From the NCBI RefSeq assembly GCF_009557455.1, contig NZ_CP045651.1, positions 1,922,001 to 1,986,000 on the forward strand: 64,000 bases of DNA, given 5' to 3'. Shown in pieces: positions 1-64,000 of the stretch. Each line of letters opens with the position of its first letter. The first letter of the stretch is position 1. The DNA is from Alistipes sp. dk3624 (GTDB lineage: Bacteria; Bacteroidota; Bacteroidia; Bacteroidales; Rikenellaceae). A program made the translations under genes and the position numbers. Under the pieces are notes generated by a model. That model was not told where the DNA came from and did not search any database. It saw nothing but the letters and a program-made list of their open reading frames with translations.

Positions 1-466
1 TATCGACCGATTCTACGATGGTGTTCAGAGCGGTATCGTACCCGATGGTCGTATCGGTGCCGAACAGGTCGTTGTCGATCGTTCCCGGCACTCCTACGAT
101 CGGGAAATTGTATTCGGAAGCGAAAATCCGCGCTCCGGTCAGCGACCCGTCCCCGCCGATTACGACCAGCGCCGAGATGCCGTGCTTTATGATGTTGTCG
201 TAAGCGATCTTCCGGCCTTCCGGCGTCCGGAACTCCTCGCAGCGCGCAGTTTTGAGGATGGTTCCTCCCTGCTGGATGATGTTGCTGACATTCTGGGTCT
301 GGAACGGAATGATCTCATCGGTTATCAGGCCTTTGTATCCTCTCATGATCCCTTTTACGTCGAATCCGTTGTAAATAGCCGCCCGCGTCACGGCGCGGAT
401 GGCCGCATTCATACCCGGGGCGTCTCCGCCCGACGTCAGAATACCCACGCATTTCTTTCCTTCCAT
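1..466 (-). CDS. pfkA: ATP-dependent 6-phosphofructokinase, N-terminal part
   Basis: Cytoplasmic glycolytic enzyme phosphorylating fructose 6-phosphate to fructose 1,6-bisphosphate. The gene runs off the left edge, so only about 155 N-terminal residues are present. The nucleotide-binding loop GGDAPGMN lies at residues 13-20. GGDGS at 104-108 carries the glycine typical of ATP-using rather than pyrophosphate-using enzymes. PGTIDND at 128-133 holds the catalytic aspartate. The ATG is preceded by a strong AGGAGG ribosome binding site, which is unusual here because most genes in the window lack one. It is read leftward, separated from the upstream four-TM protein gene by a hairpin terminator. Confidence 0.95.
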
Positions 467-503
467 AATCGTTCCTCCTTTTCGGTTCAATCTTTATCCG
501 TTA

Positions 504-511
504 CAAAAATA
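504..511 (-). promoter_or_regulatory. Probable -7 box of the pfkA promoter
   Basis: On the minus strand this reads TATTTTTG, matching the Bacteroidota -7 consensus TAnnTTTG. No clear TTG -33 box is found 19-21 nt upstream (GTG at the right distance). It would give a leader of about 30 nt. Confidence 0.45.
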
Positions 512-569
512 GTAATTAATCAATTCCCCTGCACATTGGATGCCTGATTTTTTGAACGGAAAGAAAAGA

Positions 570-597
570 AGAAACCGGAACGTTAATTCCGGTTTCT
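570..597 (-). terminator. Hairpin terminator overlapping the stop of the four-TM gene
   Basis: An 11-bp perfect inverted repeat (AGAAACCGGAA / TTCCGGTTTCT) with a 6-nt loop spans the stop codon at 583-585 and is followed on the minus strand by a T-rich run. It closes the PspC/PadR operon before pfkA. Confidence 0.75.
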
Positions 598-948
598 GCG
601 GTTCAGAATAAAGAAAATTCCTGCGAAGATGAAAAGAAGGGGGAAAATGATCTTTTCGAACGGGATATCCAGGCACAGCCGGTCGACCAGCAGCAGCAGG
701 ATTCCGATCGCCGTGACGATGCCGCCCGGGATCCACCGGCTCAGCGAAAGCAGGTAGGTTCCGATCAGAACGACCAGCATGTGCCAGGAGAAGATCAGCT
801 CGAATGCGCTGTCGGATAGCAGCCCGAAGTTGTTCAGCAGCCACAGGATGCCTGCGAGGATCAGGATGATCCCGATAAAAAGATTGCGCGGACGGATTAT
901 TTCAACCGTTCGGTTGCGTCCGGGTTTGTCGTTTTCGATGATTTCCAT
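583..948 (-). CDS. Four-transmembrane protein, LiaF/DUF5668-like, of the PspC operon
   Basis: 121-residue integral membrane protein. Four hydrophobic segments are visible at about residues 22-44, 49-69, 73-91 and 97-115, after a short charged N-terminus. The glycine-rich repeated pattern of an I-L-G type helix followed by W-L-L resembles the transmembrane part of LiaF-like proteins, which accompany PspC domains in envelope-stress operons. It is last in a four-gene leftward operon after the large PspC gene, 70 nt downstream of it. A structural or sensory role in the membrane is inference; the family assignment is by appearance only. Confidence 0.7.
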   Translation of the reverse strand: MEIIENDKPGRNRTVEIIRPRNLFIGIILILAGILWLLNNFGLLSDSAFELIFSWHMLVVLIGTYLLSLSRWIPGGIVTAIGILLLLVDRLCLDIPFEKIIFPLLFIFAGIFFILNRRNRN

Positions 949-1018
949 GCCGATGGTAGTTATTGGGTTATGTCGGGTCGGCCGTCGGGATCTGCCGACG
1001 CGCCCCCCGTTTTCCGTT

Positions 1019-2215
1019 TTATTCCGTATAATATTCGATGCGAACGGTGTCGGTGGCCGTCGAGTCGCCTATCGAAACCGTTTCGACGCGCACCGTATCG
1101 TTGACGATCGTCGGAGTCGGGATGACGGTCACGCTCCGGGTTACATTGAAAAAGAGTTCGATGTTGTCTTTTCGCACCGCTTCTTCCAAGCGGTCGTAAT
1201 TCCTTACGACGTATACGCCGATATAGATCAGGATTAGAATCCAGATACCGAACAGCACGGACAGGGTCGTTTTCCGACTCGGCAGGTCGAAAACCAGTTT
1301 CATCAGCAGGTAGATGACGATGAAAACCGGCAGGACGAACACCAGCAGCAACAGGATCACCAGCAGGACGCTCTGGGTGCCGGCGATGTGGAACGGCATT
1401 CCGACGATCGATCCGCCGATCAGGAATGAAATGACGGCGACGACGGCTGCGATGATGCTCAGCGCCAGAATGCCGCCTACGATCAGAACGAAGGCCTTGA
1501 TGCAAAACAGCAATACCCGGCCCAGAACATAAAGCAACTCGGAAAATACCGAGGCCGTCCGTTCGTTTTTCGGCGAAGGATGGGCGCTGTTCAGATCTTC
1601 GCTGATGTTACGGTGGATCGACGAGGCGGTGATTTTTTCCCCGCTCATCTCCAGCCTTTGGCGCGGCGTGCGCGCTTTCGGGATCGAGAACCACAGGATC
1701 AGGTAGAGCAGGGAACTGACGCCGATCAACACCCCGAAAAATCCGCAAAACATATTCAGAAACGGGATGACGCTGATGCAGACCAAGATCAACAGCGGCG
1801 AGCAGAAAATCAGGCGCACCAGGGTCGGGTCTACCCGGAAATAGGTGGCCATTCCGTTGCACACGCCGCCGAGTTTGGCTCCGTCGGGGTTGCGGTAGAG
1901 CCGTCGCGCGAAGTTGTCGGACGGAACGCTGTCTGCCTGAATGTTGTCTGCCGGCGTGCGCGTATCCATGTCGGGCAGACCCAGTTGGCCGATAATGGTA
2001 CGGATTCGCTCGGCGGTGACCACCGTGTCGGCGTCCTGTTCGTTCAGGATCAGTTCGCTGATGCGGGCTTCGATATCCGACAGGATTTCGGAGCCGTCCG
2101 GATTTCCTTTGTATCCTACCTCGATCCGTACCAGGTAGTCTTTCAAAAGCCGGTATCCTTCGTTTTCGAGGATAAAAGCGATGCCGGCGATGCTGACATT
2201 GATCGTGTTGTTCAT
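1019..2215 (-). CDS. Large PspC-domain membrane protein
   Basis: 398 residues. The N-terminal 90 residues form a soluble region closely resembling the start of the smaller PspC protein two genes upstream (both open with a short beta-strand pattern, then a K-Y/D-Y-L helix). A PspC domain follows at about 102-180 (R-R-L-Y-R-N then G-G-V-C-N-G, then hydrophobic helices). Four further transmembrane segments lie at about 225-255, 265-290 and 300-345, and a threonine/valine-rich tail ends the protein. PspC family members sit in the inner membrane and respond to envelope stress. Lies 12 nt after the PadR gene, so is very likely co-transcribed and co-regulated with it. Confidence 0.85.
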   Translation of the reverse strand: MNNTINVSIAGIAFILENEGYRLLKDYLVRIEVGYKGNPDGSEILSDIEARISELILNEQDADTVVTAERIRTIIGQLGLPDMDTRTPADNIQADSVPSDNFARRLYRNPDGAKLGGVCNGMATYFRVDPTLVRLIFCSPLLILVCISVIPFLNMFCGFFGVLIGVSSLLYLILWFSIPKARTPRQRLEMSGEKITASSIHRNISEDLNSAHPSPKNERTASVFSELLYVLGRVLLFCIKAFVLIVGGILALSIIAAVVAVISFLIGGSIVGMPFHIAGTQSVLLVILLLLVFVLPVFIVIYLLMKLVFDLPSRKTTLSVLFGIWILILIYIGVYVVRNYDRLEEAVRKDNIELFFNVTRSVTVIPTPTIVNDTVRVETVSIGDSTATDTVRIEYYTE

Positions 2216-2227
2216 GGCTGTCGGGTT

Positions 2228-2569
2228 TTAACGGTTTCCGTCGCGGATGATCCGGATCTGCGAGATCAGTTCACTCCATGCGATGTCGAGTTGTTCGAGG
2301 CATTCTCGGCCTTTCTGCGTGATCGAATAATATTTGCGGGGCGGTCCTTGCGGCGATTCTTCCCAGCGGTACGAAAGAAGCCCCTGGTTTTTCTGCCGGG
2401 TGAGCAGCGGATAGAGCGTCCCTTCCACCACGATCATTTCGGCGGCCTTCAGCTCGGCGATGATCGATGAAGCATAGGCGTCGTTGCGCGATATGATCGA
2501 CAGGATGCAATACTCCAGGATCCCTTTCCGCATCTGGGCCTTGATATTGTCTATATTCAGTTCTGTCAT
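2228..2569 (-). CDS. PadR family transcriptional regulator
   Basis: 113-residue winged-helix regulator. The core is the helix-turn-helix region at about residues 10-60 ending in the family hallmark G-T-L-Y-P-L-L, followed by a wing with P-P-R-K-Y-Y and a terminal helix. PadR proteins of this short type are usually dimeric repressors of their own operon. It lies between two PspC genes with spacings of 4 and 12 nt, the standard arrangement for an autoregulated PspC operon in Bacteroidota. A palindrome overlapping the operon promoter (3157-3175) is the natural candidate operator. The ligand or stress signal is unknown. Confidence 0.92.
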   Translation of the reverse strand: MTELNIDNIKAQMRKGILEYCILSIISRNDAYASSIIAELKAAEMIVVEGTLYPLLTRQKNQGLLSYRWEESPQGPPRKYYSITQKGRECLEQLDIAWSELISQIRIIRDGNR

Positions 2570-2573
2570 GGCC

Positions 2574-3092
2574 TTACCTCCTGTATTCGTTATGGTTTTC
2601 TTGTTTTGCCGGTTCCAGCGGGATGATGATCCACATGACGATGTAGACCATCAGGCCGACTCCGAAAATGATGAACAGCGCCATAAGGACCCGGACCAAC
2701 GTAAGATCGATTTCCGAGTACTCGGCGATACCGCCGCATACGCCGCCGATGATCTTCTCGCGGCGGCTCCGGTAAAGCCGGCGCTGCCGATCGGGTCCCG
2801 GTCCGGGTTCTTGGTCCGGGAGACTGCGGCGCGGTTCCCCGAACTCGCGGGCGCTGCCGATGATCGCGATCGCCCGTTTGACCAGCGCCGCGTCCACGAC
2901 CTGCGAACGGGCCGAAATCGCGCCGTTGAAAATATCGGCGATCCGTATCTCGATGTCCTGCATCGTCTCTTTGTCGTCCACGCCGTCCAGACGGATTTCG
3001 ATTTCGTTCAGGTATTTTTTCAACATGCCGTAGGCGTCTTCGTCCACGGTGAACGGGGCGCCTCCTATATTTACATTTACGGTTTTTTTCAT
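2574..3092 (-). CDS. Small PspC-domain protein
   Basis: 172 residues, first gene of the leftward PspC/PadR operon. The N-terminal 95 residues are soluble and resemble the same region in the large PspC protein. An acidic/proline-rich linker leads to a PspC domain at about 105-165, with R-R-L-Y-R-S, G-G-V-C-G-G-I-A and two hydrophobic stretches ending in I-I-I-P-L. PspC proteins act at the inner membrane in stress sensing; here the protein may be the sensor or target of the operon. Start chosen at the ATG that begins the conserved K-K-T-V-N-V-N strand, about 37 nt after the predicted transcription start. Confidence 0.88.
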   Translation of the reverse strand: MKKTVNVNIGGAPFTVDEDAYGMLKKYLNEIEIRLDGVDDKETMQDIEIRIADIFNGAISARSQVVDAALVKRAIAIIGSAREFGEPRRSLPDQEPGPGPDRQRRLYRSRREKIIGGVCGGIAEYSEIDLTLVRVLMALFIIFGVGLMVYIVMWIIIPLEPAKQENHNEYRR

Positions 3093-3135
3093 GATGTCGC
3101 TTTTTTGAGATTAAACGATATTTGAATGGATACGA

Positions 3136-3166
3136 CAAATATATGGAATAGAATTATACTTTGCAA
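3136..3166 (-). promoter_or_regulatory. Promoter of the PspC/PadR operon
   Basis: On the minus strand, TTG (3164-3166), 20 nt, then TATATTTG (3136-3143): a full match to the Bacteroidota -33/-7 consensus. Predicted start of transcription is near 3129, giving a leader of about 37 nt. Confidence 0.8.
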
Positions 3167-3175
3167 TACAAAGTA
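3157..3175. promoter_or_regulatory. Candidate PadR operator palindrome
   Basis: Perfect inverted repeat with 7-bp arms, TACTTTG-5 nt-CAAAGTA, whose centre contains the TTG of the -33 box. A dimer bound here would block the RNA polymerase. Assignment to the PadR protein of the operon is inference from position. Confidence 0.6.
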
Positions 3176-3212
3176 CCATGTTTTTCTCAATCTATTCCGG
3201 TACGTAAACGAC

Positions 3213-3246
3213 AAAAGCCTTACAATATGCTTATTGTAAGGCTTTT
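3213..3246. terminator. Strong bidirectional hairpin terminator
   Basis: Perfect 15-bp stem (AAAAGCCTTACAATA and its complement) with a 4-nt loop, with A run on the left and T run on the right. It lies downstream of the leftward isomerase gene and just outside the PspC operon promoter. Confidence 0.88.
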
Positions 3247-3320
3247 ATTTGGAAATGAGATCGGAATTATTTTTCAGAAAAAGAAAATAATTCCCGAATC
3301 AGTGCGAGGAACCGACCGGT

Positions 3321-4220
3321 TTAGGCCATGTCCCACTGTTCGCGGATCAGTTTCAGCGCAGCCGGAACGCTCTGCGCCCTGTCTCCTTTACAGCCGCATT
3401 CGAAGCTGACGTAATTCGGGTAATTCATCGCTTTCAGGGCGCGGAAGCCGTCCACGTAGTTGTCTACGTCGCCGTCTTCGCCGGGCGTGTTGCGGGTGCC
3501 GCGGCTGGCGATGTGTACGTGCTGCAGGTGCTCGCCGGCGGAGAAGAAGGCCCCGTAGTCGGAAGGTTCTTCGAAAGTCATGTGCCAGAAGTCGCCCATG
3601 CATTTCACGGCGGGATGTTTCGCATCGCGGCAGATCGAGGCGGCGTCGCCTACTTGGCGCAGGTAGAATGCCTCGTTGCGGTTCAACGGTTCGAGAATGA
3701 CGGTCGTGCCGCACTGTACCGCGTAATCGCCCAACTGGCGGAGTTGGTCTACCAAGTAGTTGCGGGTGTCCATCGTGTGCGGCATTGCGGGAACCTGTCC
3801 GTTGAAAGCCGGAACCATGATGACGCCCGTCGAGCCGAGTTCGCCGGCCGCAGCGATGATCTCGCGCATCGTTTGGTCGAACTGTTGCCGCACGGCTTCG
3901 TCTTCCGACAGAATGAAGCCCTGGAAACCGGCGCAAATCGCGCTGACCTTGATGTTGCGTCCTTGCAGCAGTTTTTGCAGTTCGCCGACCCGTGCGGCCA
4001 AGCCGGCTCCGCCGGGTTCGAAGCCGACCACGCCGTTCTGTTCCATGAAATCGAATTTCTGCTCCAGCGTTTCACCGGGAGCGGTTCCTTCCTGGAACGA
4101 GAGTTTCAGTTCCGTTTTTTTCTTTTTAGTGCTGTCGCATCCTGCGAGCATGTTCAGCGGACTGACCGCTGCGACGGCTCCGCCGACCAGCGTCGCCCGT
4201 AAAAAGTCTCTTCTTTTCAT
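3321..4220 (-). CDS. Exported sugar isomerase/epimerase-like TIM-barrel protein (AP endonuclease 2 family)
   Basis: 299 residues. The N-terminus has a twin-arginine motif (R-R-D-F-L at residues 3-7), a hydrophobic stretch and a lipobox-like L-A-G-C ending at Cys28, so the protein is probably exported folded and perhaps lipid-anchored. The remainder is a xylose-isomerase-like TIM barrel. Likely metal ligands are the glutamate in I-L-E-P-L-N, the aspartate/histidine in G-D-F-W-H, the histidines in V-H-I-A-S-R, and the glutamate in S-F-E-C-G. Exported members of this family occur in keto-sugar and inositol pathways with Gfo/Idh/MocA oxidoreductases. It overlaps the cupin gene upstream by 4 nt (ATGA), indicating translational coupling. 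The substrate is unknown. Confidence 0.85.
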   Translation of the reverse strand: MKRRDFLRATLVGGAVAAVSPLNMLAGCDSTKKKKTELKLSFQEGTAPGETLEQKFDFMEQNGVVGFEPGGAGLAARVGELQKLLQGRNIKVSAICAGFQGFILSEDEAVRQQFDQTMREIIAAAGELGSTGVIMVPAFNGQVPAMPHTMDTRNYLVDQLRQLGDYAVQCGTTVILEPLNRNEAFYLRQVGDAASICRDAKHPAVKCMGDFWHMTFEEPSDYGAFFSAGEHLQHVHIASRGTRNTPGEDGDVDNYVDGFRALKAMNYPNYVSFECGCKGDRAQSVPAALKLIREQWDMA

Positions 4221-4711
4221 ATTTTTGATTGTTTGTTTCGGTTCGATAATTCGTCCTGCAATCGTTTCAGGTAACGACCGATCCCTTCGGCGTCGCCGGT
4301 GTGCGGCGTCCAGGGCGCCAGGTCGGACTCCTGCAACGGAATATACGGGCCGGGCTTCACTTCGTAGACGACCGTACCGCTTTTGAGCACCAGCAGGCTA
4401 TGCCACTCGCCGGCCGGAATGTCGAATCCGTAAACGCCTTGCTGCGGGTCGATCACGGCACATTCGGCAATTTCGCCCCGGTCGTCGAAAATGAACGAGG
4501 CGACGCTGCCGCGCAATACCACGATCGCCTCGTCCTTGGCAGGATTCAGGTGGCGGTGCGCCGGCAGGTAGCTGCCCGGTTCGAGCGCATTCAACAGCCG
4601 GTTTACCGGATCGTCCGGCCGTTCGTGAAAGTTATAATTCTTTCGGAGACGGTCGTCCGTTCTGGCCTGGGCGGAGGTACGGTTCAACAGTTCGGCATCG
4701 ATGAGTTTCAT
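4217..4711 (-). CDS. WbuC-family cupin-fold protein
   Basis: 164 residues with the WbuC pattern: N-terminal M-K-L-I-D, then R-K-N-Y-N-F-H and the cupin motif P-A-H-R-H-L-N-P-A-K-D-E with metal-binding histidines and glutamate, then G-E-W-H-S-L and a K-P-G-P-Y-I-P segment. WbuC proteins are often encoded with sugar or polysaccharide genes; their reaction is not firmly established. No signal peptide is evident, so it is cytoplasmic. The stop codon overlaps the start of the exported isomerase gene. A hairpin terminator at 4742-4771 separates it from the oxidoreductase gene upstream, so it should have its own promoter, which I could not identify. Confidence 0.85.
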   Translation of the reverse strand: MKLIDAELLNRTSAQARTDDRLRKNYNFHERPDDPVNRLLNALEPGSYLPAHRHLNPAKDEAIVVLRGSVASFIFDDRGEIAECAVIDPQQGVYGFDIPAGEWHSLLVLKSGTVVYEVKPGPYIPLQESDLAPWTPHTGDAEGIGRYLKRLQDELSNRNKQSKI

Positions 4712-4741
4712 CTTGTTTCAGGTTGTCTCCCGGAACGAATA

Positions 4742-4771
4742 AAAACGGGTATAGATGTATATACCCGTTTT
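4742..4771 (-). terminator. Hairpin terminator after the Gfo/Idh/MocA gene
   Basis: 12-bp perfect stem (AAAACGGGTATA / TATACCCGTTTT) with a 6-nt loop, followed by T residues in both directions. Confidence 0.82.
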
Positions 4772-4802
4772 ATTGCCGGAATCCGGATCGCCGGAGTTCG
4801 TT

Positions 4803-6164
4803 TTATTTGCCTGTGCCCGGGACGGGAACGGTATAGATGCTCATGTCCATCGGGCCAAGTTCCATCTTGGCAGGCGTGAGGTTCAGCGGCGATGCCGTCA
4901 TTTCGTCCCAAGAGACCGACTTGCCGGTGTAAGCCGATTCCCGGCCCATAATGGCGCACATATTCGATGTGGCGGTCTCTTCGGCCTGTACGATCGGGGT
5001 ATTGTTGCGGATGCAGGAGATCCAGTTGACATGCTCCAGCGTGTACGGGTCGTTTTGCTGGTGGGCGGCATCTTCGGTCGCGCTGTCGTACTGCCATACG
5101 ATGTTGCCCTGCAGGTCGCGGATGGCGAAGTCGGTGCTGCTCCACGATCCTTTGGTTCCCTGGATGAATTCGCTGACGTTGGAATCGCAGCCGTCGATCT
5201 GGCGGCACATGCTGTGCATATGAACGCCGTTGTCGTATTCGAAATCTACGCTGAAATTGTCGTACTGATCCCCCGTCACGCGGCGCTGGCGGCTTCCGAA
5301 AGCGGTGGCTCGTTTCGGCTTATAACCCGAGAACCAGTTGAATACGTCGATATTGTGAACGTGTTGTTCAACGATATGGTCTCCGGAAAGCCATTTCCAG
5401 TTCACCCAGTCGCGGATCATCCACTCCATGTCCGACCAACCTTTTTCACGGTTGCGGTACCACAGCATCGGCTGATTCCAGTAGACGTTGCCGCCGGTAA
5501 TTTCGCCGATCAGACCTTCCTGCACCTTTTTATACGATTCTACGTAGGGGCGTTGATGGTGACGCTGCGTTCCGGTGATAACACACAGCCCCTTGGCCTG
5601 GGCCTGCTTGGCCGCGGCCATTACGGTGCGGTAACCTTCCGGATCGACGCAGATCGGTTTTTCGAGGAAACTGTGTACCCCTTTTTCGGTGGCGTATTTG
5701 AAGTGTTCCGGACGGAAAAACGGGGGCGTGGCGATGATTACCACGTCTACGCCGGAATCGATCACGTTTTTATAGGCGTCGAAACCGGTGAAGCATTTGT
5801 CGTCGGCTACTTCGATCTGGTATTTGTCTTTCAGCGTGTTTTTCAATCCCTGCAGGCGGTCGTCGAATACGTCGCCAAGCGCCGTGATCGTGACTCCGTT
5901 GGCGGCCGCCAGAAAGTTCTCGGCCGCTCCCGAACCGCGTCCGCCGCAGCCGATCACGCCGGCTTTCAGTTCTTTTCCGTCGGCCGCTTTGTCGGGCAAT
6001 TCCGGAATGTAATATTCCCCGGGCGCTTTCAACGGTACGTAAGCCGTCTTTTTGCTGTTTCCGCACGAGGAAAGAAGCGGTGAAAAGCCCAGCGCTCCGG
6101 CTACGCCGGCCACTGCCGAATAGGAGAGGAACTCCCTTCTGGTAATTTTGTTATCCTTGCTCAT
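4803..6164 (-). CDS. Tat-exported Gfo/Idh/MocA family oxidoreductase
   Basis: 453 residues. The signal region has R-R-E-F-L at residues 9-13, a hydrophobic core and L-S-S-C with Cys34, so export by the Tat system with possible lipid anchoring is likely. The Rossmann nucleotide loop G-C-G-G-R-G is at 72-77, and the family motif E-K-P at 168-170 contains the catalytic lysine. Proteins of this family with Tat signals keep NAD(P) tightly bound and oxidise or isomerise sugars outside the cytoplasm. It follows the cytochrome-FGE fusion gene by 60 nt on the same strand, suggesting they share a transcript and that the cytochrome could exchange electrons with it. Substrate unknown; a glycoside C3-oxidation is plausible. 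Confidence 0.9.
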   Translation of the reverse strand: MSKDNKITRREFLSYSAVAGVAGALGFSPLLSSCGNSKKTAYVPLKAPGEYYIPELPDKAADGKELKAGVIGCGGRGSGAAENFLAAANGVTITALGDVFDDRLQGLKNTLKDKYQIEVADDKCFTGFDAYKNVIDSGVDVVIIATPPFFRPEHFKYATEKGVHSFLEKPICVDPEGYRTVMAAAKQAQAKGLCVITGTQRHHQRPYVESYKKVQEGLIGEITGGNVYWNQPMLWYRNREKGWSDMEWMIRDWVNWKWLSGDHIVEQHVHNIDVFNWFSGYKPKRATAFGSRQRRVTGDQYDNFSVDFEYDNGVHMHSMCRQIDGCDSNVSEFIQGTKGSWSSTDFAIRDLQGNIVWQYDSATEDAAHQQNDPYTLEHVNWISCIRNNTPIVQAEETATSNMCAIMGRESAYTGKSVSWDEMTASPLNLTPAKMELGPMDMSIYTVPVPGTGK

Positions 6165-6224
6165 AATAGTTAATGTTTAGGTTTTATTGATTTGGTTTCT
6201 TTTTTGTCGGACAAGCTCTGACGA

Positions 6225-7796
6225 TTACGGTTGCTGACCATCGGCGGGTTCGCATACGACCCGGAACCCGATGCTGCGGATATCCGAGTACCACCAGATA
6301 CTTTTCGGATTTTGCGGATCGGTTTTCAGCCATTTGTCGTGCTCGGTATGTCCGCGGGCGGCCGATCGCAGATCCGCCGCGTCGTCGGAGAACTGACCGC
6401 CGCGCACTACGTGTTCTTTCCCCGATGCGGGGCCTTTCGGATCGACTGCGCCGTCGGGCATTTTCGCGTAGGCGTCTTCGGCATACCAGTCCGAACAGTA
6501 TTCCATTACGTTGCCGAGCGTATTTTTAAGCCCGAACGGGTTGGCTTGTACGAACGACGGCTCCTGGGTTTTGTTCTTGCTGTTTTTGGTATAGACGACG
6601 TAACGGTTTATGTTGGTCGTGTCGGCGTCGAAGAATTTCCGCCAGAAGCCCTGATCGGAGAGTTTCTTCGGATCGCCGGCGAAGAAGTAGGGCGTTTCCG
6701 TTCCGCCGCGCGTCGCGTATTCCCATTCGGCTTCGGTCGGCAGACGGTATTTCTTGCCGGTTTTTTTCGACAACCACTGGCAGAACGTTTCGGCCGCGTA
6801 ATGGGTCATCGTGATGGCCGGCCGGTTGCCGCTGCCCCAACCCTGGTCGGGGATGCCGAACGGCGGGGTCGGGCCGCTGATCGCGTCTACTTCCGGGTTC
6901 GAATTGTTGGCGTAAACCTTTTCCGGCGGCGTGCGTCCTTCCGACATGGTCTCGGCGTAAAAAGCCCAGTACTGATCCCAGGTCACTTCGGTTTCGCCGA
7001 TAAAGAACGGCGAAACGGTCACTTTTTTTACGGGGCCTTCGTCGTCCCTGCGGAACGGTTCGTCGTCCGGGCTGCCCATTGCGAAAGTTCCTCCGGGGAT
7101 CGCTTTCATGTCAAACGATACGGTCGTACCGGGGATGGTTTCGGTAAAATTCTCGAATGCGGTTACGGTAGCCGCTTCGGTGAACGGTTCGCCTTTTTTC
7201 GCTTCGGGCTGCGGGATGCCCTGCATTTTCGCATGCGTATAGTTCGGATCGTAATGGCCTACGTCCAGATGGCAGCTGATACACTGCAGGTCGAGTTTCT
7301 TTTCGTTTTCTTCGTAGTAGAGATGGGCGGTGATACCTTCCTGACTGAGCCGCGACGGGAACAACTGCTGATGGCACTCCTTGCATGATTCGTTGTAGAC
7401 GATCGTGACGGCGTGGTCCAGTTCTTTTTTACTTTCCCAGTCGAATTCGGAACTGTCTTTCGTCCAGTAGGCCCACAAATCTTTCAAACCGGTCCGCGCT
7501 TTGGCCGTGAAATGCTTGAAAGAGCCTTTCGGGGGCAGGTGGCATTCGGCGCAACCGGTCACTACGCCGCTTTTGCTGTTGTGGTGCGACGACAGTTTCC
7601 AGCTTTTATCCGCCTGAGGGTGCACATGGCACGACTGGCACGACTCGTCCGTCGAACTCTGCATGTAAACTCTGTTCAATCCGATCGTGATGCTCGCTCC
7701 GACGGCAACCGCCGCTATGACAGTTAAAATGAGTCCTTTACGGCTAAGCCCTATAATTTTTTTCTGATGCTCTTTTTTTTCGGATTTCCCGGACAT
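6225..7796 (-). CDS. Fusion of a tetraheme NapC/NirT-type cytochrome c and a formylglycine-generating-enzyme-like (SUMF1) domain
   Basis: 523 residues. After a charged start there is one transmembrane anchor at about 20-42. Four CxxCH heme sites follow: residues 53-57, 82-86, 138-142 and 172-176, as in small NapC/NirT/NrfH quinol dehydrogenases. From about residue 226 to 518 there is a complete FGE-sulfatase/SUMF1-like domain (I-P-G-G-T-F-x-M-G-S opening, E-V-T-W-D-Q-Y, P-T-E-A-E-W-E-Y-A-T-R-G-G, G-N-V-M-E-Y, V-V-R-G-G, and R-S-I-G-F-R at the end). The membrane part should take electrons from menaquinol; the partner domain faces the periplasm. First gene before the Gfo/Idh/MocA oxidoreductase. 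What the FGE-like domain does (modification, oxidation, or only sugar/protein binding) is not shown by sequence. Confidence 0.9.
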   Translation of the reverse strand: MSGKSEKKEHQKKIIGLSRKGLILTVIAAVAVGASITIGLNRVYMQSSTDESCQSCHVHPQADKSWKLSSHHNSKSGVVTGCAECHLPPKGSFKHFTAKARTGLKDLWAYWTKDSSEFDWESKKELDHAVTIVYNESCKECHQQLFPSRLSQEGITAHLYYEENEKKLDLQCISCHLDVGHYDPNYTHAKMQGIPQPEAKKGEPFTEAATVTAFENFTETIPGTTVSFDMKAIPGGTFAMGSPDDEPFRRDDEGPVKKVTVSPFFIGETEVTWDQYWAFYAETMSEGRTPPEKVYANNSNPEVDAISGPTPPFGIPDQGWGSGNRPAITMTHYAAETFCQWLSKKTGKKYRLPTEAEWEYATRGGTETPYFFAGDPKKLSDQGFWRKFFDADTTNINRYVVYTKNSKNKTQEPSFVQANPFGLKNTLGNVMEYCSDWYAEDAYAKMPDGAVDPKGPASGKEHVVRGGQFSDDAADLRSAARGHTEHDKWLKTDPQNPKSIWWYSDIRSIGFRVVCEPADGQQP

Positions 7797-7846
7797 ACAA
7801 ACTGATAGTTAAAATTTTCAATTAGCCACACTCCGCAGCTTAAATA

Positions 7847-7878
7847 CAAATTTATATAAAATATGCCAGAAAAGCCAA
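7847..7878 (-). promoter_or_regulatory. Promoter of the cytochrome-FGE/oxidoreductase operon
   Basis: On the minus strand, TTG (7876-7878), 21 nt, then TAAATTTG (7847-7854), matching the Bacteroidota consensus. The leader would be about 45 nt. Confidence 0.65.
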
Positions 7879-7968
7879 AACATCGCCGAAACTTTTACTA
7901 AGAATTTTTATTAAAGTGCGTTCTAAATCACTTCCGGTTGAGGCCGATGTTCTTTCCGGAAAATGTGC

Positions 7969-7977
7969 GGGGGGGGG
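7969..7977 (+). repeat. G9 homopolymer tract
   Basis: Nine consecutive G residues in non-coding DNA about 175 nt upstream of the cytochrome gene. Such tracts can vary in length by slippage, and are also a common place for sequencing error. Confidence 0.7.
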
Positions 7978-8208
7978 TATTCGGCTGAAATTCCGGTTCG
8001 AAATCTACCACCCGGCTCGTTTTTCGCCCCTATAGCGACTCCGTGATGGGCGGACAGCCGGAACTTCTCTTATGATGTTTAGGGGGTAAAATGAAGATCG
8101 ATAATTCGAAGCGGTCGGCAGCGACGGGATCGTCCCGGTTGCTAAACATGATCGGCCGGGGGCGATCACTGTGTCGGCAGCGTGTATACGAAACTTTTTC
8201 GGGTAATA

Positions 8209-8239
8209 AAAAACGCCTTCATCGCATGAAGGCGTTTTT
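8209..8239 (-). terminator. Terminator of the ATP synthase operon
   Basis: 14-bp perfect stem (AAAAACGCCTTCAT and complement) with a CGC loop and a T run on the minus strand, 24 nt after the atpG stop. Confidence 0.9.
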
Positions 8240-8262
8240 GTCAGGTGTGCGATGTCGAAAAA

Positions 8263-9129
8263 TCAGTCATTGCCGATTTCGCTTCCCATCATATCGAGCA
8301 GTTCGTTCGTAATCAACTGCTGGCGTGTTTTGTTGTACTGGATCGTAAGTTCCTGGATCAGTTCGATCGCATTGTCCGTCGCCATTTGCATAGCGATCGT
8401 CCGGGCGGCATGCTCGGCGGCGTTCGAATCCAGCAACACGGTGAAAATTTTCAGCCCCAGCACCTGCGGGATCAGCGTGTTGACGACCGTCTCGCGATCC
8501 GGTTCGACGATATAATCCGCGCTCAGACCTTTCCCTTTCTGCTGTTCGGTGTCGATCGGCAGGTACTCCTCGCGCGTCAGCACCTGTACGGCCGTGCTTT
8601 TGAAATGGTTGTATATCAGTTCGACGCGGTCGATCTCGTGATTTGCGAACATCTTCATCAACCGGGCGGCTAGATCGGAAGTTTCTTTGTAAGTCGGTTT
8701 CTCAGCCATTTTCTGGTAATCGCCCTGCGGTTCGAAACCCTCTTTGCGGGTCGCTTCGGCGATTTTTTTCCCGATCGGGAAGATCAGAATGTTTTCCCGT
8801 TTCAGCTTGCCGTAAGAGGCGATCGTTTCGTGCAGTTTTTTAGCGACATTGGCGTTGAATGCACCGCAGAGCGACGAGTTTGACGAAACGGCCACGATAG
8901 CCACCCGCTGCACTTCCCTCTTTTCGGCAAAGGGAGAACTGACCGAACCTTCGGCCGACAGGAATCCCGACAGGATACCGTTCAGCTTCCGCTCGTAGGG
9001 GAGCATGTTTTCGATGGCTCCCTGCGCGCGGTGCAACTTGGCCGACGCTACCATTTTCATGGCCGACGTGATTTTCAGCGTACTGTTGACCGACGCGATT
9101 CTTCCCTTGACCTCTTTCAGCGATGCCAT
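8263..9129 (-). CDS. atpG: ATP synthase F1 subunit gamma
   Basis: 288 residues, normal length for the rotating central stalk. The N-terminal helix opens with M-A-S-L-K-E-V-K-G-R-I-A-S-V and T-S-A-M-K-M-V-A-S-A-K-L, and the C-terminal helix carries M-A-T-D-N-A-x-E-L-I followed by Y-N-K-T-R-Q-Q-L-I-T-N-E-L, both standard for gamma. Last gene of the leftward ATP synthase operon, 3 nt after atpA, followed by a strong terminator. Confidence 0.97.
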   Translation of the reverse strand: MASLKEVKGRIASVNSTLKITSAMKMVASAKLHRAQGAIENMLPYERKLNGILSGFLSAEGSVSSPFAEKREVQRVAIVAVSSNSSLCGAFNANVAKKLHETIASYGKLKRENILIFPIGKKIAEATRKEGFEPQGDYQKMAEKPTYKETSDLAARLMKMFANHEIDRVELIYNHFKSTAVQVLTREEYLPIDTEQQKGKGLSADYIVEPDRETVVNTLIPQVLGLKIFTVLLDSNAAEHAARTIAMQMATDNAIELIQELTIQYNKTRQQLITNELLDMMGSEIGND

Positions 9130-9132
9130 GGC

Positions 9133-10713
<1,581 letters not shown>

Positions 10714-10740
10714 ACCTTCTTTGTTTACTGATTAAAAACA

Positions 10741-11295
10741 CTATACAATCCGTTTGTTCTTTTCGACGAATTGTTTCTTGATATTGCGCAGTTGCGTCGC
10801 AATACTGGCGTCCAGCCGTTCCGAGTCCATTTCGAAAACGAACCCGCCGAGCAATTCCGGTTTGACGGACGTTTTGAGTTCCACCTTCCCGTTCGTTTCG
10901 GAGGCGATCAGGTCGATGATCTTCCGTTCGGTTTCGGGAGTTACGGGTACGGCCGTTTCCAGCCTGCCGGTGCTGATGCGATTCAGTTTGCGGTACAGAT
11001 CGAGGTACATCAGGCTGATCGATTGCAAGTAACGTTCCCTGCGGTTGTGCAGCACGAGCCACACGAACCGGTCGAATACTTCGCTCGTTCGTCCTCCGCC
11101 CGCGGTACGGATCAGTTCCGTTTTCTTGTCGACCGGCAGTACGGGATTATCCAGTACCCGGCGCAGCGCGTGTTCGCGTTCGAAACTTCCGGCCACGGCG
11201 GACATCTCGGCGTACACCTGTTCCGCGCATTTTTTTTCATACGCGAACTCCAGCAACGCTTTGGCATACCGTACCGGGATCATTCCTGTGTTCAT
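10741..11295 (-). CDS. atpH: ATP synthase F1 subunit delta
   Basis: 184 residues. The start (Y-A-K-A-L-L-E-F-A) and the C-terminal P-E-L-L-G-G-F-V-F segment are those of OSCP/delta, which joins F1 to the b-subunit peripheral stalk. Position between b and alpha fits. 3 nt separate it from atpF. Confidence 0.95.
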   Translation of the reverse strand: MNTGMIPVRYAKALLEFAYEKKCAEQVYAEMSAVAGSFEREHALRRVLDNPVLPVDKKTELIRTAGGGRTSEVFDRFVWLVLHNRRERYLQSISLMYLDLYRKLNRISTGRLETAVPVTPETERKIIDLIASETNGKVELKTSVKPELLGGFVFEMDSERLDASIATQLRNIKKQFVEKNKRIV

Positions 11296-11298
11296 ACG

Positions 11299-11802
11299 CT
11301 ACGACTGTTTCATGTCGGGCATCTCCTCGAGCAGTCGGTCGATCATCGACATCTGCGCCGGGGTGTTGTCCAGCTTGTTACGGATCACTTTTTCGGCGAT
11401 ATCGACCGACAGCATCGCGATCTGGCTGCGTACTTCGCGTACGGCGGCCTCTTTCTCAAGCCGTATCTGGCGTTTCGCCTCTTCGAGTTGTTTCTGGGCT
11501 TCGGCCTGCGCCTGTCCCTTCGCCTCGCTGATGATACGCTCCTTGGCGGCGGCGGCTTCGTTCAGGATTTTCATCTGATCTTCGCGCGCTTGCTGCAGCA
11601 GGGCTTCGCTTTCGGTTTTGATATTGTCCAGTTGGGCTTTTGCCTCTTTGGCCGCTTCCAGAGACTTTTCGACGAAAACCCTACGCTCCTCGACCATCTT
11701 CGTGATAACCGGGAAACCGTATTTGGCCAGGATCACGAAAACGACGATGAACGACAGCAGCATCCAAAACAGGAGGCCCGATTCGGGTTGTAAGAGTCCC
11801 AT
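11299..11802 (-). CDS. atpF: ATP synthase Fo subunit b
   Basis: 167 residues. A single transmembrane helix at about 8-27 is followed by a long charged helix rich in A, E, K and Q (about 30-150), the right-handed coiled coil of the peripheral stalk. Located between c and delta as usual; 18 nt downstream of atpE. Confidence 0.95.
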   Translation of the reverse strand: MGLLQPESGLLFWMLLSFIVVFVILAKYGFPVITKMVEERRVFVEKSLEAAKEAKAQLDNIKTESEALLQQAREDQMKILNEAAAAKERIISEAKGQAQAEAQKQLEEAKRQIRLEKEAAVREVRSQIAMLSVDIAEKVIRNKLDNTPAQMSMIDRLLEEMPDMKQS

Positions 11803-11820
11803 CGCTTTCCGGATTTAGGA

Positions 11821-12081
<261 letters not shown>

Positions 12082-12127
12082 TTAATTGTTATTTGAATTA
12101 GTAACTTTTTGAAATTCCGTATCCGGA

Positions 12128-13204
12128 TTAAATTTCCGCTTCTTCGGTTTTATGGTGCTCCACGCGCGCCAGGCCGATGAATACGGCCGACAGCATCGTG
12201 AATACGTAGGCCTGGATAAACGCCACCAGAAGTTCCAGCAGGTTCATGAAGATGCAGAACAATACCGATACCACTGTCATCGATCCGTTGACGGCCGGGC
12301 CCATGCTGACCGTGACGAATACCAGGCACGTGAGACTCAGGATCACCGCGTGTCCGGCCATCATGTTGGCGAACAGACGGATCATCAGCGCGAACGGCTT
12401 CGTGAAAATACCGACCAGTTCGATCGCCGGCATCATCGGAACCGGACATTTGAGCCATACGGGAACCTCCGGCCAGAAAATCTCTTTCCAGTATTCGCGC
12501 GTCCCGAACAGATTCACGGCGACGAATGTGCACAACGCCAACACCATCGTGATTGCGATATTGCCGGTCACGTTGGCCCCTCCGGGGAAAATCGGGATCA
12601 GCCCCATGATGTTGTTGATGAAGATGAAGAAGAAGACGGTCAGCAGGTACGGCGCGAACCGTTTGTAATCTTTCCCGACGCAGCTTTTGATCAGGTCGTC
12701 GTGGATCATCATCACGAACATTTCCATCGCTCCGACGAATCCGCCCGGCGCGGCCGTTTCGACTGTGCGTTTGCGGTACCACCGTGCGACGCCGAGTACG
12801 ATGCAGACGAGGATCAGGCTGTTCAGCAGCAACGCGAACACCGTCTTCGTGATCGACAGGTCGAGCGGGCGCATCTCCTGTCCGTTGATGCGTTCGACGA
12901 TCTTGCCGGCGTACGGGCCGTCCTGCGCGATGTAATAGCCGTTATATTCCCCATGTTCCAGGCGCGACGATGAGAATACGTTCCAGTGTCCGGTCTTGCT
13001 GCGAACGATCACCGGCAGCGGAACCGTCACGTGCGTTTCGCCCCAGGTCGTGATGTGCCATCCGTAAGCGTCGCCGATGTGTCCGAAAACGATCTCCTTC
13101 ACGTCTGCATCCTCGCCTTTGGGCAGGTCTTCCGCCGCTGCGGGTTTCGCGATCCCGAACAGCAGCAGACACACGATGGCAACGATATGTCGTAAACTAT
13201 TCAT
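12128..13204 (-). CDS. atpB: ATP synthase Fo subunit a with N-terminal signal peptide and extension
   Basis: 358 residues, about 100 longer than the E. coli protein family core. It begins with a signal peptide (to about residue 24, A-A-A-E), followed by roughly 80 residues of periplasmic extension before the first channel helix. The key R in M-I-R-L-F-A-N-M-M-A-G-H (near residue 275) is the essential arginine of the proton path. The extended, signal-bearing form is usual in Bacteroidota. Overlaps the AtpI-like gene upstream by 8 nt. Confidence 0.95.
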   Translation of the reverse strand: MNSLRHIVAIVCLLLFGIAKPAAAEDLPKGEDADVKEIVFGHIGDAYGWHITTWGETHVTVPLPVIVRSKTGHWNVFSSSRLEHGEYNGYYIAQDGPYAGKIVERINGQEMRPLDLSITKTVFALLLNSLILVCIVLGVARWYRKRTVETAAPGGFVGAMEMFVMMIHDDLIKSCVGKDYKRFAPYLLTVFFFIFINNIMGLIPIFPGGANVTGNIAITMVLALCTFVAVNLFGTREYWKEIFWPEVPVWLKCPVPMMPAIELVGIFTKPFALMIRLFANMMAGHAVILSLTCLVFVTVSMGPAVNGSMTVVSVLFCIFMNLLELLVAFIQAYVFTMLSAVFIGLARVEHHKTEEAEI

Positions 13205-13604
13205 TCCCTTCGTTTTTTTTCAATTTGTTTTCATAGTGCCAGAAAAACACCGTTTCGAATAGCAGGAAAATCAGGTAGTAGGCGAGAAACGTCACGACGA
13301 ACTCCGTATTGCGAACATCCACCAGCGACGTGTAAAGCCCGATCAGCAGAACGAAAAGCAACATTTTCGCCACTTTCATGCCGAGGAACAGTCGCGTCAT
13401 TTTCCGCCCGGTGTTGCGGCGGAAAAGCGCCACGAAAATCAGCCCCCAGAAATAGAAAAACAGCGGCATGTACGGCAGCCATTCCACATAATGTTCCGGG
13501 TAAGCGCCCAGCATCAGCGCCGCGCCGCCCCAGCCCGAAATCAGTGTCAGGAGGGTCAGCCCGATCACGTAATGCCTTTTAAATTTACGTTCCCCGTTTT
13601 CCAT
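13197..13604 (-). CDS. AtpI-like small membrane protein of the ATP synthase operon
   Basis: 135 residues with four hydrophobic segments at about 12-32, 43-60, 73-93 and 100-123, and a lysine-rich C-terminus. Its place directly before subunit a is where AtpI-type assembly factors are found, and length and topology fit, but no diagnostic motif is visible. An assembly role for the c ring is inference from position. Its end overlaps the atpB start by 8 nt; 56 nt separate it from atpC. Confidence 0.75.
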   Translation of the reverse strand: MENGERKFKRHYVIGLTLLTLISGWGGAALMLGAYPEHYVEWLPYMPLFFYFWGLIFVALFRRNTGRKMTRLFLGMKVAKMLLFVLLIGLYTSLVDVRNTEFVVTFLAYYLIFLLFETVFFWHYENKLKKNEGNE

Positions 13605-13660
13605 TTTTTCCAGTCGTTTGAGAAAGCCCGACGCTTCCCCGTGTTTTCTTTTTTCTGTCG

Positions 13661-15471
<1,811 letters not shown>

Positions 15472-15472
15472 T

Positions 15473-15480
15473 CAAAGGTA
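15473..15480 (-). promoter_or_regulatory. Probable -7 box of the ATP synthase operon
   Basis: TACCTTTG on the minus strand fits TAnnTTTG. A TTTG lies 15 nt further upstream instead of 19-21, so the -33 element is uncertain. Confidence 0.5.
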
Positions 15481-15558
15481 CGGAGTTGAACGGATCAAAA
15501 AAGTCCCGATCCACGGCATTAATGTCCTAAATTTCTTTTTTACTACCTTTTTTTCTCC

Positions 15559-15589
15559 TTGTCGGAGTTCCGCCGGTTTGTTATCTTTG
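15559..15589 (+). promoter_or_regulatory. Promoter of the AraC-type regulator gene
   Basis: TTG (15559-15561), 20 nt, TATCTTTG (15582-15589): full consensus match, leader of about 28 nt. Confidence 0.8.
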
Positions 15590-15623
15590 CCCCTGTCCGG
15601 CACATTTATGCCGTTGTGCGAAG

Positions 15624-16502
15624 ATGATGAAAAAAGAAGGATTGCCCGGTATCGGCGTAGCGCAAATCGGGCCGGCGGACGGCCGCGGTTACGTGACCGA
15701 TCATTTTCTGGTTACCGACCGCAGGTGGAGCGCGCCGGCTCTTTTCGCCGAGCCGGTACGGTTTTACGGTGCGTGCACCGGAATTTGTACGGCGGGGAGT
15801 TGTACGATCTCGCTGAACCTGAAAATTTCCGAAATCCGTCCCGGCGATTTAATCTTCATCGTCCCGGGAACGATCGTCCATATTCCGCGCCAAAGCGACG
15901 ATTTCAGCCTTTGCATGACCGGTTTTTCCGCGGAATTCCTGAAAGGGATTTACCAGGCGATCAATCCGCTTTATCCGTATATTTTCCAGACTCCGGTGCT
16001 GCCGCTGGCTGCGGACGACGCCGAAACGCTGCTCGATCTGTTCGATTTGCTGTACGAGAAAGCGCTGCGCAAGGAGCACTGTTATTGTAGGGAGATCGTG
16101 CAGAACCTGCTGTTGACTCTTTTTTACGAGATCAGCGCCCTGTATCAGAAAAAATATGCGAAAAGCGACCGGCAACTGACCCGCGACGAGGAGATTTTCC
16201 GCAAGCTGATCCGCCTGATTATCCTGCATTATAAAGAGGAGCGGACGGTGGCTTTTTATGCGCGGGAGTTGTGTCTGACGCCTAAATACTTGTCGTCGGT
16301 CGTTAAGAAGACCACCAACCGCACCGTTACCGAATGGATCAACGAGACGGTCGTGCTCGATGCGAAAACGCAGTTGAAATCGTCGCAGATGACCGTGCAG
16401 CAGATCGCCAACTACCTGAATTTCCCGACGCCGTCGTTCTTCGGCCGTTTTTTCAAGAAGCATACGGGCATGACGCCGAAAGCGTACCGGCTCAGCGAAT
16501 AA
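15624..16502 (+). CDS. AraC family transcriptional regulator
   Basis: 292 residues. The first 170 residues look like a cupin-type sensing domain (P-G-D-L-I-F-I-V-P-G segment near 75-85). The C-terminal 100 residues are a double helix-turn-helix AraC domain: Y-A-R-E-L-C-L-T-P-K-Y-L-S-S-V-V-K in the first, and the hallmark F-x-x-P-S-F-F-G-R-F-F-K-K-H-T-G-M-T-P-K-A-Y-R in the second. Likely an activator responding to a small molecule. Divergent from the ATP synthase operon with its own promoter. Its target is not evident from the neighbourhood. Confidence 0.93.
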   Translation: MMKKEGLPGIGVAQIGPADGRGYVTDHFLVTDRRWSAPALFAEPVRFYGACTGICTAGSCTISLNLKISEIRPGDLIFIVPGTIVHIPRQSDDFSLCMTGFSAEFLKGIYQAINPLYPYIFQTPVLPLAADDAETLLDLFDLLYEKALRKEHCYCREIVQNLLLTLFYEISALYQKKYAKSDRQLTRDEEIFRKLIRLIILHYKEERTVAFYARELCLTPKYLSSVVKKTTNRTVTEWINETVVLDAKTQLKSSQMTVQQIANYLNFPTPSFFGRFFKKHTGMTPKAYRLSE

Positions 16503-16540
16503 GCACGCACCGGGCTGAAAATCCTGTCGGAATAATTTTT

Positions 16541-16568
16541 ATATTTGGGGGGTATACTGTATATTTGT
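16541..16568 (+). promoter_or_regulatory. Two -7-like boxes before the orphan gene
   Basis: TATATTTG occurs twice, at 16541-16548 and 16561-16568, separated by a stretch with six G residues. Neither has a TTG at the right distance, so it is unclear which, if any, is used. Confidence 0.4.
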
Positions 16569-16627
16569 ATAGCAGGGAAGGGAATGATAATATTTAGGGT
16601 GAGTTATACAAATCAAACTAATTAATT

Positions 16628-17245
16628 ATGAGAATAATGCGTGAAATTTTGTGTCTTTTGGTTGTGCTTACCTGGGGAAATACGGTCACGAAAGTTTCAG
16701 CTCAGGCCCCAACGGATAAGGAGATTACTCTTTTTGAAGTCGGCGCTCCGCTTACGTCGGACGAAAGCAATCTCAGTAATCTGTTTTGTAATTTTTCCCG
16801 ATACATTGAAAATAGAGCGGGGATTGAATTAGTGTCCTACAAAAAAGTAGGGACCGTCAAAAACCGAAGCCATGCTCGGAAATATTTGAAAAATAATTTC
16901 GGGGCATCGAGCAGTATTTTTTGGGATATTATGAGCCATACGGGTAGTACGTCCACCAATATTTCCAAAGAGATTACTAATTCGAGAATATGGCTCGATG
17001 TAATGCCGACGGACAATTTTAAGGATTCTTATGAAATGACACGGAGAGAAAAAAGAAAACAGACGGTTGCGTCTATCGACGTCGGAGACAGTATTTACGA
17101 AATAACCTTCAATTACGATAATAAACAATATGTATATTTCGTTTTCGTCGATCCCCAAAGTCATGCCGTGGTAACGGAGGGTAATATTTTTGCATTTACA
17201 ATTCCATATAGTCATATAGTTTATGTCGATACTCAGCATAAGTAA
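16628..17245 (+). CDS. AT-rich secreted protein of unknown function
   Basis: 205 residues. A signal peptide is clear: positively charged start, hydrophobic core L-C-L-L-V-V-L-T-W, cleavage after A-Q near residue 26. The mature part is mixed alpha/beta, rich in N, S and T, with no recognisable motif. Codon use is much more AT-rich than the surrounding genes (many AAT, AAA, TTT, ATT codons), so recent acquisition is likely. It stands alone between the AraC gene and leftward comF, with a separate upstream region. I do not recognise the family. Confidence 0.75.
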   Translation: MRIMREILCLLVVLTWGNTVTKVSAQAPTDKEITLFEVGAPLTSDESNLSNLFCNFSRYIENRAGIELVSYKKVGTVKNRSHARKYLKNNFGASSSIFWDIMSHTGSTSTNISKEITNSRIWLDVMPTDNFKDSYEMTRREKRKQTVASIDVGDSIYEITFNYDNKQYVYFVFVDPQSHAVVTEGNIFAFTIPYSHIVYVDTQHK

Positions 17246-17340
17246 AATGTCGCTATTGAAAATAAATTAGCAGGGAGCGGTTGATTTAACTGTATTTATA
17301 TGAATGTTTGTCGGGATTTTGTCCAGGCGACCGCTTCCCG

Positions 17341-18099
17341 TTAAAGTCCTCCCTGTCCTTTGCCCCCGAACAGTTCCGTCGCCGAAACGGCCAGCGTAGC
17401 GATGCTGATGCGGCACGAAGGGGCTGCTTTCAGGATGGTTTCGGCGCAGGCGGTCAGCGTCGAACCGGTCGTCAGCACATCGTCGACCAGCAGGATATGG
17501 CGTCCGTCCAGCCGTTGCGGACAGCGTACCGAAAAGATGTCCGCCACGTTTTCCCAGCGGTCTTTGCGGTTGCGCATGGCGGTTTGCGAACGGTTGTAAG
17601 ATTTACGGACGAGACTGCGGCAATCGGTCTCCCTGCCGAGCGCCCCGGCGATGCCGCGCGCGAGGTACTCCGCTTGGTTGTAGCCCCTGCGGAAAAGCCG
17701 CCTGTAATGCAACGGTACGGGGACGATCAGGTCGACCGTGTCGTACAGGCCGCTTTCGGACAGCTCCGCGCCGAACATCGCTCCGAGTCGCAGGCAGGTT
17801 TTCCATTGTCCGTGGTATTTGAATCCGTGGATCATCGCCCGGTAGCGGCCGTGCCGGGTGAAAAAGAACATCGAGGCCGCCTCTTGCACCGGAACCAGTC
17901 CCCAGAATTTACGGGCGACCGGGTTGTCGTGCTCGGCGGCATACCCGGTCAGCGGCATGTCCCAGCGGCAGTGCGGGCACAGCCACCGGACGCCCTCGGG
18001 CAACGACCGCCCGCAGGCCGGACACCGTTCCGGGAAGAACAGGCGGAATATTTCCGAAAAATAGGTGCGAAGCATGACGGACGTTCTGGGTTTGGACAT
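17341..18099 (-). CDS. ComF family phosphoribosyltransferase-like protein
   Basis: 252 residues. The N-terminus holds a zinc-ribbon-like pair (C-P-A-C-G near 19-23 and C-P-H-C near 35-38). The C-terminal half has a type I phosphoribosyltransferase fold with the PRPP motif I-L-L-V-D-D-V-L-T-T-G-S-T at about 215-227. ComF proteins assist DNA uptake in competent bacteria, and in others work in DNA metabolism with PriA; here priA is two genes upstream on the same strand. Lies 27 nt after the zinc-ribbon gene. Confidence 0.93.
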   Translation of the reverse strand: MSKPRTSVMLRTYFSEIFRLFFPERCPACGRSLPEGVRWLCPHCRWDMPLTGYAAEHDNPVARKFWGLVPVQEAASMFFFTRHGRYRAMIHGFKYHGQWKTCLRLGAMFGAELSESGLYDTVDLIVPVPLHYRRLFRRGYNQAEYLARGIAGALGRETDCRSLVRKSYNRSQTAMRNRKDRWENVADIFSVRCPQRLDGRHILLVDDVLTTGSTLTACAETILKAAPSCRISIATLAVSATELFGGKGQGGL

Positions 18100-18126
18100 C
18101 GGCCGTTGCGGCCCTGAAAAAATCGA

Positions 18127-18411
18127 TTATTCGGGAGAACCGGATTGCCAGCGTTTCAGGTGCGGGAAAAACTGTCGCATCTGCTCGCGGGCTTGTTCGC
18201 GGGTGTACTGTACCGGGGAATCGCGGTTGAATTCGTCCAGGTAGTTCAGGCAGTTTTCGATCATTTCGTCCATCGTGCATTTCTGCGTGAACGTTCCGTC
18301 CCGGAAACAAAAATGACAGTACGTTTCGTTTGGGGTTCGGTCGGCGTTCGTGCCGAATTGGGAGGCGTCCGTAAGCGGCATGCCGCAACTTTGACAGAAT
18401 TTTTGTTCCAT
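18127..18411 (-). CDS. Small zinc-ribbon protein
   Basis: 94 residues. Four cysteines in two pairs, C-Q-S-C-G (6-10) and C-H-F-C (32-35), form a zinc ribbon at the N-terminus, as in the putative zinc-ribbon family PF12674. The rest is helical with T-R-E-Q-A-R-E-Q-M-R near the end. The start is the ATG just before E-Q-K-F-C; the frame stays open further upstream but that part overlaps the priA end and is not protein-like. Function unknown. Confidence 0.85.
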   Translation of the reverse strand: MEQKFCQSCGMPLTDASQFGTNADRTPNETYCHFCFRDGTFTQKCTMDEMIENCLNYLDEFNRDSPVQYTREQAREQMRQFFPHLKRWQSGSPE

Positions 18412-18443
18412 AATTAGGTACATGATATCGGTAAGCTCTAAAG

Positions 18444-18471
18444 ATAGCGTTTTTTCCCGAAAAAACGCTAT
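18444..18471 (-). terminator. priA terminator hairpin
   Basis: Perfect 12-bp stem (ATAGCGTTTTTT / AAAAAACGCTAT) with a CCCG/CGGG loop, covering the priA stop codon at 18468-18470. Eighteen bases of it recur in inverted orientation upstream of priA (20787-20804). Confidence 0.75.
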
Positions 18472-18472
18472 T
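18455..18472 (-). repeat. Left copy of an 18-bp inverted repeat flanking priA
   Basis: Minus-strand AATAGCGTTTTTTCGGGA, identical to the plus-strand sequence at 20787-20804. Confidence 0.75.
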
Positions 18473-20765
18473 GCGGGTCTACGTCTACGACGATGTCGAC
18501 CGGCCGGAATTCCGGCACGGCATGCAACCGATCGAAAAGTCCGGACAACTCTTTTTTCACGGCGGCGACCGGCAACTGCTTTTCGATTTTCAATAGGAAC
18601 TGCAACCGGAATTGTCCGCGTATCCGATCTACTGCGGGCGGTTCGGGGCCGAGCAGCCGGCGGCCGAACCGGGTGCGCGCTTCCGTCCCGAACGCCGCAG
18701 CCGCTTTCCATAGCAAAGCGTGATCGCGATGGCGCAGCAGGACGGCGATCAACCGGCAGAAGGGCGGGTAAAAAAAGGCGCGGCGTTCGGCCAGTTGCGA
18801 GCGGATCATCGCATCGTAGTCGCTGTCGCGCGCCTGCCGAACGACCGGGTGTTCGGGCTGGGCGGTCTGGATAACGACCGTTCCCTGCTCTTCGCGGCGT
18901 CCGGCGCGTCCGCCGACCTGCATCATCATCTGGAAAGCCCGCTCCCCGGCCCTGAAATCCGGGTAATTCAGCATGTTGTCGGCGTTCAGGATGCCGACCA
19001 ACGCGACGCCGCCGAAATCGAACCCTTTCGTGATGATTTGTGTCCCGACCAGGATGTCCGTTTTACGCTGTTCGAACGAAGCGATGATGCGCCGGTAGTT
19101 GCGCGACGAACGCGCGGTGTCGGCGTCGAGCCGTTCGATCGCGGCCTGCGGAAAGATCGCCGCCAGTTCCTCTTCGATTTTTTCGGTGCCGAAGCCTTGC
19201 GGAAGCAGTTCGCCGGTTCCGCACGACGGACAGGTTTTCGGGATCGGCATGTGGTAGCCGCAGTAGTGGCAGCGCAGCGTTCCGTCGTTTTTATGGTAGG
19301 TCAGCGAAACGTTGCAGTCGGGGCAGACGCCCGTCCAGCCGCAATGCCCGCACTCGACATACGGCGAGAATCCCCGCCGGTTCTGGAACAGCATTGCCTG
19401 ACGACCCCGTTGCAGCGTCCGGTCGATCTGATCGAGCAGGATTTTGTTGAAATGCGAGTACTTTTCGCCGCGTTTGGCGGCGCGCAGCGTGTCCGACACG
19501 ATCACCTGCGGCAGCGTGACTCCGCCGTAGCGTTCCGAGAGCACGACGTGTCCGTATTTGCCGGTTACCGCATTGTGGAACGATTCGGCGCAGGGCGTCG
19601 CGCTGCCGAGCAGCACTTTGGCGCCGCAGACGGATGCCAGCACCACGGCGGTGTCGCGGCCGTGGTAGCGAGGGGCCGAGTCGGTCTGCTTGAAGCTGGT
19701 GTCGTGCTCCTCGTCGACGATTACCAGCGACAGGTTGCGCAGCGGCAGCAGTACCGACGAGCGCACGCCGATCACGATCCGTCCGCCGTCGCAGCGCAGC
19801 AGTTCGTGGTAGACGGCGGCTCGGCGGTTGTCGCTCAGCCGCGAATGGTAGACCGTGACGGCTTTTCCGAAATAGCTTTCCATGCGCCGGATCAGTTGTG
19901 CGGTCAACGCGATTTCGGGCAGCATGTACAGCACGTTGTGCCCGGCTGCCAGCGCTTCGGCCATCAGCCGGATGTAGATTTCGGTCTTGCCGCTGCCGGT
20001 TACCCCGTGCAGCAGGACGACCTCTTTCTCCGAAAAACAGGTTTTGATCTGCTCGTAGGCCGCCGTTTGCGCTGCCGAAAGTTCGGGCAGTTTGTCCGGC
20101 GCGGCGGGCGCGTCCGATGCCGGGATTTCGGTATCGGCGATCCGGATAAATCCTTTTTCGGCCAACGCTTTGAGGATCGCGGTCGGAGCCGAAAGCCGTT
20201 TGCGCGGAATTTCGATCGGTGCGCCGAAGTCGGGATTCCCGGTTTTTTCGAGGTATTCCAGCAGGGCTTTGTACTGGGATTTCGCGCGCGACAGGGAATC
20301 CAGCGCGACGTGCAGCCGTTCCTCATTGCGGATGTCCGGATGCAGCGAAACGACCGTTTGCCGCGGCTGCATGTAGCCGCGGCCGAACGTCTCGTCCTCC
20401 GAAAAACCGTCGGATTTCAGGCCGGCCGGCAGCGCCGCCCGCAGTACCATTCCCAACGGACACATGTAATATTCCGACAGCCAATGCCACAGCCGCAGTT
20501 GTTCCGCCGTGGCGACGGGTTCCGCGTCCGCGATCCGCCCGACCGGTTTGATCCGGTCGAAAGGCGGCCGCTGGCCGTGCAGCCGGTCGACGATCCCGGT
20601 GTAGTATTTCCGGGCTCCCAGTTGGACGATCACCCGGCAGCCCGGCACGATCTGCCGCAGCATCGCGTCCGGGACGGCGAAAGTCATGGCCGGCGCGGCC
20701 AGAGGCAGGATCACGTCGGCGTAGCGGTCGGCCGTCGCGGGAGATTTGTCGGGTCGTTTTTCCAA
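18468..20765 (-). CDS. priA: Primosomal protein N' (replication restart helicase)
   Basis: About 765 residues. It recognises stalled forks and reloads the replisome. The N-terminal DNA-binding domain begins at Y-A-D-V-I-L-P-L. The helicase has Walker A G-V-T-G-S-G-K-T and the D-E-E-H box. The zinc module uses eight cysteines (C-G-H-C-G-W-T-G-V-C-P-D-C, then C-H-Y-C-G, C-P-S-C). The frame is open far upstream, but that part overlaps the divergent YitT gene and is not PriA-like; no ATG precedes the conserved N-terminus, so I chose the TTG at 20765, 13 residues before it. A -7-like TATTTTTG at 20783-20790 fits this start. The exact start is uncertain. Confidence 0.93.
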   Translation of the reverse strand: MEKRPDKSPATADRYADVILPLAAPAMTFAVPDAMLRQIVPGCRVIVQLGARKYYTGIVDRLHGQRPPFDRIKPVGRIADAEPVATAEQLRLWHWLSEYYMCPLGMVLRAALPAGLKSDGFSEDETFGRGYMQPRQTVVSLHPDIRNEERLHVALDSLSRAKSQYKALLEYLEKTGNPDFGAPIEIPRKRLSAPTAILKALAEKGFIRIADTEIPASDAPAAPDKLPELSAAQTAAYEQIKTCFSEKEVVLLHGVTGSGKTEIYIRLMAEALAAGHNVLYMLPEIALTAQLIRRMESYFGKAVTVYHSRLSDNRRAAVYHELLRCDGGRIVIGVRSSVLLPLRNLSLVIVDEEHDTSFKQTDSAPRYHGRDTAVVLASVCGAKVLLGSATPCAESFHNAVTGKYGHVVLSERYGGVTLPQVIVSDTLRAAKRGEKYSHFNKILLDQIDRTLQRGRQAMLFQNRRGFSPYVECGHCGWTGVCPDCNVSLTYHKNDGTLRCHYCGYHMPIPKTCPSCGTGELLPQGFGTEKIEEELAAIFPQAAIERLDADTARSSRNYRRIIASFEQRKTDILVGTQIITKGFDFGGVALVGILNADNMLNYPDFRAGERAFQMMMQVGGRAGRREEQGTVVIQTAQPEHPVVRQARDSDYDAMIRSQLAERRAFFYPPFCRLIAVLLRHRDHALLWKAAAAFGTEARTRFGRRLLGPEPPAVDRIRGQFRLQFLLKIEKQLPVAAVKKELSGLFDRLHAVPEFRPVDIVVDVDPQ

Positions 20766-20786
20766 AGAAGGATGTTTTTCGACAAA

Positions 20787-20804
20787 AATAGCGTTTTTTC
20801 GGGA
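20787..20804 (+). repeat. Right copy of the 18-bp inverted repeat flanking priA
   Basis: AATAGCGTTTTTTCGGGA on the plus strand; the other copy is part of the hairpin at the priA stop codon. Overlaps the -7-like box upstream of priA. Confidence 0.75.
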
Positions 20805-20882
20805 TTGTTTCCGGGTGAAGCCGGTCGTCGCGGCAAATTCTTCCGGCGGCCGCTCCGGACGGGCGGCAAGTGCAAAAAACTG

Positions 20883-20913
20883 TTGGCAGATCGAAAAATC
20901 TTGCCGATCTTTG
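20883..20913 (+). promoter_or_regulatory. Promoter of the yitT-like gene
   Basis: TTG (20883-20885), 20 nt, GATCTTTG (20906-20913): one mismatch in the -7 box, correct spacing. Confidence 0.6.
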
Positions 20914-20970
20914 TTAATCGGATCGCCGTCGCTCGGGTTGCGCGGCGGGAAACCGAAATAACGATGGAAT

Positions 20971-21867
20971 ATGAATGCGGATTTCTCGAAGACGGCTGTT
21001 TTAAAGACTATTAAAGAATATACGTTGATTTCGATCGGTCTGGTGATGTATTCTTTCGCATGGACCGGCATCCTGATTCCGGCCGATGTGATGGGAGGCG
21101 GAATCAACGGCGTGGGCCTGCTGATCTATTATGCGACCGGCGGGACGAACGGCGGCGTGCCGCTGGGGCTTTCGTTCCTGGTGCTGAACTCGGTGCTGGT
21201 GGCGGTCAGTTCGGTGTTGGTCGGGCTGCGGTTCGGCGCGAAGACGATCTATGCGATCGTTTTCATTTCGGCGGCGATGTCGGTGATGCAGGGGTTGATA
21301 CCGAACAATCTACTCGGACTCGGCAACGACAAGCTGCTGTCGGTAATTCTCGGCGGAGCCGTGGCGGGCGGCGGTATCGGCATCTGTTTCACGCAGGGCG
21401 GCAGCACCGGCGGCACGGATATCATCGCGATGATCGTCAACCGTTACAAGACGATCAGTTACGGGCGGATCATCATGCTGTGCGACCTGTTGATCATCGG
21501 CTGTTCGATTTTCATATTCAAGAATATTACGGCCGCCATTTACGGTTACGTGATGGTGGCCGTCAACGGGTATACGATCGACGCCGTGATGGCCGGCAAC
21601 CGGCAGTCGACGCAGGTGTTGATCGTGTCGAAAAAATACGAAGAGATCGCCCGGCTGATTTTCAGCGAGATGCGTAGGGGTGTGACGTTGCTCGACGGCG
21701 AAGGGTGGTACACGAAGCAGCCGACGAAAGTGGTGATGGTGGTTTGTCGCAAATACGAAACGGGAACGCTGTTCAAACTGATTAAACGGGTCGATCCGGA
21801 GGCCTTTATGACGGTCGGTAACGTGATGGGCGTTTACGGTCATGGCTTCGAAGCGTTGAAAAAATAG
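20971..21867 (+). CDS. YitT family membrane protein (DUF161/DUF2179)
   Basis: 298 residues. Five or six transmembrane segments fill the first 190 residues, with the glycine-rich family pattern (P-A-D-V-M-G-G-G-I-N-G-V-G-L, G-G-A-V-A-G-G-G-I-G-I-C and Q-G-G-S-T-G-G-T-D-I-I-A). The C-terminal 90 residues are a soluble DUF2179 domain (G-V-T-L-L-D-G-E-G-W-Y-T near 230). Function of the family is poorly defined; transport is assumed. Divergent from priA. Confidence 0.92.
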   Translation: MNADFSKTAVLKTIKEYTLISIGLVMYSFAWTGILIPADVMGGGINGVGLLIYYATGGTNGGVPLGLSFLVLNSVLVAVSSVLVGLRFGAKTIYAIVFISAAMSVMQGLIPNNLLGLGNDKLLSVILGGAVAGGGIGICFTQGGSTGGTDIIAMIVNRYKTISYGRIIMLCDLLIIGCSIFIFKNITAAIYGYVMVAVNGYTIDAVMAGNRQSTQVLIVSKKYEEIARLIFSEMRRGVTLLDGEGWYTKQPTKVVMVVCRKYETGTLFKLIKRVDPEAFMTVGNVMGVYGHGFEALKK

Positions 21868-21888
21868 GTTAGAGATTTCGGAAAATTT

Positions 21889-23031
21889 ATGCCGGAACGT
21901 TATCATATCGGAATGAAAATAAAAGAGAGCGGCGTCGCGTTGTCGCACATCGTCGAGATCGGAGAGAATCTGGCGGCTCTGAGCGCCCGTACCGGGGCGG
22001 AATACCTGCGGCTGAACCGGGGGATCAATTCGGTGGTAAATATCGACCTGCGGGAGGTGATCGCCGGGATCGACTTCAATACGGCGCAGATGCAAACCTA
22101 TCCGCCGGGGCGCGGTTTTGCGGCGTTGCGAGACGCGATTAATGCGGAGTACTTCGGCGGCGAATCGTCGCGTGACAACCTGCTGATTGTGCCGGGGGCG
22201 ATGAACGGACTCGACCTGCTGGCGCAAAGCGTCGACATCGAGCGGCTGTATCTGCCGGTTTATTACTGGGGGTGCTATTTCAAATTGCTGACCATCCGGG
22301 GCGTGCAACGCGCCGAATACCCGTCGCTCGACCGACTCGAGTCGATGATCCCGCGACTGACCGGCTGCGGCGTGCTGATCTGCGATCCGGGCAATCCGCT
22401 GGGACAAAAGTACGACGACGCCCGTTTGTTGGCGTTGCTGCGCAAATTGGACGCCGCCGGCGTAACCGTCTTTTTCGACAGCCCCTACCGCCGGGTTTTC
22501 CGCGACGCGACGGACACGTTCTACCGCGAAATACGTCCGTTGCGCAACGTGGCGATCGTCGAGAGTTTCAGCAAATCGATGGGGCTCAGCGGGCAGCGGA
22601 TCGGGTTTATCCATACGACCGATCCGGGACTGTACGCCGAACTCGAAAAGCGGACGATGTACACGAACAACGGCGTCAACGCGTTCGCGCAGACGCTCGT
22701 GTTGCGCTTGCTTACGACGCCCGAAGGACGGCGCGCCGTCGCGGATTTCAAAGCGGCGACCGTGCGGGACATCGGGCTGAATATCGCTTACCTGAAAGAA
22801 AACGGCCTGCTGGCTACGGAATTTTACCGCGAGTCGATGCCGGTCGGCATTTTCGCGATCGTCGACCGCAGCGAGAAGGAACTGCTCGAACACCGCATCG
22901 GCAGCGTGTCGCTGGACTTTTTTACGCGCGACGCGGCGTTGGCCGGTTACGCGTCGAGGTTCAGCCGGATTTGCGTATCGGTTCCGCATACGAAGTTCCG
23001 CGAATTTTTCGATCCGCTCGTCCGCCGATGA
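21889..23031 (+). CDS. Class I/II (fold type I) PLP-dependent aminotransferase
   Basis: 380 residues. The PLP lysine lies in S-F-S-K-S-M-G-L-S-G-Q-R-I-G, with G-N-P-L-G-Q upstream and the D-S-P-Y cofactor-binding segment between. Substrate residues cannot be read with confidence. Only 21 nt follow the YitT gene, so co-transcription is likely. A second ATG 8 codons downstream is an alternative start. Confidence 0.88.
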   Translation: MPERYHIGMKIKESGVALSHIVEIGENLAALSARTGAEYLRLNRGINSVVNIDLREVIAGIDFNTAQMQTYPPGRGFAALRDAINAEYFGGESSRDNLLIVPGAMNGLDLLAQSVDIERLYLPVYYWGCYFKLLTIRGVQRAEYPSLDRLESMIPRLTGCGVLICDPGNPLGQKYDDARLLALLRKLDAAGVTVFFDSPYRRVFRDATDTFYREIRPLRNVAIVESFSKSMGLSGQRIGFIHTTDPGLYAELEKRTMYTNNGVNAFAQTLVLRLLTTPEGRRAVADFKAATVRDIGLNIAYLKENGLLATEFYRESMPVGIFAIVDRSEKELLEHRIGSVSLDFFTRDAALAGYASRFSRICVSVPHTKFREFFDPLVRR

Positions 23032-23092
23032 TATTTCGGCCTCTTCGGCTGATTAATGGGGCTGCGGCGAACCGTTTTTGACGAAAAATTCA

Positions 23093-23100
23093 TAACTTTG
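23093..23100 (+). promoter_or_regulatory. Probable -7 box of metG
   Basis: TAACTTTG fits TAnnTTTG; no TTG at the expected distance. It would give a leader of about 22 nt. Confidence 0.5.
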
Positions 23101-23128
23101 TACGGAATATTGATTTTTGACCTTTACG

Positions 23129-25168
23129 ATGAAAAAGTTTAAACGCTATCTTGTCACATCGGCGCTCCCGTATGCCAACGGGCCGGTGCATATCGGACAC
23201 CTTGCGGGGGTATACATTCCGTCGGATATTTATGTGAGGTACCTGCGCCTGCGGGGCGCGGACGTGATCTCCGTATGCGGTTCCGACGAGCACGGCGTGC
23301 CCATCACGATCAAGGCGCGCCAGGAGGGAGTCAAGCCGCAGGATATCGTTGACAAGTACCACAATATCATCAAGAACGCTTTCAAAGGACTCGGCATGTC
23401 GTTCGACATCTATTCGCGGACGACTTCGCCCACGCACCATAAAACCGCGTCGGATTTTTTCCGCGCGCTGTACGACAAAGGAGAGTTCATCGAAAAGACC
23501 ACGATGCAGTATTACGACGAGGAGGCCGGGCAGTTTCTGGCCGACCGCTACATCGTCGGCACCTGCCCGCACTGTCAGAACGACCGCGCATACGGCGATC
23601 AGTGCGAGAAGTGCGGCAGTACGCTGAGCGCGACCGACCTGATCGATCCGCACAGCGCCATTACCGGGTCGGTTCCGGTGATGCGCGAGACGACGCACTG
23701 GTTCCTGCCGCTGGACAAGCACGAGGAGTTTCTGCGCAAATGGATACTCGAAGAGCATAAGGAGTGGAAGGTCAACGTGTACGGGCAGTGCAAAAGCTGG
23801 CTCGATTTGGGATTGCAGCCCCGCGCGGTGAGCCGCGACCTGGATTGGGGGATTCCCGTTCCGGTCAAGGGTGCCGAGGGGAAGGTGCTGTACGTGTGGT
23901 TCGACGCGCCGATCGGTTACATCTCGGCGACCAAGGATCTGACGCCCGACTGGGAAAAATACTGGAAGGACGAGGACACCAAGATGGTGCATTTCATCGG
24001 CAAGGACAACATCGTTTTCCACTGCATCGTGTTCCCGTCGATGCTGCGCGCGCACGGCGGTTATATCTTGCCGGAGAACGTGCCGGCCAACGAGTTCCTG
24101 AATCTGGAGGGAGAAAAGATCTCGACGTCGCGGAACTGGGCGGTGTGGCTGCACGAATACCTCGAAGAGTTTCCGGGCAAGGAAGACGTGCTGCGCTACG
24201 TGTTGTGCGCCAATGCGCCGGAAACCAAGGACAACGATTTCACGTGGAAGGATTTCCAGACGCGCAACAACAACGAGTTGGTGGCCGTGCTCGGCAACTT
24301 CGTCAACCGCGCGCTGGTGCTGACGCAAAAATATTACGACGGGAAGGTTCCCGCCTGCGGCGAATTGACCGATTACGACCGCGATATCCTCGGCGAACTG
24401 CCGCAGATCAAAAAGGCGCTCGAAGAGAATATCGAGAATTACCGTTTCCGCGAAGCGCTCAAAGAGGCGATGAACATCGCCCGCCTGGGGAATAAATACC
24501 TGGCCGATACGGAGCCTTGGAAGCTGTATAAGACCGATCCGCAACGCGTGCAGACGATCCTGAACGTTTCGTTGCAGATCACCGCGTCGCTCGCGATCGC
24601 CGTCGAGCCGTTCATGCCTTTTACTGCGGAGAAGATCCTGAGGCTGCTCGACGTCGAAAAGTTCGGCTGGGATCAGCTTGGAAATACGGCCCTATTGAAG
24701 CCCGGACACCGGATCGGGACGCCCGCCTTGCTGTTCGAGAAAATCGAAGACAGCGTGATCGAGGCGCAGCTCGAAAAGCTGGCCGCTACGAAACGGGCCA
24801 ACCTCGCAAAGGAGGCCGGCAAGAAGGTCGAACCGCAGAAAGAGAGCATTGCGTTCGACGATTTCGGAAAGATGGATATCCGCGTGGCGACGATCATCGC
24901 CGCCGAAAAGATCGCCAAGACGAAAAAGTTGTTGAAGCTGACTATCGATACCGGGATCGACAAACGGACGATCGTGTCGGGCATCGCCGAGCACTATACT
25001 CCCGAATCGCTTGTCGGGCGGCAGGTGCAGGTGCTGATCAACCTGGAGCCGCGCGAACTCAAAGGCGTGCTGTCCGAAGGGATGATCCTGATGGCGCAGG
25101 ACGCTACCGGAAAGCTGGTGCTGCTGTCCCCTGCCGAGCCGGTCGGCAACGGCACGATGGTGGGGTAG
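23129..25168 (+). CDS. metG: Methionyl-tRNA synthetase
   Basis: 679 residues. HIGH is at 21-24, the zinc site C-P-H-C and C-E-K-C is in the connective insert, and the second signature reads K-I-S-T-S. A C-terminal tRNA-binding OB domain (F-G-K-M-D-I-R-V-A near 580) is present, as in dimeric MetG enzymes. The ATG at 23129 gives the usual M-K-K-F-K-R-Y-L-V start; an in-frame TTG 12 nt earlier is less likely. Confidence 0.97.
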
Positions 25169-25212
25169 CGGGAATAAAAACGGATTTGTGACGATTGAAT
25201 AAAAATAGAGTT

Positions 25213-26223
25213 ATGGACTTAGATTGGAAAAACCTATCTTTTGGGTACATCAAAACAGACTATAACATACGGAGTTATTTCCGCGACGGAGCCTGGACAA
25301 CGCCCGAACTGACAACTGACGAAACGGTCACGATGCATATGGCCGCGACCTGCCTGCACTACGGGCAGGAGGCTTTCGAAGGACAGAAAGCATTTCGCGG
25401 CGCCGACGGCGTGATCCGCATCTTCCGTCCCGAAGAGAATGCCAAACGGATGCGCTCCTCGGCCGAATACCTGAAAATGGCTCTGCCGCCGGTCGATATG
25501 TTCGTCGATATGATGAAGCGGGTGGTTAAGGCCAACGAACGTTTCGTCCCTCCCTACGGGACGGGCGCTTCGCTGTATATCCGCCCCGTGCTGTTCGGCA
25601 CCGGCCCGCAGGTCGGCGTAAAGCCCGCCGGGGAATACCTGCTGATCGTTTTCGTTACTCCGGTAGGTCCTTACTATAAGGAAGGGTTCAATCCGATCAA
25701 GGTGTTGATCGACCGCGACCACGATCGCGCCGCTCCGCTCGGAACGGGGCACGTGAAGGCCGGCGGGAACTACGCGGCGAGCCTGACTTCGGCCGAGATC
25801 GGGCATGAAAAAGGATATCCGAGCGTGCTGTATCTGGATGCAAAGGAGAAAAAGCACATCGACGAATGCGGCGCGGCCAACTTTTTCGGCATCCGCGACG
25901 GCGTTTACATTACGCCCAAATCCCATTCGGTGCTGCCGTCGATCACGAACATGAGTTTGATGACGCTGGCCGCGGAGATGGGGCTGAAAGTCGAACAGCG
26001 TCCGGTCGATTACGACGAGCTCGGAACGTTCGATGAAGCCGGATCGTGCGGAACGGCGGCCGTTTTGTCGCCCATCGGCAGCATTTACGATCCGCTGACC
26101 GGACATACTTTCGTTTACAACGACGGCAAGCCGGGCAAATGGAGCGAAAAGTTGTACCACCGACTGCGAGCGATCCAGTATGCCGAGGAACCCGATACGT
26201 ACGGATGGATGGTTGCGTTGTAA
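25213..26223 (+). CDS. ilvE: Branched-chain amino acid aminotransferase
   Basis: 336 residues, fold type IV PLP enzyme making or degrading leucine, isoleucine and valine. The PLP lysine is in G-H-V-K-A-G-G-N-Y-A, and the cofactor/substrate motif E-C-G-A-A-N-F-F and the late G-T-A-A-V-L-S-P segment are conserved. The ATG before D-L-D-W-K is taken as the start. It lies 44 nt after metG and ends in a hairpin terminator. Confidence 0.95.
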   Translation: MDLDWKNLSFGYIKTDYNIRSYFRDGAWTTPELTTDETVTMHMAATCLHYGQEAFEGQKAFRGADGVIRIFRPEENAKRMRSSAEYLKMALPPVDMFVDMMKRVVKANERFVPPYGTGASLYIRPVLFGTGPQVGVKPAGEYLLIVFVTPVGPYYKEGFNPIKVLIDRDHDRAAPLGTGHVKAGGNYAASLTSAEIGHEKGYPSVLYLDAKEKKHIDECGAANFFGIRDGVYITPKSHSVLPSITNMSLMTLAAEMGLKVEQRPVDYDELGTFDEAGSCGTAAVLSPIGSIYDPLTGHTFVYNDGKPGKWSEKLYHRLRAIQYAEEPDTYGWMVAL

Positions 26224-26246
26224 GGAATCGTTTTTGAAAAACAGGG

Positions 26247-26280
26247 AACTGCGGACGGGGAATCCCGCTCCGCAGTTTTT
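26247..26280 (+). terminator. Terminator after ilvE
   Basis: Stem AACTGCGGA / TCCGCAGTT with an inner CGGG/CCCG pairing, then five T. Confidence 0.8.
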
Positions 26281-26292
26281 AATCCGGGTACG

Positions 26293-26850
26293 ATGACCGA
26301 AAAGGAACTGGCCGCCGAACTGAAAGGCAATTTTACCAAAGGATTTGCCGGACGTTACGGGAGATTGATTGCGGAACACGATCTTTTCGGGGACGCGTTG
26401 AGCCTTGGACTCGACAGCGATCCGTCCGTTGCGTTCCATGCTTCGTATGCATTGGAAAGGGCGTTTTTTATTGCGCCGGAGGCGTTCGAGCGGCATATCG
26501 GGCATTTCGTCCGGAATTACCTCGCGATCGTTAATCCGAGCGCGTGCCGTCATTATTCGAAGATGATGGCGTGGCTGCTCGACCGGAAGCGGATCGAACT
26601 GACCGACAGTCAGCGCCGACAGATCGCCGAAACGACGTTCGACCGGCTGATAGACCCGTCGGTGCGTCCGGCCGTAAAAGTGTGGTCGATGGAGATACTC
26701 GACATCCTGTCGGCAGAATTGCCGTGGGTCGAAGAGCAGCTTTACGATACGATCTGCTGGCTAATGCGCGACGACGGTCCGGCGCTGCGGAACCGGGGAG
26801 CGAAAATCTGCCGCCGCATCCGTGCGCGACGGCAGACTGCGCGGCGGTGA
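26293..26850 (+). CDS. Helical-repeat protein of unknown function
   Basis: 185 residues, all-helical by appearance, with helix pairs like those in HEAT-type repeats (S-D-P-S-V-A-F-H-A-S-Y-A-L-E-R; D-P-S-V-R-P-A-V-K-V-W-S-M-E-I-L; G-P-A-L-R-N-R-G-A-K-I). No signal peptide or membrane segment; ends in an arginine-rich tail. Starts 13 nt after the ilvE terminator. Probably a protein-binding scaffold; that is inference only. Confidence 0.8.
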   Translation: MTEKELAAELKGNFTKGFAGRYGRLIAEHDLFGDALSLGLDSDPSVAFHASYALERAFFIAPEAFERHIGHFVRNYLAIVNPSACRHYSKMMAWLLDRKRIELTDSQRRQIAETTFDRLIDPSVRPAVKVWSMEILDILSAELPWVEEQLYDTICWLMRDDGPALRNRGAKICRRIRARRQTARR

Positions 26851-26901
26851 TTGCCGTTTATTCCCGTTTTTTATATCTTTAGGGCATCAATTACTTCGAT
26901 T

Positions 26902-27738
26902 ATGGCAAAGAAACTGACCGTAGCGCTGATTTACGATTTCGACGGCACGCTTTCGCCGGGCAACATGCAGGAGTACGACTTTATTCCGGCGATCGGCAAA
27001 AGCAACCGCGAGTTCTGGGAGGAGAGCAACGAAACCGCCCGCGAACAGGACGGCGACCCGATCCTCGCTTATATGTACCGGATGCTGCACGAAGCCAAGA
27101 GTTCCGGCATTTCGTTGCGGCGCGAGTCGTTCGCCCGGTCGGGACAGAATATCGAATTGTACGAGGGCGTCCGCGAGTGGTTTCCGCGGATCAACGCCTA
27201 TGCCGCCGAACGCGGCATCCAACTGCAGCATTATATCAATTCGTCGGGCCTGCGCGAGATGATCGAAGGAACCCCGATCGCCAAGGAATTCCGGAAGATT
27301 TACGCCTGTTCGTTCCTTTACGATATCGACGGCGTGGCTTACTGGCCGGCCGTGGCGGTCAATTACACCAATAAAACGCAGTTCATCTTCAAGATCAACA
27401 AAGGGATCGAAAGCGTGTACGACAGCCGGCGGATCAACGAGTATATCGAGGAGGAGCAGCGTCCGGTGCAGTTCCGTCACATGATTTATTTCGGCGACGG
27501 GACGACCGATATTCCGTGTATGAAACTGGTCAAACAGCAGGGAGGACATTCGATCGCCGTCTACAATCCCCGTTCGCGCCAGAAACGCATGGAGATGATG
27601 GAACTGATCCGCGATAACCGCGTCAGCTATATCTGCGCTGCCGATTACAGTCCCGATAAGGAGATCGACTGTCTCGTCAGGACGATCATCGACAAGATCG
27701 AAGCCGACCACAAGTTGAGCAAATTCTATAAAAAGTAA
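26902..27738 (+). CDS. HAD superfamily phosphatase-like protein
   Basis: 278 residues. The nucleophile motif D-F-D-G-T at residues 11-15 and the late F-G-D-G-x-T-D-I motif near 198 are those of the haloacid dehalogenase superfamily, with a helical cap between. Substrate unknown; resembles phosphoserine-phosphatase-like members. Start set at the ATG preceding A-K-K-L-T-V-A; the frame is open 17 codons earlier. A near-consensus TATCTTTA lies about 30 nt upstream. Confidence 0.88.
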   Translation: MAKKLTVALIYDFDGTLSPGNMQEYDFIPAIGKSNREFWEESNETAREQDGDPILAYMYRMLHEAKSSGISLRRESFARSGQNIELYEGVREWFPRINAYAAERGIQLQHYINSSGLREMIEGTPIAKEFRKIYACSFLYDIDGVAYWPAVAVNYTNKTQFIFKINKGIESVYDSRRINEYIEEEQRPVQFRHMIYFGDGTTDIPCMKLVKQQGGHSIAVYNPRSRQKRMEMMELIRDNRVSYICAADYSPDKEIDCLVRTIIDKIEADHKLSKFYKK

Positions 27739-27756
27739 TTTGTATTTTTAAAAGCT

Positions 27757-28335
27757 ATGAAAATTATTTTTGCTACCAATAACCGTCATAAGCTGACCGA
27801 AGCGCAGGAGATTCTCGGCAGTGGTTATCAGTTGGTAACGCCTTGCGATCTGGGTATTACCGAGGATATACCGGAAGAGCAGCCGACTCTGGAGGGAAAT
27901 GCTTTTCAGAAGGCCCGCTACCTGTACGACCGCACCGGGCTGGACTGTTTCGCCGACGATACCGGTTTGGAAGTCGATGCGCTCGGCGGCGCGCCGGGGG
28001 TTCGTTCGGCCCGTTATGCCGGGGATGGCAGAAATTCGTCCGACAACGTGGCGCTGCTGCTCGAAAACCTTTCGGGACAGGCCGACCGAAAGGCCCGGTT
28101 CCGCACGGTGATCGCGCTGATCTTCGGAGGAAAGGAATATCAGTTCGACGGGGTGGTCGACGGTACGATCACGGATACGCCGCACGGCGGGGGAGGATTC
28201 GGTTACGATCCGGTTTTCGTTCCGGACGGTTACGACGTCACGTTCGCGGAGATGGATTCCGAAGCCAAAAACGCGATCAGTCACCGCGGCCGCGCCGTCG
28301 AAAAATTGGCGGCGTTTCTTTCGGGAGCGAAATAA
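27757..28335 (+). CDS. rdgB: Non-canonical purine NTP pyrophosphatase (RdgB/HAM1)
   Basis: 192 residues, normal family length. It opens with the nucleotide-binding F-A-T-N-N-x-H-K, contains C-F-A-D-D-T-G-L-E-V-D-A-L with the catalytic acidic pair, and ends with the F-G-Y-D-P-V-F and S-H-R-G-R-A segments. It hydrolyses ITP, XTP and deoxy forms to keep them out of DNA. Its stop overlaps the recO start by 1 nt (TAATG), linking two DNA-maintenance genes. Confidence 0.96.
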   Translation: MKIIFATNNRHKLTEAQEILGSGYQLVTPCDLGITEDIPEEQPTLEGNAFQKARYLYDRTGLDCFADDTGLEVDALGGAPGVRSARYAGDGRNSSDNVALLLENLSGQADRKARFRTVIALIFGGKEYQFDGVVDGTITDTPHGGGGFGYDPVFVPDGYDVTFAEMDSEAKNAISHRGRAVEKLAAFLSGAK

Positions 28336-29060
28336 TGCGTACGTACAAAGCCCGCGGCGTGGTGCTGCATACGATCAAATACGGCGACAGTTCGATGGTC
28401 GCCTACCTGTTTACCGACTTGTTCGGGCGGATGAATTACATGATCCAGGGCGTGCACAGCAGCCGGGGGCGGGGCAACAAGGCGGCGCTGTTCCAGCCGA
28501 TGTTCCTGGTCGAATTCGAAGGGATCGAGCAGCCGCAGGCGCGGATGCATCGCATGAAGGAGGTGCGCAGCCTGACGCCGCTTTCGAGCCTGCCGTTCGA
28601 CGTCCGCAAGAGCACCATTTCGCTGTTTATGGCCGAGGTGCTGTACCGATTGATCCGCGAGTCGGAGGCCAACGAACCGCTGTTCGATTTCGTCTGTCGG
28701 TCGGTCGTGCAGTTGGATCGGATGACCGAAGGGATTTCCAATTTTCACCTGTGGTTCCTCGTGCAACTTTCCGCCTACCTCGGATTCTATCCGGGCAACG
28801 AGCCGATCCCGAACGGTTATTTCGATATCCGGGGCGGCGTGTTTACGCCGTCCGTTCCGGCGCATCGGATCTGCATGGACGCTTCCTGTTCCGGCTTGCT
28901 CGGCGATCTGATGGATTGCGAAGCCGACCGGCTCGGTAGCCTGCCGTTGTCGCGGACGCAGCGTTCCGCTTTTATGGAGTCGATGCTGCTGTTTTTCGGT
29001 TATCATCTGGACGCTATCCGTACCGTCCGGTCGGTGTCGATTTTGCGTGAGATTTTTTGA
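28335..29060 (+). CDS. recO: DNA repair protein RecO
   Basis: 241 residues. N-terminal OB fold (R-G-V-V-L-H-T-I-K-Y-G-D-S-S, then F-G-R-M-N-Y-M-I-Q-G-V), a helical middle, and C-terminal region with a single C-M-D-A-S-C cluster of the zinc finger. RecO loads RecA on SSB-coated DNA. The ATG at 28335 follows the rdgB stop directly. Confidence 0.95.
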   Translation: MRTYKARGVVLHTIKYGDSSMVAYLFTDLFGRMNYMIQGVHSSRGRGNKAALFQPMFLVEFEGIEQPQARMHRMKEVRSLTPLSSLPFDVRKSTISLFMAEVLYRLIRESEANEPLFDFVCRSVVQLDRMTEGISNFHLWFLVQLSAYLGFYPGNEPIPNGYFDIRGGVFTPSVPAHRICMDASCSGLLGDLMDCEADRLGSLPLSRTQRSAFMESMLLFFGYHLDAIRTVRSVSILREIF

Positions 29061-29524
29061 GACTTGTCCGCGGCGGGCGCTCGTTTGGCTTGCGACCGAT
29101 CGACGGTCGGGATGGCGTTTGCGACCGGATCGATCGAGCCGCGGGGGCGGCAGGAACCGTTTATTTTGCCGGATAGTCGGCGCCGTTTTTCAGCATACTC
29201 CCGGCGCCAAGGAAAATCTGCTGTCTTCGAAAACCGCCTAAAATCTGAAAATTATAGGACGCGTTATTCTTTTTATCGGATTTGCGGCCGGCTTACGTGT
29301 AGTTCGGGATGCTGTGAATCTTCCGGTACGGTTCGTTGAATCAAAAGATTTCGACGGCGATGGTTCGCCGGGAGCGGAGAGGCGTTGCAGTAACGAGGCC
29401 CGCTGCCCCGACCGGGCCTTATTTCGATAAAAAAGAGGAACGGGTCGATTATCGACCCGTTCCTCTTTTTATAAGAAAACGTCCGGAAAACCGGCTGTTC
29501 CTATGCAGTCGTCGATCGCCGCGA
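29061..29524. other. 464-base stretch without a gene between recO and metK
   Basis: The two genes converge here. The only clear structure is the strong terminator at 29430-29470. A short inverted repeat (GGCGCCG / CGGCGCC) near 29180-29215 has a 16-nt loop. Open frames in this part look unlike protein. Confidence 0.6.
29430..29470. terminator. Bidirectional terminator between recO and metK
   Basis: 19-bp perfect stem (from AAAAAGAGGAACGGGTCGA to its complement) with a 3-nt loop, A-rich on one side and T-rich on the other; serves the convergent genes. Confidence 0.9.
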
Positions 29525-30814
29525 TTAGCAGCGGAACGCTTTTTTCAGTTTATCGACGGCATCCAGTTTCTCCCATGCGAAAAATTCGATCTCTTTGCTC
29601 ACTTCTTTTCCTTTTTCGAAAAGGGTTACTTTTTGCGTATAAGGACGGTTGCCGAAGTGTCCGTACGAAGCGGTCGCTTCGAAGATCGGGTTGCGGAGTC
29701 CGAATTCGCGGACGATGGCCGCAGGCCGCAGGTCGAACAGGTCGTTGATTTTCGCGGCGATCTGCCCGTCGGTCATTTTCACTTTCGAAGTTCCGTTCGT
29801 GTTGACGTAGACGCTCAGCGGTTGTGCGATTCCGATCGCGTAGGACAGTTGTACGAGCACTTCGTCGGCGATACCGGCCGCTACGAGGTTTTTGGCGATG
29901 TGCCGGGCGGCGTAGGCTGCGCTGCGGTCGACCTTCGAACTGTCTTTGCCGGAGAATGCTCCGCCGCCGTGGGCTCCGCGTCCGCCGTAGCTGTCGACGA
30001 TGATTTTGCGGCCGGTCACTCCGGTATCCCCGTGCGGGCCGCCGATCACGAATTTGCCGGTCGGATTCACATGCAGGATGTAGTCGTCGCCGATCAGTTC
30101 GGCCAGGCAGTCGCCGGCTCGTTCCAGGCGGGCTTTGGTGCGCGGAATCAGGATGTTTTGGACATCTTCGCGGATTTTGGCGCACATCGCTTTTTCAGCG
30201 GCTTTTTCGCCGCCCGCTTCGGCGGCCGTAATGAATTCGTCGTGTTGGGTCGATACTACGATCGTATGCACGCGCTGCGGTTTGTTGTCGTCGCCGTATT
30301 CGATCGTAACCTGGCTCTTGGCGTCGGGTCGCAGGTAGGTCATCACCTTGCCTTCGCGGCGGATGGCGGCCAGTTCCTTCAGGATTACGTGCGACAGGAT
30401 CAGCGTGGCGGGCATCAGCTCCTTGGTCTCCGAGCAGGCGTAACCGAACATGATTCCCTGGTCGCCGGCGCCCTGTTCCTCTTCGGTCTCGCGTACGACG
30501 CCCTGGTTGATATCGGGCGACTGTTCGTGGATCGCCGACAGCACGCCGCACGAATTGCCGTCGAAACGGTAATCGGCGTTCGTATAGCCGATCCGGTTGA
30601 TCACGCGGCGCGCGACGTCTTGTACGTCCACGTACGCTTCCGAACGGACTTCACCGGCCACGACGACCAGCCCCGTGGTGCAGAGCGTTTCGCAGGCTAC
30701 TTTCGAATTGGAATCGTGACGAAGAAATTCGTCGAGGATTGCATCGGAAATTTGATCCGAAACCTTGTCGGGATGTCCTTCGGACACCGATTCGGAGGTA
30801 AATAAAAATCCCAT
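29525..30814 (-). CDS. metK: S-adenosylmethionine synthetase
   Basis: 429 residues. It makes SAM from methionine and ATP. The start [14 protein letters not shown] and the hexapeptide [12 protein letters not shown] are family signatures, and G-G-G-A-F-S-G-K-D is the phosphate-binding loop. The predicted leader is about 134 nt and begins with a SAM-II aptamer (30890-30938), so expression should fall when SAM is abundant. Confidence 0.97.
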
Positions 30815-30832
30815 CTTTAAAATTTTTTAATG

Positions 30833-30851
30833 GTTTAAAATACTTTTAAAC
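30833..30851 (-). promoter_or_regulatory. AT-rich hairpin just before metK
   Basis: Perfect 8-bp stem (GTTTAAAA / TTTTAAAC) with a 3-nt loop, 18 nt before the start codon. It could be part of the switch that translates SAM binding into control of translation or simply chance. Confidence 0.4.
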
Positions 30852-30889
30852 AATGGGAAAAACTCAGCTGTTGTAGATGAACACAAATA

Positions 30890-30938
30890 CTATTTTAGCA
30901 TTTTTTTCCGTGGTTGCAAGCGGCCAAATCTTTCCACA
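30890..30938 (-). ncRNA. SAM-II (SAM-alpha) riboswitch aptamer upstream of metK
   Basis: On the minus strand the order is: P1 strand GTGG (30934-30937), GATTTGG (30924-30930), CTTGCA, P1 partner CCAC, an A-rich loop, and GCTAAA (30894-30899). GATTTG, CTTGCA, CCACG and GCTAAA are the conserved blocks of SAM-II. TTTGGC and GCTAAA can form the pseudoknot with six pairs (one G-U). P1 is four pairs with a short AAA spacer before GATTTG, slightly longer than usual. It lies about 10 nt after the predicted transcription start of metK. SAM-II is known in alphaproteobacteria and Bacteroidota upstream of methionine genes. Confidence 0.85.
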
Positions 30939-30954
30939 AATTCAGTAACGGCGG

Positions 30955-30985
30955 CAAAGGTAATAACATTTCGGATATTTGCCAA
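30955..30985 (-). promoter_or_regulatory. Promoter of metK
   Basis: Minus strand: TTG (30983-30985), 20 nt, TACCTTTG (30955-30962). Predicted transcription start near 30948, so the riboswitch lies at the 5' end of the message. Confidence 0.85.
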
Positions 30986-31051
30986 AAGTTTTCGGCGTAT
31001 CGCTTTTGCGGAATAGTACGGCGTTGCGTTCGTTTTCGGCGTCCGTCGTCG

Positions 31052-33463
31052 TCAGAAAGGATAGCCTACGCCGAAATTCAGCGTCGTGTTCTGCATCCGG
31101 AAGTTCTGGATCCAGCGCTGTCCGGCCGCTTCGTTCGGGTTGTGCAGTTTGATGCCCCAGTCGATCCGGAATACGAAGAAACTGAAATCGAACCGCGCGC
31201 CGAGTCCGGTATTGAATCCCAGTTGTTTGTAGAATCGGTCGATTTTGAACTGCGATTCTTCGCCGTAGCCGCCCTGTCCGAGGAACCAGATGTTGCCGAC
31301 ATCGAAAAAGAGCGCGCCTTGCAAGATTCCCCAGACTGGAAAACGGGCTTCGAGATTCGTTTCGAGTTTGAAGTTCCCCAACTGGGTGGGATAGTCGCTG
31401 ACCCAGCGCACTTCGTTGCCCGGGCCGAGCGTCCGGGCCAGCCAGCCGCGCATACTGTTGCTGCCGCCGCAGTAGAACAGCCGCTCGAACGGGATGGATG
31501 TCGAATTGCCGTAAGCGTATCCCCATCCGCCGTAGAAGCGATATACGAGACTGGTTTTCGGCCCCAATACGAATTTTCGCGCCAGGTTCAGATCGAACCG
31601 GAAATACTGGGCGTACCGGATACCGAACAGTTTGTAATACTCTTCCCCCGACGAACGGCCGAACAGGTGGCTCAGTCCGTCGATCAGGTTACCGTTCGTT
31701 TCGAAATTGAACCGTAACGCCAGCGAATTGCGTTCGGTGTTGATCTTCTGGTTGTTGAAGATATACGAGCCGGACAGTCCGGCGATCAGCTGCGATTCGT
31801 AGCTGTTCCGCAGGTAGGGATTCTGCAATTGTTCGAGGAAAGCCGTGTCGATCTGCCGCAGTTTCACCACGCTGATGTCCGCCGGCCGCAGGACGAAGGT
31901 GCTGTTTTTGCCGTTGCCCCACGTATAGCCCCAGACGCCGCTGGCCAGCGTACGATGGTAGTACGGGCGGCGCTGTACGCTGTAGGAGACTTCTACTTTC
32001 GTCCGCGGATTGAAGGCTCGGTTGTAGCGGTCGATTCGCAGCGGCGTGATGAAACGGGGAAACGAAAACGAGGTCGATACGCCTAATTCGAACGAGTTGC
32101 GCTTCTGTTTGACGCGCATGAATTCGTAGCCTCCGCGCACCTTGATGTCGAACAGTTCGACGCCGCGGAACAGGTTGCGGTTCTGGTAGCCCACCGTGGC
32201 GGCGATTCCGAAATAGTCGGCCGACGTGGTTCCTTCGAGTTCCAGCGAGTATCCCTGCCGCAGCGCAGGCGTACAGAAAATAGTGCAGTTCAGGTAGTGT
32301 TCGGTGCCGTACGAGGCTTCGCCGATGCCGGTGGAGTCCTGCGACTGCCCGATGTAGGTGATCCGGTTGTCCCGCAGCAGCGTATCGCCTTCCGCTTCCG
32401 AAAAGAGGATGCTGGCGCTTTTGTAATAGTCGAGCCGCATGATGTTTTCGTAAGTCCGTTTCACTTCGTCGGCATTATACAGGTAGTTCGGGTAGAGACT
32501 GATCGTTCGGCGCAGGATCTCCGCCCGCACTTTCGACCGGGTGTCGTAAACGATTTTCAGGCCTTTGTAGTCGAGCGTGTCGAGCCGGCTTTCGTAAAGA
32601 GAATCCGACACGGCTGCCGAGGGGTTGTAATCCGGATAGATATAGATGTTCCGGATGCGGTAAATTCGGTTGTCGTCGAGCGTCGCTTCGCCTTCGGCGG
32701 TATATCCGGCCATGTAGCGTTTTACGACCATCGTCAGGTTGACCGTGCGGTTGCCCGCCGTCGAGTCGGCTACATAACTGATGTTGTTGATCGAGAAGTT
32801 GTAATATCCCCGGTTTTTCAGGAATGAAGTGATCCGTACCCGTTCGTCGTCCAGCGTATTCGCATCGAAAATGTCGCCCGTATGCAGCAACGTCGAAATC
32901 GTGTCGCTGAAAATGATCGATTGCAGCGACCGGTCCCGGAAATCGTATCGGATGCTGCCGATCCGGTACGGTTCGCCTTGCCGGGCGAGGTAGGTGACTT
33001 TCGCTTTTTTGCCCGAAGTGTCGACCCGAAATGCCGTCGAAGCGTCCAGGAAGCCTTTGCCGTTCAGGTAAATTTTCATGCCTTCGGCCGAACGGGCCGT
33101 CAGTGTCGAGTCGAGCAGCACGGGTTCTTTGCCGATGCGGCGTTTGAAACGGTTCCACCAGTTCGTTTTGTCCGGGTCTGCCGAATTGTAAGCCCACAGA
33201 TAGAAATTGGTTCCCAGGAAACGTTTGGTCGGATGCTGGCGGATGAATTGTTCCAATTCCGTCCGCGTCGCCCGTTCGTCCCGCGTCAGTTGTTTCTCCC
33301 GTTCGATCCGGACGTCGCTTTTGGACAGCAGGTATTGCCCGGACGGAATGTGCCGCGTCGCGCTGCATGCTGCGAGCAAGCAGCCGCAAACGACGACGAC
33401 CGGCAGCCGCAGCCGCCTTTTTGCCGCCTCTGCAAACGAATCCGACCGGAATATCCTACTCAC
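31052..33463 (-). CDS. tamL: TamL-type Omp85 lipoprotein (BamA/TamA family)
   Basis: About 803 residues. The N-terminus carries a signal with lipobox L-A-A-C, Cys33, followed by A-T-R-H-I-P. POTRA-like regions occupy roughly residues 40-420, and the C-terminal half is an outer-membrane barrel ending in aromatic-rich strands (G-V-G-Y-P-F at the very end). Lipidated Omp85 proteins of this kind are TamL, the Bacteroidota relative of TamA, which act in outer-membrane assembly. No tamB is in the window. Frame stays open upstream into the AlaX gene; GTG at 33463, 8 nt after that stop, gives the shortest plausible signal peptide. Last gene of the nitroreductase operon. Confidence 0.85.
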   Translation of the reverse strand: MSRIFRSDSFAEAAKRRLRLPVVVVCGCLLAACSATRHIPSGQYLLSKSDVRIEREKQLTRDERATRTELEQFIRQHPTKRFLGTNFYLWAYNSADPDKTNWWNRFKRRIGKEPVLLDSTLTARSAEGMKIYLNGKGFLDASTAFRVDTSGKKAKVTYLARQGEPYRIGSIRYDFRDRSLQSIIFSDTISTLLHTGDIFDANTLDDERVRITSFLKNRGYYNFSINNISYVADSTAGNRTVNLTMVVKRYMAGYTAEGEATLDDNRIYRIRNIYIYPDYNPSAAVSDSLYESRLDTLDYKGLKIVYDTRSKVRAEILRRTISLYPNYLYNADEVKRTYENIMRLDYYKSASILFSEAEGDTLLRDNRITYIGQSQDSTGIGEASYGTEHYLNCTIFCTPALRQGYSLELEGTTSADYFGIAATVGYQNRNLFRGVELFDIKVRGGYEFMRVKQKRNSFELGVSTSFSFPRFITPLRIDRYNRAFNPRTKVEVSYSVQRRPYYHRTLASGVWGYTWGNGKNSTFVLRPADISVVKLRQIDTAFLEQLQNPYLRNSYESQLIAGLSGSYIFNNQKINTERNSLALRFNFETNGNLIDGLSHLFGRSSGEEYYKLFGIRYAQYFRFDLNLARKFVLGPKTSLVYRFYGGWGYAYGNSTSIPFERLFYCGGSNSMRGWLARTLGPGNEVRWVSDYPTQLGNFKLETNLEARFPVWGILQGALFFDVGNIWFLGQGGYGEESQFKIDRFYKQLGFNTGLGARFDFSFFVFRIDWGIKLHNPNEAAGQRWIQNFRMQNTTLNFGVGYPF

Positions 33464-33471
33464 TCCGCCAA

Positions 33472-33930
33472 CTATTTTACAAATTTGAAACGCACCCGTA
33501 GAACGCCGTCCGCGCAGTCGCTCGAGATCAGCCTGACCGGCGGGATCTCCGCCGTGTTCGATACGTGCGCCCCGATGCACGGACAGCTATCGAAATCGCC
33601 GATATGGACGATGCGGACGGTGGTTGCGCCTTCCGGCAGCCGCGACAGGTTGTAACGGGCGGCGGCCTCTGCCGCGGTCAATATTTCGTCCCGCACGTCC
33701 GCGTGCGAGGCGATCTGTTCGTTGACCGTCCGTTCGATTCCGGTCAGCTCTTCGGGCGTCAGGTTGCGGTGAAAGCGGAAATCGCATTTCGATTTCTTCT
33801 TTTCGATATGGGTCGAAAAGGCCCGGCCGCACCCGAGCGTCCGGGCGATCGCCCCGTTGATCAGGTGCTCGGCCGAGTGCATCGGCTCGAAATAGTCTTT
33901 TCCGTTCGGAGTTTGTTCGATCTGATTCAT
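33472..33930 (-). CDS. Stand-alone AlaX-like alanyl-tRNA editing protein
   Basis: 152 residues. It consists only of a tRNA-editing domain: zinc ligands are H18-x-x-x-H22 (in M-H-S-A-E-H-L-I-N) and C118-x-x-x-H122 (in C-P-C-I-G-A-H). Such domains remove serine or glycine wrongly attached to alanine tRNA, outside the full synthetase. The ATG at 33930 begins M-N-Q-I-E and lies just after the stop of the PPOX gene (2 nt apart). Specificity cannot be read. Confidence 0.87.
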   Translation of the reverse strand: MNQIEQTPNGKDYFEPMHSAEHLINGAIARTLGCGRAFSTHIEKKKSKCDFRFHRNLTPEELTGIERTVNEQIASHADVRDEILTAAEAAARYNLSRLPEGATTVRIVHIGDFDSCPCIGAHVSNTAEIPPVRLISSDCADGVLRVRFKFVK

Positions 33931-33932
33931 CG

Positions 33933-34343
33933 TTATTTTAAAACCGATTTTACGAATTTGTCTTCGATGTAAAAAACGCCTTTCCGGGCTTCGAACCGAA
34001 CCAGGCAGTACTCCGGGTCTTCGACTCCTCCCGGAAAATGTTTGATAAACCACTCTTGCCACATGATCTTTTTGACCGCAGGGTATTCGATCACTTCGGC
34101 CGTTCCGGTTAGTGCGACGCTGTCTCCGCGGTCGAAAAAAGAGATGCCGGCGCGCGGGTTCCGGCGCAGATGCGCCGTTTTGTCGGAGCTGGTGCCGGTG
34201 GCGAACCAGATCGTAAACGGTTTTTCGGCGCGTATTTTGACGACCGGAACGGGACGCGGGAAACCCTTTTCGTCCAACGTCGCCACGGTAATCACTTCGC
34301 ACCGTTGTAACAGCGCGAACGCTTTTTCGTGAATCGTTTCCAT
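33933..34343 (-). CDS. Pyridoxamine 5'-phosphate oxidase family protein
   Basis: 136 residues, a small split-barrel flavin protein. Pattern: V-I-T-V-A-T-L-D-E-K-G-F-P-R-P-V-P-V as strand one, then F-A-T-G-T-S-S-D-K-T-A-H-L-R-R-N-P-R-A-G-I and F-F-D. Family members bind FMN or F420-like cofactors; the function here is not clear. Between a nitroreductase and the AlaX gene. Confidence 0.85.
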   Translation of the reverse strand: METIHEKAFALLQRCEVITVATLDEKGFPRPVPVVKIRAEKPFTIWFATGTSSDKTAHLRRNPRAGISFFDRGDSVALTGTAEVIEYPAVKKIMWQEWFIKHFPGGVEDPEYCLVRFEARKGVFYIEDKFVKSVLK

Positions 34344-34365
34344 ATCCGGTCGGTCTTACGGGTTC

Positions 34366-35112
34366 TTACTGGTTGAAGAACCCCTGTTTTTTCAGCATTT
34401 CGAAATATTTCCGCGAAAAAAGACGGTTGTCTTCGCCCTTGTAGCGACGTTCGGTGAAAATACGCGCCAGGTTCGGTAGGTCGTTCGCTTTCAGCAGGCC
34501 GGCCGTCTCTTCGGAAGCTTCCTTGTCGGCCCAGATCGCGTCGATCGCTTCGGGCGTGTAATCGTGGTAGCGTTCGCGGTGGATTACCCCTTCCAAGGGC
34601 AGGCGGTCGGTCGGCGGCGGCAGTTTGTCGGGGTAGCCCATCGTCACGGTAGTGACCGGGATCACCCCCTCGGGCAGGGCGAGCACCTCGGCGATCCGGT
34701 CGGCGTTGTAGGTCGTCGTGCCGAGGTAGCAGATGCCGAGCCCCTCCGACTCCGCTTCGAGACAGACGTTTTGCGAAGCGAGGATCGCGTCGATCGCGCC
34801 GTTGACGAACCAGACGAAATTGTCGTACTGCGGGTCGGCCCCCCGCTGGCGGCACCACAGCGAGAACCGGCGCACGTCGACGCAGAACGTCAGCACGATC
34901 GGGGCCTGAGTGACCATCGGTTGTCCGAAATGGCACGGCGACAGTTGTTCCCGGATCTGCGGGTCGGTCGTCACGATGATGCTGTATATCTGCATATTGC
35001 CTGTGTTGGAAGCCCTCGTGCCGGCTTCCAGAATCCGTTGCAGCAGGGCCTCGTCCACCGGATCCGGCTTGTAGCTGCGCACCGACCGATGCTCGAATAT
35101 CGTTTTGATCAT
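34366..35112 (-). CDS. Nitroreductase family FMN-dependent oxidoreductase (NfrA-like)
   Basis: 248 residues. R-S-V-R-S-Y and A-S-N-T-G-N-M-Q at the start form the FMN site; G-L-G-I-C-Y-L-G-T-T is in the middle. NfrA-type enzymes reduce nitro compounds or quinones with NAD(P)H. First gene of a four-gene leftward operon (nitroreductase, PPOX, AlaX, TamL), 22 nt before the PPOX gene. Divergent from dapF. Confidence 0.9.
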   Translation of the reverse strand: MIKTIFEHRSVRSYKPDPVDEALLQRILEAGTRASNTGNMQIYSIIVTTDPQIREQLSPCHFGQPMVTQAPIVLTFCVDVRRFSLWCRQRGADPQYDNFVWFVNGAIDAILASQNVCLEAESEGLGICYLGTTTYNADRIAEVLALPEGVIPVTTVTMGYPDKLPPPTDRLPLEGVIHRERYHDYTPEAIDAIWADKEASEETAGLLKANDLPNLARIFTERRYKGEDNRLFSRKYFEMLKKQGFFNQ

Positions 35113-35238
35113 AGCTTTCTGTCTTTTTAACGGAAACGCGGATTCCGCATGAATTTATACAAATATCCGCTATTTTTTTGAAAGAGGAAAAGCTTTTTGA
35201 AAATTTCGCGATATTTGCACGGATAAGCCGGAAACGAT

Positions 35239-36042
35239 ATGAAACAAAAATTTTATAAATACCACGGAGCGGGCAATGATTTCGTGCTGATCGATAACCG
35301 TTCGGGCGGATTCGACGTTTCCCGCGCGCATGTGGCCGCCCTGTGCTGCCGCCGCACCGGGGTCGGCGCTGACGGGCTGATGCTGCTGGAAAACGATCCC
35401 CAGGAGTTGTTCAGGATGCGCTATTTCAATGCCGACGGCGGCGAATCGACCATGTGCGGCAACGGCGGCCGCTGTATCGTGTTGTTCGCCCATCATTTGG
35501 GGATCGGCGGATCGCGCAAGCGTTTTTCGGGGATCGACGGCGTGCACGATGCGCAAATCCTGTCGGCGGACGCGACGGCGGGCGAGATCCGGCTCGGCAT
35601 GATCGACGTTCCGCGCGTGGAGAAATTCCCCGATCATTATTTTCTCGATACCGGTTCGCCGCACCATGTCGAATTCGTGCCGGATGTTCGGCGGGAGGAC
35701 GTCGCCCGAAAAGGCGCAATGATACGCCGCAGCGATCCGTACGCCGCCGCCGGAGGGACGAACGTCAATTTCGTGGAGATCGTTTCGGACGGTCGTATCC
35801 GGGTGCGTACTTATGAGCGGGGCGTTGAGGCCGAGACGCTTGCCTGCGGAACCGGGGCCACGGCTTCGGCGCTGGCGGCTGCCGTGCGATCCGGAAGCGA
35901 TTGCCGGAATTACCGGGTCGACGTCGAGGGCGGAGTCCTTTTCGTGTCTTTCGAACGGACAGGAGACGAGCGTTTTACGAATGTGACGCTTACCGGCCCG
36001 GCGCAAAAGGTGTTCGAAGGCTGCCTGGCGGAAAAATTTTAA
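35239..36042 (+). CDS. dapF: Diaminopimelate epimerase
   Basis: 267 residues. The two catalytic cysteines are Cys73 in C-G-N-G-G-R-C and Cys203 in A-C-G-T-G-A-T-A. It converts LL- to meso-diaminopimelate for lysine and for the murein made by murE, whose start lies at the end of this window. Standard length and start. Confidence 0.96.
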   Translation: MKQKFYKYHGAGNDFVLIDNRSGGFDVSRAHVAALCCRRTGVGADGLMLLENDPQELFRMRYFNADGGESTMCGNGGRCIVLFAHHLGIGGSRKRFSGIDGVHDAQILSADATAGEIRLGMIDVPRVEKFPDHYFLDTGSPHHVEFVPDVRREDVARKGAMIRRSDPYAAAGGTNVNFVEIVSDGRIRVRTYERGVEAETLACGTGATASALAAAVRSGSDCRNYRVDVEGGVLFVSFERTGDERFTNVTLTGPAQKVFEGCLAEKF

Positions 36043-36053
36043 ACCCGAAGCGG

Positions 36054-36083
36054 TTGTTTTTTCAAAAAAAATCTCTATCATTG
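36054..36083 (+). promoter_or_regulatory. Promoter of the small acidic protein gene
   Basis: TTG (36054-36056), 19 nt, TATCATTG (36076-36083): seven of eight -7 positions match. Leader of about 75 nt. Confidence 0.6.
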
Positions 36084-36165
36084 CAATCGTACAAAGGACG
36101 TGAATCCTGCGTACGAAGAACTGAAATCCATGTCAAACGTTTAAACCCTTACGTTTTCACGACCC

Positions 36166-36390
36166 ATGAAATCGACCCATGTTTTCCGGAACAAGGCCCA
36201 TGATTCCGAACCGGAAGATTCGTTAAAGCGAGCGGCCAAGCTCGAACCTATTAAAAAAAGCGGAAAAGAGAAGCGGGCGATTTACAGCCGACTCGACGAG
36301 GACGACGACGACGAGTTACTCTCTTTCAAGAAACGCGAATCGGTTCTCGACTATTTCGACGACGGTGAGGAAGAACAGGACGAACGATAA
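36166..36390 (+). CDS. Small charged protein with acidic tail
   Basis: 74 residues. Basic first half (K-K-S-G-K-E-K-R) and very acidic second half (L-D-E-D-D-D-D-E-L-L, then D-Y-F-D-D-G-E-E-E-Q-D-E-R). No signal, membrane segment or known motif; probably disordered. It has its own promoter and is closed by a hairpin terminator, which supports a real gene. Function unknown. Confidence 0.65.
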   Translation: MKSTHVFRNKAHDSEPEDSLKRAAKLEPIKKSGKEKRAIYSRLDEDDDDELLSFKKRESVLDYFDDGEEEQDER

Positions 36391-36420
36391 ACGATCGTTT
36401 ATAAATCGAATGAAACGGGA

Positions 36421-36447
36421 ATGGCTGCCGCAGGGCGGCCATTTTTT
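36421..36447 (+). terminator. Terminator between the acidic-protein and hydrolase genes
   Basis: Nine-pair stem with one wobble (ATGGCTGCC / GGCGGCCAT), 4-nt loop, then six T. The first stem arm contains an in-frame ATG for the hydrolase that should not be used as start. Confidence 0.75.
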
Positions 36448-36465
36448 ACAAAATATCGAACAATC

Positions 36466-37272
36466 ATGGAAAAATTCATCGTTGCCGCCGAAACGGCATT
36501 GCGCATCAGCGACTCGCAGCAGGGGGATACGACGCTCGTACTGCTGCACGGCTACCTGGAATCTCTCGAAGTGTGGGAGGATTTCACGAAATTGCTGACG
36601 CCCTACTACCGTGTGATCGCGATCGACATTCCCGGTCACGGCATCTCGGAGGTGCGGGGCGAGGTGCATAGCATGGAGTTCGTGGCCGATGTGCTGAAAG
36701 GGGTGCTCGACAAGCAGGGCGTCGCGCGCTGTTTCGTGGCCGGGCACTCGATGGGGGGATACGTCGCCGAAGCTTTTGCGGCCCGTTATCCCGAAATGTT
36801 GCAGGGGCTGATTTTGTTCCACTCGACGCCGAATGCCGATACCGATGCGAAAAAAGAGGACCGACGCCGCGAGATCGAACTGATCCGCAGCGATAAGAAA
36901 GAACTGATCGCCTCGCTTTTCGCTCCGAAAGGTTTTGCCGAGGCGAACCGCAAACGGCTTCGCGGGCGGATCGAACAACTGCAGGAGCTGATCTCGTCGA
37001 CCGACGACGACGGCATTGTGGCGCTGCTGAACGGGATGATCGGCCGCAACGATATGAACGACATGCTGCACGGTTTGAAAGTGCCGCAACTGTTCATATT
37101 CGGCCGGATGGACGAATTTATCCCGGTCGAACGGGCCGAAGCGCTGGTCGCCGCTCATCCGCAGGCCGAAGCGGCGTGGCTCGATCATTCGGGACACATG
37201 GGCTTTTTCGAAGAACCCGAGGCCGCCGCGGAGATCATTCGCGGATTTATCGACAGGCACGCGGCTTGCTGA
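36466..37272 (+). CDS. Alpha/beta-fold hydrolase
   Basis: 268 residues. Oxyanion region L-L-H-G-Y near 26-30, nucleophile elbow G-H-S-M-G-G with Ser95, acid Asp216 in G-R-M-D-E-F, and His244 in H-S-G-H-M: a full catalytic triad. No signal peptide, so cytoplasmic. Substrate unknown. The ATG at 36466 is used because the earlier in-frame ATG lies inside the terminator stem. Confidence 0.88.
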   Translation: MEKFIVAAETALRISDSQQGDTTLVLLHGYLESLEVWEDFTKLLTPYYRVIAIDIPGHGISEVRGEVHSMEFVADVLKGVLDKQGVARCFVAGHSMGGYVAEAFAARYPEMLQGLILFHSTPNADTDAKKEDRRREIELIRSDKKELIASLFAPKGFAEANRKRLRGRIEQLQELISSTDDDGIVALLNGMIGRNDMNDMLHGLKVPQLFIFGRMDEFIPVERAEALVAAHPQAEAAWLDHSGHMGFFEEPEAAAEIIRGFIDRHAAC

Positions 37273-37322
37273 ATGTTTCCGGCGCGGCCGTTCCGGGATT
37301 CGGGGAATAATAACGGATGTTT

Positions 37323-39284
37323 CTATTCGGCTAAATAATCTTTTTGTTTCACATGCCGGTAGTATTGCTGTAGGCGCGCTTTCAGGTCGCGTTCGGCGGC
37401 TTCCAACGCGGGGGTGCGGATTCCCGAAATATCGTTTTTTTGCAGGGTGTCGCTGCGTAGGTAGGCCGACAGCGTCCGTTCTCCGTCGAAAAAGAGCACC
37501 AGCGAATCGGTAATGCCCTGGTAAGTTCCGCCCGCATAATTCGACACCATCGGTTCGCGGTCGGTTTCGCGCAGCACGTCCCGTCCGAAGGCGAAATAGG
37601 GCCGGTCGTAGCCGGTCAGCCCGAGCAGCGTCGGCATCAGATCGATTTGCTGGGCGACCGAACGGTTTACGCCGCGCAGCGATCCGTCCGGCGTGTAGAT
37701 CAGGCAGATGATTTGCGTGTTGCCGGTCGGGGTCAGCGTTTTTGGCGCGAAGGTTTCCGACGATACGTGGTCGGCTACGAAGACGAAAATCGTATTTTCG
37801 TACCACGGTTCCCGGCTTGAGGTCTCCATGAAACGGCGCAGTGCGAGGTCGGTGTACGCCACGCCTTTGTGTACCTTGGTTTTTCCTTCCGGCAGCGTCG
37901 CGGCGTATTTTTCCGGAACGACGAACGGGTGGTGCGAACTGAGCGTGAAAGCCGATGCGAAAAACGGCTGAGGCATTTCGGACAGCACGCGGCTCATGTA
38001 CTGTAGGAAAGGTTCGTCCCAGATGCCCCAGTAGCCGTCGAAATCGTCTGTGCCGCACCGTTTTTCATAATCCTCGCGGCTATAATAATCCTGTACGCCG
38101 GCCTGCGCCGCATAGGCGCCGAAACCCATCGAACCGCGTCCCGAACCGTTGAAGAACGACGTTTTGTATCCTTTTTCGGCCAGCAGTGCCGGCAGCGCCT
38201 TCATCGGGGCGAGCGCCTGAGGCATCAGTACGAACGGTGTCCGGTAAGAGGGGATAGAAGACAGCACCGAGGGCAGCGCCTCGATCGATTTGTGTCCATT
38301 GGCGAATGCGTTCTGGAAATAGTATCCTTCGCGCATCAGCGAGTCGAGGAACGGAGTGTACCCGTGCCCGTCCGGATAGAGGTCGGGATTCAGCAGCGCC
38401 GAATGTTCGCTGCTGAAACTTTCCAGGATGAAAATGACGATATTGCGGTCGCCGAACGCAAGGGAGTCGCCCGCAGCGGCCTCCGGCCGGTGGATCGGGG
38501 TGTAAATGGCCTCGAGCGTCCGGTCGTCGAAGAATTCGGTGTACGCGATCGAGCGGTTGCCGAGCGTCCGCAGCATACAGAACGGGTTGCTGAGGATCAG
38601 GTTCGCCTTCGGACTCGACGCGGTATACAGCGTGGCGTTGCTGAGCGTGATCGGGCGCGTTTGTCGGCTGAATCCGCCCCGTATGCCCCCGATGGACAAT
38701 CCGACTGCGACCAGCAGCGCCGGCAGATGGATCAGCGCGTAGGCCGTGTTCGACCGGATCCGCGACGGAGCGACCCGGATCCGGCGGTAGGCCCAGACGA
38801 GGGCGGCGATCAATCCGGCGGCAAACAGCGCGACGTACCAGTTTTCGGCGAGCGCTTTCAGCAGTACGGTTCCGGTATTGTCGTTGTTGCCGAGGTAGGA
38901 GAGTTCGTCCGAGGTGAACCTTTTTTTCGCGTAGTGGTAATAGACGCCGTCCGAGACGTTGACGATCAGCGCGAGGGCGTTGGCGACGGAGAAAAGCCAG
39001 AACAGCATCGTGCCGTACCACCGCCGTTCGCGCAGCCGCAGCGGTACGAGCGACAGCACGATGAACAGCGAGTTGACGTACAGGATCGACACCGTGTCGA
39101 ACACCAGGCTGCCGTGTAGCAGTCCGGGCAGTTCGCTTGCCGCGAGCGGCCCGATTTCGGCCCGGTTCTGCAGGAAGAATACGATGCGGCACAACAGCCA
39201 TGCCGCGTACAGCAGTCCCAACCTCAGGACGAGCGCCAGCGCCGGACAGAATCCGTCGAAATGCCTGCCGTTTTTCCGGTTCAT
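37323..39284 (-). CDS. LTA-synthase/sulfatase-like membrane alkaline phosphatase-fold protein
   Basis: 653 residues. Five N-terminal transmembrane segments (about 15-205) precede a large extracytoplasmic sulfatase-fold domain from about 270. The metal/nucleophile region F-I-L-E-S-F-S-S-E-H-S holds a likely active-site threonine/serine position, and F-V-A-D-H-V late in the domain is the histidine/aspartate metal site. Family members transfer phosphoglycerol or phosphoethanolamine to lipids and glycans. Its start overlaps the cysE stop by 4 nt. Last gene of the manA operon. Confidence 0.88.
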   Translation of the reverse strand: MNRKNGRHFDGFCPALALVLRLGLLYAAWLLCRIVFFLQNRAEIGPLAASELPGLLHGSLVFDTVSILYVNSLFIVLSLVPLRLRERRWYGTMLFWLFSVANALALIVNVSDGVYYHYAKKRFTSDELSYLGNNDNTGTVLLKALAENWYVALFAAGLIAALVWAYRRIRVAPSRIRSNTAYALIHLPALLVAVGLSIGGIRGGFSRQTRPITLSNATLYTASSPKANLILSNPFCMLRTLGNRSIAYTEFFDDRTLEAIYTPIHRPEAAAGDSLAFGDRNIVIFILESFSSEHSALLNPDLYPDGHGYTPFLDSLMREGYYFQNAFANGHKSIEALPSVLSSIPSYRTPFVLMPQALAPMKALPALLAEKGYKTSFFNGSGRGSMGFGAYAAQAGVQDYYSREDYEKRCGTDDFDGYWGIWDEPFLQYMSRVLSEMPQPFFASAFTLSSHHPFVVPEKYAATLPEGKTKVHKGVAYTDLALRRFMETSSREPWYENTIFVFVADHVSSETFAPKTLTPTGNTQIICLIYTPDGSLRGVNRSVAQQIDLMPTLLGLTGYDRPYFAFGRDVLRETDREPMVSNYAGGTYQGITDSLVLFFDGERTLSAYLRSDTLQKNDISGIRTPALEAAERDLKARLQQYYRHVKQKDYLAE

Positions 39285-40102
39285 TTTTTCGTGCGTTTTC
39301 CTTTGATGACGATTTCGGGTTTGCAGTAGACCGTCGAATGGGGCGGAACCGACTCGGTGAGCCATACGTTACCGCCGATCACCGTGTCGTGACCGATCAC
39401 CGTGTCGCCGCCGAGGATCGTGCTGCCGGCGTAGATGATCACGTTGTCCTCGATGGTCGGATGGCGCCGGACGCCCGAAAGCTCTTTGTCGACAAACGTG
39501 GCGCCCAGCGTGACGCCCTGGTAAATTTTGACGTTCCGCCCGATAACGGTCGTTTCGCCGATGACGATCCCGGTGCCGTGGTCGATGTAGAAGTTCGGCC
39601 CGATGGTGGCTCCCGGGTGGATGTCGATTCCGGTCTGGCTGTGCGCGTATTCCGAAATCACGCGCGGCAATACTGGTATTTTCAGTTTGTGCAGCACGTG
39701 CGACAGGCGGTACACCATCACGGCGTAGAATCCCGGATAGCACAGGATCACCTCTTCGGTGCAGTAGGCCGCCGGGTCGCAGTTTTTGTAAAGGTTGGCG
39801 TCCTGCATCAGCCGGGTGTATATCAGCGGGATTTCGCCGAAAAACCGTTCGGTGAGATGTTCGCAGCAACAGTCCATGTCGGCGCACAGCGGGCTGATGA
39901 TCTCCAGGAAATCGTGCTGGAGATTCTCCCATTTCAGATCCATTTCCTTCAGCGAGATGTTCCTTTTGTCCCGTACCGGGAACAGCAGGTTGGTCAGCGT
40001 GTCGATGAAACGGCGCGTGGCCACCTGAGACGGAACTTCGCGGTAAAACACCTGCGTCATCTTGTGCAGGCGGGACGGGAAATTCTTGATTACGTCGGCC
40101 AT
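39281..40102 (-). CDS. cysE: Serine O-acetyltransferase (EpsC/CysE type)
   Basis: 273 residues. The C-terminal 130 residues are a left-handed beta-helix of hexapeptide repeats with D-I-H-P-G-A-x-I-G and the catalytic D-H-G-T-G-I-V-I-G-E-T. It acetylates serine in the first step of cysteine synthesis. The N-terminal helical part is long, as in Bacteroidota enzymes. 3 nt after the DUF4435 gene; overlaps the sulfatase gene. Confidence 0.93.
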   Translation of the reverse strand: MADVIKNFPSRLHKMTQVFYREVPSQVATRRFIDTLTNLLFPVRDKRNISLKEMDLKWENLQHDFLEIISPLCADMDCCCEHLTERFFGEIPLIYTRLMQDANLYKNCDPAAYCTEEVILCYPGFYAVMVYRLSHVLHKLKIPVLPRVISEYAHSQTGIDIHPGATIGPNFYIDHGTGIVIGETTVIGRNVKIYQGVTLGATFVDKELSGVRRHPTIEDNVIIYAGSTILGGDTVIGHDTVIGGNVWLTESVPPHSTVYCKPEIVIKGKRTKK

Positions 40103-40105
40103 AGT

Positions 40106-41173
40106 CTATCTGATTGCCCGATCGTACGGAGCGTCGGCCGGCCGTCGGCCGGCTTCGTCCTCCGCGATCAGTTGTTGAATATACAGTTCGATGTCTTTTT
40201 TCAGTTTTTTATACAGGAAACACTCCTTATACTGTTCGTTGTCGAGCAGTACCTCGCGCACGTTGCGCAACGAGTTGTTGTAATTGCTCAGTTCGTTTTT
40301 CAACGACACGCCCTGCTTGGTTCCCGAAGTGATCCGTTCGACGGTCATGTCCCGCAGCCGTTCGCAAACGGTGTGCAGAAGGATCAGCACCACGTTGTCC
40401 AGCAGCGTATGGCCCTGCATGAAAAAATAGACATTGTCGGTTTCGACGCCGAACTGCCGGATATGGTGCCCGAAAGCGGCCACTTCGCCGATCCAGGTCG
40501 GATGGTTGGCTTCCAACGTTCGGAGACGCTTTTCGACCTGACGGCCGAGCCAGTGCAGCGTTTCGGCGCCGTCGTCGCGCAAATCGAGGTAGTTGAGCCG
40601 GACGCTGCTGCGGAAGTCGAGCAACGAAAAGGCCTTTTCGCTTTTGCGGCGGGCGGAGTAGGCGTACCACAGGAACAACGGGTAGATCGTCCGCGAATAA
40701 GCGGTCATGAACTTTTCGAAGTTGAAGATCAGCGTATCGTTTTTGGTCGCTTTGACGCACACCTTATGCAGCGACGGGGGGTGGCACAGGAAATTTTCGG
40801 TCGCATAGGCGTAGGTGTGGAACAGCCTCGGGGTGTTGTTCACCAGCCGCGACTGGTCGTTGAAGTTTTTGAACAGGTAGTCGAAGTCGCTGTCCATGCA
40901 CAGGATCGTATCCCGGTCGCGCTCGTCGATCATCGCCAGCAGGACTTTTTTGCCTTTTGCCAGGTCGTCGCGCAACGGGACGCTGATTTCGAACTTCAGC
41001 CGCTCGGTTTCGTAGTCGTCGAAGATGCTGCGCCAGAACGCCACGTCGTCGTACCCTTCGACGAACACGCGGATCAGCCGATACGCGCCGTTCGCGTAAC
41101 GGGAAACCATCGGAACCGTTTTGACCGGTTCCTGGAGTCGTATTGCCTGCCGTTCTTTCCTGCGTTTTTTCAT
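40106..41173 (-). CDS. DUF4435 protein with TOPRIM-like motif
   Basis: 355 residues. Near the start there is F-V-E-G-Y-D-D (Glu39) and then C-M-D-S-D-F-D (Asp94, Asp96, Asp98), the glutamate plus DxD pattern of TOPRIM domains in OLD-family nucleases and primases. The C-terminal half is helical with no recognised motif. DUF4435 proteins are mostly uncharacterised and often found with ATPases in mobile or defence regions; here there is no ATPase partner and the gene is embedded in a metabolic operon. Start is the ATG before K-K-R-R-K. Confidence 0.8.
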   Translation of the reverse strand: MKKRRKERQAIRLQEPVKTVPMVSRYANGAYRLIRVFVEGYDDVAFWRSIFDDYETERLKFEISVPLRDDLAKGKKVLLAMIDERDRDTILCMDSDFDYLFKNFNDQSRLVNNTPRLFHTYAYATENFLCHPPSLHKVCVKATKNDTLIFNFEKFMTAYSRTIYPLFLWYAYSARRKSEKAFSLLDFRSSVRLNYLDLRDDGAETLHWLGRQVEKRLRTLEANHPTWIGEVAAFGHHIRQFGVETDNVYFFMQGHTLLDNVVLILLHTVCERLRDMTVERITSGTKQGVSLKNELSNYNNSLRNVREVLLDNEQYKECFLYKKLKKDIELYIQQLIAEDEAGRRPADAPYDRAIR

Positions 41174-41205
41174 ATTCGGGTTCGGTTTGGATAAAGGCCG
41201 ATGCG

Positions 41206-41646
41206 TTACCGTTCTTCCGGCAGCGTCACCCGCACCACTTCGATCCCGACGCGCTGCAACAGGTCGAGACCGTCGGTCGAATGGTAGTCGTCGCAGTAGA
41301 CTACGCGGCGGATGCCGCTCTGAATAATCAGTTTCGAACATTCGATGCAGGGCGACGACGTGACGTACAGCGTCGAGCCTTCGCTGCTGTTGTTCGATTT
41401 GGCCACCTTGGTGATCGCGTTCGCTTCGGCGTGCAGAACGTAGGGTTTGGTCTTGCCGGCCTCGTCCTCGCAGATGTTCTCGAATCCGGCCGGCGTGCCG
41501 TTGTAACCGTCCGAGATGATCATCTTGTTCTTGACCAGCAGGGCGCCTACCTGCCGGCGGACGCAGTAGGAGTTTTCGGCCCAGATCCGGGCCATTTTGA
41601 TGTAACGAATGTCGAGCTGACGTTGTTTTTCTTCCTGGTATCCCAT
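41206..41646 (-). CDS. dCMP deaminase/cytidine deaminase family protein
   Basis: 146 residues. Zinc site H-A-E-A-N-A with catalytic glutamate and S-P-C-I-E-C with two cysteines. Deaminates dCMP to dUMP for thymidylate supply, or is related to ComEB. Also has the G-T-P-A-G-F substrate loop. Cytoplasmic. Confidence 0.93.
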   Translation of the reverse strand: MGYQEEKQRQLDIRYIKMARIWAENSYCVRRQVGALLVKNKMIISDGYNGTPAGFENICEDEAGKTKPYVLHAEANAITKVAKSNNSSEGSTLYVTSSPCIECSKLIIQSGIRRVVYCDDYHSTDGLDLLQRVGIEVVRVTLPEER

Positions 41647-41676
41647 AAAAAGATGTCGTGTATGCCGTTTCAGTTT

Positions 41677-42645
41677 TTATTCGATGTAAATTTCCAGCAG
41701 TTTTCCCTGTCCGGTCAGCGTTACCTCCTCGATGCAGGCAGGTACCAGTAGGGTCTCGCCTTTTTTGACGGTTTCGGAGCCGCCTTCCCAGCCGAGCGTC
41801 GCCCGTCCTTCGGTCAACATGTAGACGACGAACGAATCGCGTTCCACGTGGTTGCGTCCGACCGCGCCGTCCAGTCCGATCAGGTTGACGGTGAAGTAAG
41901 GCGATCTTTTCAGCGGAACCGCTTCGTTTGTCCGCGGTTCGGCGGTGATACGGTACGGGATGTCGTTGTCGAAACGGATCGCGTCGGCGGCCAGGTCGGT
42001 ATGCAGTTCGCGCCCTTTACCCGAAGCGTCCGTGCGTCCCCAGTCGTAAATCCGGTAGGTGACGTCCGAAGCCTGCTGGATCTCGGCCAGCAGGATTCCC
42101 TTGCCGATGGCGTGGATCGTGCCTGCCGGAATGAAGAATGCGTCTCCGGGGCTTACTTTCGGACGAGAAAGAATTTCGGGTAGCGTGCCGCGCTCCACGT
42201 GTTCCGCATAGCGTTCGCGCGATACGTCCCCGTCGAATCCCAAGTAAAGCTCGGCTCCCGGATCGCAGTCCAGGACGTACCACATTTCGGATTTGCCGTA
42301 ACCGCCGTACCGTTTCGCCGCCAGGGCGTCGTCCGGATGCACCTGCACCGAGAGTTTGTCCTGCGCATCGATGTATTTGATCAGCAGCGGAAACTGCAGG
42401 CCGAATTTCTCGTAAATTTTGTCGCCCACCAGGTCGCCCATATAGACTTCGATCAACTCTTCGAGGTTGTTTCCGGCCAGTATGCCGTTGCCGACGACGG
42501 ATACGTCGCCGTCGAGGCCGGAAATTTCCCAACTTTCGCCGATCGTACGCTCCCGGGGCAGCCGTTTTCCGAGTTTTTCGGACAGCCGCCGCCCCCCCCA
42601 GATACGCTCTTTCGGCCGAGGCCTGAATTTTAACGGATACAGCAT
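41677..42645 (-). CDS. manA: Mannose-6-phosphate isomerase (class I cupin type)
   Basis: 322 residues. Motifs: Y-P-L-K-F-R-P near the start, W-E-I-S-G, the cupin metal segment L-S-V-Q-V-H-P-D-D and P-A-G-T-I-H-A-I-G-K-G. Interconverts mannose 6-phosphate and fructose 6-phosphate, feeding mannose for glycans. First gene of a five-gene operon. ATG at 42645 chosen over the TTG two codons upstream. Confidence 0.94.
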   Translation of the reverse strand: MLYPLKFRPRPKERIWGGRRLSEKLGKRLPRERTIGESWEISGLDGDVSVVGNGILAGNNLEELIEVYMGDLVGDKIYEKFGLQFPLLIKYIDAQDKLSVQVHPDDALAAKRYGGYGKSEMWYVLDCDPGAELYLGFDGDVSRERYAEHVERGTLPEILSRPKVSPGDAFFIPAGTIHAIGKGILLAEIQQASDVTYRIYDWGRTDASGKGRELHTDLAADAIRFDNDIPYRITAEPRTNEAVPLKRSPYFTVNLIGLDGAVGRNHVERDSFVVYMLTEGRATLGWEGGSETVKKGETLLVPACIEEVTLTGQGKLLEIYIE

Positions 42646-42728
42646 TCGCAACGTTTTAGCGAGCCCGGCTGCGGACGGTTCCCCGGAACGGAGAACGCAA
42701 CGGCAGACAAAGCCCTGAATTTTAACGA

Positions 42729-42736
42729 CAAATTTA
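42729..42736 (-). promoter_or_regulatory. Probable -7 box of the manA operon
   Basis: Minus-strand TAAATTTG matches TAnnTTTG; no clear -33 box. Confidence 0.45.
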
Positions 42737-42757
42737 ACAAATTATGGCAACTTTTCA

Positions 42758-42765
42758 TACCTTTG
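42758..42765 (+). promoter_or_regulatory. Probable -7 box of the ABC transporter genes
   Basis: TACCTTTG fits the consensus; a -33 box is not evident. The leader would be about 108 nt long. Confidence 0.45.
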
Positions 42766-42880
42766 TTCCCGCTGCCGGTTCGCGGCGGCGGGTCGCAAGT
42801 GCGGACTTATGTGGCAATCAGCCCGATACCGTGAGGCGTGCCGGCGATTATTTTCGGATTATTTTAACCTCGCATCCGCC

Positions 42881-43819
42881 ATGTGTTTGTTACGGGTAGA
42901 ACAGGTCACCAAGCGTTACGCCGCTCATACGGCGCTCGACGACGTGTCTTTGGAAGTTCCGCGGGGGGCGGTTTACGGGTTGCTCGGGCCGAACGGCGCG
43001 GGCAAGACGACGTTGATCCGCATCATCAACCGGATCACGGCGCCCGACAGCGGCCGGGTGTTTTTCGACGGACGGCCGCTCGCTCCCGACGACATTTACC
43101 GGATCGGCTACCTGCCCGAAGAGCGCGGATTGTATAAAAAAATGCGCGTCGGCGAACAGGCGCTCTATTTCGCGCAGCTCAAAGGTCTTTCGAAGCGGGA
43201 AGCGACGGAGCGCCTGAGGGCGTGGTTTGAAAAATTCGGGATCGCCGAGTGGTGGGACCGGAAGGTGGAGGAGCTCAGTAAGGGGATGGCGCAGAAGATC
43301 CAGTTCATCATCACGGTATTGCACCGACCGGCCTTGCTGATTTTCGACGAACCGTTCAGCGGCTTCGACCCGATCAACGCCAACCTGCTGAAAAACGAAA
43401 TCCTTGCGCTGCGCGACAGCGGGGCGACGGTGATTTTTTCGACGCACAACATGTCGTCGGTCGAAGAGATCTGCGACCATATCACGCTGATAGACCGTTC
43501 GCGCAACGTCCTGAGCGGCGCTGTCGGCGAAATTCGCCGCCGGTACGGCGAATCCGTTTTCCGGATCGATTTCGCGGGCGACCCGGCGGCGCTGTCGCAG
43601 CAGGAGCTGCAGCCTTACTGTTCGGTGCTCGGCATAAAACGCGGGGCGCCGTATCATACGGCCGAAGTGCGGCTCGTCTCGCCGGACGCCGTGCGTCCGC
43701 TGATCGGGCTGCTGAACGAACGAACCGAACTGCACGGCTTTTCGGAAGTGATCCCCGGGATGAACGACATTTTTATCCGGGCAGTCAACGGACAACTTGA
43801 ACAAACCGACCATGAGTAA
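42881..43819 (+). CDS. ABC transporter ATP-binding protein (NatA-like)
   Basis: 312 residues. Walker A G-P-N-G-A-G-K-T-T, signature E-L-S-K-G-M-A-Q-K, Walker B L-L-I-F-D-E-P and the H-loop S-T-H-N are all intact. C-terminal extension of about 80 residues, as in NatA/DUF4162 type exporters. Couples to the permease encoded next, whose start overlaps this gene by 8 nt. Confidence 0.93.
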   Translation: MCLLRVEQVTKRYAAHTALDDVSLEVPRGAVYGLLGPNGAGKTTLIRIINRITAPDSGRVFFDGRPLAPDDIYRIGYLPEERGLYKKMRVGEQALYFAQLKGLSKREATERLRAWFEKFGIAEWWDRKVEELSKGMAQKIQFIITVLHRPALLIFDEPFSGFDPINANLLKNEILALRDSGATVIFSTHNMSSVEEICDHITLIDRSRNVLSGAVGEIRRRYGESVFRIDFAGDPAALSQQELQPYCSVLGIKRGAPYHTAEVRLVSPDAVRPLIGLLNERTELHGFSEVIPGMNDIFIRAVNGQLEQTDHE

Positions 43820-45104
43820 GATAGGATTGATTATCGGTCGCGAATTCAACCAGCGGGTGCGGAAACGGACGTTTATCCTGACGACCGTGTTGACGCCGCT
43901 GTTGATGGTCGTCCTGATGGTGGCGCCGGTACTGCTGAACAAGGTCGGCGGAAGCCGGCAGTTGGAGATCCTGGTGCTCGACCGCAGCGGTTGGATCGCC
44001 CCGCAGTTGCAAAGCGGCGCGCTGCTGAAGTTGACGCCTACCGACTTGTCCGAAGACGAGCTCGGCGCACCGGGAAACCGGTACAACTACCTGGTTATCG
44101 GTGAGGACGTTCTGTCCGATCCCGGGGATGTCCGTCTCTATACGAAAGAAGCCCTGACGTTCGACGTTGAAAACGATCTGAAGTCGCAGTTGGGCAGGAT
44201 TATCGAAAAGCGGAAACTCGAAGCGCACGATATCCGGAACCTGTCTCAGATCATGCAGGAGGTCAAAACGGACGTTTCGATGCAGACTTTTCAACGGCAC
44301 GATACCGGGGAACGACGGGCCAGTTCCGGCGTCCTGTCGATGACCGCTTCCTATCTGTTCGGGTTCCTGATCTACATGTTCGTTTTCATGTACGGCGTGA
44401 TGGTCATGCACGGCGTGATCGAAGAGAAAAACTCGCGGGTGTTGGAGATCATCGTTTCGTCGGTCAGGCCGTTCGAACTGATGCTCGGCAAAATCCTCGG
44501 CATCGCGTCGGTCGCGTTGGTGCAGTTCCTGATCTGGGCCGCGCTGATCCTGGCGCTGGGAACGGCCGCCCTGCACCTGCTGACGCCCGACGCGTTGATT
44601 CGGGGCGCGGCCGTACCCGGGGTTGTGCCGCAAATGGACGCCGGTACGCTTGCGGCGATCCGGCAGGTAACCGACGGCGGTTTCCTGCTGAAATTGTTCG
44701 GCGGTTTCCTGGTTTATTTCGTCGGCGGCTACCTGCTCTATGCGGCGATTTTCGCGGCGGTCGGCAGCGCCGTCGACAACGCGCAGGACGCCCAGCAGTT
44801 GCAGATGCCGGCCACGATTCCGCTGGTTTTCGCGATCGTCGTGATGTTCACCACGATGCAGAACCCGAACGGGACGCTGTCCGTTTGGTGCAGCATCATC
44901 CCGTTCACCTCGCCGATCGTGATGATGGCGCGCATTCCGTACGGAGTGCCTGCGTGGCAGTTGGCGCTGTCGGTCGCGTTGCTTTACGGCAGTTTCCTTT
45001 CGATGGTGTGGGTGGCCGGCAAAATTTACCGGGTGGGGATTTTCATGTACGGCAAGAAGCCCGGATTCGCAGAGTTGTACAAATGGATAAAATATAAAGG
45101 ATAA
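43812..45104 (+). CDS. ABC-2 type transporter permease (NatB-like)
   Basis: 430 residues. One N-terminal transmembrane segment (about 22-42), a large extracytoplasmic loop to about 160, then five transmembrane helices in the second half. I-V-S-S-V-R-P-F-E-L-M-L-G-K-I-L is the conserved coupling segment. Probably exports sodium, a drug or a lipid; substrate unknown. The ATG at 43812 starts M-S-K-I-G-L; earlier TTG is less likely. Confidence 0.9.
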   Translation: MSKIGLIIGREFNQRVRKRTFILTTVLTPLLMVVLMVAPVLLNKVGGSRQLEILVLDRSGWIAPQLQSGALLKLTPTDLSEDELGAPGNRYNYLVIGEDVLSDPGDVRLYTKEALTFDVENDLKSQLGRIIEKRKLEAHDIRNLSQIMQEVKTDVSMQTFQRHDTGERRASSGVLSMTASYLFGFLIYMFVFMYGVMVMHGVIEEKNSRVLEIIVSSVRPFELMLGKILGIASVALVQFLIWAALILALGTAALHLLTPDALIRGAAVPGVVPQMDAGTLAAIRQVTDGGFLLKLFGGFLVYFVGGYLLYAAIFAAVGSAVDNAQDAQQLQMPATIPLVFAIVVMFTTMQNPNGTLSVWCSIIPFTSPIVMMARIPYGVPAWQLALSVALLYGSFLSMVWVAGKIYRVGIFMYGKKPGFAELYKWIKYKG

Positions 45105-45119
45105 TTAAATTGTAGTCCA

Positions 45120-46145
45120 ATGAAAGAGTGTGTATTGGTAACCGGCGGAGCCGGGTATATAGGAACCCATACGGCGGTCGAGCTGATCGCGGCGGGGTAC
45201 GACGTGGTCGTGGTCGACAACCTTTCGAATTCCGAACGGGCGGCGGTGGACGGCGTGCGTGAAATTACCGGCGCGGAGATCCCGTTCGAGCAGGTCGACT
45301 GCGACGATAAGGCTGCGCTCGCCGGGGTGTTCGACAAGTACAAATTCAATTCGGTCATTCATTTCGCGGCGTCGAAGGCCGTCGGCGAATCGGTCGAAAA
45401 ACCGCTGTTGTATTATCGCAACAACATCCTGTCGCTGGTGAACGTGCTGGAACTGATGCGCGAAAAGGGCGTCCGCAACATCGTTTTCTCGTCGTCGTGC
45501 ACCGTGTACGGGCAACCCGAAGTGCTGCCCGTGACCGAGCAGACCCCGCGTCAACCGGCCACATCGCCTTACGGGAATACCAAGCAGATATGCGAAGATA
45601 TCCTGCGCGACACGACGGCGGCGTACGGGGAGCTGTACGGCATCGCGCTGCGTTATTTCAACCCGATCGGGGCGCATCCGTCGGCGTTGATCGGGGAGCT
45701 TCCGAAAGGGGTTCCTGGCAACCTCGTTCCGTTCATTACGCAGACAGCCGCCGGGATTCGGCCGTGCCTGAGTATTTTCGGGGACGATTACGATACGCCG
45801 GACGGTTCGGCCGTCCGGGACTATATCGACGTGGTCGACCTGGCCCGCGCGCACGTGGTGGCGGTCGACCGGATGGTCGGCGGCAAGAGCCGGTCGAATT
45901 ACGAGTTTTTCAACGTGGGCACCGGTCGGGGGCGTTCGGTGATCGAACTGGTCGAAACGTTCGAAAAAGTCACCGGAGTCGAAGTGCCGCACAAGATCGT
46001 CGGCCGCCGGGCCGGAGATATCGAAAAGATCTGGGCCGATACCACGTTTGCGAACCGGGAACTGGGGTGGAAAGCCACGCGTCCGATCGAGGAGACGCTC
46101 GCTTCGGCCTGGGCCTGGGAAAAGCACTTGCGCGGGATGAAGTAG
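45120..46145 (+). CDS. galE: UDP-glucose 4-epimerase
   Basis: 341 residues. The NAD-binding G-G-A-G-Y-I-G is at 8-14 and the Y-x-x-x-K catalytic pair is in Y-G-N-T-K with S-S-S-C-T upstream. Interconverts UDP-glucose and UDP-galactose for glycans. Followed by a bidirectional terminator. Confidence 0.95.
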   Translation: MKECVLVTGGAGYIGTHTAVELIAAGYDVVVVDNLSNSERAAVDGVREITGAEIPFEQVDCDDKAALAGVFDKYKFNSVIHFAASKAVGESVEKPLLYYRNNILSLVNVLELMREKGVRNIVFSSSCTVYGQPEVLPVTEQTPRQPATSPYGNTKQICEDILRDTTAAYGELYGIALRYFNPIGAHPSALIGELPKGVPGNLVPFITQTAAGIRPCLSIFGDDYDTPDGSAVRDYIDVVDLARAHVVAVDRMVGGKSRSNYEFFNVGTGRGRSVIELVETFEKVTGVEVPHKIVGRRAGDIEKIWADTTFANRELGWKATRPIEETLASAWAWEKHLRGMK

Positions 46146-46165
46146 AGGGACGGGATTCGAAAACG

Positions 46166-46199
46166 AAAAAACCGCCGCATTCTCATGCGGCGGTTTTTT
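46166..46199. terminator. Bidirectional terminator between galE and the isomerase gene
   Basis: 15-bp perfect stem (AAAAAACCGCCGCAT and complement), 4-nt loop; convergent genes end on either side. Confidence 0.88.
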
Positions 46200-46223
46200 C
46201 GTTCGCTGGAGAAGTACGGTTCG

Positions 46224-47051
46224 CTATTTGGTGGCGTCGCAGACTCCGCGCAGGTAGCCGATCGATTCGGCCACGCCGGGCAGCGGGTTTTTGCCGTCCT
46301 TTTCGAATTCGAGGCTGACCACTCCGGTATAGCCGATCTTGCGCAGCGTTTTGACGATTGCCGGAATGTCCATGATCCCGCGTCCCATTTCCCAGGTCTG
46401 GCCCGCTTTCGACGCTTCGGTCTCGTCCTTGATGTGGATGTCGTAGATGCGGTCTTTGTACTTTTTCAGGTCGTTCACGCAGCTCGCTCCGAAGCGCGCC
46501 GTGTGTCCCAGGTCGATGCAGATCCCAATGCGCGGGTCGAGGTCTTTGATGTGCGCCATCACGTCGGCGGCGTCCGGGAATGTTTGGGTATCGGGGCCGT
46601 GCGTATGGATCGCCATCCGGACATTGTATTCCTTGATCTTTTCGTTGACGTAAGGCAGCAGCTCGTAGGCCGGAACCCCGATGAAAATGTCGGCGCCGTA
46701 GCGTTTCACGTATTCGAACGCGCGGTCTGCGTCGGCTTTCGAGTTCATGTAGATCGGGCCGAGGATGTAGCCGTTCACGTCGGCTGCCGCCAGCTTCGCC
46801 TTGAAGGCTTCCATCTGTTCGGCAGTGCTGTTCATCGGCAGGTGGAAATCTTTTACGCTCATGTATTTGACTCCCATCTGCTTCATCATCTTCAGGGTTT
46901 CGTCGATGTTGAAATTGCGGAACGAAAAGCCGGCGACGCCGATTTTGAAATCTTCCGAGCCGTGTTTCGTTACGAATTGGGCCGATGCCGTGCACGTTCC
47001 CAGCAGCAGCGCCGCGGCGGAAAATAACGTGATGAAATTGATTTTTTTCAT
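46224..47051 (-). CDS. Exported sugar isomerase/epimerase-like TIM-barrel protein (second copy)
   Basis: 275 residues. A Sec signal peptide ends near residue 24 (A-S-A-Q). The TIM barrel of the AP endonuclease 2 family has ligands in the I-H-T-H-G-P-D segment, I-C-I-D-L-G-H, D-I-H-I-K-D-E and S-L-E-F-E-K. It differs from the Tat-dependent one at 3321-4220 in signal and in the rest of the sequence. Follows the DUF1080 gene on the same strand with a 214-nt gap. Together they suggest breakdown of an oxidised glycoside; substrate unknown. Confidence 0.87.
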   Translation of the reverse strand: MKKINFITLFSAAALLLGTCTASAQFVTKHGSEDFKIGVAGFSFRNFNIDETLKMMKQMGVKYMSVKDFHLPMNSTAEQMEAFKAKLAAADVNGYILGPIYMNSKADADRAFEYVKRYGADIFIGVPAYELLPYVNEKIKEYNVRMAIHTHGPDTQTFPDAADVMAHIKDLDPRIGICIDLGHTARFGASCVNDLKKYKDRIYDIHIKDETEASKAGQTWEMGRGIMDIPAIVKTLRKIGYTGVVSLEFEKDGKNPLPGVAESIGYLRGVCDATK

Positions 47052-47265
47052 GATTATTTGATTGGTTAAGGTTTTCGGGAATCGGGTTCAGGGGATCGGG
47101 ACAAACCCTTCGGCCCGGACTTTCCGTTTTCCGTTTTTCGGAAAATCGGGAGCAGCGCTTCGGAACCGGTACGATCGCCCGCCGTCATCGTTACGGCAGG
47201 AGACGGTGCGGGGATAACCGGAGAGATTTTCATAGCGCGGGTTTTGGGGAATCGTTGCGGATGCG

Positions 47266-48021
47266 TTAACGTGTTTTGAGCCGGATGTTCCGGAATTCGA
47301 TCTTCATCGGGGGGCCTACGTGCACCTGCATACCGATCAGTCCTTTGCGGGTGCGTTCGTGCGGATCGTCGTCCACGACAATGCTCATCACCTTTCCGTT
47401 GATCAGATGGATCAGCGTGTTGCCTTTGGCGATCACGTGGCACGCGTTCCAGCCGTCGCGGTCGATTTCGGCGAAAAGGGCGTCTTTGTCTCCGGTCGAG
47501 CCGATTACGTGCGGTTTTTTTCCGGGTTCGGCCTGCGTCGCCTGTCCGCGCAGCGCCAGAAAGGTGCGGCCGCGTTCCTCGTAATTCTGTCCCGTCCACT
47601 GGCCGGGGCCGTCGATATCCAGTTGGTATCCTTTCAGCGCATGTGCGACGCCGGGCACTTTCACGCTGCGGTAGTTGATTCCGCTGTTGCCCTCCGGGGA
47701 GACCCGGTATTCCATTTTCAGTTCGAAATCCGCCGGCGTCCCGCCCTTCCAAACGATGAACGAATTGCGCTCCAACAGCGTTTCCGGCGTCACTTCGCCG
47801 ACCATGCGGTCTCCTTCGACGCGCCAGTAAACTGGGTCGTATTCCCAGCCGTCCAGCGTTTTGCCGTCAAAAATGGCCGTGAACCCGGTTTCCGGTACGT
47901 TTTCGTCCGGGAACGGGGATTGTGCGCCGAGCGGTTCCGGCATCCAACAGAAAGCGGCTATACAGGCCGCAAAAACCGTTTTGTTCGCCGCGTGGCGAAG
48001 CGAGAGCGAAATCGTCGTCAT
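47266..48021 (-). CDS. DUF1080 (3-keto-disaccharide hydrolase domain) secreted protein
   Basis: 251 residues. Signal peptide to about residue 33 (L-G-A-Q). The mature domain is the concanavalin-like DUF1080 fold: F-T-A-I-F-D-G-K-T-L-D-G-W near 47-60, F-E-L-K-M-E-Y-R-V-S-P-E-G-N-S-G-I-N-Y-R, and a C-terminal I-E-F-R-N-I-R-L strand. Family members have been linked to cleavage of 3-keto-glycosides. Upstream lies a perfect palindrome at 48057-48068. Confidence 0.9.
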   Translation of the reverse strand: MTTISLSLRHAANKTVFAACIAAFCWMPEPLGAQSPFPDENVPETGFTAIFDGKTLDGWEYDPVYWRVEGDRMVGEVTPETLLERNSFIVWKGGTPADFELKMEYRVSPEGNSGINYRSVKVPGVAHALKGYQLDIDGPGQWTGQNYEERGRTFLALRGQATQAEPGKKPHVIGSTGDKDALFAEIDRDGWNACHVIAKGNTLIHLINGKVMSIVVDDDPHERTRKGLIGMQVHVGPPMKIEFRNIRLKTR

Positions 48022-48056
48022 TTTGGATCGGTTTGGGTGCGCGGGTCTCAGGTGTG

Positions 48057-48068
48057 CCCGTGCACGGG
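48057..48068. promoter_or_regulatory. 12-bp palindrome before the DUF1080 operon
   Basis: CCCGTGCACGGG, perfectly self-complementary, 36 nt upstream of the DUF1080 start codon. A candidate operator for a LacI-like or similar dimeric regulator; inference only. No TAnnTTTG is seen in this gap. Confidence 0.35.
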
Positions 48069-48095
48069 TTAGCTTACACGGAAATATCCGTGCCG

Positions 48096-48785
48096 TTAAA
48101 TATCGTCGGAATTGAATTTATATCCGAGTCGTTTACCGGTCTGCATTTTCGAGTTCTCGATCTTGGTGTTGAGCTGGTCTACCGTGACCACTTTCACCGC
48201 GTCGTACGGCGGAACCAGCAGGTCGAAGTCGACCGTATAGTCGATCGCGTTCTCGATGATGTTCAGCAGCGCCGCCCGGTCGATCCGCTGCGTGCCGAAA
48301 CTGTTGTGCCGCATGCTGATCTGGCGTTTCCCCTCGACGAAATACTGCATCTCGCGGTTGATGAAGATCCGTCCGATCAGGTATCCTTCGTCGGCGCTCC
48401 GGTTGTACCGGAACGAATCGGACAGGAAGTTGTAGATGTTGATCATCCCGCAGTAGGAGTTTTCGCGGGCCTGTTGCACGTAAGAGTTCTGCCAGATGAT
48501 GTGCTCGCGGTTGAATTCGAAGACGTTGCTGTGCATGCTGAAGATCAGGATGTCGTCCGCGATTTGCAACTGCGCTTCGAATTTTCCGCGGTCGCGGTAT
48601 TCGATCCGCGCCTCTTTGCCCGCCTCTTCGAGCGTATCGTCGATTTCCGACGACATTTCGTGCAGGACTTCTTTCAGGTTGCCGAACACGGAGAACGTGT
48701 TGTCGAACACTTGCTGGTTCAGCGAGGCTTTGTTACTCAGTTTTTCGATGATGCCGTTTCGTATACTGCCAGGGTCACCGTCCAT
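48096..48785 (-). CDS. Conserved-looking protein of unknown function
   Basis: 229 residues from the ATG at 48785. Mostly mixed alpha/beta; no signal peptide and no transmembrane segment. A helical stretch at about 35-55 (E-I-D-D-T-L-E-E-A-G-K-E-A) and several conserved-looking aromatic and polar patches are present. Frame is open about 39 codons further upstream, but that overlaps the glucosaminidase gene's stop and no start codon suits. Lies 50 nt after the glucosaminidase gene. I do not recognise the family. Confidence 0.75.
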   Translation of the reverse strand: MDGDPGSIRNGIIEKLSNKASLNQQVFDNTFSVFGNLKEVLHEMSSEIDDTLEEAGKEARIEYRDRGKFEAQLQIADDILIFSMHSNVFEFNREHIIWQNSYVQQARENSYCGMINIYNFLSDSFRYNRSADEGYLIGRIFINREMQYFVEGKRQISMRHNSFGTQRIDRAALLNIIENAIDYTVDFDLLVPPYDAVKVVTVDQLNTKIENSKMQTGKRLGYKFNSDDI

Positions 48786-48835
48786 AATTTTGCTAAGGTT
48801 ATCGTTAAGGTTTGGTATTTTGGGTTTCGTCGTAT

Positions 48836-49819
48836 TTACATGAGTCGGATCTGCTGGCCTTCGGTCACCTGCGAATCGCGGCTGCGGCGGTTGATGTTGC
48901 ACAGACTCTTCAGTCGGATGCCGTACATTTGCGAAATGCTGTGCAGCGTTTCTCCGTCGCGGGCTACGTGGATCATCTTGCCGTTCGAACTGCGTTTGGC
49001 TTTCGGCCGGATGTAGATCATATCGCCGGTTTTGACGTTCGAATGGATGTCCAGGTCGTTGTATTTGATCAGCTTCTTGGGCGATACCCGGAATTCCGAC
49101 GCTACGCTTTCCAGCTTGTCGCCGTCGCGCACGACGATGAACAGGCTGCCGTTGTTGCGGTACACGGTATGGCCGCCGTTGCGTCCCTGGATGGATACCG
49201 AATAATTGTCCACGTCTACCATATCTGCGGGCGACGCCGACGGAATCGGTTCTGCGACGGGCTCTTCGACGGGGGCGGCGTTCTCCGCGATGCGGACGTC
49301 TTGTCCTTCGTCGAGCAGGAAGAGCTGGTAGTCTTCGATGATCTTGATCAGTTGCTGGGCGTATTGCGGGTTGGTGGCGTAACCGGCCTTCTGCAATCCG
49401 TGGGCCCAGCCTTTATAATCCGTGGGGTCGAGTTTGAACAGGTCCTGATACCGGGCCGATTTGTCCAAGAACTCGGAATGATCCCTGTACGATTCCTCGA
49501 CCGAAGGGTATTTGCGGAAACATTCGTCCGGGGCGTCGTCGGTATGCGAGATGGTCTGCCCCGTCCAGTTGCTTTTGCACTTGATGCCGAAATGGTTGTT
49601 GGCCTCGCGGGCCAGACGGCTGTTGCCGTTGTCCGATTCGAACAGCGCCTGGGCCAGTTTGATGCTCGCCGGGATGCCGTAAATATCCATCTGTTCGACC
49701 GCCAGCGGTTTATACTTCAGGATATAGGCCTCGCGGGTCAGTTTTTGTTGTCCTTCGGCTGACGCGGTCGTGACGGCGAGCAACGCGAAAGTCAGAACGA
49801 TTTGTCTGAGATTCTTCAT
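48836..49819 (-). CDS. Glucosaminidase-domain protein with two LysM repeats
   Basis: 327 residues. Signal peptide ends near residue 22. A mannosyl-glycoprotein endo-beta-N-acetylglucosaminidase (FlgJ-like) domain occupies about 25-160 (G-I-P-A-S-I-K-L-A-Q-A-L-F-E-S with the catalytic glutamate, and N-H-F-G-I-K-C). Two LysM modules follow near 220-265 and 280-325. Likely an exported murein hydrolase bound to the cell wall. The ATG at 49819 (M-K-N-L-R) begins the signal peptide. Confidence 0.92.
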   Translation of the reverse strand: MKNLRQIVLTFALLAVTTASAEGQQKLTREAYILKYKPLAVEQMDIYGIPASIKLAQALFESDNGNSRLAREANNHFGIKCKSNWTGQTISHTDDAPDECFRKYPSVEESYRDHSEFLDKSARYQDLFKLDPTDYKGWAHGLQKAGYATNPQYAQQLIKIIEDYQLFLLDEGQDVRIAENAAPVEEPVAEPIPSASPADMVDVDNYSVSIQGRNGGHTVYRNNGSLFIVVRDGDKLESVASEFRVSPKKLIKYNDLDIHSNVKTGDMIYIRPKAKRSSNGKMIHVARDGETLHSISQMYGIRLKSLCNINRRSRDSQVTEGQQIRLM

Positions 49820-49844
49820 ATCGGGGTTCGGTAAATGCTTCCGA

Positions 49845-49875
49845 CAAAAATAATATTTTCTTGGAATTTGAGCAA
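49845..49875 (-). promoter_or_regulatory. Promoter of the glucosaminidase gene
   Basis: Minus strand: TTG (49873-49875), 20 nt, TATTTTTG (49845-49852). Confidence 0.75.
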
Positions 49876-49890
49876 AAATCTTTAGCTTTG
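49861..49890 (+). promoter_or_regulatory. Promoter of the DUF4254/GT9 genes
   Basis: Plus strand: TTG (49861-49863), 19 nt, TAGCTTTG (49883-49890). It overlaps the divergent promoter; the two cannot easily be occupied at once. Confidence 0.75.
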
Positions 49891-49913
49891 TATGTAACTT
49901 TAACGGAAAACCT

Positions 49914-50516
49914 ATGTTTACGACAAAAAGCAATCAGATATTTTCACAAGCCATTGCCGATTATCATCGTTTTGACAAGGTGGATATGCCGATCGACAAT
50001 CCCTATAAAAACGGGTCGATCGAATATTTGTTGTATTTGAAAAACTGGATCGACACGGTTCAGTGGCACCTGGAGGACATCATCCGCGATCCGCACATCG
50101 ATCCGGAAATCGCGCTGAAAATCAAGCGCCGCATCGACCGTTCGAACCAGGAGCGCACCGACATGGTGGAATACATCGACAGTTATTTTCTCGATTTGTA
50201 TAAAGACGTTCCCGTAGCGGAAAATGCGACGGTCAATACCGAGAGTCCGGCCTGGGCGATCGACCGCTTGTCGATTCTCGCGCTGAAAATTTATCACATG
50301 GCGCAGGAGGTGGCTCGTAAAGATGTATCACTGCAACATGTCGAGGAGTGCGGCCGAAAACTGGCCGTACTGCGGCAGCAGCAGGACGACCTGTCCGCGG
50401 CGATCGACCAGTTGCTCGAAGATATCGCCGCGGGGCGTAAGTACATGAAGGTTTACAAACAGATGAAAATGTATAACGATCCGGAGTTGAATCCGGTTCT
50501 GTACGCGTCGAAATAA
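49914..50516 (+). CDS. DUF4254 domain protein
   Basis: 200 residues, helical, no signal. In Bacteroidota, DUF4254 genes precede glycosyltransferase family 9 genes, and the same occurs here, 1 nt before the GT9 gene. Conserved features: H-R-F-D near 18, W-H-L-E-D near 51, I-D-R-S-N-Q-E-R-T near 69, I-D-R-L-S-I-L near 118. Function unknown; a role in LPS core biosynthesis is inferred from the partner. Confidence 0.87.
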   Translation: MFTTKSNQIFSQAIADYHRFDKVDMPIDNPYKNGSIEYLLYLKNWIDTVQWHLEDIIRDPHIDPEIALKIKRRIDRSNQERTDMVEYIDSYFLDLYKDVPVAENATVNTESPAWAIDRLSILALKIYHMAQEVARKDVSLQHVEECGRKLAVLRQQQDDLSAAIDQLLEDIAAGRKYMKVYKQMKMYNDPELNPVLYASK

Positions 50517-50517
50517 C

Positions 50518-51585
50518 ATGGCGGTAATTTCTCGGTCGACTTCCGTGCGTTTGCTGGTGATCCGTTTGTCGGCGATGGGCGATGTGGCGATGGTCGCTCC
50601 GGTACTGGTAGCCCTGCGCAGAAACTATCCGAATCTGCGCATTACCGTTTTGACTCCGAAATTTTTGCAGCCGTTTTTCCGGGAAGTCGGAAACATCGAG
50701 TTTTTCGCGCCCGATCTGAAAGGGCGGCACAAGGGAGTGGCCGGCCTGTTGCGACTGGGGCGCGATTTGGGCCGTTTCGATATGGTTGCCGATTTGCACG
50801 ACGTGTTGCGCAGCAAGGGGTTGTGCCGTCTGATGAAACTGCGGGGCACCCGGATCGAACGTATCGATAAAGGGCGGGCCGAAAAAAAAATGCTGACGGC
50901 TCCGGAAAACAAGCAGCGGGTGCAATTGAAGACGACCGTCGAACGTTACCGCGAAGTATTCGTCCGGCTCGGGTTCGATTTGCCCGAGATCCCTCTTCCG
51001 AGCCGCATTCGTTACCCGATGTCGGAAGCGGTGGCCCGGTTGGCCGGCGCGCATGACGGCACATGGATCGGAGTTTCGCCTTTCGCACAGCACGAAGGGA
51101 AAATTTATCCGCTCGACAAGATGCGCGAGGTGATGCTGCGGCTGGCCCGTATTCCCGGCGCACGTATTTTCGTTTTCGGGGGCGGGGATGCCGAAAAAGC
51201 GTATGCCGAAGAGGTGGCTGCGCTGCGGGACAATATCGTATCGGTGATCGGGCGCATCCGTCTCGGTCAGGAAATGGAGTTGATTTCGAACCTGGATCTG
51301 ATGGTGAGCATGGACTCTTCGGGGCTGCACATGTCGTCGTTGGTCGGGCTGCCGGTGGTGTCCGTCTGGGGGGCGACCCATCCGTTCGCGGGATTTTACG
51401 GTTTCGGCCAGGACCCGGCGCTGGCCGTTCAAGTCGATATGCCGTGCCGGCCCTGTTCGGTGTATGGCAACAAACCCTGCCTGTTCGGAGATTACCGGTG
51501 TATGCGTCAGATTACGCCCGGGATGATCGTAAGCCGGGTATGCGGTCGGTTGGGCGTGGAAATACCCTCCGGGAATGCGGATTAG
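50518..51585 (+). CDS. Glycosyltransferase family 9 (heptosyltransferase-like) protein
   Basis: 355 residues, GT-B fold. I-R-L-S-A-M-G-D-V-A-M-V-A-P at the start and M-D-S-S-G-L-H-M-S-S-L-V-G-L-P-V-V-S-V-W-G near 265-285 are the acceptor and donor-site signatures of ADP-heptose transferases. Likely adds a sugar to the LPS core on the inner face of the inner membrane. A cluster of cysteines near the end (C-R-P-C, K-P-C) is common in the family. Confidence 0.92.
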   Translation: MAVISRSTSVRLLVIRLSAMGDVAMVAPVLVALRRNYPNLRITVLTPKFLQPFFREVGNIEFFAPDLKGRHKGVAGLLRLGRDLGRFDMVADLHDVLRSKGLCRLMKLRGTRIERIDKGRAEKKMLTAPENKQRVQLKTTVERYREVFVRLGFDLPEIPLPSRIRYPMSEAVARLAGAHDGTWIGVSPFAQHEGKIYPLDKMREVMLRLARIPGARIFVFGGGDAEKAYAEEVAALRDNIVSVIGRIRLGQEMELISNLDLMVSMDSSGLHMSSLVGLPVVSVWGATHPFAGFYGFGQDPALAVQVDMPCRPCSVYGNKPCLFGDYRCMRQITPGMIVSRVCGRLGVEIPSGNAD

Positions 51586-52672
51586 AAAAACTTTTAAAGC
51601 AACGGTTTGGGCGGCGGCCGCGATTTGTGTCGCGGCAGTCCTATTTTTGGGCGTATCGTGGATCGCCGAGTACCGGCCCGACGTCCGGGAAACGGTGATC
51701 TACGACACGGCGGAACCCGTTTTTCTGCCCGATACGCTGACTGTCCTCAGTTGGAATGTCGGGTATGCGGGCCTGGGCGACGACATGGATTTTTTCTACG
51801 ACGGCGGAAAGCGGGTCAGGGACAGCCGGCGGCGAACGTTGGAGAACCTGCGGAATATCGTCGCCGAGCTCCGGAAAGCGGACGCCGATATCATGCTGTT
51901 ACAGGAGGTGGACTGCGATTCGCACCGTAGTTACGGAATCCGGGAGGTGGATTCGCTGCGCGCAGCTTTTCCGGGATACGTGCTGTCGTTCGCTTATAAT
52001 TACCGGGCGTGGTGGGTGCCTATTCCGCTCCGAAGTCCGATGGGACGCGTCGGGAGCGGGCTCGTGACGCTTTCGCGGGTCGTTCCGCTACAAGCTCAAC
52101 GGGTGCAGTATCCGTCGGCCTTTCCGTTTCCGGTGCGGTTGTTCAATCTGAAACGCTGCTTGCTGGCCTTGCAGTTCCGGACGGCGGGCGGCGATACGGT
52201 GCTGATCGGCAATACGCATAATACGGCTTACGATGCCGGCGGGATGCGCGATGCCGAAATGCGTTTTCTCGGCGGGATGTTGCGACGGGATGCCGCGCGC
52301 GGAGTCGTTTCGGTGGTCGGCGGCGACTGGAATCAGTATCCGCCCGGATATACGCCTTCTCCGGAGGAACTTTCCAACGAATTTTTCGTGCCTCAGGCGG
52401 TCGATTCGCAGGTTTTCGGGCCGGGATTCCGGTTCGCGTACGACGATTCCGCGCCTTCGCTGCGTTACCTGGACGCTCCGTGGACGCCGGTTCCGGAAGA
52501 CGGGGAACCCCGGCAGCGGCCGCAGACGACGCTGACCGATTTCTTTCTGGTCTCTCCGGGCGTCCGTGTCCTGTCGGTGCGTACGCTGCCGCTCGGTTTC
52601 CGGTCGAGCGATCACAATCCGGTCGTGATGAGGGTTGTGTTCGAAAATACCGCCGGCGCGGGCTCGCAATAA
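51575..52672 (+). CDS. Membrane-anchored endonuclease/exonuclease/phosphatase family protein
   Basis: 365 residues. One N-terminal transmembrane anchor at about 8-29, then an EEP fold: L-S-W-N-V-G near 57-62, L-L-Q-E-V-D near 108-113 with the metal glutamate, G-D-W-N-Q-Y near 250, and S-S-D-H-N-P near 348 with the catalytic histidine. Probably an outside-facing phosphodiesterase or phosphatase rather than a nuclease. Overlaps the GT9 gene by 11 nt. Confidence 0.88.
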   Translation: MRIRKTFKATVWAAAAICVAAVLFLGVSWIAEYRPDVRETVIYDTAEPVFLPDTLTVLSWNVGYAGLGDDMDFFYDGGKRVRDSRRRTLENLRNIVAELRKADADIMLLQEVDCDSHRSYGIREVDSLRAAFPGYVLSFAYNYRAWWVPIPLRSPMGRVGSGLVTLSRVVPLQAQRVQYPSAFPFPVRLFNLKRCLLALQFRTAGGDTVLIGNTHNTAYDAGGMRDAEMRFLGGMLRRDAARGVVSVVGGDWNQYPPGYTPSPEELSNEFFVPQAVDSQVFGPGFRFAYDDSAPSLRYLDAPWTPVPEDGEPRQRPQTTLTDFFLVSPGVRVLSVRTLPLGFRSSDHNPVVMRVVFENTAGAGSQ

Positions 52673-52697
52673 TTTGTGTGAAATAATTCACAGTTCG

Positions 52698-52728
52698 TTG
52701 CCTGAATCCGTAAAAAAAACTACCTTTG
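52698..52728 (+). promoter_or_regulatory. Promoter of gcvH
   Basis: TTG (52698-52700), 20 nt, TACCTTTG (52721-52728): full match. Confidence 0.85.
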
Positions 52729-52758
52729 GGTTCTGGAAATAAAAAGTTTGTTGCCGTT

Positions 52759-53136
52759 ATGAATATACCAGCCAATTTGAAGTATTCGAAAGACCATGAG
52801 TGGATACGGGTCGAGGGGGCCGAGGCCTATGTCGGGATTACCGATTTCGCACAGAATCAATTAGGAGATATCGTTTTTGTCGATGTCACGACGGTCGGCG
52901 AGACGCTGCCCCAGAACGAGGTGTTCGGTACGATCGAAGCGGTGAAAACCGTTTCCGACGCGTTCCTGCCGGTCGGCGGAGAGATCCTCGAATTCAACGA
53001 AGCGCTGAACGACGCTCCCGATCGGGTCAACAAGGACCCTTACGGGGAGGGTTGGATCGTGAAGATCCGGATGACGGACCCCGCCGAGCTGAACGTGCTG
53101 CTTGGCGCGGACGATTACGGCAAGCTGATCGGCTGA
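52759..53136 (+). CDS. gcvH: Glycine cleavage system H protein
   Basis: 125 residues. The lipoyl lysine lies in [11 protein letters not shown] near residue 62. It shuttles the aminomethyl group between the P and T proteins, which are not encoded nearby; mdh follows instead. The ATG starts M-N-I-P-A-N-L-K-Y. No glycine riboswitch is evident in the 31-nt leader. Confidence 0.96.
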
Positions 53137-53194
53137 GACGCCGGTTGCGCGGATACGAATGGATAAGGACTTTTTTAAAAAATAAATTTGAAGT

Positions 53195-54136
53195 ATGAGC
53201 AAAGTAACAGTAGTGGGTGCGGGCAACGTGGGTGCGACCTGTGCCAATGTAATTGCTACAAGGGAAATTGCCGACGAGCTGGTTCTCTTGGACATTAAAG
53301 AAGGAGTTTCGGAAGGCAAGATGTTGGATATTTTCCAGACGGCCACGCTGATGGATTTCGACACCAAACTGACCGGCGTTACGAACGATTACGCCGCTAC
53401 GGCGAATTCGGACGTGGTTGTCGTTACGTCGGGGATGCCGCGCAAGCCGGGCATGACCCGCGAGGAGCTGATCGGCGTGAACGCCGGCATCGTCGCTTCG
53501 GTAGTGGGCAATATCCTGAAATATTCTCCGAAAGCGATCATCGTGATGATCAGCAACCCGATGGATACGATGACCTACTTGGCGCTGAAAAAGACGGGTC
53601 TGCCGAAGAACCAGTTGTTCGGTATGGGCGGCGCGCTGGATTCGGCCCGTTTCAAATGCTATCTGAGCAAGGCGCTGAACGCTAATTCGAACGAAATCGA
53701 AGGTATGGTGATCGGCGGTCACGGCGACACCACGATGATTCCGCTTTATTCGAAAGCGAGCTACAAAGGTATGCCGGTAACCGAACTGCTGAGCAAGGAA
53801 GAGGTCGAAAAAGTGGTAGCCGACACGATGGTGGGCGGCGCTACGCTGACCAAACTGCTGGGTACTTCCGCATGGTACGCACCGGGCGCTGCGGGAGCCT
53901 ATGTGGTCGAGTCGATCATCCGCGACCAGAAAAAAGTCGTTCCGTGCTGCGCTTACCTCGAAGGCGAATACGGCCAGCAGGATATCTGCATCGGCGTACC
54001 CGTCGTACTGGGTAAAAACGGCGTCGAGAAAGTGCTCGAACTGAACCTGAATGCCGATGAAAAAGCCTTGTTCGAAAAGAGCGCCGAGGCTGTCCGCAAG
54101 ACGAATGCGATCCTGAAAGAGATAAAAGCTTTGTAA
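53195..54136 (+). CDS. mdh: Malate dehydrogenase (LDH-like type)
   Basis: 313 residues. The NAD loop is G-A-G-N-V-G near 8-13, the substrate arginines are in G-M-P-R-K-P-G-M-T-R, and the catalytic histidine is in G-G-H-G-D-T. Arginine at the specificity position favours malate over lactate. It interconverts malate and oxaloacetate, important in the fumarate branch of fermentation. Followed by a strong terminator. Confidence 0.96.
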   Translation: MSKVTVVGAGNVGATCANVIATREIADELVLLDIKEGVSEGKMLDIFQTATLMDFDTKLTGVTNDYAATANSDVVVVTSGMPRKPGMTREELIGVNAGIVASVVGNILKYSPKAIIVMISNPMDTMTYLALKKTGLPKNQLFGMGGALDSARFKCYLSKALNANSNEIEGMVIGGHGDTTMIPLYSKASYKGMPVTELLSKEEVEKVVADTMVGGATLTKLLGTSAWYAPGAAGAYVVESIIRDQKKVVPCCAYLEGEYGQQDICIGVPVVLGKNGVEKVLELNLNADEKALFEKSAEAVRKTNAILKEIKAL

Positions 54137-54158
54137 ATATCTTCCGGTTTCGACAGAT

Positions 54159-54190
54159 AAGGCCGGCAGGAAGCCGGCCTTTATTTTTTT
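54159..54190 (+). terminator. Terminator after mdh
   Basis: 9-bp perfect stem AAGGCCGGC / GCCGGCCTT with a 5-nt loop, then a T run. Confidence 0.87.
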
Positions 54191-54264
54191 AAAAAAAAGT
54201 ATCCGTTGTCTGGAAAAAGCATTTACGGAATACCGCTCCGGATACGCCTAAAACTTAATGAACG

Positions 54265-55713
54265 ATGAAACGAATGATCCTGTGGTTGCAGGCGGTTCTG
54301 TTTTGTGCGCTGACCCTGCAGTGTTCCGATGATAAAAACGGAGAATCGTATACCTTTCGGCTGTCGATTAGCGATTGGCCGATAACGCCCGGTTCGCTTT
54401 CCCAGCGGGTGGACATTGAGGCTCCCGACAGATGGTCGGCTGCGGTTGCGTATGCCGAAGCGGAGAGCGAACCTTGGTTGACCGTAGAGCCCGCGTCCGG
54501 GCGGGCCGGACGCAGTTCGTTCACCCTGAAAGCGAAAACCAACCCGTCGCTCGGCGTCCGTAACGCTACGGTGACGGTAACCTGCGGCGGCGAGTCGCGG
54601 ACGATTGCCGTAAGTCAGCCTGCCGGGGAAGGGGTCGAGGTAACCCCGACGGAGCACGAGCTGGAGTACCGCGATACGGTGATCCGGGTGACGGTGTCCC
54701 ATAACGTTTCCTTCCGGTTAGACATTGTCTACCTTTCCGGCGGACAGACGAAATGGATTACGCAGGTTCCTTCGGGCAAGTCCGATGTGGAAAAGTCCGA
54801 AGTGAAGTTCAACGTGGCGGCCAATACGAACGGGACTCAAACCAGTACGCCGGAACGCAAAGCCATTATCCGGATTACCGACGTTTCCGGAAAAGCGACG
54901 GACGTGCCAGTGCTTCAACGCGGGTACGACGACGGGACGCGTTCGTTGAAAGTTATGACGTTTAATATTCAGACGACCAACACCCGCCCCTGGGACGAGA
55001 GGCGGGAAGGCGTCGTGAAAATGCTGCGGGAAGAGAATCCCGATATGTTCGGCTTGCAGGAGGCGCGGATCGACGTGCTGAATACGCTCGACGAGCGGCT
55101 GGGCAACTATGCGCGGGTCGGGATCGACCGGGACGGAAGTCCGCAGAGCAGCGAATACATGTCCGTTTTCTACCGGAAAGATCGTTTCGTATTGGTCGCC
55201 AGCGGGAATTTCTGGCTCAGCGAGACGCCCGACCAGATGTCGATCGGATGGGATGCGGCTTACAGGCGGATTGCCACCTGGGTGAAGCTCCGCGAGCGGG
55301 ATTCCGGCAAAGAAATTCTCTATCTGAATACGCATTTCGATCACAAGTCGGCGACCGCGCGGCGCAATTCGGCGGAACTGATCGTCGCCCGGCTGAAAAA
55401 ATACGGCGCCGACGATCTGGCGACATTCGTTACCGGAGATCTGAATGTGGCCTATACCAATGCTGCGATGGCCCCGCTGACCGGCTACCTGACCGGGGCC
55501 CGCGAGTCGTTCAGCCCGATGGATCAGACCCCGACTTTCCATAACAACGGTTCTTCGGCTGCGTTTATCGACCATATTCTGTACCGCAACATCGACGCCC
55601 CGCAGAGTTACCGGGTGCTGACCGACTGTTACGGCGTGCAGAAAGACGGCAAGGATTATTATCTGTCGGATCATTATCCGGTCACGGCCGTTTTTTCCTA
55701 CATGAAGCCGTAA
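54265..55713 (+). CDS. BACON-domain lipoprotein with endonuclease/exonuclease/phosphatase domain
   Basis: 482 residues. Signal with a lipobox-like L-Q-C, Cys20. Two BACON-like beta domains, about 30-118 and 122-225, precede an EEP domain from 228 (V-M-T-F-N-I-Q-T, G-L-Q-E-A-R with metal glutamate, N-T-H-F-D-H, G-D-L-N, S-D-H-Y-P at the end). BACON modules are thought to bind mucin or carbohydrate. A surface phosphodiesterase acting on a host or dietary substrate is plausible. No sulfatase or SusCD neighbours. Confidence 0.9.
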   Translation: MKRMILWLQAVLFCALTLQCSDDKNGESYTFRLSISDWPITPGSLSQRVDIEAPDRWSAAVAYAEAESEPWLTVEPASGRAGRSSFTLKAKTNPSLGVRNATVTVTCGGESRTIAVSQPAGEGVEVTPTEHELEYRDTVIRVTVSHNVSFRLDIVYLSGGQTKWITQVPSGKSDVEKSEVKFNVAANTNGTQTSTPERKAIIRITDVSGKATDVPVLQRGYDDGTRSLKVMTFNIQTTNTRPWDERREGVVKMLREENPDMFGLQEARIDVLNTLDERLGNYARVGIDRDGSPQSSEYMSVFYRKDRFVLVASGNFWLSETPDQMSIGWDAAYRRIATWVKLRERDSGKEILYLNTHFDHKSATARRNSAELIVARLKKYGADDLATFVTGDLNVAYTNAAMAPLTGYLTGARESFSPMDQTPTFHNNGSSAAFIDHILYRNIDAPQSYRVLTDCYGVQKDGKDYYLSDHYPVTAVFSYMKP

Positions 55714-55743
55714 ACGGCGGTTGCACAAACCGGTTTCCCTTAT

Positions 55744-55782
55744 CGGGGGACAGATGCCCTTCCGGGTATTTGCCCCCGTTTT
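55744..55782 (+). terminator. Terminator after the BACON lipoprotein gene
   Basis: Stem CGGGGG / CCCCCG enclosing a second small hairpin, followed by five T. Confidence 0.6.
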
Positions 55783-56006
55783 TCGCATACCCTGACGCGC
55801 TTTCTTATTGCGTTATAAAATAATACGATAGAAAATAGAAGAAGCAGAGTGCGGTACGAAACGGACGATTCCTGAAAAAGCCGGACTGTTTCGGCTGTGA
55901 ACGCATTCCGGAATGGATGCCGCGCGCCGAAGTACCGGCGGAGGGTTTCTGTTCGGTAATATGCCGGGACGGCCCGGAGAGATCGTCTCTTTTTGATAAA
56001 AAAGAT

Positions 56007-56014
56007 TACTTTTG
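56007..56014 (+). promoter_or_regulatory. Probable -7 box of ftsL/ftsI
   Basis: TACTTTTG fits the consensus; no TTG at the expected distance. It is the same box as upstream of murE (63691-63698). Confidence 0.5.
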
Positions 56015-56032
56015 CATTAAAATGCGTGTGAA

Positions 56033-56455
56033 ATGGCCGAACCAGAAGAAATCGCCAGAGAAGAGTCTGTTGCTGCCGAACCTGCCGCCGCATCGCCGAG
56101 ACAGCCGGAGCCGTCGACGCGTCCCGTGTCGCGTCCGTCCCGGTTCGAGCGCTATGTGAGGCGGGTGATCTCCGGGAGCATTCTGGCCGATGCGGAGGTG
56201 CAGAAGCACTACCCGTACGTGTTGTTTATGGCCGTACTGATGTTTCTGTATATCGCCAACGGGTTTCATACGCAGAAGCTGCACCGGCAGCACGAAAGGC
56301 TGACCGCGCGGGTCAAGGAACTGCGTGCGCAGTCGCTGACCATTTCGTCGCAGCGGATGATCGCCACGCGGCAGAGCGAGATCATCCGCGAACTGGAGGA
56401 GCGGGGCATTCCGCTCGATGAGTTGGTGAGCCCGCCGAAGATCATCGACAAGTAG
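56033..56455 (+). CDS. ftsL: FtsL-like cell division protein
   Basis: 140 residues. A proline/glutamate-rich cytoplasmic tail to about 60, one transmembrane helix (about 62-81), and a heptad coiled coil to about 128 (L-H-R-Q-H-E-R-L and the segment after it). That is the FtsL/DivIC layout, though sequence similarity to the E. coli protein is not visible. Directly precedes ftsI by 6 nt, as in other Bacteroidota. Part of the septal complex in the periplasm. Confidence 0.85.
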   Translation: MAEPEEIAREESVAAEPAAASPRQPEPSTRPVSRPSRFERYVRRVISGSILADAEVQKHYPYVLFMAVLMFLYIANGFHTQKLHRQHERLTARVKELRAQSLTISSQRMIATRQSEIIRELEERGIPLDELVSPPKIIDK

Positions 56456-56461
56456 CGCCGT

Positions 56462-58693
56462 ATGGAGGAACGCAAACCGGATATCAAAAAAGGAATATTG
56501 CATCGCGTGCAGGTGCTCTATGTGTTGTTTTTCATCATCGGCCTGATGATCGTGGGCAAGATCCTGTATCTGCAGTACGGACCCAAAAGCGGGCGGTTGC
56601 GCAGCGAAGGGACGACTATCACTTACGAGCGGGTGGCGATGGAAGCCGACCGGGGCGATATCCTCGCCTGCGACGGCCGTATTCTGGCCACTTCGGTGCC
56701 GGAGTACGAAGTGCGGATGGACTTCGCCGCCAACGGACTGGTCGATTCGATTTTCCTGCGCGACGTCGATTCGCTGGCTTATTGCCTGTCCGATTTTTTC
56801 GGCGACAAAAGCAAGAGCGCTTATAAGCTGAAATTGATCAATGCGTTCCGGGAGCGGAGGAAAAACCGTTACGTGCTGCTGTCCCCGCGACGCGTCAATC
56901 ATTTGGAAATAAAAGAGATCGCCCGTTTCCCGATATTCCGGCTGGGGCAGAACCGGGGCGGTTTCATCGCTAAGCAGACCAGCCGTCGGCTGCTGCCTCA
57001 CGGCGATATGGCCAAGCGCACGATCGGCATGGTGAACCAGACCGGGACGAAAGTCGGTATCGAGGGCGCTTTCGATAGCGTGCTGCACGGTATCGACGGA
57101 AACGTGCTGATGCAGCGTATTTCGGGAACGTTCCGGGTTCCGGTTCCCGACGAGATGAACGTCGATCCGGTGGACGGTATCGACGTGGTGACGACGCTCG
57201 ACGTCGATATCCAGGACGTGGCCGAGAAAGCGCTGCGAGAGCAGCTCGAAACGATGCAGGCCGATTGGGGGACGGCGATCCTGATGGAGGTTTCCACCGG
57301 CGAAATCCGTGCGATCACGAACCTGACCCGCAAGGGCGAGGGAAACATCGTCGAAGATTACAACTACGCGATCGGGATGAACATGGAGCCCGGTTCCACG
57401 CAAAAGCTGGCATCGTTGATTACGCTGCTCGACGATGCCGGGGCCAGTCTCGACGAAAAATACGATACCGGCAACGGTACGGCCATCATCGGTCGCACGA
57501 AAGTGACCGATACGCACGGTTACGGCTTGCTGACGTTGAAAGGCGTTTTCGAAAAGTCGTCGAACGTCGGTTTTGCCAAAGCGGTGAATAAGTATTACAA
57601 GGACGATCCGAAACGCTTCGTCGAACACCTCTATAAAATGGGTTTGAACGAGTCGCTCCACCTGCAAATCGCCGGCGGCCAGAATCCTGTGATCCGCAAG
57701 CCCGGAGACCGCTGGTGGGACGGGACGACGCTGACGAACATGGCTTACGGGTACGCGCTGCTGCTTACCCCGATGAAAACGCTGACGTTCTACAATGCGG
57801 TGGCCAACGACGGGCGGATGGTGAGCCCGCTGTTCGTCAAAGAGTTGAGGCAGTACGGGCAGACGTTGCGGACCTACCGGGCGCGAACGATGGTCTCTTC
57901 GATCGCCTCGGACGAGACGCTGAAAGAGGTTCGCGCGGCGATGCGCGGCGTCGTGGAAGAGGGAACGGGACGCATCCTGAAAAGCCGTTATTATAAGGTG
58001 GGCGGCAAAACCGGTACGGCGCAGATTCCGGTGAACGGGCGCTATACCGACCGCAACGGCGGACGGCACTACCTGGCGACGATGGTGGGCTATTTTCCCG
58101 AAGACGATCCGAAGTACAGTTGCCTGGTCGCGCTCAAGACTTACAATGCTCCGGGACACCGGAGATTTTATTACGGGGCTTCGCTGGCCGGGCCCGTATT
58201 TCGGGCGATTGCCGACCGGGTGTACGCCAAAAATACCGCTTGGCAGGATCCGTTGTCGCAGCGAAAGGAAAAAACGGATGAAAAGCCCCGGCTCAAGGCC
58301 GGTTGCGCCGACGAAATGCGTGAAGTCGCTTATCGTTTCGACGTCCGTTACGAAGGACGGCGCGGACGGACCGACTGGCGGGGAGTGGAAGCCGTCGATT
58401 CGGCCGGGATTGCGTATACAAGCTACGAGGGATGGTCGGACGAAGTGCCTTCGGTGGTCGGGATGGGCCTGAAGGAGGCCGTTTATCTGCTGGAACGCCG
58501 TGGAATGGTCGTCGCGTTTTCGGGGGTCGGCGGCGTCGAGTCCCAGTCCGTCCCGGCCGGAACGAAAGTGCACCGGGGAATGCTGATTCGGCTGGAACTC
58601 GGCTGTACGCCGTTGGAACCGGGGATTTACCTGAAGGAGAAAAAGGCGGACAGCTCGGCAGATTCCGTGGCTTCTTCGGGCCGCGGCGATTGA
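56462..58693 (+). CDS. ftsI: Septal transpeptidase FtsI (PBP3-like) with PASTA domain
   Basis: 743 residues. N-terminal anchor at about 16-36, dimerisation domain, then the transpeptidase with S312-T-Q-K315 (nucleophile serine), S366-S-N368 and K516-T-G-T. A PASTA domain is at the C-terminus (V-P-S-V-V-G-M-G-L-K-E-A near 660), followed by a lysine/serine-rich tail. It cross-links septal murein. The following gene is not murE but a small secreted protein. Confidence 0.94.
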   Translation: MEERKPDIKKGILHRVQVLYVLFFIIGLMIVGKILYLQYGPKSGRLRSEGTTITYERVAMEADRGDILACDGRILATSVPEYEVRMDFAANGLVDSIFLRDVDSLAYCLSDFFGDKSKSAYKLKLINAFRERRKNRYVLLSPRRVNHLEIKEIARFPIFRLGQNRGGFIAKQTSRRLLPHGDMAKRTIGMVNQTGTKVGIEGAFDSVLHGIDGNVLMQRISGTFRVPVPDEMNVDPVDGIDVVTTLDVDIQDVAEKALREQLETMQADWGTAILMEVSTGEIRAITNLTRKGEGNIVEDYNYAIGMNMEPGSTQKLASLITLLDDAGASLDEKYDTGNGTAIIGRTKVTDTHGYGLLTLKGVFEKSSNVGFAKAVNKYYKDDPKRFVEHLYKMGLNESLHLQIAGGQNPVIRKPGDRWWDGTTLTNMAYGYALLLTPMKTLTFYNAVANDGRMVSPLFVKELRQYGQTLRTYRARTMVSSIASDETLKEVRAAMRGVVEEGTGRILKSRYYKVGGKTGTAQIPVNGRYTDRNGGRHYLATMVGYFPEDDPKYSCLVALKTYNAPGHRRFYYGASLAGPVFRAIADRVYAKNTAWQDPLSQRKEKTDEKPRLKAGCADEMREVAYRFDVRYEGRRGRTDWRGVEAVDSAGIAYTSYEGWSDEVPSVVGMGLKEAVYLLERRGMVVAFSGVGGVESQSVPAGTKVHRGMLIRLELGCTPLEPGIYLKEKKADSSADSVASSGRGD

Positions 58694-58742
58694 AAATCGA
58701 GCAAGAAGAAATAGCCGATTCGTATAATTCCGGGAAAAAAGA

Positions 58743-58750
58743 TATCTTTG
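58743..58750 (+). promoter_or_regulatory. Probable -7 box before the small secreted protein
   Basis: TATCTTTG fits TAnnTTTG; no TTG at 19-21 nt upstream. Confidence 0.5.
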
Positions 58751-58768
58751 TAACGCAGCGTAAGTTTT

Positions 58769-59176
58769 ATGGGAAGACTGTTTCGATACTTTTTACTGGC
58801 AATGGCCCTTTCGGTGATCGTTCCGCGCATTTTCGGCGACGGTCCGGCCGCGGAATGCGCGCCGGCGCTCGAAACGGTTTGCGACCAGATCACCGAAGCC
58901 GCTCCGCCGGGAGAGTTGCACCGGTTCGTCTTCGCATCGTTGCAGAGCGATTTGGCGCCGGGGTCTTCCGGTTTCTGTTCTTTCGTAACTAAAACGCCCG
59001 TGTCGCGGGTGTCGTCCCTGTTCCGTTTTTGTGCGAATGCGGTGTCTGAGAACCGCGTCGTGAGCAGCGGACCGCTGACGCGGCTGCGATTCCAGCAGCG
59101 GTGTTTCGACGGCTGGCTTGCGGCATTGCAGCACACGGGGTATTACGTCTTTTTTCTCAGAAAAATCATTGTTTAG
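58769..59176 (+). CDS. Small exported protein of unknown function
   Basis: 135 residues. Signal-like start (M-G-R-L-F-R-Y-F-L-L-A-M-A-L-S-V-I-V) with probable cleavage near 22-24. The rest includes several cysteines (about five), and a hydrophobic/aromatic C-terminus. No recognised domain. Own -7 box suggests transcription separate from ftsI. It lies in the 5 kb between ftsI and murE. Confidence 0.6.
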   Translation: MGRLFRYFLLAMALSVIVPRIFGDGPAAECAPALETVCDQITEAAPPGELHRFVFASLQSDLAPGSSGFCSFVTKTPVSRVSSLFRFCANAVSENRVVSSGPLTRLRFQQRCFDGWLAALQHTGYYVFFLRKIIV

Positions 59177-59329
59177 CCGATTCCGATCGAACGTTCGGTG
59201 CAGGCGTCCGGCATAGTCGGTTGCGTCGGCCGTACGACGGTTTTCCGGAACGGTTTCCGGTGTTGTTTCTCCCGGCGGAGGGAGCATTCCGCCGCGTATT
59301 TTATCAATCACCGAATAAAACAATGAATC

Positions 59330-59869
59330 ATGAACAACGATTTTAAAGTAATCGACGACACGCTGTACAGCGGCGTCGCCGCAGAAGATATCATTCAACG
59401 CAGAAAAAGTCCCGTAATCGCCTTGATCGTCGCTCTGGCCGGCAGCGCGCTGGCCGTCTGGAGCCTGACTTCCGATACGATGGTCGATCGCGGCAACCTC
59501 TCTTCGATGCTGATGCTCGTCGGGGGGCTGATTGCCATCGTCGGGTTCATCAAGGCCGGGGTGACGTTCAGCTCCGCGGCGCCGGTCTATAAACCGACCG
59601 GGGAACGGATTCGCCGGTACGAAATCTATTATCAGGCTGCCGATAAGCCGGCCCTGTGCGCTGCCGTATCGTCGGGCGATATGGAGCGCCTGGTGAATAT
59701 TCCACGCAACGACAAATCGAGCAGCCTGTTGCTGACGCTGTATGCGACCGAGAGCGGTTCGTTCTCGATGGGGCAGGTGTCGCAGTACGTTCCCCACGCT
59801 TTCGAGCCGGTTACCGACGTCGTGCGGTTTTCCGCCGAGCAGGGCAAACTGGCGGTCGGACTGGTCTGA
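59330..59869 (+). CDS. Two-transmembrane protein of unknown function
   Basis: 179 residues. Two hydrophobic segments at about 28-46 and 58-77 are joined by a short loop, followed by a soluble domain of about 95 residues. No signal peptide or known motif. Starts at the ATG at 59330, which follows a likely AT-rich leader; a nearby ATG at 59323 is out of frame. Ends before a hairpin terminator. Unrelated to cell division genes by appearance. Confidence 0.7.
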   Translation: MNNDFKVIDDTLYSGVAAEDIIQRRKSPVIALIVALAGSALAVWSLTSDTMVDRGNLSSMLMLVGGLIAIVGFIKAGVTFSSAAPVYKPTGERIRRYEIYYQAADKPALCAAVSSGDMERLVNIPRNDKSSSLLLTLYATESGSFSMGQVSQYVPHAFEPVTDVVRFSAEQGKLAVGLV

Positions 59870-59888
59870 CCGCCGTGTAGTCACGGAT

Positions 59889-59921
59889 GCCGGTCCGCCC
59901 CGAAAGGCGGGCCGGCTTTTT
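59889..59921 (+). terminator. Terminator after the two-TM protein gene
   Basis: 11-pair stem with one G-U (GCCGGTCCGCC / GGCGGGCCGGC), then a T run. Confidence 0.82.
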
Positions 59922-59972
59922 CTTTTCGGGAGCGTCCGGCGGAAGCTCGGGGCGGAATGTGAAAAAAATGCT

Positions 59973-59990
59973 AAAAAACGATCGTTTTTT
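59973..59990. promoter_or_regulatory. 18-bp perfect palindrome upstream of the PHP gene
   Basis: AAAAAACGATCGTTTTTT, fully self-complementary without a spacer, 22 nt upstream of the -7 box at 60012, where the -33 element would be. Candidate operator; function inferred from position. Confidence 0.4.
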
Positions 59991-60011
59991 ACGGGAAATG
60001 AATAAAAATAG

Positions 60012-60019
60012 TAATTTTG
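60012..60019 (+). promoter_or_regulatory. Probable -7 box of the PHP gene
   Basis: TAATTTTG; fits TAnnTTTG. No TTG found 19-21 nt upstream; the palindrome at 59973-59990 lies there. Confidence 0.55.
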
Positions 60020-60047
60020 TCCGTTGCTGAATTGTGAGAAACGCCCC

Positions 60048-61295
60048 ATGTTGTTATTCGGGAAATACATTTTGATTGTAATCGTCGCCGTGCTGATGTT
60101 GTGCGTGCTGAGTTACATTTCGGTGCCGGTCTATGATTTTCAGTCCGGCCGTTCGTTCTGCGGGGATTCCGTTTACAATCCGTATGCAGGGGCCGATTCG
60201 TCCTGTTGGCGGAAAGCCAATTTCCATGCCCATCAAAAAGAGAAACCCCAGTGCGATTATACGGTCGAACAGATGCTCGAAGCCTATCGCAGCAACGGGT
60301 ACGATATCATGAGCATCTCGGATCATCAGTGCCTGAATACCGAGCATGCCGACCGCCCCGGATTTATCCCGACTTACGAACACGGTTACGGGATCAACGG
60401 TTACCATCAGTTGGTGATGGGGGCCGAACGGGTCACGTGGCGCGATTTTCCGCTGATGCTGACCCAGTCGCAGATGCAGTACATGTTGCACTGGCTGCGC
60501 CCGCAGGCCGAGGCGCTGGTGCTGAACCACCCGGGCAAGACGCGGATCATCGACCTGGCGGTGTACGGCTGGCTACGCGGGTACGATCTATTGGAAATCA
60601 ATCCGGAACGGGGCCGCGAGCGTTCCGAGCAGTACTGGGATACGGCGCTTTCGGCCGGGATCTATTCGACCCTGATCGGCGACGACGACGCGCACAATAT
60701 CCGCAACCGGTCGTCGTGGTTCCAGCGCTGCTTCACAATGGTCAATACGCCGTCGCTACGCCCCGGGGATATTATGAAGTCTTTGAAAAAAGGGGCCGCT
60801 TATGCGGTATACGTTCCGCACGACGTTAATAACCGTCCCGATCCGCACGGAGACCTGCCCCGGATGGAGCGCATTTCGATGCAGGGCGATACGATTCGCA
60901 TCCGGGTCGACCGGCCCGCTTCGGCGATCCGGTTTATCGGACAAAACGGAACGCTGCTTGCAGAGGGAAGCGGGGCCGAGGCCGTTTATGCTTTTCGGAA
61001 GAACGATGCCTACGCGCGTGCCGAAGCGCATTTCGACGACGGAACGATCCTGTTTTTCAATCCTTTCGTGCGGACTGCCGACGGTAATCGTCCCGTCAAC
61101 GTATTCGTTCCGGTGGTGAATTACCCGCTCACGGTGTTGTGCCACCTGCTTTGGTTCGCCTTGTTGGCCGGGCTGACCGCTCTGATGCTGTACCTGTCGG
61201 GCGTGCGCCGCGGAAGCTTGTATTACCGGTGGAATCCGTCGGTCGCGCCGGAACGAACGAAACCGGACCGACGGGAGACGACCGCCGGTTCGTAA
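60048..61295 (+). CDS. Membrane-bound PHP-domain protein
   Basis: 415 residues. An N-terminal membrane segment at about 6-28, then a PHP-type metallophosphoesterase domain (N-F-H-A-H near 58-62, S-I-S-D-H-Q, L-N-H-P-G, I-G-D-D-D-A-H near 220), which cuts phosphate esters using two or three metal ions. A second transmembrane segment near 365-387 precedes a basic tail. Both ends in the membrane with the catalytic part outside is unusual and would suggest an envelope phosphatase. ATG at 60048 preferred to the TTG at 60024. Confidence 0.85.
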   Translation: MLLFGKYILIVIVAVLMLCVLSYISVPVYDFQSGRSFCGDSVYNPYAGADSSCWRKANFHAHQKEKPQCDYTVEQMLEAYRSNGYDIMSISDHQCLNTEHADRPGFIPTYEHGYGINGYHQLVMGAERVTWRDFPLMLTQSQMQYMLHWLRPQAEALVLNHPGKTRIIDLAVYGWLRGYDLLEINPERGRERSEQYWDTALSAGIYSTLIGDDDAHNIRNRSSWFQRCFTMVNTPSLRPGDIMKSLKKGAAYAVYVPHDVNNRPDPHGDLPRMERISMQGDTIRIRVDRPASAIRFIGQNGTLLAEGSGAEAVYAFRKNDAYARAEAHFDDGTILFFNPFVRTADGNRPVNVFVPVVNYPLTVLCHLLWFALLAGLTALMLYLSGVRRGSLYYRWNPSVAPERTKPDRRETTAGS

Positions 61296-61327
61296 CGACC
61301 GGGACTGTCGTAAAAAAATGAATATGT

Positions 61328-61352
61328 CGGGTCCGAATGCCGGGCCCGTTTT
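61328..61352 (+). terminator. Hairpin before the antiporter gene
   Basis: 7-pair stem with one wobble (CGGGTCC / GGGCCCG), 7-nt loop, four T; ends only 7 nt before the next ATG, so it may be a leaky terminator or attenuator between the PHP and antiporter genes. Confidence 0.55.
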
Positions 61353-61358
61353 GGGAAT

Positions 61359-63629
61359 ATGACACATCTGGATCCGATCATCTCAGACCTTGCGTTGATC
61401 CTCGCCGTCGCGGGGGTTACGACGCTGCTGTTCAAATGGCTGAAACAGCCGGTCGTGTTGGGTTACATCGTCGCCGGGTTCCTGTGTAGCGGAAATTTCC
61501 TGTTACAGGGGGTTTCGAACATGGGGAACGTGGACATCTGGGCCGAGATCGGTATCATTTTCCTGTTGTTCTCGCTCGGCCTCGAATTCAGCTTCAAAAA
61601 ATTGATGAACGTCGGCGGCCCCGCGCTGATGACGGCATTGGTCGTGATCGTCGGGATGATGTGCTCCGGCTTTATGGCGGGACGGGCCCTCGGCTGGACT
61701 TCGACGGACAGTATTTTCCTCGGCGGGATGCTGTCGATGTCGTCTACGACGATCATTATCAAGGCATTCGACGATCTGGGGCTCCGCAGCCAGAAGTTCA
61801 CGTCGCTGGTGTTCGGGGTGCTGGTGGTCGAAGACCTGTTCGCCGTAGTGTTGATGGTGATGCTGTCGACGCTTTTCGTGCAGCGGGCGGTCGAACACGT
61901 CGTGATCGCCGAACAGCTTTTCAAACTGATCTTTTTCTTGATTCTGTGGTTCGTCGTGGGGATCTATCTGATTCCTACGTTCCTGAAAAAAATACGGAAA
62001 TTCCTGAATCAGGAAACGCTGCTGGTGATCTCGCTGGGCCTTTGCCTGATTATGGTCGTGCTGGCGACTTACGCCGGATTTTCGTCTGCGCTCGGGGCGT
62101 TCATCATGGGGTCGATCCTAGCCGGGACGGTACAGGCCGAGAGCATCGAGAAGGTCATCGCTCCGGTCAAGGACCTGTTCGGGGCGGTCTTCTTCGTGTC
62201 GGTCGGGATGCTGGTCGAGCCGGCGATGCTGGTGCAATACATCGTGCCGATCGTTTTTTTGACGGTGGTCGTGATCGTCGGACAGATATTCTACGGGACG
62301 CTCGGTTTCCTCGTGTCGGGGCAGAATCTGAAAATCGCGTTGCAGTCGTCGTTCTCGCTGGCGCAGATCGGAGAGTTCGCCTTTATCATCGCGTCGCTCG
62401 GACTGTCGATGGGGGTTACCAGTTCGTTCCTTTATCCGGTCGCGGTGGCCGTGTCGGTCGTGACCACATTTACCACGCCGTTTATCATCCGGCTCAGCGA
62501 TCCTGCCTATCACCGGATCAACCGGTTGATTCCGAAGCGGATGAAAGCGCTGCTGGCCCGGTACAGCGCCGGGTCGCAAACCGTCAACAGCGAGCGGGAG
62601 TGGATGTCGCTGCTGAAAAAGTCGCTGTTGAACATGTTTATCTACTGCGTGCTGTTGGGCGGCGTGGTGTGGATCTCTTCGAGTTACTATTCGCCGTTCG
62701 TCGAGGAGCGTTTCGAAGGATTCGCCGGCAAACTGATCGCTACGACGACGACCATTCTCTTTATGACGCCGCTGTTGTGGGGGCTTGCGGTGCGGCACCT
62801 GAATCGCAGGCTGTTCGTGCCGCTGTGGAACGATCCCCGTTTCAACCACGGGTTGTTGGTGTCGTTGATCGTGCTGCGGATTCTCCTCGCGCTGATGTTC
62901 GTACTGACCGTAGTCGCTCACCTGAGTTCGTACCGTTGGGGGGCGTTGATGGCGTTCGCCATTCTGCTGTTGCTGTTGGCGCTGTTCTGGAGACGGATCA
63001 AAAGAGGATACCTGCGTTTCGAACAGCGTTTCTTTACCAACCTGAACGAAAAAGATGCGAGCACCGTCGTGACGACCGGGAACTACCGCGCCAAGTTCCT
63101 GCATATGGCTAAGATGACGGTTTCGGCCGACAGCCCGCTCGTCGGGCGGTGTTTCAGGGAGTTGGATCTCCGCCTGCGCTACGGGGTGACGGTGGTGTCG
63201 GTGCTGCGCGGCAGCCACCGGTACAATGCGCCCGGCGCATCGATGGTGCTGATGCCGTCCGACGAGATTTCGGTCGTCGGGACGGATGCGCAGTTGAGCC
63301 AGTTCGCTTCGAAGGTCGAAGTGCCGCTGTCGCCGGTCGATCGGGAAGAGGCGACGATGCAAAAATTTTCGGTCGGCGAGCATTCCGTACTGATCGGTAT
63401 GACCGTTTCGCAGTTCGGCATGATGTGCCGAGGGGCCTGCTTGATCATCGGGATCGAACGCAGCGACGGCTCGTACGTCAGACCGCTGGGACTGGTGCGT
63501 TTTCAGCCGTACGATATGGTTTGGATCGCCGGCGACCGGGAGACGATCGAACAGGTGCTCGTCGGAACGAAGCCTCCCGTACCGAAAACGGAAAAAAAGC
63601 TCGTACGGCGGATTCTCCGCAAGAAATGA
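61359..63629 (+). CDS. CPA2 family cation:proton antiporter (KefB-like) with two TrkA-C domains
   Basis: 756 residues. Twelve or so transmembrane helices in the first 390 residues, with G-Y-I-V-A-G and the E-D-L-F-A-V ion-binding pair near 168, as in KefB/KefC. A second membrane region lies near 440-540, then two RCK_C (TrkA-C) modules at about 570-650 and 660-745. The Rossmann RCK_N domain of KefC is missing. Probably potassium or sodium/proton antiport for pH or osmotic balance. Followed by a terminator. Confidence 0.9.
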   Translation: MTHLDPIISDLALILAVAGVTTLLFKWLKQPVVLGYIVAGFLCSGNFLLQGVSNMGNVDIWAEIGIIFLLFSLGLEFSFKKLMNVGGPALMTALVVIVGMMCSGFMAGRALGWTSTDSIFLGGMLSMSSTTIIIKAFDDLGLRSQKFTSLVFGVLVVEDLFAVVLMVMLSTLFVQRAVEHVVIAEQLFKLIFFLILWFVVGIYLIPTFLKKIRKFLNQETLLVISLGLCLIMVVLATYAGFSSALGAFIMGSILAGTVQAESIEKVIAPVKDLFGAVFFVSVGMLVEPAMLVQYIVPIVFLTVVVIVGQIFYGTLGFLVSGQNLKIALQSSFSLAQIGEFAFIIASLGLSMGVTSSFLYPVAVAVSVVTTFTTPFIIRLSDPAYHRINRLIPKRMKALLARYSAGSQTVNSEREWMSLLKKSLLNMFIYCVLLGGVVWISSSYYSPFVEERFEGFAGKLIATTTTILFMTPLLWGLAVRHLNRRLFVPLWNDPRFNHGLLVSLIVLRILLALMFVLTVVAHLSSYRWGALMAFAILLLLLALFWRRIKRGYLRFEQRFFTNLNEKDASTVVTTGNYRAKFLHMAKMTVSADSPLVGRCFRELDLRLRYGVTVVSVLRGSHRYNAPGASMVLMPSDEISVVGTDAQLSQFASKVEVPLSPVDREEATMQKFSVGEHSVLIGMTVSQFGMMCRGACLIIGIERSDGSYVRPLGLVRFQPYDMVWIAGDRETIEQVLVGTKPPVPKTEKKLVRRILRKK

Positions 63630-63637
63630 TTTTGTCG

Positions 63638-63670
63638 ATAAGATGTCAATTAAAAGGCATCTTATTTTTT
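63638..63670 (+). terminator. Terminator after the antiporter gene
   Basis: 8-bp stem ATAAGATG / CATCTTAT with a 12-nt loop and a T run. Confidence 0.7.
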
Positions 63671-63690
63671 ATTTCTCCGGTGTAAAACCT

Positions 63691-63698
63691 TACTTTTG
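63691..63698 (+). promoter_or_regulatory. Probable -7 box of murE
   Basis: TACTTTTG; fits TAnnTTTG. No TTG at the expected distance. Same octamer as upstream of ftsL. Confidence 0.55.
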
Positions 63699-63721
63699 TA
63701 CATTGCATAAAGTGTATATGG

Positions 63722-64000
63722 ATGTTACGTGAGCTATTGGTGGACGTGGAAGTGCTTTCGACGGCGGGAGACCTTTCGGTAGAAATTGACAATCTTGAGT
63801 TTGACTCGCGCGAGGCGAAGCCGGGAACGCTGTTTTTCGCCATGCGCGGAACGCAGACCGACGGACATCGCTTTATCGGGGCGGCCGTCGGTCTCGGAGC
63901 GTCGGCGGTAGTATGCGAAGAGTTGCCGGAAGAGTTGTGCGGTGGGGTGACCTATGTGCGGGTGGCGGATTCGACGGTTGCGCTGGGGCGCATCGCGTCG
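63722..64000 (+). CDS. murE: UDP-MurNAc-tripeptide synthetase, N-terminal part
   Basis: 93 residues, running off the right edge. The N-terminal uridine-binding domain is recognisable by D-S-R-E-A-K-P-G-T-L-F-F-A-M-R-G and D-G-H-R-F-I-G-A-A-V-G-L-G-A-S-A. MurE adds the third amino acid (meso-diaminopimelate, from dapF) to the murein precursor. It normally follows ftsI directly; here about 5 kb separates them. ATG at 63722 starts M-L-R-E-L-L. Confidence 0.93.
   Translation, partial: MLRELLVDVEVLSTAGDLSVEIDNLEFDSREAKPGTLFFAMRGTQTDGHRFIGAAVGLGASAVVCEELPEELCGGVTYVRVADSTVALGRIAS

Follow-up and report, generated by a model that had tools for sequence, protein, structure and literature searches.

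What purpose is served by joining a membrane-anchored tetraheme cytochrome to a domain related to formylglycine-generating enzymes (FGE) in a single polypeptide? The question is raised by a gene of Alistipes sp. dk3624 that lies within a 64,000-nucleotide stretch of DNA, here called the window. The gene occupies 6225..7796 on the minus strand, begins with an ATG at position 7796, and specifies, as a single ORF, a 523 aa protein in which a tetraheme NapC/NrfH-type domain is followed by a SUMF1-type domain, an assignment backed by Pfam matches and 107 aligned homologues. An N-terminal anchor helix (residues 19-46; 7659..7742, minus strand) is seen in the secondary structure of an AlphaFold2 model of the whole fusion, which has a mean pLDDT of 75 and was used only for this helix and the domain layout. 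The original prediction, made from the DNA alone, described one anchor helix, four CxxCH sites within residues 53-176 and a SUMF1 domain in the same frame. That description is exact, and only the strand was left unstated; translation of 6225-7796 on the plus strand gives internal stops.

A frameshift or assembly error joining two genes was recognised at the outset as a possible source of such a protein. A search of 150 genomes of the family at E 1e-10 gave matches in 61, of which 32 had only partial SUMF1-type matches and were excluded as fusion carriers. Besides the genome of the window, 28 genomes carry a near full-length fusion at 61-82% identity, all in one frame with 0 internal stops (in G051 the match is in two pieces, yet inside one open frame). 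Single absences in this set may be false, because 51 of the 150 genomes fall outside the set that is ≥90% complete and ≤5% contaminated. A scan of public genome contigs retrieved 332 related stretches, and the best 80 of these 332 are all fusions (63-82% identity), assigned by their record titles to Alistipes, Candidatus Cryptobacteroides, Parabacteroides, Massilibacteroides, Bacteroides, Bacteroidaceae, Prevotella and other Bacteroidales; beyond the nearest relatives of the window, the homologues among these 80 are 63-69% identical. The fusion extends beyond the class, where locus L208 (genome G837) encodes a 512 aa protein built in the same way; its SUMF1 part is 58% identical, and the gene is followed by an oxidoreductase gene of the Gfo/Idh/MocA family (Gfo), 55% identical to that of the window. 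Single-frame fusions in the 28 other family genomes, at the public loci and at L208 rule out an assembly join or a frameshift artefact, and the fusion is real and conserved. For the residue counts given below, 108 proteins (the window protein and 107 others) were aligned, the rows being chosen for covering >300 query residues. Four loci were omitted (L001 and L002, which are the window itself, L030, a frame with a split match, and L031, at 30% identity), and as the rows include near-duplicates, 52 are left at 85% identity.

The heme-binding part matches the NapC/NirT family over residues 20-185 (7242..7739, minus strand; PF03264, 83.1 bits against a cut-off of 24.1), in agreement with the quinol-linked class first proposed for it. 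Proteins of the NrfH and NapC types normally draw electrons from menaquinol. The four heme motifs, located by alignment and motif pattern matching, are C53-H57, which is followed by an invariant H59 to give CxxCHxH (7626..7640), C82-H86 (7539..7553), C138-H142 (7371..7385) and C172-H176 (7269..7283), all on the minus strand, and the CxxCH count is exactly four in 108/108 aligned proteins. When the heme domain was searched alone, its best solved-structure match was NrfH (2j7a), a weak one (E 0.017), and the best named heme family by score was the NCBIfam NrfH model (TIGR03153), at 72.4 bits against a cut-off of 134.2. K99 and D106 of the fusion (7479..7502, minus strand), both invariant in 51 rows, align with K82 and D89 of 2j7a, two residues given as conserved in one account of NrfH (PMC4683180). 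The three NrfH controls have Lys at the K99 place and, by eye, His at the D106 place, so D106 is no strict mark of quinol reactivity. By sequence, the domain belongs to the NapC family and is plausibly quinone-reactive.

The likeness to NrfH thus covers the N-terminal anchor helix, the four CxxCH motifs and the equivalents of K82 and D89, while the differences lie in the added SUMF1 domain, a partner other than NrfA, the score below the NrfH cut-off and the first heme. At the latter, H59 falls on NrfH M49, and CxxCHxH in 108/108 rows contrasts with CxxCHxM in 3/3 NrfH controls. One account of NrfH names Met49 as a heme-I ligand and regards it, together with Asp89, as indispensable for oxidising menaquinol (PMC10654088). 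Its replacement by His suggests a heme 1 of lower potential. NrfA (TIGR03152) was not found in the genome of the window at E 0.001, a search for which the positive control was from E. coli only and not a Bacteroidota NrfA. Because of the constant CxxCHxH and the lack of a NrfA match, we do not class the heme domain as a canonical NrfH, and on the sub-cut-off score, together with these two features, we reject a NrfHA system in disguise. A non-fused close relative of the heme domain was found in 0/395 genomes of the class at E 1e-12.

The C-terminal part is a SUMF1-type domain covering approximately residues 219-515 (6252..7142, minus strand), with a match to the FGE-sulfatase family at residues 230-486 (PF03781, 141.4 bits; cut-off 23.3). 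It had been predicted to be a complete SUMF1-type domain, and as a fold it is complete, but the FGE catalytic cysteines are missing. This pair, which we take to lie just after the GG(S)F motif, would fall in alignment columns 471-477, where 0/108 rows have Cys (the alignment to FGE itself stops one residue short of this place); cysteines nearby, in column 478 (39 rows), 468 (1 row) and 483 (2 rows), do not form the pair. On these Cys-free columns we reject FGE activity. The idea of an electron-fed formylglycine-generating enzyme, or another mono-oxygenase or copper enzyme of the FGE type, as put forward in the original prediction, draws on the PF03781 match and on a fold similarity of Z 25-26 between FGE structures and the modelled domain. 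Since the cysteine columns are empty, most fusion loci stem, by record title, from gut or rumen samples and hence mostly from oxygen-poor sites, and no sulfatase was recognised among the window operon genes by Pfam or NCBIfam, we consider it scarcely tenable. The sulfoxide synthases EgtB and OvoA carry an N-terminal DinB domain with iron-binding histidines. No DinB family is among the Pfam matches of the fusion protein, in which residues 20-185 are NapC/NirT, and a synthase of this kind is rejected for want of that domain. The GldK and GldJ lipoproteins of type IX secretion also score below their cut-offs (94.4 vs 350 and 34.4 vs 458.2).

Structural modelling of the SUMF1 domain, for which 44 diverse rows were used (mean pLDDT 86.8), places it nearest to PvdO rather than FGE (PDB 5hha; Z 30.7, rmsd 2.3, 243 residues aligned). 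Second comes Treponema denticola variable protein 1 (Z 29.5), the solved structure that heads the matches of the domain profile as well. The PvdO equivalog NF051459 (dihydropyoverdine dehydrogenase) is the best NCBIfam match. Similarity to PvdO is one of fold, and the fusion differs in scoring far below the equivalog cut-off (98 bits vs 500), in sitting in another operon and in carrying fused hemes. Beyond the general SUMF1 motifs, the most striking conserved stretch is a loop near the C-terminus, D-P-Q-x-P-x-S-x-W-W, in which D286, P287, Q288, P290, S292, W294 and W295 (domain numbering; residue 286 is residue 493 of the fusion protein) are invariant in 44/44 rows. Both models, of the whole protein and of the domain, have lower confidence in this loop than in the remainder, as expected for a loop that is functional rather than structural.

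These features bear on two other readings of the domain. It could itself be a catalytic oxidoreductase that uses quinol electrons, delivered through the hemes, to reduce a product of the neighbouring sugar enzymes described below, making the whole an anaerobic respiratory reductase. The proximity to PvdO in both fold and NCBIfam score, the seven invariant loop residues and the usual habit of NapC/NrfH proteins to oxidise quinol all point this way; the score far under the PvdO family cut-off, a domain without a recognisable cofactor site, metal triad or pair of catalytic cysteines, and the existence of unfused relatives with no attached electron source point the other way, and we judge such a reductase rather unlikely. 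Alternatively, the domain may only bind, like the C-type-lectin-like ligand binders of the same fold, and tether a glycan or a protein near the hemes or the Gfo enzyme. The two matches to the Treponema protein and the absence of the FGE cysteines agree with a binder, but 63-69% identity and an invariant loop exceed what a variable binder needs, and binding alone leaves the fused hemes unexplained; we think a purely binding role improbable.

The gene order in the window, all on the minus strand, is fusion, Gfo/Idh/MocA oxidoreductase, WbuC-type cupin and TIM-barrel protein. An operon with a Tat-exported Gfo/Idh/MocA oxidoreductase had been foreseen, and the oxidoreductase (4803..6164, minus strand; PF01408 over cut-off) is indeed the next gene, 60 bp from the fusion on the same strand, with a Tat-type signal that scores 20.9 bits with TIGR01409 (cut-off 16.7) and 20.3 bits, below the cut-off of 22.7, with Pfam TAT_signal. 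Its residues GxGxxG (72-77), K169 (EKP), H270 and D273 are kept in 111/111 proteins (70 fusion-type and 41 unfused-type). The cupin (4217..4711, minus strand; TIGR04366, 146.3 bits) is accessory, being found in fewer than half of the operons. The fourth gene (3321..4220, minus strand; PF01261) codes for a sugar isomerase/epimerase-like TIM-barrel protein (TIM) with a Tat-like signal just below both cut-offs (TIGR01409, 16.2 vs 16.7). Its solved-structure matches are 3kws (435.6 bits) and then 6wn6 (93.1 bits), named 3-keto-D-glucoside 4-epimerase, which we take to be E. coli YcjR, the partner of YcjS. The four residues E177, D210, H236 and E274, which presumably are the E-D-H-E metal ligands typical of this fold family, occur in 63 or 64 of 64 operon TIMs (one row is gapped at three columns), while 24 unfused-type TIMs have Gln in place of H236. 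With this ligand set intact, the protein is a putative epimerase-like enzyme acting on a 3-keto sugar. The structure 3kws, which has only the general molecule name 'putative sugar isomerase' on record, shares 98.9% identity across 272 residues with the TIM gene product of a Parabacteroides distasonis operon (L111), and practically represents the TIM protein that such an operon encodes in that species.

Among the best 80 of the 332 public loci, Gfo directly follows the fusion in 66 of the 74 loci that could be ordered. The neighbourhoods of these 80 contain the Gfo cluster in 69, TIM in 63, a ResB-like gene in 37, a CcsA-like gene in 22 and the cupin in 15, counts in which six loci were not orderable and contig ends were scored as misses, and for which the ResB-like and CcsA-like Pfam names were tested on one member of each cluster. 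The ResB-like and CcsA-like genes are cytochrome-maturation genes and are counted in favour of a heme conduit. No ResB-CcsA pair lies beside the window operon; two long Cytochrom_C_asm proteins are encoded elsewhere in that genome, one of them beside a two-CxxCH protein. By analogy, Gfo and TIM form a consistent catalytic pair in the fusion loci, of a kind typical of 3-keto sugar chemistry.

The original prediction proposed looking for co-occurrence of the fusion and the oxidoreductase, and this was found to hold for all three proteins. The same 29 of the 150 family genomes, matched by eye, have a near full-length fusion, Gfo (at least 62% identity) and TIM (at least 58%; split across two contigs in G074), while the other 121 have none of the fusion, the Gfo orthologue or the TIM orthologue; one of these, G075, has a 47% Gfo relative only, which was not counted. 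Linkage has been lost in three carriers. A single contig of G013 has the fusion, Gfo and TIM far apart, at positions 2256668, 1125965 and 2139145, and G009 and G029 have Gfo-TIM on one contig and the fusion on a different one, amid other genes. As these genomes keep all three genes despite the lost linkage, hitch-hiking within an operon is by itself insufficient to account for the co-occurrence. Shared ancestry within the family also contributes, and functional coupling of the fusion, Gfo and TIM is well supported. In the 150 genomes the fusion occurs only alongside two sugar-converting enzymes, and therefore it probably wires sugar chemistry that takes place beyond the inner membrane to respiratory quinones.

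The same data bear on whether the heme domain might instead serve a nitrite or similar reductase encoded elsewhere, with the sugar genes as accidental neighbours. The order nrfHA-resB-ccsA is that of nitrite reductase operons, and the ResB-CcsA-like genes following in some fusion loci would suit such a pathway, as would the top score of NrfH among named heme families. Against this, the fusion is kept or lacking together with Gfo and TIM even where the genes are unlinked, heme 1 has His for Met, and the genome of the window gave no NrfA match in a search controlled with E. coli only; a Nrf-type pathway is very improbable.

A wider search covered 395 genomes of the class and 395 of the phylum (overlapping sets), and strong matches to the SUMF1 domain there are mostly separate proteins. 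The original prediction had missed this unfused form in other Bacteroidota, as it had the TIM-barrel third component. The sample taken comprised 13 of the 18 strong class matches and 36 places from strong phylum matches (E 1e-73 or better), and leaves out weaker matches (E 1e-30 to 1e-38 and 1e-50 to 1e-62). Of the resulting 49 loci, 48 were anchored (L210 was left out), namely 47 that are heme-free and L208. The unfused proteins examined are mostly 298-435 aa, many with signal peptides evident by eye. In 43 of the 48 anchored loci a Gfo gene is found within five genes, and in 39 it directly adjoins the SUMF1 gene on the same strand. Other neighbours are TIM (24 loci), ApbE (19), YceI (4), a DUF1080 3-keto-disaccharide hydrolase (3) and a CxxCH-bearing Tll0287-like protein (2); neighbours were named by BLAST to one reference protein each, with Pfam names tested on one member each. 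Since 47 of the 48 loci lack hemes in the SUMF1 protein, the core reaction does not require them. In the first 13 unfused loci, Gfo is only 36-40% and TIM only 21-23% identical to that of the window, so the unfused module may carry out another reaction. The TIM component and the unfused form together favour Gfo, rather than SUMF1, as the main catalyst.

In a carefully built tree of 69 SUMF1 rows, all 28 fusions fall on one side of a branch (support 100/100), in keeping with the fusion having arisen once. A Gfo tree, of a quick build only, gave the fusion group a support of 80, with a long unfused branch (L221) beside it. Pairwise distances of SUMF1 and Gfo are correlated (r 0.84 over 69 loci; 0.88 among fusions and 0.67 among unfused), compared with at most 0.14 in 999 permutations, and this partly reflects shared descent of linked genes. 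ApbE beside 19 of the 48 loci hints at flavins there. The strict ApbE target motif was found in 0/69 Gfo proteins from the fusion loci; its single occurrence among cluster proteins, in an unfused-type Gfo, appears chance-like, and we reject flavinylation of a cluster protein by ApbE. The looser string [ST]GAT occurs in 25 of the Gfo proteins, in most of them at a shared C-terminal position that neither the remaining Gfo proteins nor that of the window keep.

Taken together, we put at about an even chance that the fusion serves as the electron conduit in the membrane for a periplasmic sugar-redox module of three parts, in which the direction of electron flow, the sugar substrate and the role of SUMF1 are what we infer. 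Exported Gfo enzymes cannot draw on a free NAD pool, and therefore such an enzyme would keep its cofactor bound and would need either to be redox-neutral or to have a partner for electron exchange. A quinone-reactive-type tetraheme domain, fused beside a conserved Gfo partner, would be the simplest exchanger. In the proposed scheme, the Gfo enzyme, its NAD(H) tightly held since a free pool is lacking outside the cytoplasm, would oxidise a hydroxyl of a sugar or glycoside to a keto sugar; the TIM barrel would epimerise or otherwise rearrange this product; the SUMF1 domain would dock on the Gfo enzyme; and the tetraheme domain would carry surplus electrons between the Gfo complex and menaquinone. 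Flow would most likely run from the sugar enzyme to quinone, a direction favoured because the step from NADH to menaquinone should be downhill. It is opposite to the usual direction of NrfH-type proteins, in which menaquinol is the donor, and this counts against the scheme. Heme passes single electrons, NAD(H) a hydride, and no flavin or other converter between the two is visible among the cluster proteins, which also counts against a conduit and makes transfer of a hydride to heme the weak step of the mechanism. A related SUMF1-Gfo module of other Bacteroidota, in many cases with another TIM type, would run with no fused heme and often beside ApbE; because the related module works there in this way, the fused heme domain seems to be a connection to the quinone pool peculiar to its lineage.

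The nearest known chemistry is the LacABC/DUF1080 pathway, described as a periplasmic 3-oxidation followed by 3-keto hydrolysis (PMC9007349). A Gfo-type dehydrogenase with a TIM relative of 6wn6 resembles such 3-keto-sugar pathways, with the difference that the dehydrogenase there is LacABC and here a Tat-type Gfo/Idh/MocA protein. To our knowledge, the SUMF1 and tetraheme parts have no counterpart in these pathways. Among the matches listed in the open-access literature (subscription papers were outside the scope), there was no description of a NapC/tetraheme-SUMF1 fusion or operon, and the words SUMF1 and formylglycine are absent from the main texts of published ApbE surveys. The periplasmic redox module, originally suggested as one perhaps not yet described in detail, stands as a likely module for which the open-access matches listed gave no description; the reading of its SUMF1 domain as an FGE-like mono-oxygenase or copper enzyme is not supported. 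What we describe is a conserved combination of known domain families, unreported as far as the open-access literature goes, with a plausible new role.

More tentatively, and as a possibility rather than an expectation, the proteins may form a new respiratory complex in which an exported Gfo enzyme with captive NAD(H), a SUMF1 adaptor and a tetraheme quinone reductase of bis-His type deliver electrons to menaquinone. The SUMF1-Gfo pair would then be a phylum-wide module with several electron outlets, these being fused hemes, the Tll0287-like heme protein and ApbE flavins, and through such a complex gut Bacteroidales would feed electrons from periplasmic keto sugars directly into anaerobic respiration. 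The finding gives a partner to a large orphan branch of the SUMF1 superfamily and a genomic context to the structural-genomics protein 3kws. Tat-type Gfo/Idh/MocA proteins recur in gut Bacteroidota, and the fusion is a concrete candidate for the missing electron link of NAD(H)-needing enzymes that work outside the cytoplasm.

Within the window, a terminator-like hairpin and T run were recognized by eye at 8205-8240, in the stretch that separates the ATP synthase gamma-like gene from the operon of the cytochrome-SUMF1 fusion. In about 6 of 80 fusion loci (the best 80 of 332 related stretches), genes that by eye resemble cytochrome bd oxidase subunits lie upstream of the fusion, at a distance of two to three genes; these are L042, L043 and similar Cryptobacteroides-type loci.

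The window genome also carries, outside the operon, a second Gfo/Idh/MocA (Gfo) protein (G000:C1:2951047-2952387), which shares 51% identity with that of the operon. One of its two long Cytochrom_C_asm proteins is adjoined by a protein with two CxxCH motifs and another with one (L174:3019-9971).

A second, distant fusion was found outside the class (L208:5200-10376, genome G837), with a TIM-barrel (TIM) gene of the unfused-locus type upstream and two Gfo genes downstream. In genome G467 the fusion is present as two complete copies (L157 and L158), each followed by its own Gfo gene. A gene for the flavin transferase ApbE repeatedly accompanies the SUMF1-Gfo pair, being a neighbor in 19 of 48 SUMF1-domain loci of the wider phylum (e.g., L142:7819-8820), and the usual ApbE target motif was absent from the cluster proteins except for one chance-like match.

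Parabacteroides loci, including L085, L088 and L111 (about 11.9-13.2 kb), have two further genes after TIM, each present in 18/80 fusion loci (best 80 of 332). The product of one gave no Pfam match (one member tested), and that of the other has a C-terminus that appears LuxR-like by eye. It is possible that these two genes encode regulators of the fusion operon.
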